In this document: positions 1 to 64,000 of the stretch, one piece after another
Numbering within the stretch: position 1 is the first letter of the stretch
Layout: each line of letters starts with the position of its first letter
Origin: Sulfurimonas sp. HSL-3221
Lineage (GTDB): Bacteria; Campylobacterota; Campylobacteria; Campylobacterales; Sulfurimonadaceae
DNA length: 64,000 nt
NCBI RefSeq assembly: GCF_021044585.1
Contig: NZ_CP087998.1
Location: 372,001-436,000, forward strand
Direction of reading: 5' to 3'
Translations under genes and position numbers: made by a program
The notes under the pieces: model-generated
The model's database searches: none
What the model saw: only the letters and a program-made list of their open reading frames with translations
Told to the model about the DNA's origin: nothing

Positions 1-631
1 TAAGCTCCAGGGCTTCGTCCGTCGTGAGGGGGTTGGGACGCAGCGGCAGGGCCGGATTGTGGTGATAAAAATTGATGGGAACGGAGACCGGGTTCAGTTT
101 CTGCAGGGAGGTGAGCATACTAATGCGGTCCTCCTGGCTCTCGCCCAAGCCGAAGATCCCGCCGGAGATCAGCTTGAGACCGACGGCATTGACGTTTTCG
201 CAGGTCTCGAACCGTTCGTCCCAGGGGTGGGTGGTGCAGATCTGCGGGTAGAACTCCCGGGAGGTCTCGAGGTTGTGGTTGTAGGCTTTGATGCCGGATC
301 GTTTGAGGGTTTCGAGCTGGGAAACGGAGGCGGTACCGTTGCAGGCGATCAGTCGCAGCCCAGGGACCTCAGCGTTGACGGATTCGGCGACTTCGCAGAC
401 GAAATCGAGGGTACGTTCGTCAAGCCCTTTGTGCGCCGTGACCAGGCAGAAGCCAAGGGCACCGGAGGCTTTGGCTGCACGGGCCTCTTCGATGATGTCT
501 GTGACGGGCTTTTGCTTGTAGCGGGCAATATCGGCCTTATAGCGTACACTCTGCGAGCAGAACTTGCAGTCTTCGCTGCAGGTGCCGCTGTTGATGTTGC
601 TGATGGCGCACAGAAAAACCTTCTCGGTCAT
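1..631 (-). CDS. bioB: Biotin synthase, N-terminal part (runs off left edge)
   Basis: Radical SAM enzyme that inserts sulfur into dethiobiotin, the last step of biotin synthesis. About the first 210 residues are in the window and the C-terminus lies outside. The cluster motif CX3CX2C is at Cys18, Cys22 and Cys25, followed by the BioB-typical SVRYKADI. The strand YNHNLETS and the region GGIFGLGES are also classic BioB. The start is compact and lacks the longer N-terminus of the E. coli enzyme. The ATG overlaps the stop of the upstream phosphoesterase gene by four bases (ATGA at 628-631), so the two are probably translationally coupled and belong to one operon with topA. Confidence 0.95.
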   Translation of the reverse strand, partial: MTEKVFLCAISNINSGTCSEDCKFCSQSVRYKADIARYKQKPVTDIIEEARAAKASGALGFCLVTAHKGLDERTLDFVCEVAESVNAEVPGLRLIACNGTASVSQLETLKRSGIKAYNHNLETSREFYPQICTTHPWDERFETCENVNAVGLKLISGGIFGLGESQEDRISMLTSLQKLNPVSVPINFYHHNPALPLRPNPLTTDEALEL

Positions 632-1149
632 GCCGATTCCCTCTCGAAACTGAAGTGTCTGGCGTGGAAGGCTTCCTCTTCCAGCGGCCGGCTGTACTGG
701 GTGACGCCAAACGTGTCATCCGTGATCTCAAGCATAGCACATTCCGAGACCGGTTTGGAGCGCGCGCATGCCTCGCCGGGATTGAGGTAGAGCGTCCCGT
801 TTTTAAAATCGCACTCGAAGGTGTGGGTATGGCCGAAGAGCACGATCTGGGCGTCGGGTGCCATATAAAACGGCAGGTGCATCAGTTTGAATTTCGTTTT
901 TGCCAGTTTGAAGTAGTGGGGCTCCTGCACCAGGCTGTAGCGGTTATGGACCGCCGCGAGATGGGGGTCGTTGTTGCCGTAGACGGCAACGTAGCGTTTG
1001 CCGCAGGTTTTCAGCTGTTGGAGCATCTCCTCTTTGACGATGTCGCCGCAGTGGATCAGAAACTCGGCCCCCTCGGCCAGCAGGTGGTCGATCACCTGCT
1101 GGGAGTAGTCCACTTTTTTATGGGTATCGGAGAGCAGCCCGATTTTCAC
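628..1149 (-). CDS. YfcE/MJ0936-type metallophosphoesterase
   Basis: Small calcineurin-like phosphoesterase of 173 residues. The metal ligands expected for the family are present: Asp8 and His10 in SDTH, Asp36 in HCGD, Asn60 in GNND, His91, and His107/His109 in GHTH. Members of this group hydrolyse phosphodiesters or phosphomonoesters in vitro, and the physiological substrate is usually unknown. The start overlaps the topA stop and the stop overlaps the bioB start, each by four bases (ATGA). This points to a topA-phosphoesterase-bioB transcript. No signal peptide is seen, so it should be cytoplasmic. Confidence 0.88.
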   Translation of the reverse strand: MKIGLLSDTHKKVDYSQQVIDHLLAEGAEFLIHCGDIVKEEMLQQLKTCGKRYVAVYGNNDPHLAAVHNRYSLVQEPHYFKLAKTKFKLMHLPFYMAPDAQIVLFGHTHTFECDFKNGTLYLNPGEACARSKPVSECAMLEITDDTFGVTQYSRPLEEEAFHARHFSFERESA

Positions 1150-3371
1150 GCCTCTTCCTCAATCGGGGTGCGGTGCTTGCACTTGACGCACTCATAGACC
1201 TCTTTGCCGCGGTAGGTGCGGCGTGCGAGGACGCCGTCGCATCCCTCCTGGTCGCACTTCTTGTCGGTGGGCTCGAACTTCGAGATGAACTTGCATTTGG
1301 GGTAGTTCTCGCATCCCCAGAAGGCGCCGCGGCGCGACTGGCGGAAGAGTAGCTTGCCCCCGCAGTCCGGACAGGGGACCGCCGCCTCTGTCGGGGCTTC
1401 GAGGGGACGGGTGTTTTTGCATTTCGGGTAGGCGCTGCAGGCCAGGAATTTCCCGTTGCGGCCGCTTTTGATGACCATCGGGCTGCCGCACTTGTCGCAC
1501 ACCTCGTCGGTCGTTTCCGGTTCGACGGCGGGTTGCGCCTCGCTCCCCTCTTCGGCAACCTGTTCGGTGTATTTGCACTTGGGGAAACCGCTGCAGGCGA
1601 TGAATTTGCCGTAGCGGCCCGAGCGCATCAGCAGCTCCGATCCGCACTCGGGGCAGTTGCGGCCGATCGGCTCGGCCATCTTGAGACTCTTGATCTCTGT
1701 TTTCCCTTTGGTGATCTCCTCCATGAACGGGAAGTAGAAGTCAATAAGAACGCTCTGCCAGTCGTGGTGTTCGTCGGCGATCTTGTCGAGGATCTCCTCC
1801 ATATTGGCGGTGAAGTTCGCATCGACGATCTCCGGGAAGTGCTTCTCGAGCAGTTCGGTGACGGTAAAGGCGACTTCCGTCGGGACGATCTGGCGTTTTT
1901 CGATGTTGATATAGCTGCGGGCCTGCAGCGTCGAGATCGTCGGTGCGTACGTTGACGGGCGGCCGATCCCTTCGGCTTCGAGTTTCTTGATCAGGCTCGC
2001 CTCGGAGTAGCGTGACGGCGGCTCGGTAAAGTGCTGGGTCGGCGCGATCGACTCGAGCGCGATGCTCTGTCCCTCTTCGAGGGTCGGGAGCAGTTTGTCC
2101 TTGTCGTCGGTGCCGAGGACTTTATAAAAACCGTCAAAGAGGAGTTTGCGTCCCGTCGCCCGGTACTCGGCGCTTTCGCTTTTGAAGGTGATGGACTGCT
2201 GTTCGAAAACGGCGTCGGTCATCTGGCAGGCGAGGAAGCGGGTATAGATGAGGCGGTAGAGCTTCAGCTCGTCGGGTTTGAGGTACTGCGCGGCGACCTG
2301 CGGCGTGAAGTCAAGCATGGTCGGGCGGATCGCTTCGTGGGCTTCCTGGGCACCCTTGGCCTTCTTGCCGTAGGCTTTTGGGCTTTTGGGCAGGTACTTT
2401 TCGCCGTAGGTATTGGTGATGGTGTCGCGGGCCGCCTCGACGGCCTCTTTGGCCATATTGAGGGAGTCCGTACGCATGTAGGTGATGACCCCGGAGGTGC
2501 CGGTGGGCGTCTTCACCCCTTCATAGAGAGTCTGGGCCAGCATCATCGTTTTCTTCGGCGAGAATCCGAGCTTGCTCGACGCCGTTTGCTGCAGGGTCGA
2601 GGTCATGAACGGCGGCGGAGTGGAAGTCTTGCGCTGCTTGGTCTCGATCGCATTGACGCTGAAGGCTTCGCCGCGGATGCGCTCGGTCATCGCCTCGGCC
2701 ATTGCCTGGTTCTTGATGGCGAGCTTGTCGAGTTTTTCACCCTCGTAGCTGTAGAGGTTCGCGTCGATGCCCGGGGCGAAGACGGTATCGATGGTCCAGT
2801 ACTCTTCGGGCGTGAAGGCTTTGATCTCCCGTTCGCGGTCGACGATGATCTTGAGCGTCGAGGACTGGACGCGGCCGCCGGAGAGCCCTTTTTGGATCTT
2901 GGAGCTCAGCAGCGGGGAGAGTTTATAACCGACGATGCGGTCGAGCAGGCGGCGGGTCTGCTGGGCGTTGACGCGGTCCATGTCGATCTCCCGGGCCGTC
3001 TCCAGCGCGTGGGCGATGGCGGTTTTGGTGATCTCGTGGAAGACGATGCGCGGCAGGGACGCCGGATCTTTTTTGATCGCATGGGCAATGTGCCATCCGA
3101 TCGCTTCTCCTTCGCGGTCCTCATCGGTCGCGATATAGATTTCATCCGCTTTTTTTGCCAGCTCCTGGATCTGTTTGACGGTGGGCGCATTCTCCTTGGA
3201 AACGCTGTATTCGGGGGTGAGCGTACGTGCTTCCTCGTCGACTTTGATGCCGAAACGGCTCTTGGGGAGATCACGGATATGCCCCTTGGAAGCGATGACT
3301 TCGTACCCTTTTCCGAGGAAGTTCTTGATGGTTCTTGCCTTGGCCGGGGACTCTACGATAATCAGTTTCAA
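1146..3371 (-). CDS. topA: DNA topoisomerase I (type IA)
   Basis: Relaxes negatively supercoiled DNA. The Toprim domain is at the N-terminus (IIVESPAKA near residue 3, DEDREGEA near residue 83). The active-site tyrosine is Tyr298 in TYMRTDS. Four C-terminal Cys4 zinc-ribbon modules follow (CPECG, CDKCG, CPDCG, CDQEGC). I chose the TTG at 3371, giving 741 residues, because MKLIIVESPAKA is the family's normal N-terminus and an AGGA lies six bases upstream. An in-frame ATG at 3413 would add 14 residues of unlikely sequence. Divergent from the membrane protein gene at 3554. Confidence 0.96.
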   Translation of the reverse strand: MKLIIVESPAKARTIKNFLGKGYEVIASKGHIRDLPKSRFGIKVDEEARTLTPEYSVSKENAPTVKQIQELAKKADEIYIATDEDREGEAIGWHIAHAIKKDPASLPRIVFHEITKTAIAHALETAREIDMDRVNAQQTRRLLDRIVGYKLSPLLSSKIQKGLSGGRVQSSTLKIIVDREREIKAFTPEEYWTIDTVFAPGIDANLYSYEGEKLDKLAIKNQAMAEAMTERIRGEAFSVNAIETKQRKTSTPPPFMTSTLQQTASSKLGFSPKKTMMLAQTLYEGVKTPTGTSGVITYMRTDSLNMAKEAVEAARDTITNTYGEKYLPKSPKAYGKKAKGAQEAHEAIRPTMLDFTPQVAAQYLKPDELKLYRLIYTRFLACQMTDAVFEQQSITFKSESAEYRATGRKLLFDGFYKVLGTDDKDKLLPTLEEGQSIALESIAPTQHFTEPPSRYSEASLIKKLEAEGIGRPSTYAPTISTLQARSYINIEKRQIVPTEVAFTVTELLEKHFPEIVDANFTANMEEILDKIADEHHDWQSVLIDFYFPFMEEITKGKTEIKSLKMAEPIGRNCPECGSELLMRSGRYGKFIACSGFPKCKYTEQVAEEGSEAQPAVEPETTDEVCDKCGSPMVIKSGRNGKFLACSAYPKCKNTRPLEAPTEAAVPCPDCGGKLLFRQSRRGAFWGCENYPKCKFISKFEPTDKKCDQEGCDGVLARRTYRGKEVYECVKCKHRTPIEEEA

Positions 3372-3521
3372 TGAGTTTCCTATATATATAGTATTGGCGA
3401 TTTGAGTTCGCAAGTGTAGCGAAAAAAGTTTTAACGCCGCGAAGCCGGATGGCGAGATTAAGGCAGAGACAAGTTTGCCGCCGCCCGAAAACGGTGCAGG
3501 GCTTTGAGGGGCACGGTTCTG

Positions 3522-3527
3522 TATAAT
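3522..3527 (+). promoter_or_regulatory. Putative -10 box for the 3554 gene
   Basis: A perfect TATAAT lies 26 bases before the ATG at 3554. A strong ribosome binding site (GAGGGAGGAA) sits between the two. No convincing -35 is visible, which is common for the vegetative sigma factor in Campylobacterota. Confidence 0.6.
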
Positions 3528-3553
3528 GGTCCGACGTCAAGAGGGAGGAAACG

Positions 3554-4381
3554 ATGGAAACGACAGAAAAGCGCCTTATGGATGAGGCCCGGCACGAACC
3601 GGTGAAGAATGTATTTCGTCTCGGGTGGGAGTTTATCATTGTAAACCGCACCCTGGCACTGATGACAGTGGCCGCTTTTGTGCTGCTGACGCTGCTGGAG
3701 CTGGTCCCGATCGTCGGTCTGGCGGCCTCGGTGGCCGTCGGGGTTTTTGCCCAGTCCGTGCAGATCTATGTCGGGCGAGCTTTCGCGGAGGCGGCCTCCA
3801 TCGACGCTTTCCTCTCCGAGGCTCGCCTGACGACGCTGAGCACCTTCCTGACCCGTTACCAGGCGCCGGCTTTCGGTGCATGGCTCGGATGGTTCGTCAT
3901 CAGCATGGGTGCGTTCATCGTCTGGATGACCCTGGCACTCTCTGCGGGGTTTGATCCCGCGATGCTGGAAGAGACGATAGCGGATGAGGCCCAGCTGATG
4001 GCATTGATCGAGGCGATGGGGCTGAGCCTGCTGCCGGTGTTGCTCATCGGGATGCTGATCATCTATGTCTATCCCATCGCCCAGGGGCGGGTCATCCTCT
4101 CCGATACCTTCGGTGATGCCTTCAAGGCGGTCTTTTCGGTCTTTCTTCCCTCCGTCTGGAAAGCAGCGGCGGCGGGGGAGTATTTCCGTTTTCTCTTCGT
4201 GTTCGGATTGGCGCTTTTGGGAATAGGCATGCTCGTGGGAATGGCGATGATGCTTCTGTTCTTTATCCCTCTTCTCGGCCCGATCCTGTTTGCACTGTTG
4301 ACGGCCGGACTCTTTTACGTGATGTTCCTGGTAATGGCGATTGCGAGCGTTTTGGCACGTTCGATGGTCGAAGCGTTTTAG
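3554..4381 (+). CDS. Multi-pass inner membrane protein, unknown function
   Basis: A 275-residue hydrophobic protein with about five or six predicted membrane segments: roughly residues 33-60, 108-133, 152-175, 208-235 and 238-270. The N-terminal 30 residues are charged and cytoplasmic. I do not recognise a family with confidence. The layout, with a short amphipathic stretch before each helix pair, recalls the broad class of uncharacterised integral membrane proteins often called hypothetical in Sulfurimonas genomes. It has its own TATAAT and a strong ribosome binding site. Its TAG stop overlaps the convergent gene's stop by a few bases, so the two genes meet tail to tail. Confidence 0.75.
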   Translation: METTEKRLMDEARHEPVKNVFRLGWEFIIVNRTLALMTVAAFVLLTLLELVPIVGLAASVAVGVFAQSVQIYVGRAFAEAASIDAFLSEARLTTLSTFLTRYQAPAFGAWLGWFVISMGAFIVWMTLALSAGFDPAMLEETIADEAQLMALIEAMGLSLLPVLLIGMLIIYVYPIAQGRVILSDTFGDAFKAVFSVFLPSVWKAAAAGEYFRFLFVFGLALLGIGMLVGMAMMLLFFIPLLGPILFALLTAGLFYVMFLVMAIASVLARSMVEAF

Positions 4382-5454
4382 AAACTGCAGCCTCGGTAGG
4401 CGTATTTCTCCGTCGCTTCGCGCACGGCCGCGGCGACCAGCTTCACTTCATCGACGGAGAGCTTGTGGTGGCAGGGGAGCTGCAGCAGCGCCTTGTAAAA
4501 ATCCTCCGTGATAGGTAATCGAACCCCCTCATCTTTGAAAGCGGTCGTTTTGTAAAGCGGTTTGCAGCAGACGGTCGCTTCAATCCCTTCCCCTCTTATG
4601 CTGCTATAGATATCCTCTTTAGGACAGTAGAGCTGCGGGGTCAGCAGGATGGGGTAGCTTGCGGGCGCGTCGTCGGGGGTACGCTTCATGCAGTCAAAGA
4701 GAGTGGATCGCAGATGCTCGTCCAGAAGAGCGCTGTTTTCGCGGCGGCGTTCGCAGGCAGCCTCCAGGTGCTGCAACTGCTCCAGGGCCACGGTGGCGGC
4801 GAGAAGGTCCAGCGTGCAGTCGGCCCCCCGGAGGGGAAGGTCGTAGTTCCAGAGAGTGCCCGGCTGCCGGCCGCCCCGGCGAAAAAGGCGGGCATTTTGC
4901 GCGGTCGCATCGTCGTCGGTGAGCAGAAAGCCTGTAGAGCTGACGCCGTCGGGCATGAGGGGCGCGAGGGTCCAGACGGCGGAGCCGGAGGGCTTCATCG
5001 GGAGCAGGGAACCGGTAGCGTCCTCGAGCAGTGTCCGTGTGGTCGGAATCTCAAGAGAGGTCGAACGGATGCCCCCGAAGTGCGCGAAGAGCACGGCGTC
5101 TGTTTCCGTACCGACCGCCTTTTCGACGGCGGCAGCCATCAGGACGCCGTCAAGACCGATATCGGCGTAGCGCGTGCGGACACCGCTGCGGCAGAGCGCG
5201 CCGGAGCGGTGGGGCGGGGCCATGGCGTCGGTGATGATCGTCGCTTCTTTGAGGGGTGCGAGGAGCGCTTCCAATGCGGAGGAGGGGGTGTCGAAAGCAA
5301 TGGCGTGGGCGCAGCCGTGGTAGGCCGCGACGGCGCTCTCCAGCCGGTCGGGTGCGTCAGGGTCGAGTGCGAAGGTACGCGTCGCGAGGGCGTCACGTTC
5401 CCTGGCCCGGGCCGAGAAGGGGATGGGGGCTGATGTGCCGCCGGAGGCGCTCAT
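4378..5454 (-). CDS. PseC/DegT-like aminotransferase homologue lacking the PLP lysine
   Basis: A 358-residue protein of the DegT/DnrJ/EryC1 fold, closest by eye to PseC (the UDP-4-amino-sugar transaminase of pseudaminic acid synthesis). The C-terminal EDFYKALLQLPCHHKLS matches the PseC tail, and HAIAFDTPSSAL matches the N-terminal nucleotide-sugar region. Asp146 in LEDATGSL fits the aspartate that contacts the PLP pyridine nitrogen. In the segment aligned to the Schiff-base motif (normally SFHxxKxITTxEGG) this protein has TLAPLMPDGVSSTG, so the catalytic lysine is Met167 and the conserved EGG is lost. It is therefore probably not a working aminotransferase. No other pse genes are nearby. Its ATG overlaps the stop of the upstream two-TM protein by four bases. 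Confidence 0.75.
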   Translation of the reverse strand: MSASGGTSAPIPFSARARERDALATRTFALDPDAPDRLESAVAAYHGCAHAIAFDTPSSALEALLAPLKEATIITDAMAPPHRSGALCRSGVRTRYADIGLDGVLMAAAVEKAVGTETDAVLFAHFGGIRSTSLEIPTTRTLLEDATGSLLPMKPSGSAVWTLAPLMPDGVSSTGFLLTDDDATAQNARLFRRGGRQPGTLWNYDLPLRGADCTLDLLAATVALEQLQHLEAACERRRENSALLDEHLRSTLFDCMKRTPDDAPASYPILLTPQLYCPKEDIYSSIRGEGIEATVCCKPLYKTTAFKDEGVRLPITEDFYKALLQLPCHHKLSVDEVKLVAAAVREATEKYAYRGCSF

Positions 5455-5864
5455 TGTTTCGGCGACTCCATAGCATCATCGAGATCGGCGTAACGGGTCT
5501 CGTCCTTGGGTTCGGGCTCCGCTTCGATCACGAAATGGCTGTGTTGCACTCCCCTTTGCAGCGTCACCGAACGCGAAGAGCGTTTGCGAAGCAGGTAGCG
5601 TTCGGTGCGGTAACCGCCGAAAAAGAGCGCTCCGAGCAGGGCCAGGACGAAACTACCGATCGCCCAGGTTTTCGTATAGGCGCTCCACTCCCCCTGCCAG
5701 ACGGTTTCGATCAGCAGCAGGATGTCAAGTTCCCCCGTTACAATCATCAGCAGTCCGAGAAAAAAGAGATAGGGGGCAACGAGCAGGACAGTAAAAAGCA
5801 AAAAAGGGTTGACATAAACGGGGCTGTCCGCCATACGCGACCGTTCCAACTCCATTGCCGTCAT
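5451..5864 (-). CDS. Small two-helix membrane protein, unknown function
   Basis: A 137-residue protein with two predicted membrane helices (about residues 20-45 and 65-85), a basic stretch RTERYLLRKRSSR just after the second, and an acidic C-terminal tail of about 45 residues. By the positive-inside rule the tail should be cytoplasmic. I recognise no family. It is the first gene of a two-gene minus-strand unit, with the lysine-less PseC-like gene overlapping by ATGA at 5451-5454. The two products may work together. An in-frame second ATG ten codons in is also possible as a start. Confidence 0.65.
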   Translation of the reverse strand: MTAMELERSRMADSPVYVNPFLLFTVLLVAPYLFFLGLLMIVTGELDILLLIETVWQGEWSAYTKTWAIGSFVLALLGALFFGGYRTERYLLRKRSSRSVTLQRGVQHSHFVIEAEPEPKDETRYADLDDAMESPKQ

Positions 5865-5992
5865 TTGCGCTCCTTAATGCTGTAAATATATAATCATAAC
5901 ATAGCTGCCGTTGTCCAAACGCTTTTGACGATGCGGGGGAAATGGCGACAGACCATGCGCTATTCTTAAGCAGTTTCTAATGTATGAGGGGC

Positions 5993-5998
5993 TATAAT
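5993..5998 (+). promoter_or_regulatory. Putative -10 box for tRNA-Val
   Basis: TATAAT lies 18 bases upstream of the tRNA 5' end in an otherwise non-coding interval. No good -35 hexamer is seen. Confidence 0.6.
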
Positions 5999-6016
5999 TT
6001 CGGCCTCTTAACTGAT

Positions 6017-6092
6017 GGTCCCATAGCTCAGTTGGTAGAGCACCACCTTGACATGGTGGTGGTCACAGGTTCAAGTCCTGTTGGGGCCACCA
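6017..6092 (+). tRNA. tRNA-Val (GAC)
   Basis: A 76-base cloverleaf with encoded CCA. The acceptor stem pairs GGTCCCA with TGGGGCC, with one G-T pair. The anticodon loop TTGACAT gives GAC. The D-arm AGCTCAGTTGGTAGAGC and T-arm GGTTCAAGTCC are standard. It stands alone between a divergent protein gene and thrS. Confidence 0.97.
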
Positions 6093-6160
6093 TTCTTCCA
6101 AACAAAATTAAATCCCACTCTTTATCCGATCCTTTAACTAGTTTCCATAGGAAAATTCGC

Positions 6161-6166
6161 TAGAAT
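6161..6166 (+). promoter_or_regulatory. Putative -10 box for thrS
   Basis: TAGAAT (one mismatch to TATAAT) lies about 65 bases before the thrS ATG. The transcribed leader holds a small GGAC/GTCC stem at about 6181-6200. ThrRS autoregulates through its leader in E. coli. Whether this leader does the same cannot be judged from sequence alone. Confidence 0.45.
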
Positions 6167-6231
6167 CACGCCAATATTTTCGGACGTCTTCGGGTGTCCC
6201 GTGACAAAATGAATGTTAGGAACAGAGACTG

Positions 6232-8040
6232 ATGGATGCTATTGCACTCAAACACAACGACGATATCATTGATTTGCAAACCGCCGAAGCCCTCGGAATC
6301 AGCGGGGAAGAGATCGTACTGGACAACTCGGATGACGCCCTGGAAGTGCTGCGCCACTCAACGGCGCACCTGATGGCCCAGGCGATCAATTCGCTCTACA
6401 CCAATGCCAAGTTTTTCGTTGGTCCCGTTGTCAAAGACGGATTCTATTACGACTTCAAAGTCGACGAAGAGATCGGTGAAGCGGACCTGAAGAATATCGA
6501 GAAAGAGATGCTCAGACTGGCGAAGAAGAAGTATGACATCGAACGCTACGAGATCTCGATGGAAGAGGCGAAACACAAATTCGGGAACGACGAGCTGAAA
6601 CTCGATGTCCTGAAACGGATCCCGGAGACAAAAGTCTCCGTCTACAAGCAGGGCGATTTCGAGGACCTCTGCCGCGGTCCGCACCTGCCGAGCGTGCGCC
6701 ATATCCGTCACTTCAAACTGACGAAGATCGCCGGGGCCTACCGCGGCGGCGACAGCAAGAACGAGATGCTGACCCGTATCTACGGTGTCGCTTTCGCGGA
6801 CAAAGAGACCCTCAAAGCCTACCTCGACCGTATGGCGGAGGCGGAGAAGCGCGACCACCGCAAGATCGGCAACGAGATGAAACTCTTCACTTTCCGCGAA
6901 GAGGTCGGCGCGGGCTTCCCGATCTGGCTTCCGGCCGGCGGACGCCTGCGTTCCCGCCTGGAGGGGCTGCTCTTCAAGGCACATCGCAAGCGCGGGTACG
7001 AGCCGGTCCGCGGCCCGGAGATGCTGCGTTCGGATCTCTGGAAGACCTCCGGTCACTACCAGAACTACGGCGAGAACATGTATTTCACCAACATCGACGA
7101 GATCGAGTTTGGTGTCAAGCCGATGAACTGCGTCGGCCACATCAAAGCCTATGAACACGACTTGCACTCTTACCGCGACCTGCCGTTGAAGTACTTCGAG
7201 TACGGCGTCGTCCACCGTCACGAGATGACGGGGGCGCTTCACGGGCTCTTCCGTGTCCGGGAGTTCACGCAGGATGATGCGCACATTTTCTGTACGGCTG
7301 AGCAGATCGAGGAGCAGATCATCGAGATCGTCGATTTCATCGACAAGATCATGAAGACCTTCGGGTTTGAGTATCAGATGATGATCTCCACCAAGCCGGA
7401 GAAGGCCGTCGGCGACGACGCGATCTGGGAAACGGCGACCAATGCACTCAAAACGGCGATGGACCGCAACAGCCTCTCTTACGGGATCGACGAGGGGGGC
7501 GGCGCCTTCTACGGGCCGAAGATCGACATCAAGATCACCGATGCGATCGGCCGGGAATGGCAGTGCGGAACGGTCCAGCTCGACTTTAACCTGCCGGAGC
7601 GTTTCGAGCTCGAATACACCGGTGAAGGCAACGCCAAAGTGCAGCCGGTGATGATCCATCGTGCGATTTTAGGTTCATTTGAGCGATTTATTGGTATATT
7701 GACAGAGCATTACGCTGGGGAATTCCCGATGTTCGTTGCGCCGACGCAGGTCGCGATCATCCCGATCGCCGAAACGCACAACGCTTACGCGAAGGAGCTG
7801 TCGGACGCCCTGATGGACATCGGAGCCGATTCGGAGATCTTCGACAAGAACGAGAGCCTGAACAAACGGGTCCGTACGGCGGAAAAAGGACGGGTGCCTA
7901 TGATCATCGTTATCGGTGACGACGAGGTGGCCAACAAGAAAGTGGCGGTACGCGACCGCCGCGAACGGACGCAGTATGAGCTCTCAGAAACAGAGTTCAT
8001 GGGGCTGATCCAGAAAAAAATTAATGAGGTACATTTTTGA
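6232..8040 (+). CDS. thrS: Threonyl-tRNA synthetase (no TGS domain)
   Basis: Charges tRNA-Thr. At 602 residues it is about 40 shorter than the E. coli enzyme because the N-terminal TGS domain is missing. The editing domain is kept (HSTAH at 42-46 and the CRGPH motif). The class II core has the zinc-site cysteine in MNCVGH, motif 2 around [12 protein letters not shown], and motif 3 in [15 protein letters not shown]. An anticodon-binding domain occupies about the last 100 residues. The stop TGA overlaps the infC TTG start (TTGA at 8037-8040). The thrS-infC-rpmI-rplT order is widespread in bacteria. Confidence 0.97.
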
Positions 8041-8570
8041 GTAAAAAACAAGACCGCGTCATCATGAACGATGACATCCGAGCTCACGAGGTACGCTGTG
8101 TCGTAGACGGCGGAGAAGCACTGGGCATCGTCCCGACAGATGTCGCGATGGACAAAGCAAACGAGCTCGGACTCGATCTTGTTCTGATCTCCCCGACGGC
8201 AAAACCGCCGGTTGCGAAGATCATGGATTACGGCAAATTCAAGTACCAAGAAGAGAAGAAGAAAAAAGAGGCGAAGAAGAAGCAGGTCAAGATTGAGGTC
8301 AAGGAGATCAAGCTCTCCGTCAAGATCGCCGAGAACGACGTCGGCTACAAGGTCAAACACGCCCGCGAGTTCCTCGAAGAGGGCAAGCACGTCAAATTCC
8401 GCGTCTTCCTGCGCGGTCGTGAAATGGCCCACCCCGAAGCGGCCAAGGACGTTCTGCTGAAGGTGTGGCCGATGGTCGAGGATATCGGTGTCATGGACAA
8501 AGAACCGCGCCTGGAAGGGCGCTACTACAACATGCTCGTCCTGCCGAAAAAAGACGACAAGAAGAAATAA
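8037..8570 (+). CDS. infC: Translation initiation factor IF-3
   Basis: Binds the 30S subunit, prevents premature 50S joining and monitors start-codon selection. At 177 residues it has the usual two-domain IF-3 layout: an N-domain ([12 protein letters not shown]), a lysine-rich linker (about residues 65-85) and a C-domain ([11 protein letters not shown]). The start is TTG, overlapping the thrS stop. Rare start codons are typical of infC because IF-3 discriminates against them and so represses its own synthesis. The next in-frame ATG, nine codons in, would remove conserved residues. Confidence 0.95.
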
Positions 8571-8639
8571 TCCTTCCCCCGCCGCCGGCAGCCGCCGGCA
8601 TCTTCCAGACACTCTATTCCAATTTAACGTTTTTTACGC

Positions 8640-8645
8640 TATAAT
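8640..8645 (+). promoter_or_regulatory. Putative -10 box upstream of rpmI
   Basis: TATAAT sits 58 bases before the rpmI ATG, in the gap after infC. It suggests rpmI-rplT can be transcribed independently of thrS-infC. The -35 region is not convincing. Confidence 0.55.
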
Positions 8646-8702
8646 CGCGTCCTCATTTTATACCTGCAGGTGTAAATGTCGAGATTACAGAAAGGATGCA
8701 CG

Positions 8703-8894
8703 ATGCCAAAGATGAAATCGGTCAAGGGCGCTGTCAAGCGTTTCAAGGTCAAGAAAAGCGGCAAAGTCAAACGCGGTACAGCGTTTCGCAGCCACATCCT
8801 GACAAAACAGGATGCCGGTACACGCCGTAAGCAGAACACGCCGAAGTATCTGACAAATACAGATGCCAAAGCCGTCAAAGAAATGATCGCGTAA
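8703..8894 (+). CDS. rpmI: 50S ribosomal protein L35
   Basis: A small basic ribosomal protein of 63 residues, starting [16 protein letters not shown], which matches the family N-terminus. The ATG at 8703 is preceded by AGAAAGGA, a good ribosome binding site. An upstream in-frame start would add nine residues not found in L35. It lies between infC and rplT as in most bacteria. Confidence 0.96.
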
Positions 8895-8992
8895 GCGATC
8901 CAACAGATAACTCTCCAGCTCAGGCTGGGCAAGTCCGCACAGCGGCACCCGGAACAGTGAAACAGATGAACGGGTAAAGAAAGGAAAAGAAT

Positions 8993-9346
8993 ATGCCAAG
9001 AGTAAAAACGGGTGTCGTCAGACGCCGTCGTCACAAAAAAGTACTGAAACTTGCACGCGGTTTCTACAGCGGTCGCCGCAAACACTTCCGCAAAGCGAAA
9101 GAGCAGCTCGAGCGCAGCCTCGTCTATGCTTACCGTGACCGCAAGCAGAAAAAACGCGATTTCCGCAAACTGTGGATCGTTCGTATCAACGCGGCATGCC
9201 GCCTCAACGATATGAACTACTCTACGTTCATGAACGGTCTGAAAAAAGCAGGCATCGAGCTTGACCGTAAAATTCTTGCCGATATGGCGATGAACGACGC
9301 TGCGGCTTTCTCCGCCGTCGCTGCACAGGCCAAAGCGGCCCTGTAA
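8993..9346 (+). CDS. rplT: 50S ribosomal protein L20
   Basis: A 117-residue basic protein needed early in 50S assembly. The N-terminal [19 protein letters not shown] is the long RNA-penetrating tail, and the globular C-domain contains [18 protein letters not shown]. In other bacteria L20 represses its own operon through the leader RNA. The 98-base rpmI-rplT gap leaves room for a separate translation signal (AAGAAAGGAAAAGA before the ATG). It is followed by a clear intrinsic terminator. Confidence 0.96.
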
Positions 9347-9351
9347 TCTTC

Positions 9352-9377
9352 CGGGGCTACGGCCCCGATTCTCTTTT
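9352..9377 (+). terminator. Intrinsic terminator after rplT
   Basis: Stem CGGGGC/GCCCCG closed by a TACG tetraloop (the very stable cUACGg type), followed by ATTCTC and a run of six T. It ends the thrS-infC-rpmI-rplT transcript before upp. Confidence 0.85.
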
Positions 9378-9433
9378 TTCCCCTTTTAGACAATCTTCTG
9401 TACAATTGATGATCCTTCTTTCGAGGAGCTTCC

Positions 9434-10054
9434 ATGACTCATGCACTCCATTCCCCTTTGACAACCCATCTCATCAACCGGCTGCGTGACGGGACAACCG
9501 ATGCAGAGCAGTTCCGACGCCTGGTAAAACAGCTGACGCTGTTGCTGGCGAACGCGGCGCTTGGGGAGCATGATCTGAAGCCTGTGCTGCTGCGCACCTG
9601 GCAGGGAGAGCGCGCGTATGCCCTTGTGGATGAGTCGGAGATTGTTTTTGTGACAATCCTGCGCGCGGGGCTGCCGATGCTCGATGCCGTTATGGAACTT
9701 TTCCCAAAAGCCTCGGCCGGTTTCCTGGCGATGAAACGGGACGAGGCGACGCATGAAGCGAAGCTCTATTACGACCGTGTACCCGAATGCCGCGGCAGGC
9801 ATGTCGTGATCGTCGACCCGATGGTCGCGACGGGCGGTTCGCTTAGCGATGCCGTGACGCTGTTGCAGCAAAAGGAGCCCGCACGGATCACGTCGCTGCA
9901 TATCATCGCTTCCCCCGAAGGGGTGGAGAAGGTCACGGATGTTCATCCGGAGCTGTCCCTCTTCGTCGCGCAGATCGACAGGGGGCTTAGTGCGGACAAA
10001 TTCATCCTTCCCGGCCTGGGCGATGCCGGCGACCGGGCCTTTAATACCCTATAA
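9434..10054 (+). CDS. upp: Uracil phosphoribosyltransferase
   Basis: Salvages uracil to UMP using PRPP. It is 206 residues long, the usual size. The PRPP-binding loop is VIVDPMVATGGSL at about residue 124-136. The flexible loop and uracil site appear in FVTILRAGLPMLD, and the family C-terminal signature DAGDR (FILPGLGDAGDRAFNT) is present. It is monocistronic: the rplT terminator lies upstream, and TACAAT at 9401-9406 is a likely -10. The start is preceded by GAGGAG. Confidence 0.95.
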   Translation: MTHALHSPLTTHLINRLRDGTTDAEQFRRLVKQLTLLLANAALGEHDLKPVLLRTWQGERAYALVDESEIVFVTILRAGLPMLDAVMELFPKASAGFLAMKRDEATHEAKLYYDRVPECRGRHVVIVDPMVATGGSLSDAVTLLQQKEPARITSLHIIASPEGVEKVTDVHPELSLFVAQIDRGLSADKFILPGLGDAGDRAFNTL

Positions 10055-10134
10055 ATATAGTCGCAGAATTTAACAATCCCCTCAGACGTTCTCCTATAGT
10101 ATAGGATTATGTTATATCGTATTGAGGGTGTTAC

Positions 10135-12180
10135 GTGAAACTGGGAACAGTGTTGGGATGCGCCTTCCCCCTGATGCTTATGGCTTCCGGGACGGGCAGC
10201 GACGATCTGGCGACATTGCTGGAAGAAGCGAACCGCGGGGTTGCATCGGCGGGGTTGAACCTCGACTACACTACCTCTGTCGTCTCGGTCCTCGAACATG
10301 ACCAGCTGTTCCGGCTCGGGGTGAACACGCTCTTCGAGGCCCTTTCGATCATCCCCGGCGTAGAGACGAGTATCAGCCAGTTCGGGGTTAAAAAAGTGAT
10401 CGTGCGGGGGCTCGACAATCCCAACACTTTTACCTTCGACAAAACGCGCCTGATACTCGACGGCGTTCCCATCGAAACCGCTTTCCTGTCAAACACCGCC
10501 ACGTTCCTGGAGCTGCCCGTGGGGATCATCGAGCGGATCGAAGTACTTCGGGGACCGGCATCCGCCTATTTCGGCAGCGGGGCCTTCAACGGGGTGATCA
10601 GCGTGACGACGCGCCACAGCGCAGCGGACGGCAGCGGCCTTTTTTTCGGCGGCGGGAGTTATGCTTACCGTATGGGCGGCGGGCGCATCTTCGCGCCTTT
10701 GGGGGCGGAGACGTCGTTGCAGGCGGATGTCTACCTGCAGCGTTCGGACAAATTTCTCTATGCCGGTAACGACTTTGTGCCAGACTACATCTATGATCCG
10801 GGGAGCGGGGCCGTCCCGTTTCTTCGTGCCTCTGAAAGCAATGAGCGTCTGAACGACTACAGTATCGGGATGCATCTTCAGCACGGGGGATGGAGCCTGA
10901 AGAGCCGACTGAAAAGCAGAGAGAGCGGGAATTATTACGGGTGGAACGAACACCTGGAGCTTGACACCGATCCCCGCAATATCGAGCGGTACTTTTTGGC
11001 CGAAGGGGGGTACGAAGCGCCGGTGGGCAGTGCTACGACGCTTCATACGACGCTCGCGTACAGTTTCTACGACCTTGATGTCGAGGCCCAGGATTATTAT
11101 CATGACCCGGATGCCGGGGTCTGGGTCCCCTACCGCTTCAGCGTGAACGAAAGCGAGGACAAGTTTCGGGTCGAAAGCCGTCTGAAGAGCGGGGCTGTTG
11201 AGGGAAATGCCATCGAAGCCGGTGTGCTGTGGCAGCGCATCCAGGAGCGCAGCAACGAGATCAGCGACACGATTACCCCCTACGGCGACCGTCCCGTCGT
11301 TGAAGAGGGATTACGGCGCGACAACCTTGCCCTTTATCTACGGGACAGTTGGGATGTCAGCAGGAAAATCGGTTTGCTGCTCGCCGCGCGGGGGGACTAT
11401 TATGCCAAGGAGAAACGCTTCTATCCGAGTCTGCAGGTCGGCGCCCTCTATACGCCGGATGACCGCTGGCAGTTCAAGCTCAATTACGGCCATGCGTTCC
11501 GTGTCCCCTCGTGGGTCGAGCAGTATTCGGTCGAATACGGTCCTGGCGACGGCACCCGTGCGGGAAACCCGAGTCTGACTGCGGAAACGACGGAGACGTT
11601 CGAAGCGATCGCCATTTTTAAACAGGACACCAGTCAACGTCTGCAGTTCAACAGCTATTATGCGCTGCAGCGTGATGTCCTCGACATTGATGACAAACCG
11701 GCCGAAGGTGGCTACAGGAACTGGCCGTCGCGCAGCTCTGCCGGGTTTGAAATGGCTTATGATGCGATGCTGCTGGCCCAGGACCATTTGAACCTGAGCC
11801 TCTCGTATACCCACACGACCTACCAGACGGCCGGGAGCGGGATCGAGCAGCTGATGCCGACGGCGGCACTCTGGATGGCGAAGGGGTATTACGTCCACTA
11901 CATGACGCCGCTCTTTTCGCTCTCCCTTTTGGCCAAATACATCGGCGAACATCCCTATAACCGCGAGTTTGAGGCACGGGCAGGGTCATCGAACCTTTCG
12001 CCCTACCTGACGCTGGATACGACGCTGGCCTATGTCAGCCCGGCGCACTGGAGCCTGATGATCAGCATGAAAAACCTTACCGATGCCGATGTGCGTTATC
12101 CCAGCTACTACTCCCGCCACCCCGAGGGGCTTCCCCGGGAGGGCAGAAACTTTCTGATTACGGCAGAGTACCGGTTTTGA
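10135..12180 (+). CDS. TonB-dependent outer membrane receptor
   Basis: A 681-residue receptor. A short signal peptide is followed by a plug domain (about residues 45-160, with VIVRGLDNP, RLILDGVPI and ERIEVLRGPASAYFG) and a barrel ending in the aromatic EYRF expected for outer-membrane insertion. The substrate cannot be read from the sequence. The start is GTG preceded by GAGGG. Its stop overlaps the TTG of a YfiR-like gene, which in turn overlaps a diguanylate cyclase gene. This links the receptor to c-di-GMP signalling rather than to an import ABC transporter, none of which is nearby. It is shorter than siderophore receptors that carry a signalling extension, and no such extension is present. 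Confidence 0.92.
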   Translation: MKLGTVLGCAFPLMLMASGTGSDDLATLLEEANRGVASAGLNLDYTTSVVSVLEHDQLFRLGVNTLFEALSIIPGVETSISQFGVKKVIVRGLDNPNTFTFDKTRLILDGVPIETAFLSNTATFLELPVGIIERIEVLRGPASAYFGSGAFNGVISVTTRHSAADGSGLFFGGGSYAYRMGGGRIFAPLGAETSLQADVYLQRSDKFLYAGNDFVPDYIYDPGSGAVPFLRASESNERLNDYSIGMHLQHGGWSLKSRLKSRESGNYYGWNEHLELDTDPRNIERYFLAEGGYEAPVGSATTLHTTLAYSFYDLDVEAQDYYHDPDAGVWVPYRFSVNESEDKFRVESRLKSGAVEGNAIEAGVLWQRIQERSNEISDTITPYGDRPVVEEGLRRDNLALYLRDSWDVSRKIGLLLAARGDYYAKEKRFYPSLQVGALYTPDDRWQFKLNYGHAFRVPSWVEQYSVEYGPGDGTRAGNPSLTAETTETFEAIAIFKQDTSQRLQFNSYYALQRDVLDIDDKPAEGGYRNWPSRSSAGFEMAYDAMLLAQDHLNLSLSYTHTTYQTAGSGIEQLMPTAALWMAKGYYVHYMTPLFSLSLLAKYIGEHPYNREFEARAGSSNLSPYLTLDTTLAYVSPAHWSLMISMKNLTDADVRYPSYYSRHPEGLPREGRNFLITAEYRF

Positions 12181-12731
12181 AACGGCTGTGCACCTTGGCG
12201 CTTTTGTTTCCGCTGGCCTTGGCGGCATACCAGTATGAACCGGTGCTGCTCGAGACCCAGGCGAAGCTGGTACCGCGTTTTTTACGGATGAGTACGGGGG
12301 TGACGAATAACGTGGAAGGCCGCCTGGCGATCTGCGTCGTGTACGACGAGGGGGAAGCGGAGGTGGCCGATGCCTTTGCCGGCATGGTCCACGACGCCTA
12401 TCCCGACGGGTGGAAAGGCGAGCAGATCTGGATCGTCAAAAGCCGGTACGGGAGCCTGGAACAGCGCTGTGCACGCAGCGAGCTCCTTTTCCTGCTCAAC
12501 GCGGAAGAACCTAAGGTCTGGCGTGCTGTCTCTTTTGCGACGGCGAAGCGCAAATTGACGGTCTCCTATGAGAACCGCTACCTTGAAAACGGGGTACTCA
12601 TCTCGCTGCACGTGGGTCGGAGTGTGCGTCCCTACCTCAACCTATCGCAGGCGAAGAAGGCGGGGATACACTTCAGCAGCGGGCTCAAACGCATCTCCAA
12701 ATTCCTGGAGCCCCCGAGGGGGAGACGATGA
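12177..12731 (+). CDS. YfiR-like periplasmic protein (DUF4154)
   Basis: A 184-residue protein with an N-terminal signal peptide (MKRLCTLALLFPLALA). The C-terminal RPYLNLSQAKKAGIHFSSGLKRISKF resembles the conserved end of YfiR/DUF4154 proteins. In Pseudomonas, YfiR is a periplasmic repressor that binds the periplasmic part of the diguanylate cyclase YfiN. Here the next gene is a YfiN-like cyclase, which supports the assignment. It starts with TTG in the overlap TTGA (12177-12180) with the receptor, and its own end overlaps the cyclase ATG. Family identity is by eye, so moderately sure. Confidence 0.75.
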   Translation: MKRLCTLALLFPLALAAYQYEPVLLETQAKLVPRFLRMSTGVTNNVEGRLAICVVYDEGEAEVADAFAGMVHDAYPDGWKGEQIWIVKSRYGSLEQRCARSELLFLLNAEEPKVWRAVSFATAKRKLTVSYENRYLENGVLISLHVGRSVRPYLNLSQAKKAGIHFSSGLKRISKFLEPPRGRR

Positions 12732-14053
12732 AGGCGTCGATTAGCGTTCGTGCCCGCATTCTTGGCACGGTGGTCGTCTTTGCCCTGGCACTCTTCTTGC
12801 TGGTGCAGTATCAGTACGAAGTCAAGCTCAAGGGCATACTCAACGCTGCTGAACAGAGCAAGTACGAGACCGTCGCCGACACGGTGCTTCCCGTCCTGGC
12901 GGTGAACACGGCATTTGAGCTGAGGGAGGAGAACCGGCAATATATGTCGGAGCTGGTAGAGCAGAACCCGGACCTGGTGCGTATTGTTCTCCGGACGGAG
13001 CAGGCGGGGACGATCGACGTGCAGGTGCGGCAACCGCCGGAAGGTCCCGAGATCCGTCTGAAAAAGGTTCTGCCGGACCCGCAGGGCGGAAGCGCACTGG
13101 GGGAGGTGACATTCATTTTTGCCAGCCGGGTCCTCCAGATGACGGAGCATGAACAGCGGACGTTCATCGTCAGTTTTGTGTTGGTCGCGGGAGTGCTTCT
13201 GATGCTGCTGATCGTCATTTTGCATTATGCGATGCGGCCGCTCTACGTTTTGCTGGAGTGGATCCAGAATTTCAATCCCAAAACCGACGATATGAGTACG
13301 ATGCCCGAGGCGTGTTGTGAAGAGGTGCGGATGATCGAGGAGTCGATGCAGCAGATGTTTGAACGTATCCGCCACTACACATCCGAGCTCGATGAACTCA
13401 ACCGGCACCTGGATGAAAAGGTGCGGGAGCGCACGGACGAACTGAGCTGGACCAATACACAGCTCCAGGAGGAGATCCGCATCCGCGAAGCGGCGGAGAA
13501 GGCGCTTAAATCTGCGAACGAGCGCTTGAAGGCCCTGAGCCGCCTGGATGTACTGACCGGTATCGCGAACCGGCGTTCGTTCCAGGAGCACCTGACGGAG
13601 CACTGGTCGATCTGCGTACGCGAACATCTCCCGCTTTCGCTCATCATCTGCGACATCGACAATTTTAAACGGGTCAACGACACTTACGGGCACCCTGCCG
13701 GCGACGTCGTGATCCATACGATTGCCGAGATCCTCGGCAGCGAGATCAAGCGCGCGTCGGATCTGGTGGCGCGATACGGCGGCGAAGAGTTTGCCATCAT
13801 TCTTTTCAATACGGGGCATGAAGATGCCCTGGCCCTGGTCAAACGGCTCCAGGAGAAAGTGTGGAATATGCCGCAACTGCCTCCCCCGGCGGAGTCAGTG
13901 CGCGGCGTAAGCCTCAGTTTCGGCTACTGTTCGCTGGTGCCGGGGCCTGCGGACAGTATTTCCAAGTGTATTTCCGCGGCGGACGAGGGGCTTTACAGGG
14001 CGAAGAAAGCGGGACGGAACCGCATCGTGTACGGCGGGGGCGATCCGGCCTAG
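12728..14053 (+). CDS. Membrane-bound diguanylate cyclase, YfiN-like
   Basis: A 441-residue protein predicted to make c-di-GMP. Layout: TM1 about 10-28, a periplasmic sensor of about 110 residues, TM2 about 145-168, a HAMP-like linker to about 215, a coiled coil 215-268, and GGDEF 270-435. The active-site motif is GGEEF (351-355) and the metal aspartates are Asp309 and Asp311 in CDIDNF. An inhibitory I-site RASD (342-345) lies exactly five residues before GGEEF, so product feedback is likely. Topology matches YfiN/TpbB. The gene overlaps the YfiR-like gene by ATGA and ends two bases before a convergent gene. Confidence 0.92.
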   Translation: MKASISVRARILGTVVVFALALFLLVQYQYEVKLKGILNAAEQSKYETVADTVLPVLAVNTAFELREENRQYMSELVEQNPDLVRIVLRTEQAGTIDVQVRQPPEGPEIRLKKVLPDPQGGSALGEVTFIFASRVLQMTEHEQRTFIVSFVLVAGVLLMLLIVILHYAMRPLYVLLEWIQNFNPKTDDMSTMPEACCEEVRMIEESMQQMFERIRHYTSELDELNRHLDEKVRERTDELSWTNTQLQEEIRIREAAEKALKSANERLKALSRLDVLTGIANRRSFQEHLTEHWSICVREHLPLSLIICDIDNFKRVNDTYGHPAGDVVIHTIAEILGSEIKRASDLVARYGGEEFAIILFNTGHEDALALVKRLQEKVWNMPQLPPPAESVRGVSLSFGYCSLVPGPADSISKCISAADEGLYRAKKAGRNRIVYGGGDPA

Positions 14054-14054
14054 T

Positions 14055-15176
14055 CTACTCCGTCACGTGGTGTTTGGAGAGTTTCCGGATCACCGTATCG
14101 ACCTGGGCAGTGGTCATGGCATGGTGGGGTTTGATGACGTTGCTGATATAGGCGATTTCCGTCACGGTGACACCGTAGGGATCTTTCTTGACGGAGTGGG
14201 GACGGCCGTTGCGCTCGGTGATCAGCTCCAGGTTCTTGCGGCTGTGGGAGAGGAAAAAGTTGAGGATATAGCCGCCGGTGTGCTCTTTTTCGACCGCGAT
14301 ATAGGCCCGGGCGTCGTTCGGATTGGCAACGCTTGGGAAGCGCTCTTTGAAGGCGTCGGGTTCCATGTAGCCGATGTACATTTTGACGAAAAGGTCGTGG
14401 TAGCGTTGCACGGTATTGGAGAAGAGGAACTGGGTATTGATCACCCCGTTTTTGATCCGCGTTTTGTTCAGCACCCACCCCAGGGTGTTGTAGTAGCGGA
14501 ACGGGTGGATTTTGAGATCTTCCGTTCCGACGATCTGCGATCCGCTGATGCGTTTGAAGGGTTTGCGGCGAGGACGTTTCTCCTGTTTGAGCCACTCGAA
14601 TACGCTCGCGGCGCTGTAGGGTTTGGTGACCCAGGCCGTCGCATACTCGGGCAGGGTGCTCAGCCCCGTCACCCCTTCATTCAGGACCAGGAGGGCCTTG
14701 ATGTCGTAGTGGGGAAAGAGGGTCTGCAGCAGTGCGCGTTTTTTCCGCATGCGCTTGCGCAGATTCGTCACCGAGCCCACCAGGGTCATCTCGACGAAGT
14801 AGAGCTCCTTCTCCGTAAAGAACATCGCATCGAATTCGCCGATCTCGTTGCGTTTGATGCGGTAGACGATCTGCCCCTTCCAGTTGACGGAGAGGGCGTT
14901 GGGCTGGGCCTTCGTACGTTTTTTGTGGGGCCCTTTGACGATGAACTGCTTAATGAATTTGTGCTGCTTGGCATAGCGCAGCAGCATCTCGTAGGCGTAG
15001 TTTTCGAAGACTTCGCCCTCAAAGGAGCGGTACGCGCTCATGAAGGCGTCGCTGTCGGGCCCGAGCCCCTTTTTGACGAGGGAGAGCAGGTGCTTGACGT
15101 GGTAGTCGTAGTAGAGAAGGTTATCGCCCAGTTCACTGTCATCGAGGTTGGCGATGGCTTTGCTGATTTTGGGCAA
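14055..15176 (-). CDS. Conserved hypothetical protein with a PD-(D/E)XK-like core
   Basis: A 373-residue cytoplasmic protein, rich in Lys and Arg. Residues 54-68 (GEVFENYAYEMLLRY) and 114-131 (EFDAMFF...LYFVEMT) resemble the first helix and the catalytic beta-hairpin of PD-(D/E)XK nucleases such as the Card1/DUF1887 group. Those have E-x-D then about 12 residues and E-x-K. Asp116 and Glu129 are present, but the lysine position is Thr131. It may be a nuclease-fold protein without normal catalysis, or the resemblance may be superficial. It stands alone, convergent with the diguanylate cyclase, and is preceded by AAAAGGAG. Confidence 0.6.
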   Translation of the reverse strand: MPKISKAIANLDDSELGDNLLYYDYHVKHLLSLVKKGLGPDSDAFMSAYRSFEGEVFENYAYEMLLRYAKQHKFIKQFIVKGPHKKRTKAQPNALSVNWKGQIVYRIKRNEIGEFDAMFFTEKELYFVEMTLVGSVTNLRKRMRKKRALLQTLFPHYDIKALLVLNEGVTGLSTLPEYATAWVTKPYSAASVFEWLKQEKRPRRKPFKRISGSQIVGTEDLKIHPFRYYNTLGWVLNKTRIKNGVINTQFLFSNTVQRYHDLFVKMYIGYMEPDAFKERFPSVANPNDARAYIAVEKEHTGGYILNFFLSHSRKNLELITERNGRPHSVKKDPYGVTVTEIAYISNVIKPHHAMTTAQVDTVIRKLSKHHVTE

Positions 15177-15274
15177 TACGACTCCTTTTCCGGGGCACCT
15201 TCGGTTTTTGGGGACATTATAGAGAAAGTCGGCTGTGAGTTCGCGAAAGCCATAAAGGGTTTAACTTCAAAGGG

Positions 15275-15280
15275 TATAAT
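15275..15280 (+). promoter_or_regulatory. Putative -10 box, leaderless start at 15287
   Basis: TATAAT ends six bases before the ATG at 15287 and no ribosome binding site can fit between a normal transcription start and the ATG. If this is the promoter, the mRNA begins at or next to the start codon. Confidence 0.5.
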
Positions 15281-15286
15281 GGAAGC

Positions 15287-16159
15287 ATGAAGAAACGACA
15301 TACCTTGATCATGGCAACGGCGGCGTTTTTTGCCCTGCTGAGCGGATGCGGACCGGTCGAAGATGTGCAGACGCAGGATAACAATACCATCGACCTGCCG
15401 ACGACGCCGGCAAACAACTGCCCGGCGGGTTCCTACTCCGAAAACGCTTTCGGATGCTACGGCAGCAGCGTCCTCTTCCCGAGCGCGACGGGGGAGACGG
15501 TGGCCGAGGACGTGTGGAGCATCTACTCCCAGAGCAACACGGACCGCACCGACGGCATCGTCTTTTATGACCGTTACCAGTACGGTTACAGCTTTCTGGC
15601 GGACGGGTTCGGTTTCCAGCAAAACAGGTCCGACGGCTACAGCAGCTACTGGGAGTGGGGTGTCGCCGCGACCGGGAACCCGCTCACCGTCGGCAATTAT
15701 GACGGGGTGACCCACCAGTACACCTCCACGGGCCAGGGGTATCAGGGGCAGCCGAACTGCTACGAGGTGACCGACAACGGCCAGACCCTGAAGCTCTGCC
15801 ATGAAACGCTGCAGAATCAGGATGCCAATGTGTCGACGTCGGGCTACTATTACGGCCCGACGGTCAAATTCGGGAACCTGCTCAACTATAACTTCGTCGT
15901 CGTGGGGACCTGGACGATTTCGGGTTATTCGGGCAATACGGCGCCGTCGGAGACGCTCTACTTCAGCGAAAACGGGACGATATCGACCGGCAGCGGCGGC
16001 GAGTGGGGCGTCAGTGCTGACGGTAAAATAATGGAGATAGCAGGGGTGCGCTATCTCGTCTTTCAATACCTCGAGGGCACTGACGCGAACTGTATCGCGA
16101 CCATCGAACTCTCCGGCGGAACCGCTACTTCTACGCTTTGGAAGATGTGTAAACTGTAG
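15287..16159 (+). CDS. Predicted lipoprotein, unknown function
   Basis: A 290-residue exported protein. The signal peptide ends in the lipobox LLSGC (Cys21), so it is probably lipid-anchored. The mature part is rich in Tyr, Gly, Ser and Thr, with alternating patterns that suggest beta structure, for example YSSYWEWGVAATGNP and GTWTISGYSGNTAPSETLYFSENGTIS. A short region after the lipobox is disordered and acidic. Four or more cysteines in the mature part (NCPAG, FGCYG, PNCYE, LCHE, NCIAT, KMCKL) could form disulfides. I recognise no family. Confidence 0.75.
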   Translation: MKKRHTLIMATAAFFALLSGCGPVEDVQTQDNNTIDLPTTPANNCPAGSYSENAFGCYGSSVLFPSATGETVAEDVWSIYSQSNTDRTDGIVFYDRYQYGYSFLADGFGFQQNRSDGYSSYWEWGVAATGNPLTVGNYDGVTHQYTSTGQGYQGQPNCYEVTDNGQTLKLCHETLQNQDANVSTSGYYYGPTVKFGNLLNYNFVVVGTWTISGYSGNTAPSETLYFSENGTISTGSGGEWGVSADGKIMEIAGVRYLVFQYLEGTDANCIATIELSGGTATSTLWKMCKL

Positions 16160-16267
16160 CAGACGCCTCCTCTCCGGCCGGCGGCCGGTGCTTTCGTTTT
16201 CACTCCCGCGCCGAACGGCATCAATTTGCTCTTGTTTCCTCATCTGAAATAGATTATGATTGCTACA

Positions 16268-16273
16268 TATAGT
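16268..16273 (+). promoter_or_regulatory. Putative -10 box for the acidic small protein
   Basis: TATAGT lies 14 bases before the ATG at 16288, with GGAGGA between them. It would give a very short leader holding the ribosome binding site. Confidence 0.45.
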
Positions 16274-16287
16274 CTCGGAGGAATACG

Positions 16288-16515
16288 ATGAAGTATGATG
16301 ACGATGATGCTTCGGCCGGCAGGGGAAACCCTGTTCCCTATGATGATGATGACGATGCGGCGGTGCCGCGGAAAAAGAGACCCGCAAAAGAGGAGTCCGA
16401 AGAGGAGCTTCCCAATGAAAAAAGAGGCTATACGGACCGCGAACGCGATATGATCGAGGCGTGGCTGAAGACGCATAAACCGACGCGGGATTCATCGGAA
16501 GATGAAGAGGAGTAA
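16288..16515 (+). CDS. Small, highly acidic low-complexity protein
   Basis: A 75-residue protein with two aspartate runs (YDDDD at 3-7 and YDDDDD at 18-23), a central basic patch (PRKKRPAKEE) and an acidic C-terminal tail (SSEDEEE). Only residues about 47-65 (YTDRERDMIEAWLKTHKP) look able to form a helix. No membrane segment or signal peptide. A consensus GGAGGA ribosome binding site is placed seven bases before the ATG, and a TATAGT box lies just upstream, which supports it as a real gene. Function unknown. It may be a regulator or an RNA- or metal-binding protein, but that is a guess. Confidence 0.6.
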   Translation: MKYDDDDASAGRGNPVPYDDDDDAAVPRKKRPAKEESEEELPNEKRGYTDRERDMIEAWLKTHKPTRDSSEDEEE

Positions 16516-16618
16516 AACTTCTGACGGTCGATGCTACTGTAGAGGTGCCGAAGGGCGTAAAATGTTTCTATGAGTGATGGTGTGTTCAAAGCGGGATAAA
16601 ATAAAGAGGTGATGGATA

Positions 16619-16706
16619 TGGCAGACAGGAAGGGATTCGAACCCTCGAAGCTGTTACACTTACACGCGTTCCAGGCGTGCGCCTTCAACCGCTCGGCCAC
16701 CTGTCT
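16619..16706 (-). tRNA. tRNA-Ser (GGA)
   Basis: An 88-base class II tRNA with encoded CCA. Acceptor AGACAGG pairs with CCTGTCT, and the discriminator is G as expected for Ser. The anticodon loop CTGGAAC gives GGA. A long variable arm follows the anticodon stem. It lies alone between the acidic protein gene and mnmG. Confidence 0.96.
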
Positions 16707-16796
16707 ACATTTTTTGAAGACCCGCATTATACCCGATCAATCCTCAATTTAGTTTTAAACGAAGCAGCTAGACAGAGGTATCGGCTCCGAAGTCGC

Positions 16797-16802
16797 TATA
16801 AT
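16797..16802 (+). promoter_or_regulatory. Putative -10 box for mnmG
   Basis: TATAAT lies 45 bases before the GTG start of mnmG, in an AT-rich stretch after the tRNA-Ser gene. Confidence 0.6.
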
Positions 16803-16847
16803 TCCATTTATTAAAAGGTTGAAAAGACCTGAATAGCGGAGAGAGAC

Positions 16848-18731
16848 GTGTTGGAATACGATATTATCGTCGTCGGCGGCGGTCACGCCGGTATCGAAGC
16901 CTCCCTTGCGGCGGCACGCATGGGCAAGAAGACCCTGCTGGTCTCCATGCTGGCCGAACAGGTGGGGGCGACGTCATGCAACCCGGCCGTCGGCGGATTG
17001 GCGAAGGGGCACCTGGTCAGAGAACTTGATGCCCTCGGCGGCGAAATGGGACTGCTCACTGACGAGGCGGGGATCCAGTACCGTATCCTCAACGCCGCCA
17101 AAGGCCCCGCCGTACGCGGCAGCCGGGCGCAGATCGATATGGACAAGTACCGCATCGCCGCGCGCAACGTCATTTTGAACACCCCGAACCTTGACCTGCT
17201 GCAGGAAACCGTCGAGTCGCTGCTGGCCGAGGGGCAGACGGTGACTGGCGTGCGAACGAACCTGCTCAACGAGTACCGCGCCAAACGCGTTGTCCTCACG
17301 ACGGGGACCTTCCTCAAAGGGGTGGTACATATCGGCGAGGTGAAACAGACTGCGGGCCGTTTCGGGGAGTTCTCGGCGGAGAACCTCTCCGATTCGCTGC
17401 GCCTCCTCGGTCTCAAGGTCGGCCGCCTCAAAACGGGCACGTGCCCCCGCGTCGATTCCAAGACGATCGATTTCTCCGTGATGGAGCAGCAGCCCGGCGA
17501 CGAACTGCCGAACCCCTTCAGTTTCCGGACCGACCGCGAGACGTTCGCCGAAGAGAAGCAGCAGCTCCCCTGTTACATCGCCTACACGAACGAGGATACG
17601 CACGGTATCATCGAAGGCAATTTCCACCGCGCCCCGCTCTTCACCGGCCAGATCGAGGGCATAGGCCCCCGCTACTGCCCCAGCATCGAGGACAAGATCA
17701 ACCGCTTCCGGGACAAAGAGCGTCACCACCTCTTCATCGAACCGCAGACGGAGGAGAATACGGAGTGCTACATCAATGGGATGAGCACGTCGCTTCCGCC
17801 CGACGTTCAGCAGGCGATGGTCCACTCCGTGCGCGGCATGGAGAACGCGAAGATCGTCCGCTACGGCTATGCCATCGAGTACGACTACGTTGACCCGACG
17901 GAGCTGAAGCACTCCCTGGAGACAAAGAAAGTCAGCCACCTTTTCCTCGCCGGGCAGATCAACGGGACGACGGGCTACGAAGAGGCGGCGGCCCAGGGGC
18001 TGATGGCCGGCATCAACGCCGCGCTCTCGCTGGATGGGCGGGAGCCGCTGGTACTGGGCCGCGACGAAGCCTACATCGGTGTCCTGATCGACGACCTCGT
18101 CACCAAGGGAACGAAGGAGCCCTACCGCATGTTCACCTCCCGCGCCGAGTACCGTCTGCTGCTGCGCGAAGAAACTGCCGATATCCGCCTGGGCAAATAC
18201 GGCCACGATGCGGGACTCATCGACGATGCGACCTTTGAGAAGTTCGAGGCGAAACGGCTGCAGATCGAGGAGGGGATGGCCCTGATCAACGCGACGGAGT
18301 ACACACCCAACAAGGAGTTCCTCGCCTTTCTCGAGAGCATCGAAGAGGAGCGTGTAACGGACAAGATCAGCGCCCAGCAGCTTATCGCCCGCAAAAGCTT
18401 CACCCGTGAGAAGATGCTGAAACTGCTGCCGGAACTGGAAAAGTATGACCCCTATATCCAGGAGCAGATCATGATCGACGCGAAGTACGCCCGCTACGTC
18501 GAGAAGCAGCTCGACGAGATCGAGAAGATGAAGAAGAACATCAGCATCAAGATCCCGGAAGGGTTCGACTTTGCCTCCGTCAAGGGGCTCTCCAACGAGA
18601 TCGTCGAGAAGCTCAAAACCTTCAACCCGCCGACCCTGCAGGCAGCCTCGCAGATCAGCGGGGTGACGCCGGCGGCGATCGAGATTCTACATATCTATAT
18701 CAAGATGGCACAGAAAAAGGCGGCAGGATGA
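16848..18731 (+). CDS. mnmG: tRNA uridine 5-carboxymethylaminomethyl modification enzyme
   Basis: FAD-dependent enzyme that, with MnmE, modifies U34 of several tRNAs. It is 627 residues long, the normal length. The FAD-binding Rossmann motif [11 protein letters not shown] is at residue 8-18. The GidA signatures [13 protein letters not shown] and [10 protein letters not shown] (the second containing [10 protein letters not shown]) are present, as is the C-terminal helical domain that binds MnmE. The start is GTG, and the AGAGAG just before it is a weak ribosome binding site. Its stop overlaps the next gene's ATG by ATGA, so the glycosyltransferase-like gene is probably co-expressed. Confidence 0.96.
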
Positions 18732-19597
18732 GACTCTTTTATTATGTACACACCGGGCACCGCATCGGCCTGGACCGTTTCCGCCGTGCGGCGACGATCA
18801 TCCGCGCCCTGGGCGACGTCGACATTACCCTGCTGACCTCCGATTTCCGTATCGCCTCGATGGCCCGCGAACACGGTATCAAGCGTGCCGTCGGCGTTGA
18901 CGTCGTGCGCAACATTCCCCAGATCGCGAACAACGGCGACAAGATCATCTTCGACTCCGCCGAGATCAACCCGGTCATGCTCGACGACATGACCCGCTAC
19001 TTCTCGACTTTTATCCGCATCAGCGACGACCCCAACGAACAGAAGCATCCCGATGAACTGCTCGTCTCCCCCTACCTCGAAGGCGAAGGGATCTTCAAAG
19101 GGGTCGCGGTGGACGACGCCTGGTTCGAGCCGAAGCCCAAAACGATCAAGCGGGCTCTCTTCTTCGGCGACGATGATTATGAAGAGGACCTTGCGGCGAA
19201 TGCTGAAACCTTTGCCGGGCTGGAGCTGGAGCTGCTGGAAGGATTCTACTGGTTCTACGGCTACGGCGAGAAACTCAAGGGCAGTTTCTCGGCACTGCAT
19301 GACGAAGAGGCGTACGATGCCGTGGTCGCCGGCAGCGAATGCCTGGTAACCTCCTCACCGCAGGCAGTACTGGAGCATCTGGCCGCCGGCGGCAAGCCGA
19401 TCTACCTGCAGCGCGAAGACTACCCGACCGATTTCATTCCACTATTTGAATCACTCACCATTCCCGTTATTCACGGTTTTAATAAGTCTGCATTATCCGA
19501 AGCATTAAATGAAATGCAATCACATACCTATCACGCATGCCCCAAAAATAGCGAAAAACTGGCAACCTTTCTTAAACAAAATCTAGATTTATATTGA
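18728..19597 (+). CDS. GT-B/SpsG-like glycosyltransferase-like protein
   Basis: A 289-residue protein. The N-terminal strand and Gly/Arg pattern ([24 protein letters not shown]) and the C-terminal [28 protein letters not shown] match the donor-side motif of the MurG/PseG/SpsG group of GT-B folds. Substrate unknown. It overlaps mnmG by ATGA. The last 50 or so codons (about 19440-19597) are much richer in A/T than the rest of the gene and its neighbours. This may reflect transcription signals for petABC just downstream. Confidence 0.7.
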
Positions 19598-19653
19598 CTT
19601 AATCCTATTTTATATAAGATAGAGCGAAATATTTTATAAGAGAGGACATAACT

Positions 19654-20175
19654 ATGGAGCAAAGCCGTAGGGGTTTTATGGGTAAAGTCTTCGGAGCGGT
19701 GGCCGGTGTCGGCGCCGTCGGAGCACTTTATGCCATGAAAAAATCGTGGGACCCGCTTCCGAGCGTCAAAGCCGCGGGTTTTACGACAATCGATCTGAGC
19801 GCAGCTGAACCAAATAAGCTGATGGTCGAAAAATGGCGTGGAAAGCCGATCTTCGTACTGAAAAAGACACCGGAGATGGTCGCCAAGCAGAGCGCGGAGC
19901 AGACGGCTCGCGACATCGTCGTGAACGGGGACAGCTTCCTGATCTGTATCGGGCTGTGTACGCACCTGGGATGTATCCCGGCTTATCGCGAAGCGAAACT
20001 GGACTTTAAATGTGCCTGCCACGGGGGCGAATTCGACAGCAGCGGCATCGAAACGAAAGCCCCGCCGCCGAGCCCGATGGAGATCCCGCCCTTTAACGTG
20101 AAGGGCAACACGGTCGTATTGGGTGAAGAGGGCGAAGCGTATCGCAAAATGAAAGAAGCCGGCGTGCTGGCGTAA
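19654..20175 (+). CDS. petA: Rieske iron-sulfur subunit of cytochrome bc1
   Basis: A 173-residue subunit of ubiquinol-cytochrome c reductase, carrying the 2Fe-2S cluster. Ligands are in CTHLGC (Cys102, His104) and CACHGG (Cys120 or Cys122, His123). The N-terminus has a twin-arginine motif SRRGFM followed by a hydrophobic helix (about 10-27), so the protein is exported folded by Tat and stays anchored. It starts the petABC operon. The region upstream is AT-rich (TTGACT at 19594-19599 and TATAAG at 19613-19618, with spacing shorter than ideal). Confidence 0.96.
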   Translation: MEQSRRGFMGKVFGAVAGVGAVGALYAMKKSWDPLPSVKAAGFTTIDLSAAEPNKLMVEKWRGKPIFVLKKTPEMVAKQSAEQTARDIVVNGDSFLICIGLCTHLGCIPAYREAKLDFKCACHGGEFDSSGIETKAPPPSPMEIPPFNVKGNTVVLGEEGEAYRKMKEAGVLA

Positions 20176-20188
20176 GTGAGGGGGAGAA

Positions 20189-21403
20189 ATGGCACATTTT
20201 ACCAAAGCAACCAGCGTTCATGACTGGTTGAACCAGCGCCTGGCGATTGATACGCTGCAGCGCGTACTCTCAAAAGAGTATTGGATTCCGAAAAACATCA
20301 ATTTTCTTTGGGCAATGGGGATGGTCCTGGCGTTTACGTTCGGCATCCTTCTCGTATCAGGGATTTTCCTGCTGATGTACTATCAGCCAAACGTCGACAC
20401 GGCCTTTGACAGTGTCAACTATACGATCATGCGCGAAGTGGATTTCGGCTGGCTCTGGCGTCACGTTCACGCCGTTGCGGCTTCCGTCGTCTTTTTGATC
20501 ATCTATATTCACATGCTGACGGGAATCTACTACGGTTCGTACAAAAAAGGCCGGGAGATGATCTGGATCTCCGGTATGCTTCTGTTCGTAGCGTTCTCCG
20601 CCGAAGCGTTCAGCGGTTACATGCTGCCGTGGGGCCAGATGAGCTACTGGGCGGGTATGGTTATTACCAACCTCTTCAGCCTCGGTTCGCTGGAATTCAA
20701 TGGCCTCGTTGAATGGATCCGCGGTGACTACGTCCCGGGTCAGGCCTTCCTGGACCGCTTCTTTATGCTGCACGTCCTGCTGATCCCGCTGGCGATCCTG
20801 GGCGTCATCGGCCTGCACTTCGGTGCCCTGCGCATCCCGCACGTCAATAACCAAGACGGCGAAGAGTTCGATTTCGATGAAGAAGCAGCCAAGTATAAAG
20901 CCGGCAACAAGAAAGAGTCCAAGGTTATTGCCTTCGCGAACGACTTCCTTTCTAAGGATATGTTCGTCGTGAGCATCTACCTGATCTTCTTCTTCTACCT
21001 GGTCTTCTGGCACTTCGGTTTCGCGATGGACCCGATCAACTTCGACCCGGCAGACGGACTGAAGACACCGCCGCACATCTATCCGGAGTGGTACTTCCTC
21101 TGGAGTTATGAGATTCTGCGTCCGTTCCCGAAAGACCCGGGCCTCGTCGCCTTCGGGTTTGCGCAGGTGATTTTCTTCCTGCTGCCGTGGTTCGACCGCA
21201 GTCCGAACGCCGTGCCGGCTAGCCGCCGCGGCCTCTTCTTCTTCTGGTTCTGGGCGATGGTCGTCGACCTGATCATCCTGACCGCGATGGGCAAGCTGCC
21301 GCCGGTCGGCGTCTACAGCCTTATCGGTGAAGTAGCGGCATACGGCTTTATCGCCCTGTGGGTGATCCTGCCGTTCATTACAAGAAATGAAAAACGGGTA
21401 TAA
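20189..21403 (+). CDS. petB: Cytochrome b subunit of cytochrome bc1
   Basis: A 404-residue multi-spanning haem protein. It has the quinol oxidation PEWY motif (HIYPEWYFLWSYE) and histidine pairs in the helix regions (RHVHAVAASVVF with IYIHMLTG, and DRFFMLHVLLIPLAILGVIGLHFGAL). A charged loop of about 35 residues (about 220-255, EEFDFDEEAAKYKAGNKKES) lies between the N- and C-terminal helix blocks. The gene begins 13 bases after petA with GGGGAGAA as ribosome binding site. Confidence 0.97.
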   Translation: MAHFTKATSVHDWLNQRLAIDTLQRVLSKEYWIPKNINFLWAMGMVLAFTFGILLVSGIFLLMYYQPNVDTAFDSVNYTIMREVDFGWLWRHVHAVAASVVFLIIYIHMLTGIYYGSYKKGREMIWISGMLLFVAFSAEAFSGYMLPWGQMSYWAGMVITNLFSLGSLEFNGLVEWIRGDYVPGQAFLDRFFMLHVLLIPLAILGVIGLHFGALRIPHVNNQDGEEFDFDEEAAKYKAGNKKESKVIAFANDFLSKDMFVVSIYLIFFFYLVFWHFGFAMDPINFDPADGLKTPPHIYPEWYFLWSYEILRPFPKDPGLVAFGFAQVIFFLLPWFDRSPNAVPASRRGLFFFWFWAMVVDLIILTAMGKLPPVGVYSLIGEVAAYGFIALWVILPFITRNEKRV

Positions 21404-21413
21404 GGAGAAGTAG

Positions 21414-22355
21414 ATGAAAGAATTTAAAATTTTAGCTGTTGTCATCTTCTTTACCCTGGTGACCTATTGGCTGGTTGAACCTTTTGCCCATTCACAGATG
21501 CATGCGCATGTCGAAAGCGAAGGATTCTCCTATGATGATCTTCCGCCGCTTGAGAAAACGGGCGACGCTACCCGCGGCCAGGAACTGGTCATGGGCGCGG
21601 GCGGCTGTATCGGCTGTCACAGCATTGAAGCTGCGGGCTTCCCGGCGGCAATGTCGCCGGTCGACAACAGTGCGGCCTACGGCGTCAACCCGCCGGACCT
21701 GAGCAACGCGGGCGGCATTTACGCTGCCAAGTTCCTCGCGGCCCTGATCAAGAACCCGACGCAGGCGTTGATGGTCGAGCACAAGTTCACGCCTGAGAGC
21801 GGCAAGATGCACCCGATGGTCGCCTTCTACGGCGCCGGCGGGGACATCGACCAGGAGGTTGCCGATATGGTCGCCTACCTGCAGTCTATCGCACCGAAGC
21901 CGGATCAGATCACGCCGAAGCAGGCGTTCGATACGGCCTGCGGCCGCTGCCATGCCGTCAAATACGAGAACTGGACGCAGATCGGCGAGAAACCGGCCTT
22001 CAAGAAAAAACGCGACGAACTGGTCTTCCTGACACAGGTCGAGGATTACAACGCGAACCTGATGGGCTATATGGGTAAACTCCCGCCGGATCTCTCCATG
22101 TACATCCGTTCCCGCGGTGAACACTACATCTCGACCTTTATCGAGAACCCGCAGAACCTGCTTCACGGCACGGCGATGCCGCGGGTCGGTGTCAGCAAAG
22201 ACGGTGCGGAGAAGGTGATCGAGTACCTCGTAGAGGCAGGCGATCCGAAGCACGCCGAACGCGACAGCGTCGGTATCAAGGTGATGATCTTCCTGCTCGT
22301 CTTCGCGGCGGCATCCTATCTCTGGAAAAAAGAGATCTGGAAAGATCTGCACTAA
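21414..22355 (+). CDS. petC: Diheme cytochrome c subunit of cytochrome bc1
   Basis: A 313-residue c-type cytochrome that takes electrons from the Rieske protein. There are two haem attachment sites, CIGCH (65-69) and CGRCH (176-180), instead of the single haem of mitochondrial-type c1. A membrane helix is at each end (about 5-22 and 286-304). Diheme c subunits in bc1 operons are characteristic of Campylobacterota. It is the last gene of petABC. A GC-rich stem (GGGCC/GGCCC at 22361-22373) follows, without a T run. Confidence 0.95.
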   Translation: MKEFKILAVVIFFTLVTYWLVEPFAHSQMHAHVESEGFSYDDLPPLEKTGDATRGQELVMGAGGCIGCHSIEAAGFPAAMSPVDNSAAYGVNPPDLSNAGGIYAAKFLAALIKNPTQALMVEHKFTPESGKMHPMVAFYGAGGDIDQEVADMVAYLQSIAPKPDQITPKQAFDTACGRCHAVKYENWTQIGEKPAFKKKRDELVFLTQVEDYNANLMGYMGKLPPDLSMYIRSRGEHYISTFIENPQNLLHGTAMPRVGVSKDGAEKVIEYLVEAGDPKHAERDSVGIKVMIFLLVFAAASYLWKKEIWKDLH

Positions 22356-22425
22356 CGCCGGGGCCCGCGGCCCTGCCGCACCCGGTTACTTAACCCATCT
22401 CAACCCTTTCCAATCAACTTCCCGC

Positions 22426-22431
22426 TATAAT
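22426..22431 (+). promoter_or_regulatory. Putative -10 box for moaA-queE
   Basis: TATAAT stands about 92 bases before the moaA start. The transcribed leader would be about 85 bases. I see no known molybdenum-cofactor riboswitch in it, but could not fold it rigorously. Confidence 0.55.
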
Positions 22432-22523
22432 TTCACTTTTCTAATGGATAGGATACCTTTCCACACATCAAAATATGAGGCACATTCCGAGCGATTCGGA
22501 CGTCCCTTGAAAAAGAGTAGGCA

Positions 22524-23489
22524 TTGCTGGTAGACAAGTTTGACAGGACCGTTGATTATCTCCGCGTTTCGGTAACGGAGCGCTGCAATTTCCGCTGTCA
22601 GTACTGTATGCCGGAAAAACCCTTCTCCTGGGTCCCCAAAGAGAAGCTGCTCAGTTTCGAGGAGCTTTTCGCCTTTATCAAGGTGGCCATCGACGAAGGG
22701 GTCAAGAAGATCCGCATCACCGGGGGCGAACCGCTCCTGCGCGAAGATCTCGACGTCTTCATCAAGATGATCCATGACTACAAGCCCGATGTCGACCTGG
22801 CGATGACAACCAACGCCTACCTGCTCAAGGGTGCGGCGCAGAAGCTTTATGATGCCGGGCTGCGCCGCCTGAACGTCTCCGTCGACTCCCTCAAGCCGGA
22901 GGTGGCGGAGAGGATCGCCCAGAAAGACGTTCTGGGGCCGGTTCTCGCGGGCATTGACGAGGCGCTCAAAGTCGGCCTCAAGGTCAAAGTGAACATGGTC
23001 CCGATGAAGGGGGTCAATGACGGCGAGATCCTCGACATCCTAGACTACTGCAAAGCGCGGGGAATGGTCGTGCGCTTCATCGAGTACATGGAAAACGTTC
23101 ACGCCCATGATGAAGTCAAAGGGCTTGACAGCGAAGAGCTGCTCAGCATTATCGGCAGCCGCTACGCCTACAAGGACGAGGGCTTTGACGGCCACTCCCC
23201 GTCGCACTACTACAAGCTCGGCGATGGCTACGAGTTCGGCATCATCGAACCGCACAAGGACGATTTCTGTAAAAAGTGCAACCGCATCCGTCTCACGGCC
23301 GAGGGACAGCTGATTCCTTGCCTCTATTTCGACGAGGCGATGAGCATCAAGGACGCCGTCAAGCGGGGCGACATCAAAACGGCGGCCCTGATCCTCAAAG
23401 AGGTTGTCAAGAACAAACCGGAGAAGAACCGCTGGAGCGATCCGGACGGCGAGCACTCCAAGCGCGCCTTTTACGAAACGGGGGGCTGA
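22524..23489 (+). CDS. moaA: GTP 3',8-cyclase (molybdenum cofactor synthesis)
   Basis: Radical SAM enzyme for the first step of molybdopterin synthesis. It is 321 residues long. The N-terminal cluster is CNFRCQYC, and the second cluster uses CKKC plus a cysteine 13 residues on ([15 protein letters not shown]). The C-terminal GG, needed for catalysis in MoaA, is the last two residues. The start is TTG, preceded by AAAAGAGTAGG, and is the only one that gives the family N-terminus [13 protein letters not shown]. The stop TGA shares its A with the queE ATG (TGATG). Confidence 0.94.
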
Positions 23490-24247
23490 TGCTCTACCTG
23501 GTTGAACACTTCTACTCCATCCAGGGCGAGGGGCGCTATACGGGCGTGCCGTCGCTCTTTTTCCGTTTCGGCGGCTGCAATATGCGCTGCGAGGGATTCG
23601 CCTGCAGCGAGACCGCCGCGAACGGGGTGACGGTCACGGGCTGTGACACCGTCTACGCCGTCAACAAACAGCATTTCGGTGAGCAGTGGCTCTGCATCGA
23701 GCATGCCGACGAACTCATTACGATCATGAACAGCTATACCCTGCCGCCGAAAGTCGATGTCGTTATGACCGGCGGCGAGCCGCTGATCTACGCCGAGAAC
23801 GAGGTCTTCACGGCCTTTGTCCGCCATCTTGTCGACCGGGGCCACCGTGTCACCTTCGAGACCAACGGCGCGATGCCCGTCGATTTTGACCGTTTCCCGG
23901 TCTACCGCGACTGTGTATTCGCCCTCTCCGTCAAACTCTCCAACAGCGGCGAGCCATTTGAGAAACGGGTACGCCCGAACGCCTTCGTCCCCATTGCGCA
24001 GCAGGCGAAAGAGGCCTACTTCAAGTTCACGATCGACCGGGACTCCATCGGTGAAAACATGGAGCACGAGATCGACGAAATCGTCGCGCATGCGCCGCAG
24101 CTCCAGGTCTACTGCATGCCTATGGGCGGCAGCCGCGCCGAGATCGAAGCCAACACCGAGGCGGTCATTGATTTCTGCAAGGCCCGCGGCTACACCTACA
24201 GCGACCGCCTTCATATCCGCATCTGGGACGCCAATAAAGGGGTATAG
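23489..24247 (+). CDS. queE: 7-carboxy-7-deazaguanine synthase
   Basis: Radical SAM enzyme of queuosine and 7-deazaguanine synthesis. It is 252 residues long. It starts at the ATG overlapping the moaA stop, because [19 protein letters not shown] is the QueE N-terminus. The cluster motif is CNMRCEGFAC, spaced CX3CX4C instead of the common CX3CX2C. The substrate-binding GGEPL motif follows at VVMTGGEPLIY. Other queuosine genes are not in the window. Pairing with moaA looks like simple co-transcription rather than shared chemistry. Confidence 0.92.
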   Translation: MLYLVEHFYSIQGEGRYTGVPSLFFRFGGCNMRCEGFACSETAANGVTVTGCDTVYAVNKQHFGEQWLCIEHADELITIMNSYTLPPKVDVVMTGGEPLIYAENEVFTAFVRHLVDRGHRVTFETNGAMPVDFDRFPVYRDCVFALSVKLSNSGEPFEKRVRPNAFVPIAQQAKEAYFKFTIDRDSIGENMEHEIDEIVAHAPQLQVYCMPMGGSRAEIEANTEAVIDFCKARGYTYSDRLHIRIWDANKGV

Positions 24248-24253
24248 CCCCTC

Positions 24254-25525
24254 CTAGCTATGGGCGCGGAGCTTGCCCAGGATCAGCTCGAAATGCTGGA
24301 TCAGGTCGTAATACTCCCGGCGATACGAGAGCGGCACGTCGACTTTCTGGATCTTCTGCAGCGCCTCTTCGAGTTTCATGACCGCTTCGCGCCGCTGTGA
24401 CGCGTCATAGCTGTCCATCTCATCTTCGATCGCGTTGAGCGTTCTGTACCAGCGGTAGATCTTGGAGCGGCTGCGCCACGTCACGAGCGGCAGGAAGAGT
24501 TTCACCAGCGGGATCATCAGGGCGATGACCGGAATGAAAAGCAGCATCAGCCGTTTGATGATCGAGGCGATCCAGAAGGGGAAGAGGCTCTCCAGCCAGC
24601 TTTCGCCGTCGCGCAGATAGACCTCCGCATCGGCGTTGATGGGGAACTCCAGGCGGGCGGTGCCGGGGAACTCGCCCTCTTTGCGGAAGACGCCCGCACC
24701 GCCGTGGACCTTTTGGGCGGCGCGCAGCACCAGCCGGATAAGATCGGGATGGAGATCGTCGCGGCTGACCAGCGTCGCTGTCGCGGCGATGAGATGCTTG
24801 GTCGTTGCGGGGAGGTTGTGTTCAAGGTCCATGACCCCTTCGTCCAGCGTGACGGCATTGAGAAAGGGGTAGCGGACGGTATAAGCGTGGGTCCGGGTGA
24901 AGTCGAGCAGTTTGATCTTCGGATCGAGCAGCAGCGTCTTCGTCAGCGGCGCGAAGGCACCGATGATGCTAAAAAGCGCATCGGCGTCACCGTCAAAAAG
25001 CGCCTGGGCCCCGGCGTCGTTTCCGAGGGAGAGCAAGGTGCTGTTCTCCGGTGTGATGCCGTTCGCCCCGAGCAGCGTGAGCGCGAGGGCCTTCGTCCCG
25101 CTCCCCTCGTCGCCGACGGCAATGCGTTTGCCTTTGAGCTCGCTCAGGTTGTGCAGTTCTCCAGCGGCGGCGGAGTAGTAGACCCATATCGGTTCGTTGT
25201 ACAGGCTGGCGAGGGAGGTGAAGGGCTCGCTTTTGAACGCATCGGTGCTGCCGCTCTGCACAAAAGCGATGTCGACCTTTTTCGCTTTGAGCAGCCCCAG
25301 CGCCTCCACCGAACCGTGTGTGGGAACGATCTCGACCGTGACATGCTGTTTGGCCAGCAGCGCCTTGTAGCGCAGCGCGCTTTGGAAGTAGATGCCCTCT
25401 TCGGTGCCGGTGGCAATGGTGACGTGGTCGGGGGCCAGCGGCGGGAGGAAACGGCTGCCGACATAGAGCAGCCCCAGGAAGAGGGCGAGTATGGGCAGAA
25501 TGATCTTGCAGAGATGACACTTCAT
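24254..25525 (-). CDS. Membrane-tethered TAXI-family solute receptor
   Basis: A 423-residue protein related to the TAXI solute-binding proteins of TRAP transporters. Order: an N-terminal membrane anchor (about 5-25), a periplasmic TAXI domain (about 35-310, beginning VTIATGTEEGIYFQSA and including VDIAFVQSGSTDAF and GKRIAVGDEGSGT), two closely spaced membrane helices (about 320-360) and a cytoplasmic tail of about 60 residues with a coiled-coil look. No TRAP permease gene is adjacent. I chose the ATG at 25525, which gives the signal-anchor start MKCHLCK. A longer in-frame reading upstream crosses the divergent gene's promoter. Confidence 0.85.
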   Translation of the reverse strand: MKCHLCKIILPILALFLGLLYVGSRFLPPLAPDHVTIATGTEEGIYFQSALRYKALLAKQHVTVEIVPTHGSVEALGLLKAKKVDIAFVQSGSTDAFKSEPFTSLASLYNEPIWVYYSAAAGELHNLSELKGKRIAVGDEGSGTKALALTLLGANGITPENSTLLSLGNDAGAQALFDGDADALFSIIGAFAPLTKTLLLDPKIKLLDFTRTHAYTVRYPFLNAVTLDEGVMDLEHNLPATTKHLIAATATLVSRDDLHPDLIRLVLRAAQKVHGGAGVFRKEGEFPGTARLEFPINADAEVYLRDGESWLESLFPFWIASIIKRLMLLFIPVIALMIPLVKLFLPLVTWRSRSKIYRWYRTLNAIEDEMDSYDASQRREAVMKLEEALQKIQKVDVPLSYRREYYDLIQHFELILGKLRAHS

Positions 25526-25530
25526 GACGC

Positions 25531-25537
25531 TATAATA
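25531..25537. promoter_or_regulatory. Overlapping divergent -10 boxes
   Basis: TATAATA reads as TATAAT on the plus strand (25531-25536, for the gene at 25560) and TATTAT on the minus strand (25532-25537, ending six bases before the TAXI ATG). Only about 34 bases separate the two start codons, so the two promoters probably compete. Confidence 0.45.
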
Positions 25538-25559
25538 ACGAAAAAAGCGAAGCGGAACG

Positions 25560-26492
25560 ATGACACGTGTTGTGCTGGCCGTCTTGATGCTGTGCCGTGT
25601 CCTGTGGGGCGCGGATACGCCCGAAGAGGCGGCAAAGAAAGCGTACCTTGCCAACATCAACGCCCTGATGGTCTTTACGACCAAGGACGGGCTCAACTCC
25701 GGGACCTATGAGTTTACCCGGGCCAATACGAGCATGTACATCATCCACCTCCCGCTGCGCTACCAGTTTGAACCTTTCGCCCCGGACCTGAACGCCTTCG
25801 TGATCGGCGGGGTGGGGTACAGCGAAACCAAGCTGACCAACGACGTCAATACGTCGACACCGCTCTCCGGCGATATTGCGCTGAGCGCGACGAACATGCT
25901 GCGCACCTACACGGGCGGGATCGGCGGGGGGCTGCGCTACCGGCCGGGGCTGGGATTCGAGATGCTCGGCGGGGTCGAGGCGATTTACTCCCGCGTCGGC
26001 GTCAGCGCCCGCGACAATAACGGCGCAGGCGACAGTGTCGGTGACCTGTTTAAAGAGAGCTACAACGCCAACATCTCCTACCGCGTTTTTTTTGCGCTGG
26101 AGTACCGGCGTGAATGGAAAGGGTATAAACCCTACGCGACACTGACCTACGACCTCTATGAGACCAAAAGCGCCATCAGTACCAAGCAGCTGAGCAAGTT
26201 TACCACCCAGACGAACGTCACCTCCTTTTCCATCGGCGGTGAAACGGCGGCGCTGGCGAACTACGACGGAATGTACCTGACGCTGGAGGGGTACCTGCGC
26301 GGCAGTTACCTGGGGGGTGACATTACACGCGTGACGCACTTCGACGGCTACGGTACGCTCGGGGGGGTCGGCTACTGGTACGTCAGCGAGGCGATGAACT
26401 ATATCGAGCGCTTTTTCCTCGAAGTGAGTACGATCCAGGCCGACGGGCTCCGGGGATATAACATCGGACTGGGGTTTACGCTGGATTATTAG
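25560..26492 (+). CDS. Outer membrane beta-barrel protein, unknown function
   Basis: A 310-residue protein with a signal peptide (cleavage likely after LWGA) and a mature part made of alternating aromatic and polar strands separated by Gly-rich turns. It ends ...GLGFTLDY, the aromatic C-terminus that the BAM machinery recognises. Segments such as YEFTRANTSMYIIHLPLRYQFEP and GYKPYATLTYDLYETKS look like barrel strands and hairpins. No enzyme motif is seen. It is transcribed divergently from the TAXI gene and ends two bases before the stop of the large peptidase-barrel gene, which converges on it. Confidence 0.75.
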   Translation: MTRVVLAVLMLCRVLWGADTPEEAAKKAYLANINALMVFTTKDGLNSGTYEFTRANTSMYIIHLPLRYQFEPFAPDLNAFVIGGVGYSETKLTNDVNTSTPLSGDIALSATNMLRTYTGGIGGGLRYRPGLGFEMLGGVEAIYSRVGVSARDNNGAGDSVGDLFKESYNANISYRVFFALEYRREWKGYKPYATLTYDLYETKSAISTKQLSKFTTQTNVTSFSIGGETAALANYDGMYLTLEGYLRGSYLGGDITRVTHFDGYGTLGGVGYWYVSEAMNYIERFFLEVSTIQADGLRGYNIGLGFTLDY

Positions 26493-26493
26493 G

Positions 26494-29190
26494 TCAGTAG
26501 GCGATGCCCACGCTGAAGCGGACACTGTGGCGGTCCGAGGCCAGCGGGGAGTCGCTGTAATAGTAGTCCACGGTGATGGGCAGCGGGAGTTTGTTGAACC
26601 AGAGCGTGTCAAGCGTCAACCCCGCCGAGGTCTCGGAGGTGTAGAGGTGCGGGCTTGAGGGGTTAAAGGGTTCGAGGTCATAGTAGGCGTACCCGGCGCG
26701 CAGGGCCTCGCGGCGGAGCGAGACGGGGAAGGTGAAGAAGTACGCGGAGAGGTTGAACACCTTGCGCAGCTCCGCATCGGCTTTGAGCGCGCTTTTGGCA
26801 TACGTCGTGTCGCGTAGGGTCGGCATAATGACCGTCGAGGGGTCGTTCTCTTTGAGCTTGTCGGCGATGCCCGTCGCGAGTTTGACCCCCCGGGCGTCCA
26901 AACCGGTGTCGGCGTCGCTCTGCGAGTACTGCCCGCCCAGGGCGAGATAGAACTCGTGGCTCAGGTCGCGTTCCAACGCCGCTTCCCCGCCCCAAGCAGT
27001 GTCCCCCCGGTCGAAGGCGGTATAGGGGGTCAAAGCGTAAAAGGCGTTGCGGTACATGCTGACACCGTACTGCTCACTGCGTGCCAGGGGAAGGGAGAGG
27101 GAGATAGGGGTCCGGGTGTCCGCTTCGTAGTCCTGGTAGTAGGCGGCCCTCAGCGCGCCGTACGCGTAGCCGCGCTGCCAAAAGGGGAGCTCCGCTTCCG
27201 CCGAGAAGCCGAAAGGACGGGGAGAGGGTTCGGTGGCATTGCGCTCGGGGGCGTCGATGACACCGTAGGCAGTCACGGCGAACTGCAGGAGGTACTCGCT
27301 GTTGGCGTAGCGCATCCCGCCGAGTGTGTATTCATCGACATTCCGGGTGACGAACGCGGAGAGGAGGTTACGCGTCAGCGGGTCGGCGAAGTTGAGGGAG
27401 AGGTCAAAGAGCACGCCCGCGTCGCTGTCGCTGCCCAGAGCGACGTCCGTGCCGCTGTAGTGCAGCTCAAGGGGCGAGTGGTAGGGGTGTTCGAGGTCGA
27501 GAGCCTCCGCCGATGCATTCGTTTCCGGAGGCTTCTCCCCCGCGTGCTCGAAGAAGAGGGTGACCTCGTAGGGTGTCTCGTCGATCGTTTCGAGGGGTAT
27601 CTTTTGGTAGGTATAGGCATCCGCGCCCATCACGGCCGCCAGGGCATGGGTATCGTCGATGAGGCGCGCCTCGAAGATGGTGTCGGCGGGATGCGCCCGC
27701 GTGATTTTGCCGTTATCGTAGCGGAACAGTCCGGAACCGTGCGGCGTATTGGCAATGAAGTAGACGCGGCCGCGGCCGTCGACGCCGCTGACGTTCCCGT
27801 AGTAGCCCCGGAGGGAGAAGAGCGGGGTTTTGTTCCTGTAGAGGGTGCGCGTTTTGCCTTCGCCCTGCACGAAGTAGTAGAGGTTGTCCCCGCCGTCGAT
27901 AAAGACGGAGGAGTTGGTGCGGGCATAAAAGCTGTCGCCGACATAGAGCTGCGGCTGGTCGAAGGAGGCGGGCACGTCGAAGTAGACGGGGGTGCCGTCG
28001 CGGAGGTACCCTTCGATGACGCGGCCGGCCGTGCCGTCAACGAGGTGGGCACCTTCCGTATAGAGTCCGGCCTCGATGCGCAGCGGAGAGGTGTAGGCGC
28101 TGCTCTGGGTCGCGTAGCGTCCTTCGGGGGTTCTGACGACTTTTCCGGCGCGGTAGCTGCCGCTTTCCCGGCTGAGCCTGCCGCTTTTTTTGTCGTAGAC
28201 GACCAGCTCGGGGAAGCTTCTGCCGGTCGCGTTGACGGTGAAGTAGACGGCATCGTTGTCGCTGTTGATCGATGTGTAGAACTGGGTGGCGGCTAGGGGC
28301 TTTCCTTCAACATCCTGCATCGCTTCCGCTTCCGATGCCATCTTGTCCGCCCAGGTCTGCAGGGCCGTTTCAAAATCGTATCCGATGCTGCGCCTTGTCG
28401 TGCGATTCGTGAAGAAGGGCCAGAACCAGTTATACGAATGCAGCCGCCAGTAGGCGTTGACATCTGCCATCCCGAAGGTACTGGCCAGGTCGTACTGGTA
28501 AAACCCCCCGAGGGTGTAGAAATGCGAGCCGTAGAGGAAGTCGTAATTGGCATTGTAGACCCGTTCGGGCGTCAGGAGACCCGCCTTTGCCTGCTGCAGG
28601 GTCGCGGCCTTGAACCGGCCGCTGTAGAGCCGTCCCCCGTTGCCGTGCCAGGATTCGTTAAGAACGGCATTTCCTTCGAGCAGAAAGCTGCTTTCAACGA
28701 TGTTGGGCAGGGTGAACCAGGGCAGCAGGACGAAGCCGTTGCCGAAGACGGTGTGCAGCGTGCTGGAGACGGGGTTGTCCTTGACGTTCATCTGATAGTT
28801 ATGCGCGCTTTCGTGGTAGAGCAGGGTGTTCAGCCAGGAGGTCGTGCTGAAATAGTCGATCATCAGCGCCCCGCCGCCGTAGTTGATCTGGCGGTTGAGG
28901 GGATAGGGGGTGGAGAAGCCGTTGGCGATCTGGTTGTGGCTGGAGAGCAGGCCGACATAGAGCGTCTCGTCCATCGTGTAGCCGTAGAGTTTGTCATACT
29001 GCGGCAGCAGGACGTTCTCGACCGCGGCTGCTTCCCGGGCAACGGGGAGGTTCCCCTCCGTATAGATCAGTTCGCAGCCGCCGATATCGGCCGTGAAGTA
29101 GGGCACGTCGCAGGGGACGGTACTGCTTTGCAGGAGCGCTGCGTGCAGGCCAAGGGCGGGGAGTAACAGAAGGGATGCCAAACGAACCAT
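26494..29190 (-). CDS. HEXXH metallopeptidase domain fused to an outer-membrane barrel
   Basis: An 898-residue exported protein. After the signal peptide comes a gluzincin-like domain (Peptidase MA type). The zinc motif HESAH is at 126-130, with a downstream Glu172 in LLEGNAVLNES that fits the third ligand, and a helical region ending in ETALQTWADKM (about 277-287). Residues about 300-540 have repeated short beta blocks that look like a six- or seven-bladed propeller (TolB/PD40 type). From about 570 the sequence is barrel-like and ends ...RFSVGIAY. It is probably a surface-exposed or periplasm-facing protease anchored by its own barrel. Substrate unknown. Confidence 0.75.
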   Translation of the reverse strand: MVRLASLLLLPALGLHAALLQSSTVPCDVPYFTADIGGCELIYTEGNLPVAREAAAVENVLLPQYDKLYGYTMDETLYVGLLSSHNQIANGFSTPYPLNRQINYGGGALMIDYFSTTSWLNTLLYHESAHNYQMNVKDNPVSSTLHTVFGNGFVLLPWFTLPNIVESSFLLEGNAVLNESWHGNGGRLYSGRFKAATLQQAKAGLLTPERVYNANYDFLYGSHFYTLGGFYQYDLASTFGMADVNAYWRLHSYNWFWPFFTNRTTRRSIGYDFETALQTWADKMASEAEAMQDVEGKPLAATQFYTSINSDNDAVYFTVNATGRSFPELVVYDKKSGRLSRESGSYRAGKVVRTPEGRYATQSSAYTSPLRIEAGLYTEGAHLVDGTAGRVIEGYLRDGTPVYFDVPASFDQPQLYVGDSFYARTNSSVFIDGGDNLYYFVQGEGKTRTLYRNKTPLFSLRGYYGNVSGVDGRGRVYFIANTPHGSGLFRYDNGKITRAHPADTIFEARLIDDTHALAAVMGADAYTYQKIPLETIDETPYEVTLFFEHAGEKPPETNASAEALDLEHPYHSPLELHYSGTDVALGSDSDAGVLFDLSLNFADPLTRNLLSAFVTRNVDEYTLGGMRYANSEYLLQFAVTAYGVIDAPERNATEPSPRPFGFSAEAELPFWQRGYAYGALRAAYYQDYEADTRTPISLSLPLARSEQYGVSMYRNAFYALTPYTAFDRGDTAWGGEAALERDLSHEFYLALGGQYSQSDADTGLDARGVKLATGIADKLKENDPSTVIMPTLRDTTYAKSALKADAELRKVFNLSAYFFTFPVSLRREALRAGYAYYDLEPFNPSSPHLYTSETSAGLTLDTLWFNKLPLPITVDYYYSDSPLASDRHSVRFSVGIAY

Positions 29191-29266
29191 GCGGAAAAAC
29201 CTCGGGGGAGTTGCAACATTATAGTGCCTGATCTGTTACAAATCAACCGGGTTCAGTCCCGATGGG

Positions 29267-29272
29267 TATAAT
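29267..29272 (+). promoter_or_regulatory. Putative -10 box for rlmB-pldA
   Basis: TATAAT ends seven bases before the ATG at 29280. If that ATG is used, the transcript would be leaderless. If the ATG at 29328 is used, the leader is about 48 bases. Confidence 0.5.
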
Positions 29273-29279
29273 AACGGCT

Positions 29280-30050
29280 ATGAAAGATTCCGCAAGCTAC
29301 CAAAAGAAGAAGCGTTTTTTCGAGGGGATGATCACCCTTTACGGCCGCAATGCCGTGGAGGAGGTCCTGGATGATAACGCGGTCGAGATCCATGCGCTCC
29401 ACCTGGCCGAGTCGAACCAGCAAGAGGGGGTGATCGACCGTATCACCGCCAAAGCCCGTGCACGGGATGTGGAGATCAAGTACCACTCCAAAGCGGCGCT
29501 GTCGCGCATATCACGGAATGCGAAACAGGATCAGGGGGTCGCCCTCGATGTCATTGCGCCGTCCTATCAAAGCGCAGAAGCGCTGCTGGAATCGCCTGCG
29601 TCAAGCGGCCGGCTTCTGGCACTCGACGGCATCCACAACCCGCAGAACCTCGGGATGATCATCCGTTCGGCGGCGGCCGGGAACATCGACGGGATCCTGC
29701 TGCCCAAACAGGGCAGCGCCAAACTCTCTCCCCTGGTCATGAAAGCGAGCGCAGGGACGCTTTTCAAGCTGCCGATCTACTACTGCGATACGCTCCCGGA
29801 GATCCTGGAGACACTGCAGGCGCAGGGGTGGAGTATTTTTGGCCTCTCCTCCCACGCCGACGCGACGCTGCACACCCTTGCCGTGCCGGCGAAGACGGTC
29901 TTCGTGCTGGGCAATGAGAGCGAGGGAATGAGCGACGCCGTGGCGGCACGCTGCAATGCACGGTTGGCTATCCCGATGCAGCGGGGGGTCGAATCGCTCA
30001 ATGTCGCCGTGACGGCGGCGCTGCTGGCATTTTTGCCGGCTGGGGAGTGA
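29280..30050 (+). CDS. rlmB: RlmB/TrmH-family rRNA 2'-O-methyltransferase
   Basis: SPOUT methyltransferase, probably acting on G2251 of 23S rRNA. The knot motifs are intact: NPQNLGMIIRSAAAGN, FVLGNESEGMSD and IPMQRGVESLNVAVTAA. The N-terminal substrate-binding domain (YGRNAVEEVL) is present. The start is uncertain. The ATG at 29280 gives 256 residues but has no ribosome binding site and lies seven bases after a TATAAT. The ATG at 29328 (MITLYGRNAV) matches the usual family start but has GAGGGG too close to it. TrmH relatives with other targets cannot be excluded. It is followed four bases later by pldA. Confidence 0.88.
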   Translation: MKDSASYQKKKRFFEGMITLYGRNAVEEVLDDNAVEIHALHLAESNQQEGVIDRITAKARARDVEIKYHSKAALSRISRNAKQDQGVALDVIAPSYQSAEALLESPASSGRLLALDGIHNPQNLGMIIRSAAAGNIDGILLPKQGSAKLSPLVMKASAGTLFKLPIYYCDTLPEILETLQAQGWSIFGLSSHADATLHTLAVPAKTVFVLGNESEGMSDAVAARCNARLAIPMQRGVESLNVAVTAALLAFLPAGE

Positions 30051-30054
30051 GCGC

Positions 30055-31206
30055 ATGGGACGGGTGTTGCTGGGACTGCTCCTGCTCTGTCTGGGGGCAA
30101 TGGCGGAGAGCCAGTTCGAGACGGGGATGGAGCATTACCGTCAGGGAGACTACCCCACAGCGTTCGAGATTTTCAAGGCCGCGTACGAGGCGACAGAGGA
30201 TGAAGACGCGGCCTACATGCTTGCCAGGATGTACGAAAAAGGGGAGGGGGTCGACGCCGACCGCGCCAAGGCGGACAGATGGTACCGCCGTTCGGCGCGG
30301 CGCTACTTCGAGGCGGCGGCAGACTCCTCACTGCACCGGGAGAACAAACGGCTGCTTTCGACCTACCGCGAACTCGACCCGGTCGAGGACAACGAGACCG
30401 CCGAGACGATCCGCAAAAGCATCATTGCCGATTTCGGCCTGAAGACCTTTCACGAGAACTACCTGCTTCCTTTCGGATACCGTGAAGGCGTGTATGACAG
30501 CTATGTGCCTTCGGACCATTACAAGAACATCGAAGCGGAACTGCAGTTGAGCTTCCGCCTCGACTTCCTTCCCAACCTATTCGGCCTGAACGAGACCTAT
30601 TCGGCTGCCTACACCCAGCGCTCTTTCTGGCAGGTCTATGCCGGCTCTGCGCCCTTCCGGGAGACGAACTACCAGCCCGAACTCTTTGTCACCTTTCCGA
30701 CGGCGTCGCACAAAGTGCCGATCAAGTCGGTCGCAGTCGGGTTTGCCCACCAGTCCAACGGACAGGGGAACATTACCCAGCAGGACCTCGGCGATATCAA
30801 CGTCAGCAACCCCGGTGCCCTTACCCCCTATCTGCGCAACCGTTCGCGTTCGTGGAACTACGCCTGGACGGAGGCCGTTTTCCAGACGGGCAGCCTCTTT
30901 ACGGCGCTGAAGTTCTGGTACCGTTTCAAAGAGAGCGAAGAGGATGACAACCCGGACCTGACCGATTACCTTGGGTACGGCTCGGTGCGCCTGGTACTGC
31001 CCTACGGTAAAAGCATGACAAGTCTTCTGCTGCGGCACAATTTCGTGACGGGCAAGGGAGCGCAGCAGCTGATCTGGACCTATCCGCTCTCGCACCGCGA
31101 GAACGTCTTCTGGTGTCTGAAAGCCTTCACCGGCTACGGCGAGAGCCTTATCGACTACAACAACTACGTGACGAAGTTTTCGATCGGGTTCAGCTTTTCG
31201 CGCTAG
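30055..31206 (+). CDS. pldA: Outer membrane phospholipase A with N-terminal Sel1-like repeat
   Basis: An outer-membrane lipase that cleaves phospholipids in the outer leaflet. The catalytic centre is recognisable as His232 and Ser234 in AHQSNG and Asn268 in SRSWNYA. The gap between Ser and Asn is about 22 residues longer than in E. coli. The barrel strands before it (YTQRSFWQVYAGSAPFRETNYQPELF) are typical. Residues about 19-105 are an extra helical domain with a Sel1/TPR motif (YMLARMYEKGEGVDADRAK). The C-terminus ends FSIGFSFSR. It starts 4 bases after the rlmB stop, in the same operon. Confidence 0.9.
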   Translation: MGRVLLGLLLLCLGAMAESQFETGMEHYRQGDYPTAFEIFKAAYEATEDEDAAYMLARMYEKGEGVDADRAKADRWYRRSARRYFEAAADSSLHRENKRLLSTYRELDPVEDNETAETIRKSIIADFGLKTFHENYLLPFGYREGVYDSYVPSDHYKNIEAELQLSFRLDFLPNLFGLNETYSAAYTQRSFWQVYAGSAPFRETNYQPELFVTFPTASHKVPIKSVAVGFAHQSNGQGNITQQDLGDINVSNPGALTPYLRNRSRSWNYAWTEAVFQTGSLFTALKFWYRFKESEEDDNPDLTDYLGYGSVRLVLPYGKSMTSLLLRHNFVTGKGAQQLIWTYPLSHRENVFWCLKAFTGYGESLIDYNNYVTKFSIGFSFSR

Positions 31207-31212
31207 CGGCGC

Positions 31213-31533
31213 CTAGGAGAACATGATCTCGTAGGGGCGGCGGATCGCTTCGACGACCTCGCCGACGCTCATATGGCGGCTTTTGCGCAGGAACTCCCGG
31301 CCGTCGAGAAAGACGAGGAGGGTCGGGATCGCGAAGACGCTGTAGTGCGAAGCGATCTCGGGGGATTCGGAGATATCGATACTGACGATCTCGACGGCGT
31401 CGAAGTTGGTTTCGATCGCGTCGACGAGTTTGGGCTTGAGGGCGTGGCAGACGTTGCAGGTCGGTGCGCTGAAATAGAGCATGACCGCCGGTTTTTCCCG
31501 GAGGATGTTTTCGATCTCTGTGAGTGTTTGCAT
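31213..31533 (-). CDS. Thioredoxin-like protein (CNVC)
   Basis: A 106-residue thioredoxin fold with active-site Cys26 and Cys29 (CNVC instead of CGPC) and the cis-proline in FAIPTLLVF. No signal peptide, so cytoplasmic. The changed dipeptide between the cysteines should shift the redox potential. Role and partners unknown. It stands alone on the minus strand, ending seven bases from the convergent pldA. The ATG is six bases downstream of a TAAAAT hexamer (complement of 31540-31545) with no ribosome binding site, as at several other genes in this window. Confidence 0.85.
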   Translation of the reverse strand: MQTLTEIENILREKPAVMLYFSAPTCNVCHALKPKLVDAIETNFDAVEIVSIDISESPEIASHYSVFAIPTLLVFLDGREFLRKSRHMSVGEVVEAIRRPYEIMFS

Positions 31534-31539
31534 AACCGA

Positions 31540-31545
31540 ATTTTA
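31540..31545 (-). promoter_or_regulatory. Putative -10 box, leaderless start at 31533
   Basis: Reads TAAAAT on the minus strand and ends six bases before the thioredoxin-like ATG. No ribosome binding site is seen between them. Confidence 0.4.
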
Positions 31546-31706
31546 CCATGCCTTAGCACGGTTTATCTGTGCACGCCTTGCAAGAAGTGCTCTCGGAGTG
31601 CGGGCTCTCCGCCGAGGATGCAGCGAAGCGGAATTTCGCAACGCAGTGAGGACAAAACATAGCGTTAGCGTAGGCAGCCGGGCTTTTGCTCGGGAGCCGT
31701 TATGAC
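31546..31706. other. Non-coding interval with stem-loops
   Basis: About 160 bases between two minus-strand genes without a credible gene. It contains a stem CCGGGC/GCTCGG with a TTTT loop, extended by GGC/GCC across a tandem AG/GA internal loop (about 31675-31700). The sequence does not resemble either neighbour. It may be a dispersed intergenic element or part of the thioredoxin gene's promoter region. Confidence 0.35.
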
Positions 31707-32441
31707 TTATAGGATATCGAAGACCGCTTCGCGCTTGCCCTTTTTCTCCAGAATCTCCCGGCAGGCGAGGCCGGGGATCTGCGAAGCGAGCAGGGCATCA
31801 ACTGTCTCATAGCGCTGCTGAGAGAGGTGGCGCAGTACGATGCCGCGGTACGCCTTCGCCCAGTGGCTCACCACTTTCCCCTCTTTCATGAACTTCATCG
31901 TTGTGACCGGCCGGGAGGGTTTGAAGAACTTGTCGTAGTAGCCTGCCCGCAGGTCGAGGATCTCGCCGTCGCCGATCAGGGCGTCGAGCGCGGCGTTAAA
32001 CGCATCCTTATAATAGCGTTCGGGCGCGATGTCGCCGACCGTGTTGCCCTGCTTTACTTTATAGGTGGGGATGAGGTCGCCGCCGCGCAGCGGGCCGAAG
32101 AGGTTGGAGAAGATGACGAGCCGTTCCTGCAGATAGGCGCTCGCTTCCGTGTCGAGGGAGGGGTAATCGAGGTAGTCGTAGGCGACGCCGTCGTAGCGTT
32201 CAACGGCGGGCATGGTCGGTGCGCTGTAGAGGTCGGCGATATAGGCCCGGGCGTCCTCGGCTTTTTTCAGGCCGAACAGGGCGAGTACGGCATCCTGGTC
32301 CTGACCGTTCACCAACTGGTTATAGGAGTCAAGAATCTCTTCGCGGGAGGCGAGACCGAAGAGGAGCGTCTCCTCGTGAATGGCTTCGGAATTGCCGCCG
32401 CTGCGTTTGCCTTCGGAGGGGGAGAAAAGGGTGAAAATCAT
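31707..32441 (-). CDS. yaaA: YaaA-family peroxide stress protein
   Basis: A 244-residue member of the YaaA/DUF328 family. E. coli YaaA lowers free intracellular iron during hydrogen peroxide stress and binds DNA. The family motifs are present: N-terminal FTLFSPSEGKR, FGPLRGGDLIPTYKVKQG in the middle, and WAKAYRGIVLRHL, which matches the conserved KxARG region. I chose the ATG at 32441 because MIFTLFSPSEGK matches the family start and AAGAGA lies upstream. A TACAAT about 22 bases before it is a likely -10. It is transcribed divergently from the tRNA cluster. Confidence 0.88.
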   Translation of the reverse strand: MIFTLFSPSEGKRSGGNSEAIHEETLLFGLASREEILDSYNQLVNGQDQDAVLALFGLKKAEDARAYIADLYSAPTMPAVERYDGVAYDYLDYPSLDTEASAYLQERLVIFSNLFGPLRGGDLIPTYKVKQGNTVGDIAPERYYKDAFNAALDALIGDGEILDLRAGYYDKFFKPSRPVTTMKFMKEGKVVSHWAKAYRGIVLRHLSQQRYETVDALLASQIPGLACREILEKKGKREAVFDIL

Positions 32442-32489
32442 GCTGAAATCTCTTTTTTGCATATTGTACAAAATTTTTTCAATTTAGTC

Positions 32490-32518
32490 TTGACATTGCG
32501 GGTGTAATCGACTATAAT
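32490..32518 (+). promoter_or_regulatory. Near-consensus promoter of the tRNA cluster
   Basis: TTGACA at 32490-32495 and TATAAT at 32513-32518, separated by exactly 17 bases. This is the only full match to the sigma-70 consensus I found in the window. It lies 20 bases before tRNA-Thr and should drive the tRNA cluster and possibly tuf. Confidence 0.9.
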
Positions 32519-32538
32519 TCTGGCTCAATTTCAAATAC

Positions 32539-32614
32539 GCCGGCATAGCTCAGCTGGTAGAGCAACTGATTTGTAATCAGTAGGCCCGGGATTCGACTTC
32601 TCGTGCCGGCACCA
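32539..32614 (+). tRNA. tRNA-Thr (TGT)
   Basis: A 76-base cloverleaf with encoded CCA. Acceptor GCCGGCA/TGCCGGC is fully paired, and the anticodon loop TTTGTAA gives TGT. The T-arm stem CGGGA/TCTCG has one G-T pair. It is the first of four tRNAs from the consensus promoter. Confidence 0.97.
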
Positions 32615-32669
32615 TTTCGAAATTGAATTTTCATTTAGAAACAGTGTTAGACCAGATTTAACAGGCCGT

Positions 32670-32755
<86 letters not shown>

Positions 32756-32757
32756 TT

Positions 32758-32834
<77 letters not shown>

Positions 32835-32918
32835 CTGGGAGCTGTAGTATAAGTTGTTTACTACTTCACAACTACATAAATAGTTTTTAGTTTCCCATTA
32901 TTACTTTATCGATTACAT

Positions 32919-32993
<75 letters not shown>

Positions 32994-33072
32994 CGGAACG
33001 TTTGGGTACGTTTCCCTGTAATGCCAGAGTAATAATTGGAGCCTAAAAAGCTATTTTGTACGCTTTATCTGG

Positions 33073-33078
33073 TATAAT
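33073..33078 (+). promoter_or_regulatory. Putative -10 box for tuf
   Basis: TATAAT about 36 bases before the tuf ATG. It gives tuf a possible promoter of its own besides read-through from the tRNA cluster. No good -35 was found. Confidence 0.6.
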
Positions 33079-33113
33079 TCCGTTTCCATTAATTCTTAAA
33101 GTCGGAGGACACA

Positions 33114-34313
33114 ATGGCAAAAGAAAAATTTGAACGTACGAAACCGCACGTTAACATCGGTACCATCGGTCACGTTGACCACGGTAAAACTACACTGACA
33201 GCAGCAATCACGGCGGTACTCGCAGTTCAGGGGAACGCAGCGCTGATGGACTACGATCAGATCGACAACGCTCCGGAAGAGCGCGAGCGCGGTATTACGA
33301 TCGCAACGTCTCACGTTGAATACGAAACAGAAAACCGCCACTATGCGCACGTTGACTGTCCGGGCCACGCCGACTACGTTAAAAACATGATTACAGGTGC
33401 TGCGCAGATGGACGGCGCGATCCTCGTTGTTTCCGCTGCTGACGGCCCGATGCCGCAGACTCGCGAGCACATCCTCCTTTCTCGCCAGGTCGGTGTTCCG
33501 TACATCGTTGTCTTCATGAACAAAGAAGACATGGTTGACGATGAAGAACTCCTTGAGCTCGTCGAGATGGAAATCCGCGAACTGCTCGATCAGTACGAGT
33601 TCCCGGGTGACGACACTCCGATCGTTGCAGGTTCTGCACTGAAAGCACTGGAAGAAGCGAAATCCGGCACACTCGGTGAATGGTCTGACAAGATCCTGAA
33701 ACTGATGGCTGAAGTTGACGCGTACATCCCGGAACCGACTCGCGAAACTGACAAAGACTTCCTGATGCCGGTTGAGGACGTATTCTCTATCTCCGGTCGT
33801 GGTACAGTTGTTACTGGTCGTGTTGAACGCGGTCAGGTCTGTGTCGGTGAGACGATCGAAATCGTCGGTATCAAAGACACTCAGACAACTACGGTTACTG
33901 GTGTTGAGATGTTCCGTAAAGAGATGGATTGTGGTGTTGCGGGTGACAACTGTGGTGTCCTCCTCCGCGGTATCGCAAAAGAAGCTGTTGAGCGTGGCCA
34001 GGTTCTCTGTAAGCCGGGTTCAATCACGCCGCACACTAAGTTCGAAGCAGAAGTCTACATCCTCTCCAAAGAGGAAGGTGGCCGCCATACTCCGTTCTTC
34101 AACGGTTACCGCCCGCAGTTCTACGTCCGTACAACAGACGTTACTGGTGCGATCACTCTGCCGGAAGGTACAGAGATGGTTATGCCGGGTGACAACGTTG
34201 CCATCGTCGCTGAGCTTATCGCTCCGATCGCGATGGAAGAAGGTACACGCTTCGCGATTCGCGAAGGTGGCCGTACAGTCGGCGCCGGCGTCGTTTCAAA
34301 AATCCTTGCGTAA
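33114..34313 (+). CDS. tuf: Elongation factor Tu
   Basis: GTPase that delivers aminoacyl-tRNA to the ribosome. It is 399 residues long. The G motifs are GHVDHGKT (P-loop), the switch [15 protein letters not shown] (switch II) and a FMNKED version of the NKxD motif. Codon use is noticeably different from the neighbours (more T-ending codons), as expected for a very highly expressed gene. It lies downstream of tRNA-Thr(GGT) and before rpmG. GGAGGA is the ribosome binding site. It is the only tuf copy in the window. Confidence 0.98.
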
Positions 34314-34328
34314 TCGGGTTACCCGATT
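34312..34328 (+). other. Stem-loop between tuf and rpmG
   Basis: Stem AATCGG/CCGATT with loop GTTAC, starting within the tuf stop codon. No T run follows, so it is more likely an mRNA-end or processing structure than a terminator. Confidence 0.5.
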
Positions 34329-34347
34329 CGCAAACTAGGAAGAAACC

Positions 34348-34500
34348 ATGCGTGAAAATATCCACCTCGCTTGTGAGAAGTGCACACGTCGCAACTACCA
34401 CACAAGCAAAAACAAGAAGACACACACTGAGAAGTTCTCTGTGCGCAAATACTGCAAGTTCTGCCGCGAACATACGGTTCACAAAGAAGCAAAACTGTAA
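34348..34500 (+). CDS. rpmG: 50S ribosomal protein L33
   Basis: A 50-residue ribosomal protein, MRENIHLACEKCTRRNYH at the N-terminus. It carries two CX2C pairs (CEKC and CKFC) and so is the zinc-binding C+ type. The C- paralogue, which lacks the cysteines, is absent from the window. The ribosome binding site AGGAAGA is six bases upstream. It lies between tuf and tRNA-Trp, as is usual in this phylum. Confidence 0.95.
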   Translation: MRENIHLACEKCTRRNYHTSKNKKTHTEKFSVRKYCKFCREHTVHKEAKL

Positions 34501-34504
34501 GTTG

Positions 34505-34522
34505 TTCTCCCGCTCGGGAGAA
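34505..34522 (+). other. Stem-loop between rpmG and tRNA-Trp
   Basis: A perfect eight-base stem TTCTCCCG/CGGGAGAA around CT, five bases before the tRNA-Trp 5' end. No T run follows. It may help RNase processing of the mixed mRNA-tRNA transcript. Confidence 0.5.
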
Positions 34523-34526
34523 TCAT

Positions 34527-34602
34527 AGGCGAATAGCTCCAATGGTAGAGCGCCGGATTCCAAATCCGATGGTTGGGGGTTCGAGTCCCTCTTCGCCTGC
34601 CA
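34527..34602 (+). tRNA. tRNA-Trp (CCA)
   Basis: A 76-base cloverleaf with encoded CCA. Acceptor AGGCGAA/TTCGCCT with discriminator G, anticodon loop TTCCAAA giving CCA. The outermost anticodon-stem pair is a C-A mismatch. It sits inside the rpmG-secE interval. Confidence 0.96.
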
Positions 34603-34707
34603 CATTCCTGATCAATGCAGCCTAGGGGCTTCAGTTATCGCGAATGTCAATGGGTACCTCGAAAAATCTCCGCGTCAGGTTCTTCGAGGTGCGCAAGAGG
34701 AATAGAA

Positions 34708-34893
34708 ATGAAATCAACACTTAACAGTTATGTCAGAAACGCCCGCATCGAGCTCTCTAAAGTCATTTTCCCGACTAAAGCGCAGGTGAAACAGGCGTTC
34801 ATCGCCGTCGTGGTGGTTGTTGCTTTCGTTTCGATCTTTTTGGCACTTGTAGACCTGATCATGTCTTCATCACTGTCAGCGATTTTGGGCTAA
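34708..34893 (+). CDS. secE: Preprotein translocase subunit SecE
   Basis: A 61-residue short-form SecE with a single membrane helix (about residues 31-55) preceded by the conserved amphipathic region ELSKVIFPTKAQV. It stabilises SecY in the Sec translocon. I chose the ATG at 34708, which has AAGAGGAAT upstream. An in-frame upstream ATG at 34615 would add 31 residues absent from SecE. It is followed 11 bases later by nusG, the standard pairing. Confidence 0.95.
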   Translation: MKSTLNSYVRNARIELSKVIFPTKAQVKQAFIAVVVVVAFVSIFLALVDLIMSSSLSAILG

Positions 34894-34903
34894 GGGAGAA
34901 CAT

Positions 34904-35434
34904 ATGGCACATCAATGGTATTCTATCCAGACCTACGCAGGCAGTGAACGCAGCGTTAAAAACGCGATCCTCAACCTTGTCGACGAGCACAACCTTGCCG
35001 AGAAGATCAAAGAGGTCGTCGTCCCGACGGAAGACGTCATCGAGGTCAAAGACGGAAAGAAAAAGATCAGTGAACGTTCCCTCTATTCCGGTTACGTTTT
35101 TATCAATGTCGATCTTGATACGCCTACGCAGCACCTGATCCAGTCACTGCCGCGCGTTTCCGGTTTCATCGGTGAGGCCAACCACCCGACGCCGCTGAGC
35201 GAAAACGACATTAACACGATCCTCGACCGCGTCGAGAACCGCGCGGCGCCGAAACCGAAGGTCTACTTCGAAAACGGCGAGATGGTTCGTATCATCGACG
35301 GTCCGTTCGCGAACTTTACGGGCACGGTCGACGAGTACGACCTCGAGCACGGTACGCTCAAACTGAACGTTTCGATCTTTGGGCGCAGCACCCCGGTGGA
35401 CATTTCGTACACCCAGGTCGAAAAAATTATTTAA
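34904..35434 (+). CDS. nusG: Transcription termination/antitermination factor NusG
   Basis: A 176-residue protein that binds RNA polymerase and links it to Rho or to the ribosome. The NGN domain begins at WYSIQTYAGSERSVKNAI, and the C-terminal KOW domain contains NGEMVRIIDGPFANFTGTV. Length and domain order are normal for the family. The ribosome binding site GGGAGA lies before the ATG. It heads the ribosomal protein and RNA polymerase run that follows. Confidence 0.97.
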   Translation: MAHQWYSIQTYAGSERSVKNAILNLVDEHNLAEKIKEVVVPTEDVIEVKDGKKKISERSLYSGYVFINVDLDTPTQHLIQSLPRVSGFIGEANHPTPLSENDINTILDRVENRAAPKPKVYFENGEMVRIIDGPFANFTGTVDEYDLEHGTLKLNVSIFGRSTPVDISYTQVEKII

Positions 35435-35458
35435 TCTTACAAAGGAAAAGGAAGCACA

Positions 35459-35884
35459 ATGGCAAAGAAAGTCATGGGTTATATCAAGTTGCAAATTCAA
35501 GCCGGCGCTGCCAACCCGGCACCTCCGGTCGGTCCTGCGCTGGGTCAGCGCGGCGTCAACATCATGGAATTCTGTAAAGCATTCAATGAGAAGACAAAAG
35601 ACAAAGCGGGCTTCAAAGTTCCGACCATTATTACGGTCTACAACGACAGAAGCTTCTCTTTTATCACAAAACAGCCGCCGGCATCTGCACTGCTGATGAA
35701 AGCAGCCGGCATCAAGAAGGGTTCTGACAACCCGCTGAAAAACAAAGTCGCCAAGATCACTAAGGCACAGCTGATGGAAGTCGTCAAGATGAAAATCGCC
35801 GACCTTAACACCGACGACGAAGAGCAGGCAGCAAAGATTCTTGCCGGTTCCGCTCGTGCGATGGGCCTCGAAATTACAGAGTAA
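35459..35884 (+). CDS. rplK: 50S ribosomal protein L11
   Basis: A 141-residue protein of the L7/L12 stalk base that binds the GTPase centre of 23S rRNA. The N-domain has the conserved Pro-rich segment [21 protein letters not shown], and the C-terminal RNA-binding domain ends [11 protein letters not shown]. Preceded by AAAGGAAAAGG. It begins 24 bases after nusG. Confidence 0.97.
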
Positions 35885-35957
35885 CTGTAACCAATCGAAC
35901 TATCTTCGACCGCAAAGATAGAAAAAAACTGCGGCAGAATAAATTCAGGAGAATAAA

Positions 35958-36653
35958 ATGGCTAGCAAGCGTTATAAGCAGCTGAATGAAAAAATCGACG
36001 CAGCGAAACAGTACAGCGTCGTTGAAGCGGCAGCGTTCGTCAAAGAACTGCAGTCTGCGAAATTTGATGAAACGGTTGAAATCGCGATGAACCTGGGTGT
36101 TGACCCGCGCCACGCTGACCAGATGGTCCGCGGTGCCGTTGTGCTTCCTCACGGTACAGGTAAAAAAGTTCGCGTTGCCGTTTTCGCCAAAGGTGCGAAA
36201 ATCGACGAGGCAAAAGAAGCCGGTGCTGATATCGTCGGTACGGATGAACTCGTTGAGATGATCCAGGCGGGCAACATGCCGTTTGACGTTGTTGTCGCTG
36301 CACCGGACTGTATGGGTGTCGTCGGTAAGATCGGTCGTATCCTCGGGCCAAAAGGCCTGATGCCGAACCCGAAAACGGGTACGGTAACACCGGACGTCGC
36401 TACCGCAGTCAAAAACGTCAAAGGCGGCCAGGTCGCTTTCCGTGTTGACAAAAAAGGTAACATCCACGCCGGTATCGGTAAAGCAAGCTTCGACGCTGAC
36501 AAGATCGCGGAGAACGTCAAAGCGTTCGTCGCAGCGATCAACAAGCAGAAGCCGGCTTCTTCCAAAGGCCGCTACATCAAGAACGCTGCGCTCTCTCTGA
36601 CGATGAGCCCGGCGCTCAAATTTGACGTCGCCGAACTGGCAGACATCAAGTAA
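35958..36653 (+). CDS. rplA: 50S ribosomal protein L1
   Basis: A 231-residue protein of the mobile L1 stalk. The signature [20 protein letters not shown] is present. In E. coli, L1 represses rplKA translation by binding the rplK leader. The gene starts with the ribosome binding site AGGAGA. The 73-base gap from rplK contains a short stem CTATCTT/AAGATAG. Confidence 0.97.
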
Positions 36654-36828
36654 TTTCTTCCCCTCCGGGGGACGGAAGTCTTGCGTTTGACATCACGGAT
36701 GCCAGACGCAAGATTTTCACTAAACGAAGATCTGAAATCTTTGGACTGAAGAGAGTTGGGGGCAGCCTGTGCTGCTTAATCGGCCTTTCCCCGCCCCGCT
36801 TGAAGTTAAAGTCTGGAAAGGAGAACGA
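36654..36828 (+). promoter_or_regulatory. Candidate L10 leader (autoregulatory) before rplJ
   Basis: A structured 175-base leader between rplA and rplJ. There is a long imperfect stem AAGTCTTGCGT/ACGCAAGATTTT (36676-36716), an earlier overlapping stem CTTCC/GGAAG, and a GC-rich element (GGGGGCAGCCTGTGCTGC) before the ribosome binding site. The L10-(L12) complex binds such a leader in many bacteria to repress rplJL. The exact consensus could not be tested here. Confidence 0.5.
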
Positions 36829-37311
36829 ATGACAAGAGCTGAAAAAACGGAAGTCGTCAACTACCTCACCGGTGAATTCGGAAGTGTTGCGGCCGTCGTT
36901 ATCTGTGACTATAACGGTCTTGGTGTTGCTGACCTCGAAGAACTGCGCGGTATGGCACGTCAAAGCGATGCGAAAGTTCAGGTTGTTAAAAACACCCTGG
37001 CGAACATTGCTCTGGCAAACGCAGAGATGACAGGCGTCGAGCTGAAAGATATGAACATCTTCATCTGGTCCGACGACGTTATCGGTGCGGCGAAAGTTGC
37101 GGCGGATTTCGCAAAGAAAAACGAGAAACTGAGCATCAAAGCCGGTTACCTCGACAAAGAGCCTGCGGACAAAGCGAAAATTGAAGCTTTCGCAAAACTC
37201 CCGGGTCGCAACGAACTGCTTGGCATGCTGGCTGCTACCTGGATGGCACCGCTCACCAACTTTACGATCGGTCTCGATGCGCTTAGAAAGAAGCGCGAAG
37301 AAGAGGCTTAA
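36829..37311 (+). CDS. rplJ: 50S ribosomal protein L10
   Basis: A 160-residue protein that anchors the L7/L12 dimers to the ribosome. The N-terminal domain contains VVICDYNGLGVADLEELR and VVKNTLANIA, and the C-terminal helix that binds L12 ends LDALRKKREEEA. I chose the ATG at 36829 with GGAAAGGAG upstream. An upstream in-frame ATG at 36769 lies within the structured leader. Confidence 0.96.
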   Translation: MTRAEKTEVVNYLTGEFGSVAAVVICDYNGLGVADLEELRGMARQSDAKVQVVKNTLANIALANAEMTGVELKDMNIFIWSDDVIGAAKVAADFAKKNEKLSIKAGYLDKEPADKAKIEAFAKLPGRNELLGMLAATWMAPLTNFTIGLDALRKKREEEA

Positions 37312-37342
37312 TTACTTATACTAAAACCATTAGGAGATAAAA

Positions 37343-37711
37343 ATGGCTGTCACTAAAGAAGACGTACTCGAGTACATCTCTAACCTTTCCGTTCTCGAAC
37401 TGTCCGAACTTGTTAAAGAGTTCGAAGAAAAATTCGGCGTATCTGCTCAGCCGGTCGCTGTTGCCGGCGCTGCTGTAGCTGCTGAAGCTGCCGAAGAAAA
37501 AACTGAATTTGACGTTATCCTCAAAGACGCTGGTGCGAAGAAGATCAACGTTATTAAAGTTGTCCGCGGCCTGACTGGTCTCGGCCTCAAAGAAGCGAAA
37601 GAAGCGGTTGAAACTGCCGGTTCTGTCATCAAAGAAGGCGTCGACAAAGAGACTGCCGAAGCTGCAAAGAAAGAACTCGAAGAAGCTGGCGCTTCTGTCG
37701 AACTCAAGTAA
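37343..37711 (+). CDS. rplL: 50S ribosomal protein L7/L12
   Basis: A 122-residue acidic stalk protein that recruits translational GTPases. Layout: N-terminal dimerisation domain (about 1-35), an Ala/Val-rich flexible hinge ([15 protein letters not shown]), and the C-terminal factor-binding domain ([24 protein letters not shown]). It is followed by a terminator or attenuator and a long stem-loop before rpoB. Confidence 0.97.
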
Positions 37712-37725
37712 GTTTCACTATCATA

Positions 37726-37754
37726 TCGGAAGGCCTTGCCTTCCGAGCTTTTTT
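37726..37754 (+). terminator. Intrinsic terminator/attenuator between rplL and rpoB
   Basis: A perfect eight-base stem TCGGAAGG/CCTTCCGA with a five-base loop, then GC and six T. This is the position of the E. coli rplL-rpoB attenuator, which lets only part of transcription continue into rpoBC. Confidence 0.85.
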
Positions 37755-37756
37755 CC

Positions 37757-37800
37757 GGGCGCTTTTGCCATCCGTTTTTGTACGGCTGGCAAAAGTGCCC
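37757..37800 (+). other. Long stem-loop, possible RNase III site
   Basis: Left arm 37757-37770 pairs with right arm 37787-37800 over 14 base pairs (one G-T). A further CCGT/ACGG stem is inside the loop. In E. coli an RNase III site follows the rplL-rpoB attenuator at the same place, so this is a good candidate. That is inference from position and shape. Confidence 0.6.
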
Positions 37801-37848
37801 TTACGTCGTTTATGGCAGGGACGCCTGCTTAGACACTGCACTTACTGA

Positions 37849-46546
<8,698 letters not shown>

Positions 46547-46694
46547 GCATCTCTCTCGCGGGGCTGCCCCGCACCCTCACTCCCCTTTCTCTTAAGATAA
46601 GCTAAAATTCAACTAAACTTTAGTATTATTTCGCGTTCAATACTCTCTCGTGAGAAGTATCTACTGGAACATTTTAAATTATGAAAGGATTCAA

Positions 46695-47069
46695 ATGCCT
46701 ACAATCAATCAGTTGATTCGTAAAGAGCGCAAGGCTGCGATCAAGAAATCCAAGTCTCCTGCACTCGTAAACTGCCCGCAGCGCCGCGGCGTCTGTACGC
46801 GCGTTTACACGACAACACCGAAGAAACCGAACTCGGCGCTTCGTAAAGTCGCAAAAGTCCGCCTGACATCAGGATTCGAGGTTATCTCTTACATCGGTGG
46901 TGAAGGTCACAACCTGCAAGAGCACTCTATCGTTCTCGTACGCGGCGGTCGTGTCAAAGACCTTCCGGGTGTTAAGTATCACATCGTTCGCGGTGCGCTC
47001 GATACTGCCGGTGTTGCCAACCGTACGGTTGCACGTTCTAAATACGGTACGAAACGTCCGAAGAAATAA
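46695..47069 (+). CDS. rpsL: 30S ribosomal protein S12
   Basis: A 124-residue protein of the decoding centre. The streptomycin-resistance positions corresponding to Lys43 ([10 protein letters not shown]) and Lys88 ([10 protein letters not shown]) are the susceptible lysines. The start is the ATG before [12 protein letters not shown], with AAAGGA upstream. It is the first gene of the rpsL-rpsG-fusA group, separated from rpoC by 148 bases. Confidence 0.96.
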
Positions 47070-47174
47070 GAACGTCCCTATAGTCAAGCATTGAGTATCG
47101 GGGGATTGCCCTGAGAAGATGTGAATACAAAGCGAGAGCTTTGAGTAAATTTTGAAAAAAATTGAAGCAAATAA

Positions 47175-47651
<477 letters not shown>

Positions 47652-47735
47652 TCGTTATGCAACCCTTCCGTGCTACTATCGCGTCTCGCTTTAGGGCACG
47701 GTCCCCTCTAACTACTATATCTAAGGCTAATAACA

Positions 47736-49815
<2,080 letters not shown>

Positions 49816-49826
<11 letters not shown>

Positions 49827-49854
49827 GCCGTTGCTCCCGGAGCCTACGGGCTCT
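49816..49854 (+). terminator. Double stem-loop at the end of fusA
   Basis: The first stem holds the fusA stop codon in its loop (49816-49834). A second stem GAGCC/GGCTC at 49840-49853 is closed by a TACG tetraloop of the stable cUACGg type and is followed by a short pyrimidine stretch. It overlaps the end of the convergent DUF3108 gene. It is probably a transcription-end structure, but the T run is poor. Confidence 0.5.
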
Positions 49855-50593
49855 CTTTCAACCACTCCCGCTCTACTTTCAAATCACCAAACAGTAAAAC
49901 ATCCTGTAAGATAGCACTTTTAACGTAAAACGATTCGTCCGTTTCGATTGCCATCTCCCCGTGGGCACTTCGGAAAATATCCTGATCGAGCTGGACCCTG
50001 TAGTGGTATGGTAAGAGGGTGCGTTCGATATGCACTTTTCCCCCGCCTGCCCCCGCGGCATTGAAGGTCAGGGGCTGCTCCGGCACGAGCGTTGCGAGCT
50101 GCTGCCGGACATTGAAATAGAGGGTCAGCAGGTCGTTGTCGGCGCGATAGGGTTCGCGTAGGAAGGCGCGGTGCTCGGCGGGTCTTATTGTCGTGACATA
50201 GCGCATGGAGGCGGCGTCGAACCGGCGCAGGGTAACGCGCATTTTTTCGTGTTGGGAGCGGTAGATGCCGCCGGGCCCGAAACGGTAGAGCTGTTCGCGG
50301 CGGTAGTCGTCCATCGTCCGTAGGACGCGGTAGCGTTCGGGAACAAGGCGTCCCTCGGCGTCGATACGCCCCTCGCTCTGAAAAAATTCGCTGTGATGGT
50401 GCGCGAGCAGGGCGGCAACGCCTTGCAGCGTCGCGTTCGCTTCGATGCGGTAACGGCCCGCGTCTGTCTGGAGCCTCAGTGTGGCGCTCCCGACCTGCCC
50501 GATGACCCAGAATGAAATGGCATAGCGCGCTTCGATCGTTCCGGCGTACAGGCTGAATGCGGCGGCGGTGAACAGGGCGAGCATACGCATCAT
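49844..50593 (-). CDS. DUF3108-domain exported protein
   Basis: A 249-residue protein with an N-terminal signal peptide (cleavage near SLYAG). It is mostly beta-strands with the family pattern ARYAISFWVIGQVGSATLRLQ and VERTLL-type strands, which I recognise as DUF3108, a periplasmic or outer-membrane-associated family of unknown function. It follows bpt by six bases, and its first three in-frame ATGs (codons 1, 2 and 4) make the start slightly uncertain. It converges on fusA. Confidence 0.7.
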   Translation of the reverse strand: MMRMLALFTAAAFSLYAGTIEARYAISFWVIGQVGSATLRLQTDAGRYRIEANATLQGVAALLAHHHSEFFQSEGRIDAEGRLVPERYRVLRTMDDYRREQLYRFGPGGIYRSQHEKMRVTLRRFDAASMRYVTTIRPAEHRAFLREPYRADNDLLTLYFNVRQQLATLVPEQPLTFNAAGAGGGKVHIERTLLPYHYRVQLDQDIFRSAHGEMAIETDESFYVKSAILQDVLLFGDLKVEREWLKESP

Positions 50594-50599
50594 ACGAGC

Positions 50600-51343
50600 C
50601 TAGGAGGGGAGGTCGGTCCAGATGTCGGTCTCTTCGTCGGCGGGGCGTCCCTGCAGCTGCAGAAGAGGGGTGTAGGCGCGTTTGTACATTAGGCTTTGGC
50701 ACCCTTCGACATAGTAGCCGAGATAGATCCAGGGCAGGCCGCGCTCCTTGGCCATTTTGATCTGCTGCAGCAGGGAGTATTTTCCGAGGGAGCGGCCGGC
50801 GTACTCGGGATCATAGTAGAAGTAGATCGAGGAGATGCCGCTGGGAAGGATATCGATGAGATCGACGCCGATGAGGCGTTCCCGGTCGAAATAGAGCACC
50901 TCGTAGCCGAAGTCGTTGTAGCCGTGAACGAAAGAGCTGTAGTAGTTGCGGGGCGTGACGGGCTGCTCGTCCCATCCGCGGTGGTGGTGCATATAGTGGT
51001 GATAGTCGGTGAAGAGCTCGAGGTGTTTCCGGCTCATCCCGGGGCGGCGGATCATGACACTGAGGTCCTCGTTTTTTCGCAGGACCCGTTTTTCCGAGCG
51101 GCTGAACCGGTAGGACGCGACGTCTATCTTGATACTTTCGCAGGCGCTGCAGTCGCTGCAGATGGGCCGGAAGAACATCTCGCCGAATCGGCGCCAGCCC
51201 CGGCGAATGAGGTGATCGCAGTAGCTCGGAGAACAGTGGGCGATGATCTTGTAGTGCGTCGTCTGCCCTTGATCGGGGAGGTAGGCGCACTTCTCTTCGA
51301 GGGCGCACTCTTTGAGCAGCCGGTTCGCGCCCTGGGTTTTCAT
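50600..51343 (-). CDS. bpt: Bpt-type aspartate/glutamate leucyltransferase
   Basis: A 247-residue aminoacyl-tRNA-protein transferase that adds Leu to proteins with N-terminal Asp or Glu, so marking them for ClpS/ClpAP degradation. It is assigned by the conserved N-terminal Cys-rich region (CAYLPDQ, CSPSYCDHLIRRGWRRFGEMFFRP, CSDCSAC) and the later YYDPEYAGRSLGKYSL. It overlaps the coiled-coil lipoprotein gene by four bases and is part of the prfB-lipoprotein-bpt-DUF3108 minus-strand operon. Confidence 0.93.
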   Translation of the reverse strand: MKTQGANRLLKECALEEKCAYLPDQGQTTHYKIIAHCSPSYCDHLIRRGWRRFGEMFFRPICSDCSACESIKIDVASYRFSRSEKRVLRKNEDLSVMIRRPGMSRKHLELFTDYHHYMHHHRGWDEQPVTPRNYYSSFVHGYNDFGYEVLYFDRERLIGVDLIDILPSGISSIYFYYDPEYAGRSLGKYSLLQQIKMAKERGLPWIYLGYYVEGCQSLMYKRAYTPLLQLQGRPADEETDIWTDLPS

Positions 51344-51942
51344 CGCTTCTGCTCGATCAGCTTCGTGGTGGTGTGTTCGAGGGTGTCGATGAGACGGTTC
51401 TCCTGTTCGGGGGAGAGTTTGCCGGAGGTGATGGAGTCGAGCATCTTCTCGGCCATCTTCATCTTCATCTCCTGCTCCTGGATCCGGAGCTTGTAGAGGA
51501 GCTCGTCCTCATGGATCTTGAGGCGCTCCTTGCGGTTCTTGCCGGTGTAGTAGAAGAGGAACCAGAAGAGCAGGAGCAGGGCGGCGCCGATCAGCCAGAC
51601 AAAATAGGTCGCCTCTTCATGCTCTTTCTCGATGGCGATCTTCTTGGTCTGGGCCTCCTCCATCGCCACCTCTTTGGTGATGCCGGCCTTGGCAACGTCG
51701 GTCTCGGAAATGAGCTTCTGGACTTCGATGTCGCGCGCTTTGTTGATCAGGGCGATCTCTTTGTCGGCGTCGGCTTTGATCTTGGCCGTTTCGATCTTTT
51801 CGGAGCGTTCGCGCAGCTGTTGCGGGGTCGCGTAGGGGCCTTTGGGGTTCTGTCCCATCAGGTAGGGCTGCTGGCGGCTGTTGCTTTCACCGCAGCCCAA
51901 GAGCAGCAGCAGCGGAAACAGAGCGAGGATCAGCCCGCGCAT
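51340..51942 (-). CDS. Predicted lipoprotein with coiled coils and one TM helix
   Basis: A 200-residue protein. The signal peptide ends in the lipobox LLLGC (Cys17). A charged coiled coil (about 42-105), a membrane helix (about 112-133) and a second charged helix (about 135-185) follow. If it is a lipoprotein the first coil is periplasmic and the second cytoplasmic. If the first segment is instead a signal anchor, the topology is the same. I recognise no family. It lies immediately after prfB. Confidence 0.65.
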   Translation of the reverse strand: MRGLILALFPLLLLLGCGESNSRQQPYLMGQNPKGPYATPQQLRERSEKIETAKIKADADKEIALINKARDIEVQKLISETDVAKAGITKEVAMEEAQTKKIAIEKEHEEATYFVWLIGAALLLLFWFLFYYTGKNRKERLKIHEDELLYKLRIQEQEMKMKMAEKMLDSITSGKLSPEQENRLIDTLEHTTTKLIEQKR

Positions 51943-51943
51943 G

Positions 51944-53041
51944 CTAGCCCCTGCTCTGCGTGATCAGTACCCCTTCGAGCATCTTGTCGATGTCGCCGTC
52001 GAGGATGCCCGTGACGTTGGAGTAGGCCTCGTTCGAACGGGTGTCCTTGACCTGCTGGTAGGGCTGCATGACGTAGGAGCGGATCTGGTGCCCCCAGCCG
52101 ATCTCGCTCTTCTCGATCCCGGCTTCCTCCGCGCGTTTGAGTTCGAGTTCATACTCGTAGAGGCGGGATTTGAGCATCTTCATGGCCGTGGCCTTGTTCT
52201 TGTGCTGGCTCCGGTCGTTCTGGCACTGCACGACGATATTCGTCGGAATGTGGGTGATACGGATGGCCGATTCGGTCTTGTTGACGTGCTGGCCGCCGGC
52301 GCCGGAGGCGCGGTAGGTGTCGATACGGATATCCTTGTCCTCGATGACGATGTCGATGTCATCCTCGATCTCCGGGGAGACGAGCACCGAGGTAAAGGAG
52401 GTGTGGCGCTTGGCGTTGGAGTCGAAGGGGCTGATGCGCACGAGGCGGTGAATGCCGTTTTCGACTTTCAGGTAGCCGTAGGCGTTCTCGCCCTTGATGA
52501 TGATGGAGGCGTCTTTGATCCCCGCCTCTTCGCCGCTTTGGTAGTCGAGGGTCTCGACGCTGAAGCCGCGCCGTTCCGCCCAGCGGGTATACATCCGCAG
52601 CAAAATGGAGGCCCAGTCCTGGGACTCGGTACCGCCCGCGCCCGGGTGGATGGAGACGATGGCGTTGTTGCCGTCGTTGGGACCGCTGAGCAGCACCTCA
52701 ATTTCCATGGTGCGGACGTTCTCTTCCAGATCGGCGGCTTCGTCGAAGAGGGTCTGGACCGTCTCCTCGTCACCCTCCTCCTTGGCCATCTCGTAGAGGT
52801 CGGCGGCGTCGTCGAGGGCCCCGGCTGCGGTCTCGTATTTGGCGAGTTTGCGTTCCAGCTGGGTCTTCTCTTTCTGCACGACCGCGGCGTTGGCGGCGTC
52901 GTTCCAGAAGTCCTGGGAGTTTTCCAGCTCCGCGATCGCTTCCAGGCGGGTGTTGATGGCATCGGGCTGGACGACGCCCGTAATATTCTGCATCTTCGTT
53001 TTAAGGGTTTTCAGCAGTTCGCCGTATTCGTAATGGTCCAA
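51944..53041 (-). CDS. prfB: Peptide chain release factor 2
   Basis: Terminates translation at UGA and UAA. It is 365 residues long. It has the peptidyl-hydrolysis GGQ motif in SGAGGQHVN and the stop-recognition segment near [19 protein letters not shown]. The whole gene is one uninterrupted frame, with no in-frame UGA or programmed +1 frameshift near codon 25 as in E. coli. This is the usual Campylobacterota state. It heads the minus-strand operon that includes the lipoprotein, bpt and the DUF3108 protein. Confidence 0.96.
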
Positions 53042-53102
53042 AAATGTCTCTCCAAAAATAGATCAGATATAATGCCGATTATATTCAATAGAGGCTTAAA
53101 AC

Positions 53103-53924
53103 ATGGAGATTATCAAGAGCCCCAATGCCCTGAAAGCCGCGCTTAAAGCGACGCAGGGCAGTGTCGGCTTCGTTCCGACGATGGGGGCGCTTCACATCGG
53201 TCACAAGACGCTGATCCAGGCGGCCAGAGAGGCGAACGACATCGTCGTCGTCTCCATCTTCGTCAACCCGACGCAGTTCCTCGCCGGGGAGGACTTGGAG
53301 AGCTATCCGCGCCGCAAAGAGGCCGACGAAAAGATCTGCAGCCTGGCCGGGGTGGATTACCTCTTCTACCCCGATGTGTCTGACATGTACGGCGAGGACG
53401 AAGTGAGCCTCATCGCCCCGGATGTACGCGGCTACATTCTCGAAGGAACGTCGCGCCCGGGGCATTTTAGCGGGGTGCTGACGGTCGTCAACAAGCTGCT
53501 CAATATCGTCCGTCCCGACCGCGCCTATTTCGGCCGGAAAGATGCCCAGCAGCTGATGCTCATCCAGACGATGGTCAAGAACCTTTTTATGGACGTCGAG
53601 ATCGTGCCGTGCCATACGGTACGCGACAGCGACGGGCTGGCACTGAGTTCGCGCAACGCCTACCTCTCCGCCGACGAACGCGGCGAAGCACTGAAGATCT
53701 CCCGCGCACTCACGAAGGCGTCGCATCTGGTCGGAAGGGGGGTCCTGGAAAGCGACCGCCTTTATGCGGAGATGCTGGCCGTCCTGGAACCGCTGGAAGT
53801 CGAACATGTGGCCATCGTCAACCGGGCGTTTATGCCGATAGACACCGTCGACGTCGGCAATACGATCATTCTTGTCGAGGCGGTTGTCGGGACGACGCGG
53901 CTTTTGGATAACGTCTGGATTTGA
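53103..53924 (+). CDS. panC: Pantothenate synthetase
   Basis: Condenses pantoate and beta-alanine to pantothenate using ATP. It is 273 residues long. Class I-like HIGH motif MGALHIGH at residue about 22-29, the KMSKS-like DGLALSSRNAYLS, and the dimer core NPTQF are present. A TATAAT-like box lies upstream (about 53069-53074) in the short divergent gap from prfB. It is monocistronic, with no pan gene adjacent. Confidence 0.96.
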   Translation: MEIIKSPNALKAALKATQGSVGFVPTMGALHIGHKTLIQAAREANDIVVVSIFVNPTQFLAGEDLESYPRRKEADEKICSLAGVDYLFYPDVSDMYGEDEVSLIAPDVRGYILEGTSRPGHFSGVLTVVNKLLNIVRPDRAYFGRKDAQQLMLIQTMVKNLFMDVEIVPCHTVRDSDGLALSSRNAYLSADERGEALKISRALTKASHLVGRGVLESDRLYAEMLAVLEPLEVEHVAIVNRAFMPIDTVDVGNTIILVEAVVGTTRLLDNVWI

Positions 53925-53942
53925 GTTAGGTTGTTCGTTCCC

Positions 53943-53989
53943 TTTCTTCTTTGCTCGCACAAAGAAGAAACCGAACCCGAAAGAAGAAA
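53943..53989 (+). repeat. Inverted repeat with a second copy of one arm
   Basis: TTTCTTCTTTG (53943-53953) and CAAAGAAGAAA (53960-53970) form a perfect 11-base stem with a CTCGCA loop. A second copy of the right arm, AAAGAAGAAA, lies at 53980-53989 and could pair with the same left arm. The whole interval to the ftsI end (53925-54090) has no credible gene. Confidence 0.6.
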
Positions 53990-54090
53990 GTGCGAAAGGC
54001 TGCCGCTTTCGGGGCATGCCATCCCCCGGTGATCCGGCTGACACGCTAAGGACCGTTTCTGACTTGACAGAAGAAATGTAAGCTTACTAC

Positions 54091-55893
54091 TCAGTGTTTG
54101 GTACTGACCGCCACTTCTTCCGCTGCCGCCACCGGGTCCGGCACGAGATACCCCTCCCGCACCATCATATCGATCACTTTTTTGTTGACTGCGACAGCGG
54201 TCAGAGAGGCGAAGTGGTATTTCTTCGGCTTTATAACGGTGACGCCGATCGTGTAGCGGTGCCCCTGCGTGTCGTTGGCGAAGCCGAGGAAAGAGGTGTT
54301 GTACTGGTTGACGTAGCGGCCCCCTTCGGCGATGTGGGCTGTTCCCGTTTTGCCGCCGATCTCGAGGCCGGGGGTGATCGTGCCCGTTCCGGTCCCCTCC
54401 CGGACGGTTTTGATCAGGATCTTTTTCATCCTCGCGGCCGTGGAGGGGGTGAGGACCTGGACCGGGTCGTCGGTTTCAAGGGCGATGGTCTCGCCCGTCG
54501 CGGGGTCGATGAGCTTGTTGGCGACGGTCGGTGTGACCGCTTTTCCGCCGTTGTTGAAGACGTTGTAGGCCTTGATCAACTGCATCAGGTCGACGCGCAG
54601 GCCGTAGCCGTAGGCGGTGGTGGCCTTGTAGATTTCGGCGTTCAGTTGCCGGACGCTGGGGAGGACCCCGCGTTTTTCATAGGGGAACTCCATCCCCGTC
54701 GGCCTGGTCAGGCCGAAGTTCCGCAGCCCTTCGGCGAATTCGTCCCCTTCGAGCTTTTGGGCCAGCTGGGCGATGCCGATGTTCGAGGAGTGGACGATGA
54801 CGTTCTCCGCGCTGATCCAGTTGAATTTGTGCTCGTCAGTGATCACCTTGCGCCCCATCTTGAAGCGTCCGCCGTGGCCGTTGACGATGTCAAAGGGGTT
54901 GACCTTCCCGTGTTCGAGCAGAATGGAGAAGACGAGGGGCTTGAGGACCGAACCCGGTTCGAAACTGTACTCAAGGGCTCCCGTATTGAGGGCGCTGTAG
55001 TCGCTTTTTTTGATCTGCGTCGGCAGAAAGCGGTTGGAGCTGGCAAGGGAGAGCACTTCCCCGTCGTCGCTGCGCATGATCACGACCATGATCTCTTCGG
55101 CATCGAGATAATCTTTCATGGCGTCTGCAATGCGCTCGACCCTTATTTGCAGGGTGACGGGAATGGTGAGCTGAAGGTCGTAGCCGTCCAGGGGCGGGGT
55201 AAAGAGGCTCTCCTTTGTCAGACGCTTGTAGTTATTGGCGTCGCGGGGAGCATAGGTGTAGCCGTTGCGGCGGGCCTGCAGCGAATCGTCAAACTGTTTT
55301 TCCAGCCCCTTGATGCCGCGGTTGCGGGTATAGCCGTCCTCTTCGAACTTGCGGGGGTAGCCGATAAGGGGGGTGAGGAGGTCGCCGTAGGGGTAGACGC
55401 GCGCTTCGCCGCTTTCGACGACGTTGAGTCCGTGCAGGATCGTATCCCCCGAGGGGGTTTCGTATTCGACGAAGATCCCGAGCCTGCGCAGTTCGAACGC
55501 GAGGCTTTTGAGGTACTGGGCCCGCTTAGGGGAGATGTCGTAGCTGAGCACGACGTTGCCGCGGCGTTTGCCGAGTTTTTGGCGGATCTTCGCCGTCGGG
55601 ATGCCGCTGTAGATGGAGAAGAGCTGCACGAAGAGCTCTTTTTTGTCGGGATCGATGTTGCGGGTGTTGACGGTCGCCTTGTAGAGTTTGCGTGTCGTCG
55701 CGATATGGAAACCGTCGGCGCTGATAAGGCTGCCGCGCATCGCCTTGGTCGTGCCGGAGGTGTAGAGGCGCGGCGTGTGGCGCTCGCCCAGGGCCTTGCC
55801 CGCCATCACGAGGGCAAAGACGGCAAAGGCGAATGTAATCAGCAAAAAGAGGATGACGATCTTTTTCTTTTTGTTCAGTTCAACGTTGGCCAT
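54091..55893 (-). CDS. ftsI: Penicillin-binding protein, FtsI type
   Basis: A 600-residue peptidoglycan transpeptidase for septal wall synthesis. One membrane helix at about 12-30. The catalytic motifs are SVLK (in EPGSVLKPL), SSN (in VHSSNIG) and KTGT (in GGKTGTAH). An N-terminal dimerisation domain precedes the catalytic domain. I chose the ATG at 55893 (MANVELNKKKK) with GGAAG upstream. An ATG seven codons earlier lacks a ribosome binding site. It is divergent from a small exported-protein gene and ftsW-murG, away from the main dcw cluster. Confidence 0.94.
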   Translation of the reverse strand: MANVELNKKKKIVILFLLITFAFAVFALVMAGKALGERHTPRLYTSGTTKAMRGSLISADGFHIATTRKLYKATVNTRNIDPDKKELFVQLFSIYSGIPTAKIRQKLGKRRGNVVLSYDISPKRAQYLKSLAFELRRLGIFVEYETPSGDTILHGLNVVESGEARVYPYGDLLTPLIGYPRKFEEDGYTRNRGIKGLEKQFDDSLQARRNGYTYAPRDANNYKRLTKESLFTPPLDGYDLQLTIPVTLQIRVERIADAMKDYLDAEEIMVVIMRSDDGEVLSLASSNRFLPTQIKKSDYSALNTGALEYSFEPGSVLKPLVFSILLEHGKVNPFDIVNGHGGRFKMGRKVITDEHKFNWISAENVIVHSSNIGIAQLAQKLEGDEFAEGLRNFGLTRPTGMEFPYEKRGVLPSVRQLNAEIYKATTAYGYGLRVDLMQLIKAYNVFNNGGKAVTPTVANKLIDPATGETIALETDDPVQVLTPSTAARMKKILIKTVREGTGTGTITPGLEIGGKTGTAHIAEGGRYVNQYNTSFLGFANDTQGHRYTIGVTVIKPKKYHFASLTAVAVNKKVIDMMVREGYLVPDPVAAAEEVAVSTKH

Positions 55894-55963
55894 CGTGCTG
55901 CTTCCGCCCTGCATGTTTCAGTAATCGGACTATAGCGTTTTGTGCTTGAAAGGGGGGTTAGTG

Positions 55964-55969
55964 TATAGT
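55964..55969 (+). promoter_or_regulatory. Putative -10 box, leaderless start at 55976
   Basis: TATAGT ends six bases before the ATG at 55976. TTGTGC at 55940-55945 is a possible -35 at 18 bases. An alternative GTG start at 55961, with AAGG upstream, would place this box inside the coding region. Confidence 0.4.
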
Positions 55970-55975
55970 GTGCGG

Positions 55976-56815
55976 ATGATAATACGCACCCTGACGTTGC
56001 TGCTGCTTTTTTTGCCGGGAATCCTTGCTGCCGAAACGCTGGCGGCAGGAAGGGTCTACACCGGACCGCAGAAACTCAGTGCCCCGAATTTGGGGGCATC
56101 GCTGATGCTGCCCGCGCAGTGGCAGGCACAGCTTGTCGGCGAACGCGGTCCCCTGGTGCTGCAGTCGCCCGACGGAGCGGGACGTGTCCTTATGGAGGCG
56201 AACACGAGCGTCCTGGGCGATCCCCGGCAGATGCTCCCGCAGCAGATGCGGTATTACGGACTGGAGCTCCGCTCCTCGTCACAGATCGCGGCGCTGCGGC
56301 CGTCGCTGTTCTACCGCCTCTACCGGGTCCAGGGCGAAGAGGCCTTTACCCGGGCATTGATCCATGTCGTGCTGGGACCGCAGGGGCGTGCGGTCGTGCT
56401 CTACGGCTTTTTTACACCCGAAGGGTACGAGGGGATGCGCCAGACGATGATCACCCTCGGCGACAGCATCGGATTCACGCCCCTGCGGGCCCTGCCCGCA
56501 CACGCGGAGGGGGTGTACCAGCGCATCAGCGGAGGCCATTTCGTCTTCTACCAGAACAGCGGCGCCTTTACAGAAAAACGGGAAGTGTGGCTCTGCCGCA
56601 ACGGCGACACGCTGCTGCGGGGGGTCCATACCGTGGCGAATGAAACGTCGCGTCAGCGGGTGCTGCGCCGGGGGGAGTGGCATATCGAAGGAGACGATCT
56701 GCTGCTGAACTTCGGCGAAGGGGGCGTCGAACGCTACCGCGTACGCCTGGAGAACAATACGCTCTATTTCGGCGGCGCCCAGACGTTCCGCCTCCCCAAC
56801 CACACCTGCGACTAG
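55976..56815 (+). CDS. Exported protein of unknown function
   Basis: A 279-residue protein with a signal peptide (MIIRTLTLLLLFLPGILAAE). The mature part has the look of two beta-rich domains: residues about 35-165 (ending GDSIGFTPLR), and a C-terminal segment about 190-279 with a short cysteine pair (LCRNGD, NHTCD). I recognise no family. The GTG at 55961 preceded by AAGGGGGG is a plausible alternative start that would add five residues. It is transcribed away from ftsI and followed by ftsW with about 100 bases between. Confidence 0.65.
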   Translation: MIIRTLTLLLLFLPGILAAETLAAGRVYTGPQKLSAPNLGASLMLPAQWQAQLVGERGPLVLQSPDGAGRVLMEANTSVLGDPRQMLPQQMRYYGLELRSSSQIAALRPSLFYRLYRVQGEEAFTRALIHVVLGPQGRAVVLYGFFTPEGYEGMRQTMITLGDSIGFTPLRALPAHAEGVYQRISGGHFVFYQNSGAFTEKREVWLCRNGDTLLRGVHTVANETSRQRVLRRGEWHIEGDDLLLNFGEGGVERYRVRLENNTLYFGGAQTFRLPNHTCD

Positions 56816-56916
56816 GTACGGATTCTGCCGCACGGAGCGTGCCGGGGGCGAAGCGTATAGAGGTGCCCATAAGCCTTCGGCGGCTAAAATACATCCAAAA
56901 AAAAGCCGGAGTGCGC

Positions 56917-58077
56917 ATGCCCGATAGAACCCTGTTCGTCACCGCCTCTACGCTGATCGCGATCAGCATCGTGATGATCTACTCCCTCTCGGAATACACG
57001 GTGGTTCTCTTCGATTACGCTCCGATGCACTTTGCCCTGCGCCAGATGGCCTTTGGGCTCTTCTCCATTTTGCTCATGTGGGGCATCGCCCAGCTTGACC
57101 CCGATGTCTGGCTCGGCCGCCTCGGTTTTCTGTTCTTTCTGGGGGCGCTCGTGCTGATGATGGGGATGCCCTTTATGCCGTCGTCGTTGGTGACGGAAGT
57201 CGGCGGGGCGAAACGGTGGATCCGCTTGGCCGGGGTCTCCCTGGCCCCCGTCGAGCTTTTCAAGATCGGGTTTGTCTATTTTCTCGCCTGGAGTTTTTCG
57301 CGCAAGATCCGCCACCACAGCGAACTCGGGATAAAGGGGGAGTTCCGGCAGTTCATTCCCTATGCCGCCTTCTTTATCCTGGTGATGGTCCTGATCGCAG
57401 TGATGCAGAAGGATCTGGGGCAGGTGATGGTCCTGGCGATGTCGCTGCTCTTCATGCTGATGCTCGCCGGCAGCAGTTTCCGCTTCTTCCTGGTGCTCAT
57501 GGCCTTCGCCGTGGGCGCCTTTGTCGTCTTCATCTTTACCGCCCAGCACCGGGTCGCGCGCATTATCTCCTGGTGGTCGCTGGCGCAGGACTCCATCCTC
57601 TCATTGATGCCCGAGTTTATCGCCGCGCATCTGCGGGTGCAGTCCCACGACGAACCCTACCAGATCAGCCACTCCCTCAACGCGATCCATAACGGCGGGA
57701 TCATCGGTACGGGCCTGGGCAACGGGACCTTCAAGCTGGGGTTTCTGAGCGAGGTGCATACGGACTTTATCCTGGCGGGGATCGCCGAGGAGTTCGGGTT
57801 TATAGGTATCGCCGTCGTGACGGGTCTCTTTCTCTGGATGCTCAAACGCATCTTTACGATCGCCAACCGCATCGGGAACGCCCGCTATTCGCTCTTCTGC
57901 GTCGGGATCGGGCTGCTGCTGGCCTTCGCGTTCCTGCTCAACGCCTTCGGCATCAGCGGCATTACCCCCATCAAGGGGATATCGGTACCCTTCCTCAGCT
58001 ACGGCGGCTCGGCGATGATGGCGTCGGCCGTCGGGGTGGGAATGGTCCTGATGATCTCGAAAAAGGCACAGTATTGA
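56917..58077 (+). CDS. ftsW: FtsW/RodA-family lipid II polymerase
   Basis: A 386-residue SEDS-family glycosyltransferase that polymerises peptidoglycan together with FtsI. About ten membrane helices. The family signature SGITPIKGISVPFLSYGGSAMM is near residue 350. FtsW is favoured over RodA because of the following murG and the nearby ftsI. I chose the ATG at 56917, with GGAG six bases upstream. The murG start overlaps the stop by four bases. Confidence 0.93.
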   Translation: MPDRTLFVTASTLIAISIVMIYSLSEYTVVLFDYAPMHFALRQMAFGLFSILLMWGIAQLDPDVWLGRLGFLFFLGALVLMMGMPFMPSSLVTEVGGAKRWIRLAGVSLAPVELFKIGFVYFLAWSFSRKIRHHSELGIKGEFRQFIPYAAFFILVMVLIAVMQKDLGQVMVLAMSLLFMLMLAGSSFRFFLVLMAFAVGAFVVFIFTAQHRVARIISWWSLAQDSILSLMPEFIAAHLRVQSHDEPYQISHSLNAIHNGGIIGTGLGNGTFKLGFLSEVHTDFILAGIAEEFGFIGIAVVTGLFLWMLKRIFTIANRIGNARYSLFCVGIGLLLAFAFLLNAFGISGITPIKGISVPFLSYGGSAMMASAVGVGMVLMISKKAQY

Positions 58078-59090
58078 AATTCGTATTGACAGGCGGCGGG
58101 ACCGGCGGACACCTGGCCATTGCCAAGGCCCTGCTGGACGCGATCTCCGCGGCAGGCGACGAAGCGATCTTCATCGGATCGACCACGGGGCAGGACCGGA
58201 TGTGGTTCGGGGAGGGCTCCGCGTTTGAGCAGACCCATTTTCTGGAGACGACGGGGGTCGTCAACCGCCGGGGAGTGGCGAAACTGGCGGCGCTGTGGCG
58301 GGTGGCCCGGTCGGCACTGGAGGCAAGGCGGATCATGAGGCGCTACCGCCCCGATGCCGTCATCAGCGTCGGGGGCTTTTCGGCGGCGCCGGCCTCTTTC
58401 GCGGCCCTCTCCCTGAAGATCCCCTATTTTATCCATGAACAAAACGCCGTGACCGGGCGGCTCAACCGTCTGCTTCGGCGCTACGCCCGCTGTTTTTTCA
58501 GCTCCTACGACTCCCAGAGCCCCGTCAAAAGCTATCCTGTGAACCGCGCGCTCTTCGAATCGGCGCGGGTGCGCGAGCGCGTAGAAACGGTGATCTTCCT
58601 CGGGGGCTCGCAGGGGGCGAAGGCGATCAACGACTTTGCCCTTGCCGTCGCCCCGGCATTGGCACGGCGCGGGATCGCCATTATCCACCAGTGCGGCGAA
58701 CGCGACTATGAACGGGTCCGGGAGGCGTATGCGGCCATGGGCATAGGGGCGGAGCTGTACGGGTTTACGAAGGAACTCCCCTCCCTGCTTGCGCGCAGCG
58801 ACCTCGCCGTCAGCCGTGCCGGGGCGAGCACGCTCTGGGAGCTGGCGGCGAACGGACTGCCGGCGCTCTACGTTCCCTACCCCTACGCGGCGGGGGACCA
58901 CCAGTACTACAACGCGATGTACCTGGCAGAGCAGGGGCTCTCCTGGGTCGTCCGGGAAGCGGAGCTCCGCCCCGAACTGCTTGAACAGATGCTCGACGAG
59001 GGTGTTGAAGCGGCCAGCAGGGGACTGCGGGCCCTGGAAGGCGACGATGCAGCCGCAGCGATCATTTCTGCCGTCCGGGGGGCGTGCTGA
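58074..59090 (+). CDS. murG: UDP-GlcNAc:undecaprenyl-PP-MurNAc-pentapeptide GlcNAc transferase
   Basis: Makes lipid II by adding GlcNAc to lipid I. It is 338 residues long. The N-terminal GGTGGHL, the middle GGSQGAKAIN and the C-terminal donor-binding segment SRAGASTLWELAANGLPALYVPYP are all intact. It starts with TTG, overlapping the ftsW stop (TTGA). This tight coupling matches the shared lipid II pathway. Its stop overlaps the dedA start. Confidence 0.95.
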   Translation: MKFVLTGGGTGGHLAIAKALLDAISAAGDEAIFIGSTTGQDRMWFGEGSAFEQTHFLETTGVVNRRGVAKLAALWRVARSALEARRIMRRYRPDAVISVGGFSAAPASFAALSLKIPYFIHEQNAVTGRLNRLLRRYARCFFSSYDSQSPVKSYPVNRALFESARVRERVETVIFLGGSQGAKAINDFALAVAPALARRGIAIIHQCGERDYERVREAYAAMGIGAELYGFTKELPSLLARSDLAVSRAGASTLWELAANGLPALYVPYPYAAGDHQYYNAMYLAEQGLSWVVREAELRPELLEQMLDEGVEAASRGLRALEGDDAAAAIISAVRGAC

Positions 59091-59707
59091 TGCTGGCGGA
59101 ACTGACGCAGTGGCTCGTCGAGGCAGTCCTGGGGCTGGGCTATGTCGGGATCTTCGCCCTGATGGCGGTGGAGAGCTCCTTCGTCCCTTTCCCCAGCGAG
59201 GTGGTGCTGGTGCCGGCGGGCTATCTGATCGCCCAGGGGGAGATGCATCCCATTGTGGTCATGCTCATGGCGCTGATGGGATCGCTGACCGGTGCGCTCA
59301 TCAACTACTACCTGGCGCTCTCGCTCGGCCTTCCCCTGCTGCGCCGCTACGGGCGCTACGTCTTTATCTCCGAGAAGAGCCTGGAGCGGCTCGATGCCTT
59401 TTTCAGGGCACACGGCCCCATTTCAACCTTTTCGGGGCGCCTGCTGCCGGGCATAAGGCAGCTCATCTCCATCCCTGCCGGCCTGGCGCGAATGCCCCTG
59501 GCACCCTTTGTGGCATATACGGCACTCGGGGCGGGGCTGTGGAGCCTGATCCTGGTACTGGTAGGCTACCTGATCGGCGAGAACGAGGCCCTGCTGAAGA
59601 GCTACCTGCGGGAGATCACCCTGGCGGTTTTCGTCGGGGTGGTCCTGCTGGTCGCCTTCTATGTCTACCGCCGGAGACGACCGTGCAAAACCCCCGATGA
59701 GGTTTGA
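59090..59707 (+). CDS. DedA-family membrane protein
   Basis: A 205-residue membrane protein. It has the family pattern with PFPSE in the first half (ESSFVPFPSEVVLVPAGYL) and the R-rich FSGRLLPGIRQLISIPAG. DedA proteins flip or transport undecaprenyl phosphate or other lipids. The location right after murG fits recycling of the lipid carrier. I chose the ATG at 59090 in the TGATG overlap. An in-frame GTG two codons earlier is an alternative. Confidence 0.85.
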   Translation: MLAELTQWLVEAVLGLGYVGIFALMAVESSFVPFPSEVVLVPAGYLIAQGEMHPIVVMLMALMGSLTGALINYYLALSLGLPLLRRYGRYVFISEKSLERLDAFFRAHGPISTFSGRLLPGIRQLISIPAGLARMPLAPFVAYTALGAGLWSLILVLVGYLIGENEALLKSYLREITLAVFVGVVLLVAFYVYRRRRPCKTPDEV

Positions 59708-59766
59708 GTGACTCTTTAGGAAAACTTATGTATCATGGGGCACCGAATGCGGTGCCAGGAGACCCC

Positions 59767-60108
59767 ATGAAAGAGACGATCGAGTCGATCAACAGGCAGT
59801 TTGATGCCCTCATCGCCAAAATCGATCCGCTGTCGGCCGAGATGCTGCGTGATCGTGACTATGCCGTGCAGCTTGCCGACTGCGTTACCCGTTCGTATGT
59901 GATGCTCAACGACGGCATGAACAGCGAGCACGAGGTCTGCTGCGCCTGTGCCCTTGAACGGGACTATCTGCGCGAGGCAATGGAGCGGCTGGAGCTGATC
60001 GGGCAGACGGGGGAGGTCGACACGGAGACGGAACGTTTCTATTTCGAGTTTGTCGCAAGCCTCTGGACCATCCGCCGCCACATCGCCGCCGCGCTTTCCC
60101 GCCTTTAG
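59767..60108 (+). CDS. Small conserved cytoplasmic protein, unknown function
   Basis: A 113-residue mostly helical protein. It has a conserved-looking cysteine cluster, [18 protein letters not shown], in the middle. No membrane segment. The ATG at 59767 has a clear AGGAGA six to nine bases upstream. An in-frame TTG at 59704 overlapping the dedA stop would add 21 residues. I recognise no family. Confidence 0.65.
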
Positions 60109-60132
60109 AGCTACACTTAATCCCCGCTTCGC

Positions 60133-60138
60133 TATAAT
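60133..60138 (+). promoter_or_regulatory. Putative -10 box for alaS
   Basis: TATAAT about 46 bases before the alaS ATG, in a small intergenic gap. No -35 is evident. Confidence 0.55.
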
Positions 60139-60184
60139 CGCGCATATTTTACCGCGGTGCTTTGCCGCACAAAGTGATGAGAGT

Positions 60185-62730
<2,546 letters not shown>

Positions 62731-62734
<4 letters not shown>

Positions 62735-63267
62735 AAGAGGCCATGGTTACCTTCTTCTGGGAGTACAGCACGCTGATCGTCTTCCTGCATGTGCTCAGCG
62801 CCGTCGTCTGGGTCGGCGGGATGATCGCCATGCGTTTCGCCGCGCACAACTCCTTCATGGAGCTTGAGCCCCCGGTGCGCCTGGCGCGCACCGCCCATGC
62901 GCTGAAGCGTCTCTTCGCGATCGTCAGCCCCTTTGTTGTCATTCTGATCATCACGGCCGTGTTGATGGCCGTAGGCTGGGGCTTCCGCGCCGCGTCGGTG
63001 GACGCGAACGGCAATGTTATTGACGAAGCGGCGTTCGCGACCTATCAGCTCGTGCACGTTAAAGAGGCGATCTGGCTCATCATGGCCCTCAACCTGGGCG
63101 CCATGATCCTGCGACGCAACAAGGCGCAGAAAAAGATCGATGCCGGCGATTTCGCCGCGGCCAAAGGGCTGCTGGGGCTGATCGGGAAGTACATGGTCCC
63201 GCTGAACATCATCCTCGGTGTTATCGCCATCTACCTGGGAGTCACGCTGCGCTACTCGCACGCGTAA
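62731..63267 (+). CDS. Four-helix membrane protein, CopD-like
   Basis: A 178-residue protein with four predicted membrane helices, at about 12-34, 62-83, 108-125 and 145-172. His20 in helix 1 ([14 protein letters not shown]) and His109 in helix 3 ([10 protein letters not shown]) are placed like the paired histidines of small haem-binding or copper-resistance CopD-type membrane proteins. This is suggestive only. Overlaps alaS by four bases and is followed four bases later by maf, so alaS, this gene, maf and the next gene form one run. Confidence 0.7.
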
Positions 63268-63271
63268 GGTC

Positions 63272-63835
63272 ATGGCCGCTCCCCTCCGCCTCGCCTCCGC
63301 CTCGCAAAGCCGGGCCCTGCTGTTAGAGCAGGCCGGGATCGACTTTATCCAGACCCCGATGGACTATGACGAGGAGCAGATCGTCGCCGCTTCGCCGAAA
63401 AATTTCGTCTACCAGGCGACGGTAGGGAAGTATGAGGCAGGAATGCGGACCTTCGGCATCGAGGGGCATCCGCTCCTCGTTGCCGATTCCGTCGTGACGT
63501 CGCAGGGACAAATCCTGCGGAAGGCGCGCTGTCTCGATGATGCCCGCAATATCCTGATGACGCAGAGCGGCAGCGTTACCTCCATCATCACCTGCATGAT
63601 CTACCACTCCCCCCGTCTGAAGCTCATTGACATCTCCGCGACGGATTACCTCTTCGCCCCCTTCGACCCCGAGGACCTGGAGCGCTATCTTGCCTCCGGG
63701 GAGTGGCGCGGCAAGGCGGGGGGCTGCATGGTCGAAGGGTTCTGCAAACCCTACATCCGCAGCGTCCGCGGCAATGAAAGTACCGCGATGGGGCTCAACG
63801 TCGAGGCCCTCAAACCATTCCTGGAGGGCGTATGA
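63272..63835 (+). CDS. maf: Maf-family nucleotide pyrophosphatase
   Basis: A 187-residue protein that hydrolyses non-canonical or modified nucleotides and is also linked to division arrest. N-terminal LRLASASQSRALLLEQAGI and the catalytic LLVADSVV (normally ADT) are present, along with the C-terminal EWRGKAGGCMVEGF. The ATG at 63272 gives the usual family start. It overlaps the next gene by ATGA. Specificity among Maf subfamilies is not determined. Confidence 0.9.
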   Translation: MAAPLRLASASQSRALLLEQAGIDFIQTPMDYDEEQIVAASPKNFVYQATVGKYEAGMRTFGIEGHPLLVADSVVTSQGQILRKARCLDDARNILMTQSGSVTSIITCMIYHSPRLKLIDISATDYLFAPFDPEDLERYLASGEWRGKAGGCMVEGFCKPYIRSVRGNESTAMGLNVEALKPFLEGV

Positions 63836-64000
63836 AACGACTTGCTACCGCAGTGATGCTCATGCTGATGATCGCCGGCTGTGCGAAAACCCCTGTGACG
63901 GGGCGTTCCCAACTCATTCTGATCTCCAACGAGCAGGAGGTCGCGCTGGGGCTCAGCGAATCGGAGAAGCTCAAAAAGAGTGCCAAACTCTCCACAAACA
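63832..64000 (+). CDS. Lipoprotein M48-type metalloprotease, N-terminus only (runs off right edge)
   Basis: The first 56 residues of a gene that continues past the window. Lipobox IAGC at residue about 17 and the motif KTPVTGRSQLILISNEQEVALGLSE, which is typical of M48 peptidases of the LoiP/BepA group. The zinc motif HEXXH lies outside, so the activity is inferred. It overlaps maf by four bases. Confidence 0.75.
   Translation, partial: MKRLATAVMLMLMIAGCAKTPVTGRSQLILISNEQEVALGLSESEKLKKSAKLSTN

Follow-up and report, generated by a model that had tools for sequence, protein, structure and literature searches.

A predicted zinc-peptidase-like domain, beta-propeller and Omp85-like barrel in a single protein of Sulfurimonas sp. 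HSL-3221

The gene and its surroundings

We analysed a window of 64,000 nucleotides from Sulfurimonas sp. HSL-3221, a marine-type member of the Campylobacterota. An open reading frame on its minus strand (26494..29190) begins with an ATG at 29190 and ends with a stop codon at 26494-26496, and encodes a protein of 898 amino acids, here called P0001. These limits are exactly those given in the initial annotation of the window. The frame is supported over its whole length by the full-chain model described below and by intact homologues at 28-95% identity.

A Shine-Dalgarno-like GAGG (29200..29203, minus strand) can be read 9 nt 5′ of the ATG. Directly upstream lies a promoter-like TTGATT-17-TATAAT (29218..29246, minus strand), identified by consensus match only; one such site was found 5′ of the gene where 0.1 was expected. 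Residues 1-20 (29131..29190, minus strand) look like a Sec signal peptide and contain no lipobox; residues 1-22 are of low confidence in the full-chain model.

The upstream neighbour, a SpoU methyltransferase gene starting at 29262, is divergent, and the downstream neighbour, ending at 26492, is convergent. The gene is therefore probably transcribed alone. The convergent neighbour (25560-26492, plus strand) is a 310-amino-acid frame with no Pfam match, outer-membrane-barrel-like in appearance, that ends 2 bases from the P0001 stop codon. Two further genes were noted nearby. One, at 30055-31206 (plus strand), encodes an outer-membrane phospholipase A (PLA1, E 1.1e-68) whose N terminus is extended by a region with a Sel1-like repeat; this is a second barrel enzyme to which a helical-repeat domain is fused. 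The other, at 24254-25696 (minus strand), encodes a solute-binding protein of NMT1_3 (TAXI-like) type with an additional C-terminal membrane and cytoplasmic-looking region.

No conserved gene neighbours were found for the P0001 family, the flanking genes differing from lineage to lineage, and no connection with envelope stress genes emerged. That P0001 is an orphan gene is well supported, and its functional reading consequently rests on the anatomy of the protein.

A peptidase-like domain, a propeller and a barrel

Searches of Pfam, NCBIfam and PDB sequences with P0001 gave chance-level matches only. TIGR03071 (E 0.07) and CusS (E 0.0023 in 6 of the 24 members) were dismissed as noise inconsistent with the fold. 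An AlphaFold2 model of the full chain, built from 24 sequences (pLDDT 85, pTM 0.87), consists of a helical domain followed by a beta-propeller (residues 297-532) and a 16-stranded barrel (residues 577-894). The order zinc-peptidase-like domain, propeller, outer-membrane barrel within a single chain is well supported. The initial annotation had proposed an MA-like peptidase, a propeller and a barrel, and both homology and modelling bear this out. The result that would have refuted the proposal did not appear in the model: a barrel makes up the C-terminal half, the HESAH motif lies on a helix and Glu172 on a second helix.

The peptidase MA-like domain spans residues 23-295 (28306..29124, minus strand) and was delimited by alignment, model, profile matches and structure matches. 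HESAH occupies residues 126-130 (28801..28815, minus strand) on helix 119-134, and E172 (28675..28677, minus strand), the proposed third zinc ligand, lies in LEGNAVLNES on helix 168-181; the initial annotation had numbered E172 correctly. In the 24-sequence alignment, whose members are 40-52% identical to P0001, the columns of H126, E127, H130 and E172 are invariant, and all four positions are also kept in family members at 28-30% identity. HExxH with a downstream EGN was present in 49 of 50 full-length members, and the one exception (L018) has HESAH...LEGH, still retaining the Glu. A chance occurrence of HExxH was ruled out by this invariance. In the model, P0001 thus shows the arrangement of clan MA(E), or gluzincins, a conserved HExxH on one helix and a conserved downstream Glu on a second.

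Known peptidase families were not recovered directly. Peptidase_MA_2 (PF13485) gave no match to P0001 even at E 10 and none elsewhere in the genome, and M48 (PF01435) gave none to P0001 at E 10. When the N-terminal domain was predicted alone the model was worse than that of the full chain (pLDDT 61), and its structure matches were therefore used as supporting evidence only. They are weak singly (Z no higher than 6.8, Foldseek E of at least 0.4) and none is significant alone; nearly all are gluzincins of families M1, M9 and M61.

A close parallel was found in a set of uncharacterised gammaproteobacterial proteins (L074-L111) with HEYTH, PD40 and Omp85 regions, which share all three domains of P0001 in the same order, at a comparable length (about 940 amino acids). 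The N-domain profile of the P0001 family matched these HExxH proteins at 99.9% (E 1.8e-31, hhalign), with HExxH aligned on HExxH and E172 on the Glu of their EG(L/I)A. In the reciprocal comparison the gammaproteobacterial profile recovered the campylobacterotan family at E 1e-28 to 1e-31. The full-length profiles are collinear (16-894 against 17-948), and propeller-only and barrel-only comparisons were not significant (30% and 1% probability). Weak matches to Peptidase_MA_2, the best at 7e-5 and none reaching the Pfam cut-off, were obtained with some of the gammaproteobacterial relatives. Taken together, the invariant motif, its placement on helices, the reciprocal profile matches and the weak Peptidase_MA_2 and gluzincin matches argue for a zinc peptidase domain of clan MA, with predicted activity, at the N terminus of P0001.

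The propeller (residues 297-532, 27595..28302, minus strand) has about 21 strands in the model, likely arranged in 5-6 blades, and has a Foldseek match to the propeller SMP30. It is seen in the model only, no PD40 or WD40 repeats being matched in P0001 by Pfam. The same region of the gammaproteobacterial relatives has a PD40 match in 19 of 26 proteins and matches TolB structures by sequence, with E values down to 1.6e-19.

The barrel (residues 577-898, 26497..27462, minus strand) ends in an aromatic Tyr, and its predicted fold is well supported by the model, by structure matches and by comparison within the family. The best VIA-align matches are BamA, FhaC, CdiB and TamA (Z 18-20), with porins at about 15. 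A 37-residue loop (residues 759-795, 26806..26916, minus strand), identified from model and alignment and carrying RGVK at 767-770, connects strands 11 and 12, where Omp85 proteins have their loop L6. The predicted model thus has both the 16 strands and the long strand 11-12 loop of Omp85. The canonical RGY/F of L6 is absent from the family, most members having RGV or RGI, and the RG itself is incomplete in L039, L049, L051 and L052. P0001 has no match to PF01103 (Omp85) and no POTRA domain, for which the model leaves no room, only about 44 residues separating propeller and barrel. By comparison, 5 of the 26 gammaproteobacterial relatives match Pfam Omp85 (E <0.01), and these relatives have a canonical LRGY in L6 and a recognisable PD40, whereas the P0001 family has neither. 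Because the family has no Pfam match, POTRA or canonical RGY/F, we describe its barrel, which most resembles those of Omp85 proteins, as Omp85-like and not as an established Omp85 barrel. Hydrophobic alternation of the barrel strands was 2.25, against 1.36 for shuffled sequences (0/2000). Alternation is as strong in the propeller strands (2.57) and was therefore dropped as proof of a membrane barrel.

The best-known roles of Omp85-type barrels are in membrane building and protein transport. P0001 might be a translocase or insertase with built-in processing, in which the barrel inserts or exports a client, the propeller delivers it and the peptidase trims it. The strand count, the strand 11-12 loop and the general activity of Omp85 barrels in inserting or translocating proteins agree with this, as does the likening of the WD40-Omp85 subfamily to a BamA-BamB fusion in the survey of Heinz and Lithgow (PMC4104836). 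The missing POTRA, the degenerate L6 motif (RGV for RGY/F) and the lack of a conserved adjoining client gene argue against it. In addition, the genome holds a separate canonical BamA-like Omp85 (a 762-amino-acid frame), so that P0001 is not its only Omp85-like protein. We regard the processing translocase as the main alternative to the reading proposed below, and as unlikely.

Distribution and selection

Homologues of P0001 were found in 27 of 60 nearby genomes, and in only 12 of 298 when the sample was spread evenly over the class. The distribution in Campylobacterota is patchy. In the genome_contigs collection 26 loci carried relatives, Aliivibrio and Catenovulum among them; viral contigs and plasmids had none. 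In a tree rooted by midpoint only, the Aliivibrio and Catenovulum copies (L045, L048-L051) nest inside the campylobacterotan copies (enclosing fork 99/98); their exact sister group is weakly supported (86/55). This position suggests transfer of the gene from Campylobacterota to marine gammaproteobacteria. One Helicobacteraceae genome carries two tandem peptidase-barrel gene copies (L043, 323-3106 and 3216-6056). Copies interrupted by stop codons, either decayed genes or assembly errors, were seen at L119 (G905) and G003:C81.

The ratio dN/dS between P0001 and its counterparts in three congeners was 0.11-0.12 over the gene and lowest, 0 to 0.06, in residues 115-200, around HExxH..E; purifying selection on the gene is well supported. 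Overall, P0001 is a genuine and conserved protein, as yet uncharacterised, and represents a divergent form of an architecture already known.

These values also bear on whether the HExxH-containing domain has become a non-catalytic module for binding or scaffolding. Three relatives from Vibrionales (L078, L079 and L080) have HEYSY in place of HExxH, so that the second His is lost, and retain LLEG(V/M)A and the IRGY loop; judged on these residues they are probable pseudo-peptidases. Such relatives imply that the three-domain architecture can be maintained after the canonical metal site is lost, which counts against a peptidase reading of P0001. Within the P0001 family itself the four metal and catalytic positions are invariant and are kept at 28-30% identity, and dN/dS reaches its minimum around them. 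A pseudo-peptidase is therefore very improbable here.

Topology and proposed function

Since the number of barrel strands is even, both ends of the barrel lie on the same side of the membrane. In outer-membrane barrels short turns face inside and long, variable loops face outside. Among 38 family members, the connections after even strands, on the side of the termini, have a mean length of 5.3 residues and no length variation, while the distal loops after odd strands are variable in length with a mean of 11.1 residues. Short, invariant turns on one side and long, variable loops on the other predict periplasmic termini. The propeller and peptidase domain, which connect to strand 1, would therefore most likely be on the periplasmic side of the outer membrane, neither secreted nor displayed on the surface.

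This placement agrees with the 2024 reinterpretation of PlpD, whose enzyme domain is exclusively periplasmic (PMC11116518), and speaks against delivery of the P0001 peptidase to the surface. For such delivery the barrel would have to carry the N-terminal part of its own chain through the outer membrane, in the manner originally envisaged for type Vd autotransporters. The union of an enzyme and an Omp85-like barrel in one chain does resemble the original description of PlpD (cited in PMC4104836), and the sporadic distribution and the transfer to marine gammaproteobacteria would suit an enzyme of nutrient scavenging or competition. Against this, the asymmetry of loops and turns indicates periplasmic termini, a folded region of about 550 residues would need to be moved through a barrel of 16 strands that has a long L6-like loop, and the same model has been overturned for PlpD itself (PMC11116518). 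A surface-displayed or secreted peptidase is thus less likely than the processing translocase. The initial annotation had the protein placing a peptidase at the outer membrane without a separate secretion system. This is only partly right. The barrel is the probable anchor; the predicted topology is periplasmic and would be reached by Sec and barrel assembly, and surface display or secretion is unlikely.

P0001 can be compared with three known systems. PlpD, the type Vd patatin-Omp85 protein of Pseudomonas aeruginosa, likewise has an N-terminal enzyme, periplasmic in location, on a 16-stranded Omp85 barrel (PMC11116518). It differs in being a patatin-like lipase with a POTRA domain and no propeller, whereas P0001 is peptidase-like; P0001 has no patatin match, and its model no room for a POTRA. 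BepA, YcaL and LoiP, zinc peptidases of family M48, are located at the periplasmic face of the outer membrane and are associated with outer-membrane proteins (PMC13067283); P0001 resembles them in predicted location and chemistry. Those enzymes are separate soluble proteins or lipoproteins with no barrel or propeller in the chain, and BepA docks on BAM, whereas P0001 carries its own barrel and has no M48 match. In the third comparison, one family name needs care: PF00149 is, we take it, the calcineurin-like phosphoesterase family. Heinz and Lithgow (2014) divide Omp85/TpsB proteins into ten subfamilies and accept ones without POTRA, WD40-Omp85 among them; their 'Metallo' group, called metalloproteases, is defined in the sections concerned by PF00149, and its label may be a misnomer (PMC4104836). 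The architecture of P0001 falls within a recognised kind, that of Omp85-type barrels with non-POTRA N-terminal domains, including WD40-Omp85 (PMC4104836). As the subfamily is described there, P0001 is like it in having a propeller N-terminal to an Omp85-type barrel and no POTRA (PMC4104836), and the TolB-like propeller in the gammaproteobacterial relatives agrees with that description too. P0001 differs in that the part of the survey describing the subfamily does not mention an HExxH peptidase domain (PMC4104836), and in having no detectable PD40 or Omp85 Pfam match. No report of activity for the peptidase-propeller-barrel architecture was found in the literature searched.

We propose that P0001 is an outer-membrane-anchored periplasmic zinc peptidase, most likely serving envelope protein quality control or maturation, with a probability of roughly 0.55. 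Judging by its signal-like N terminus, the protein would be exported by Sec, and the C-terminal 16-stranded Omp85-like barrel would then be inserted into the outer membrane. From this barrel the propeller and the gluzincin-like domain with HExxH...E would hang into the periplasm, a topology favoured by the loop statistics. There the propeller would probably select or hold substrate polypeptides, and the peptidase, if it binds zinc as predicted, would cut them, most likely in quality control or maturation of envelope or outer-membrane proteins. Such a protein would act as an independently anchored BepA or YcaL, with its own anchor and its own propeller in the chain. A bolder version seems to us quite improbable. 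In it a client taken up by the propeller would be trimmed or degraded by the peptidase below the membrane, and the resulting product would be inserted or exported by the barrel; if true, this would unite the jobs of BamA, BamB and BepA in a single polypeptide.

A conserved and, by prediction, apparently active peptidase on the periplasmic side of an Omp85-type barrel would amount to a built-in outer-membrane protease. Such a protease would be of use in studying the clearance of stalled or damaged outer-membrane proteins in bacteria whose BepA-type systems have received little attention.
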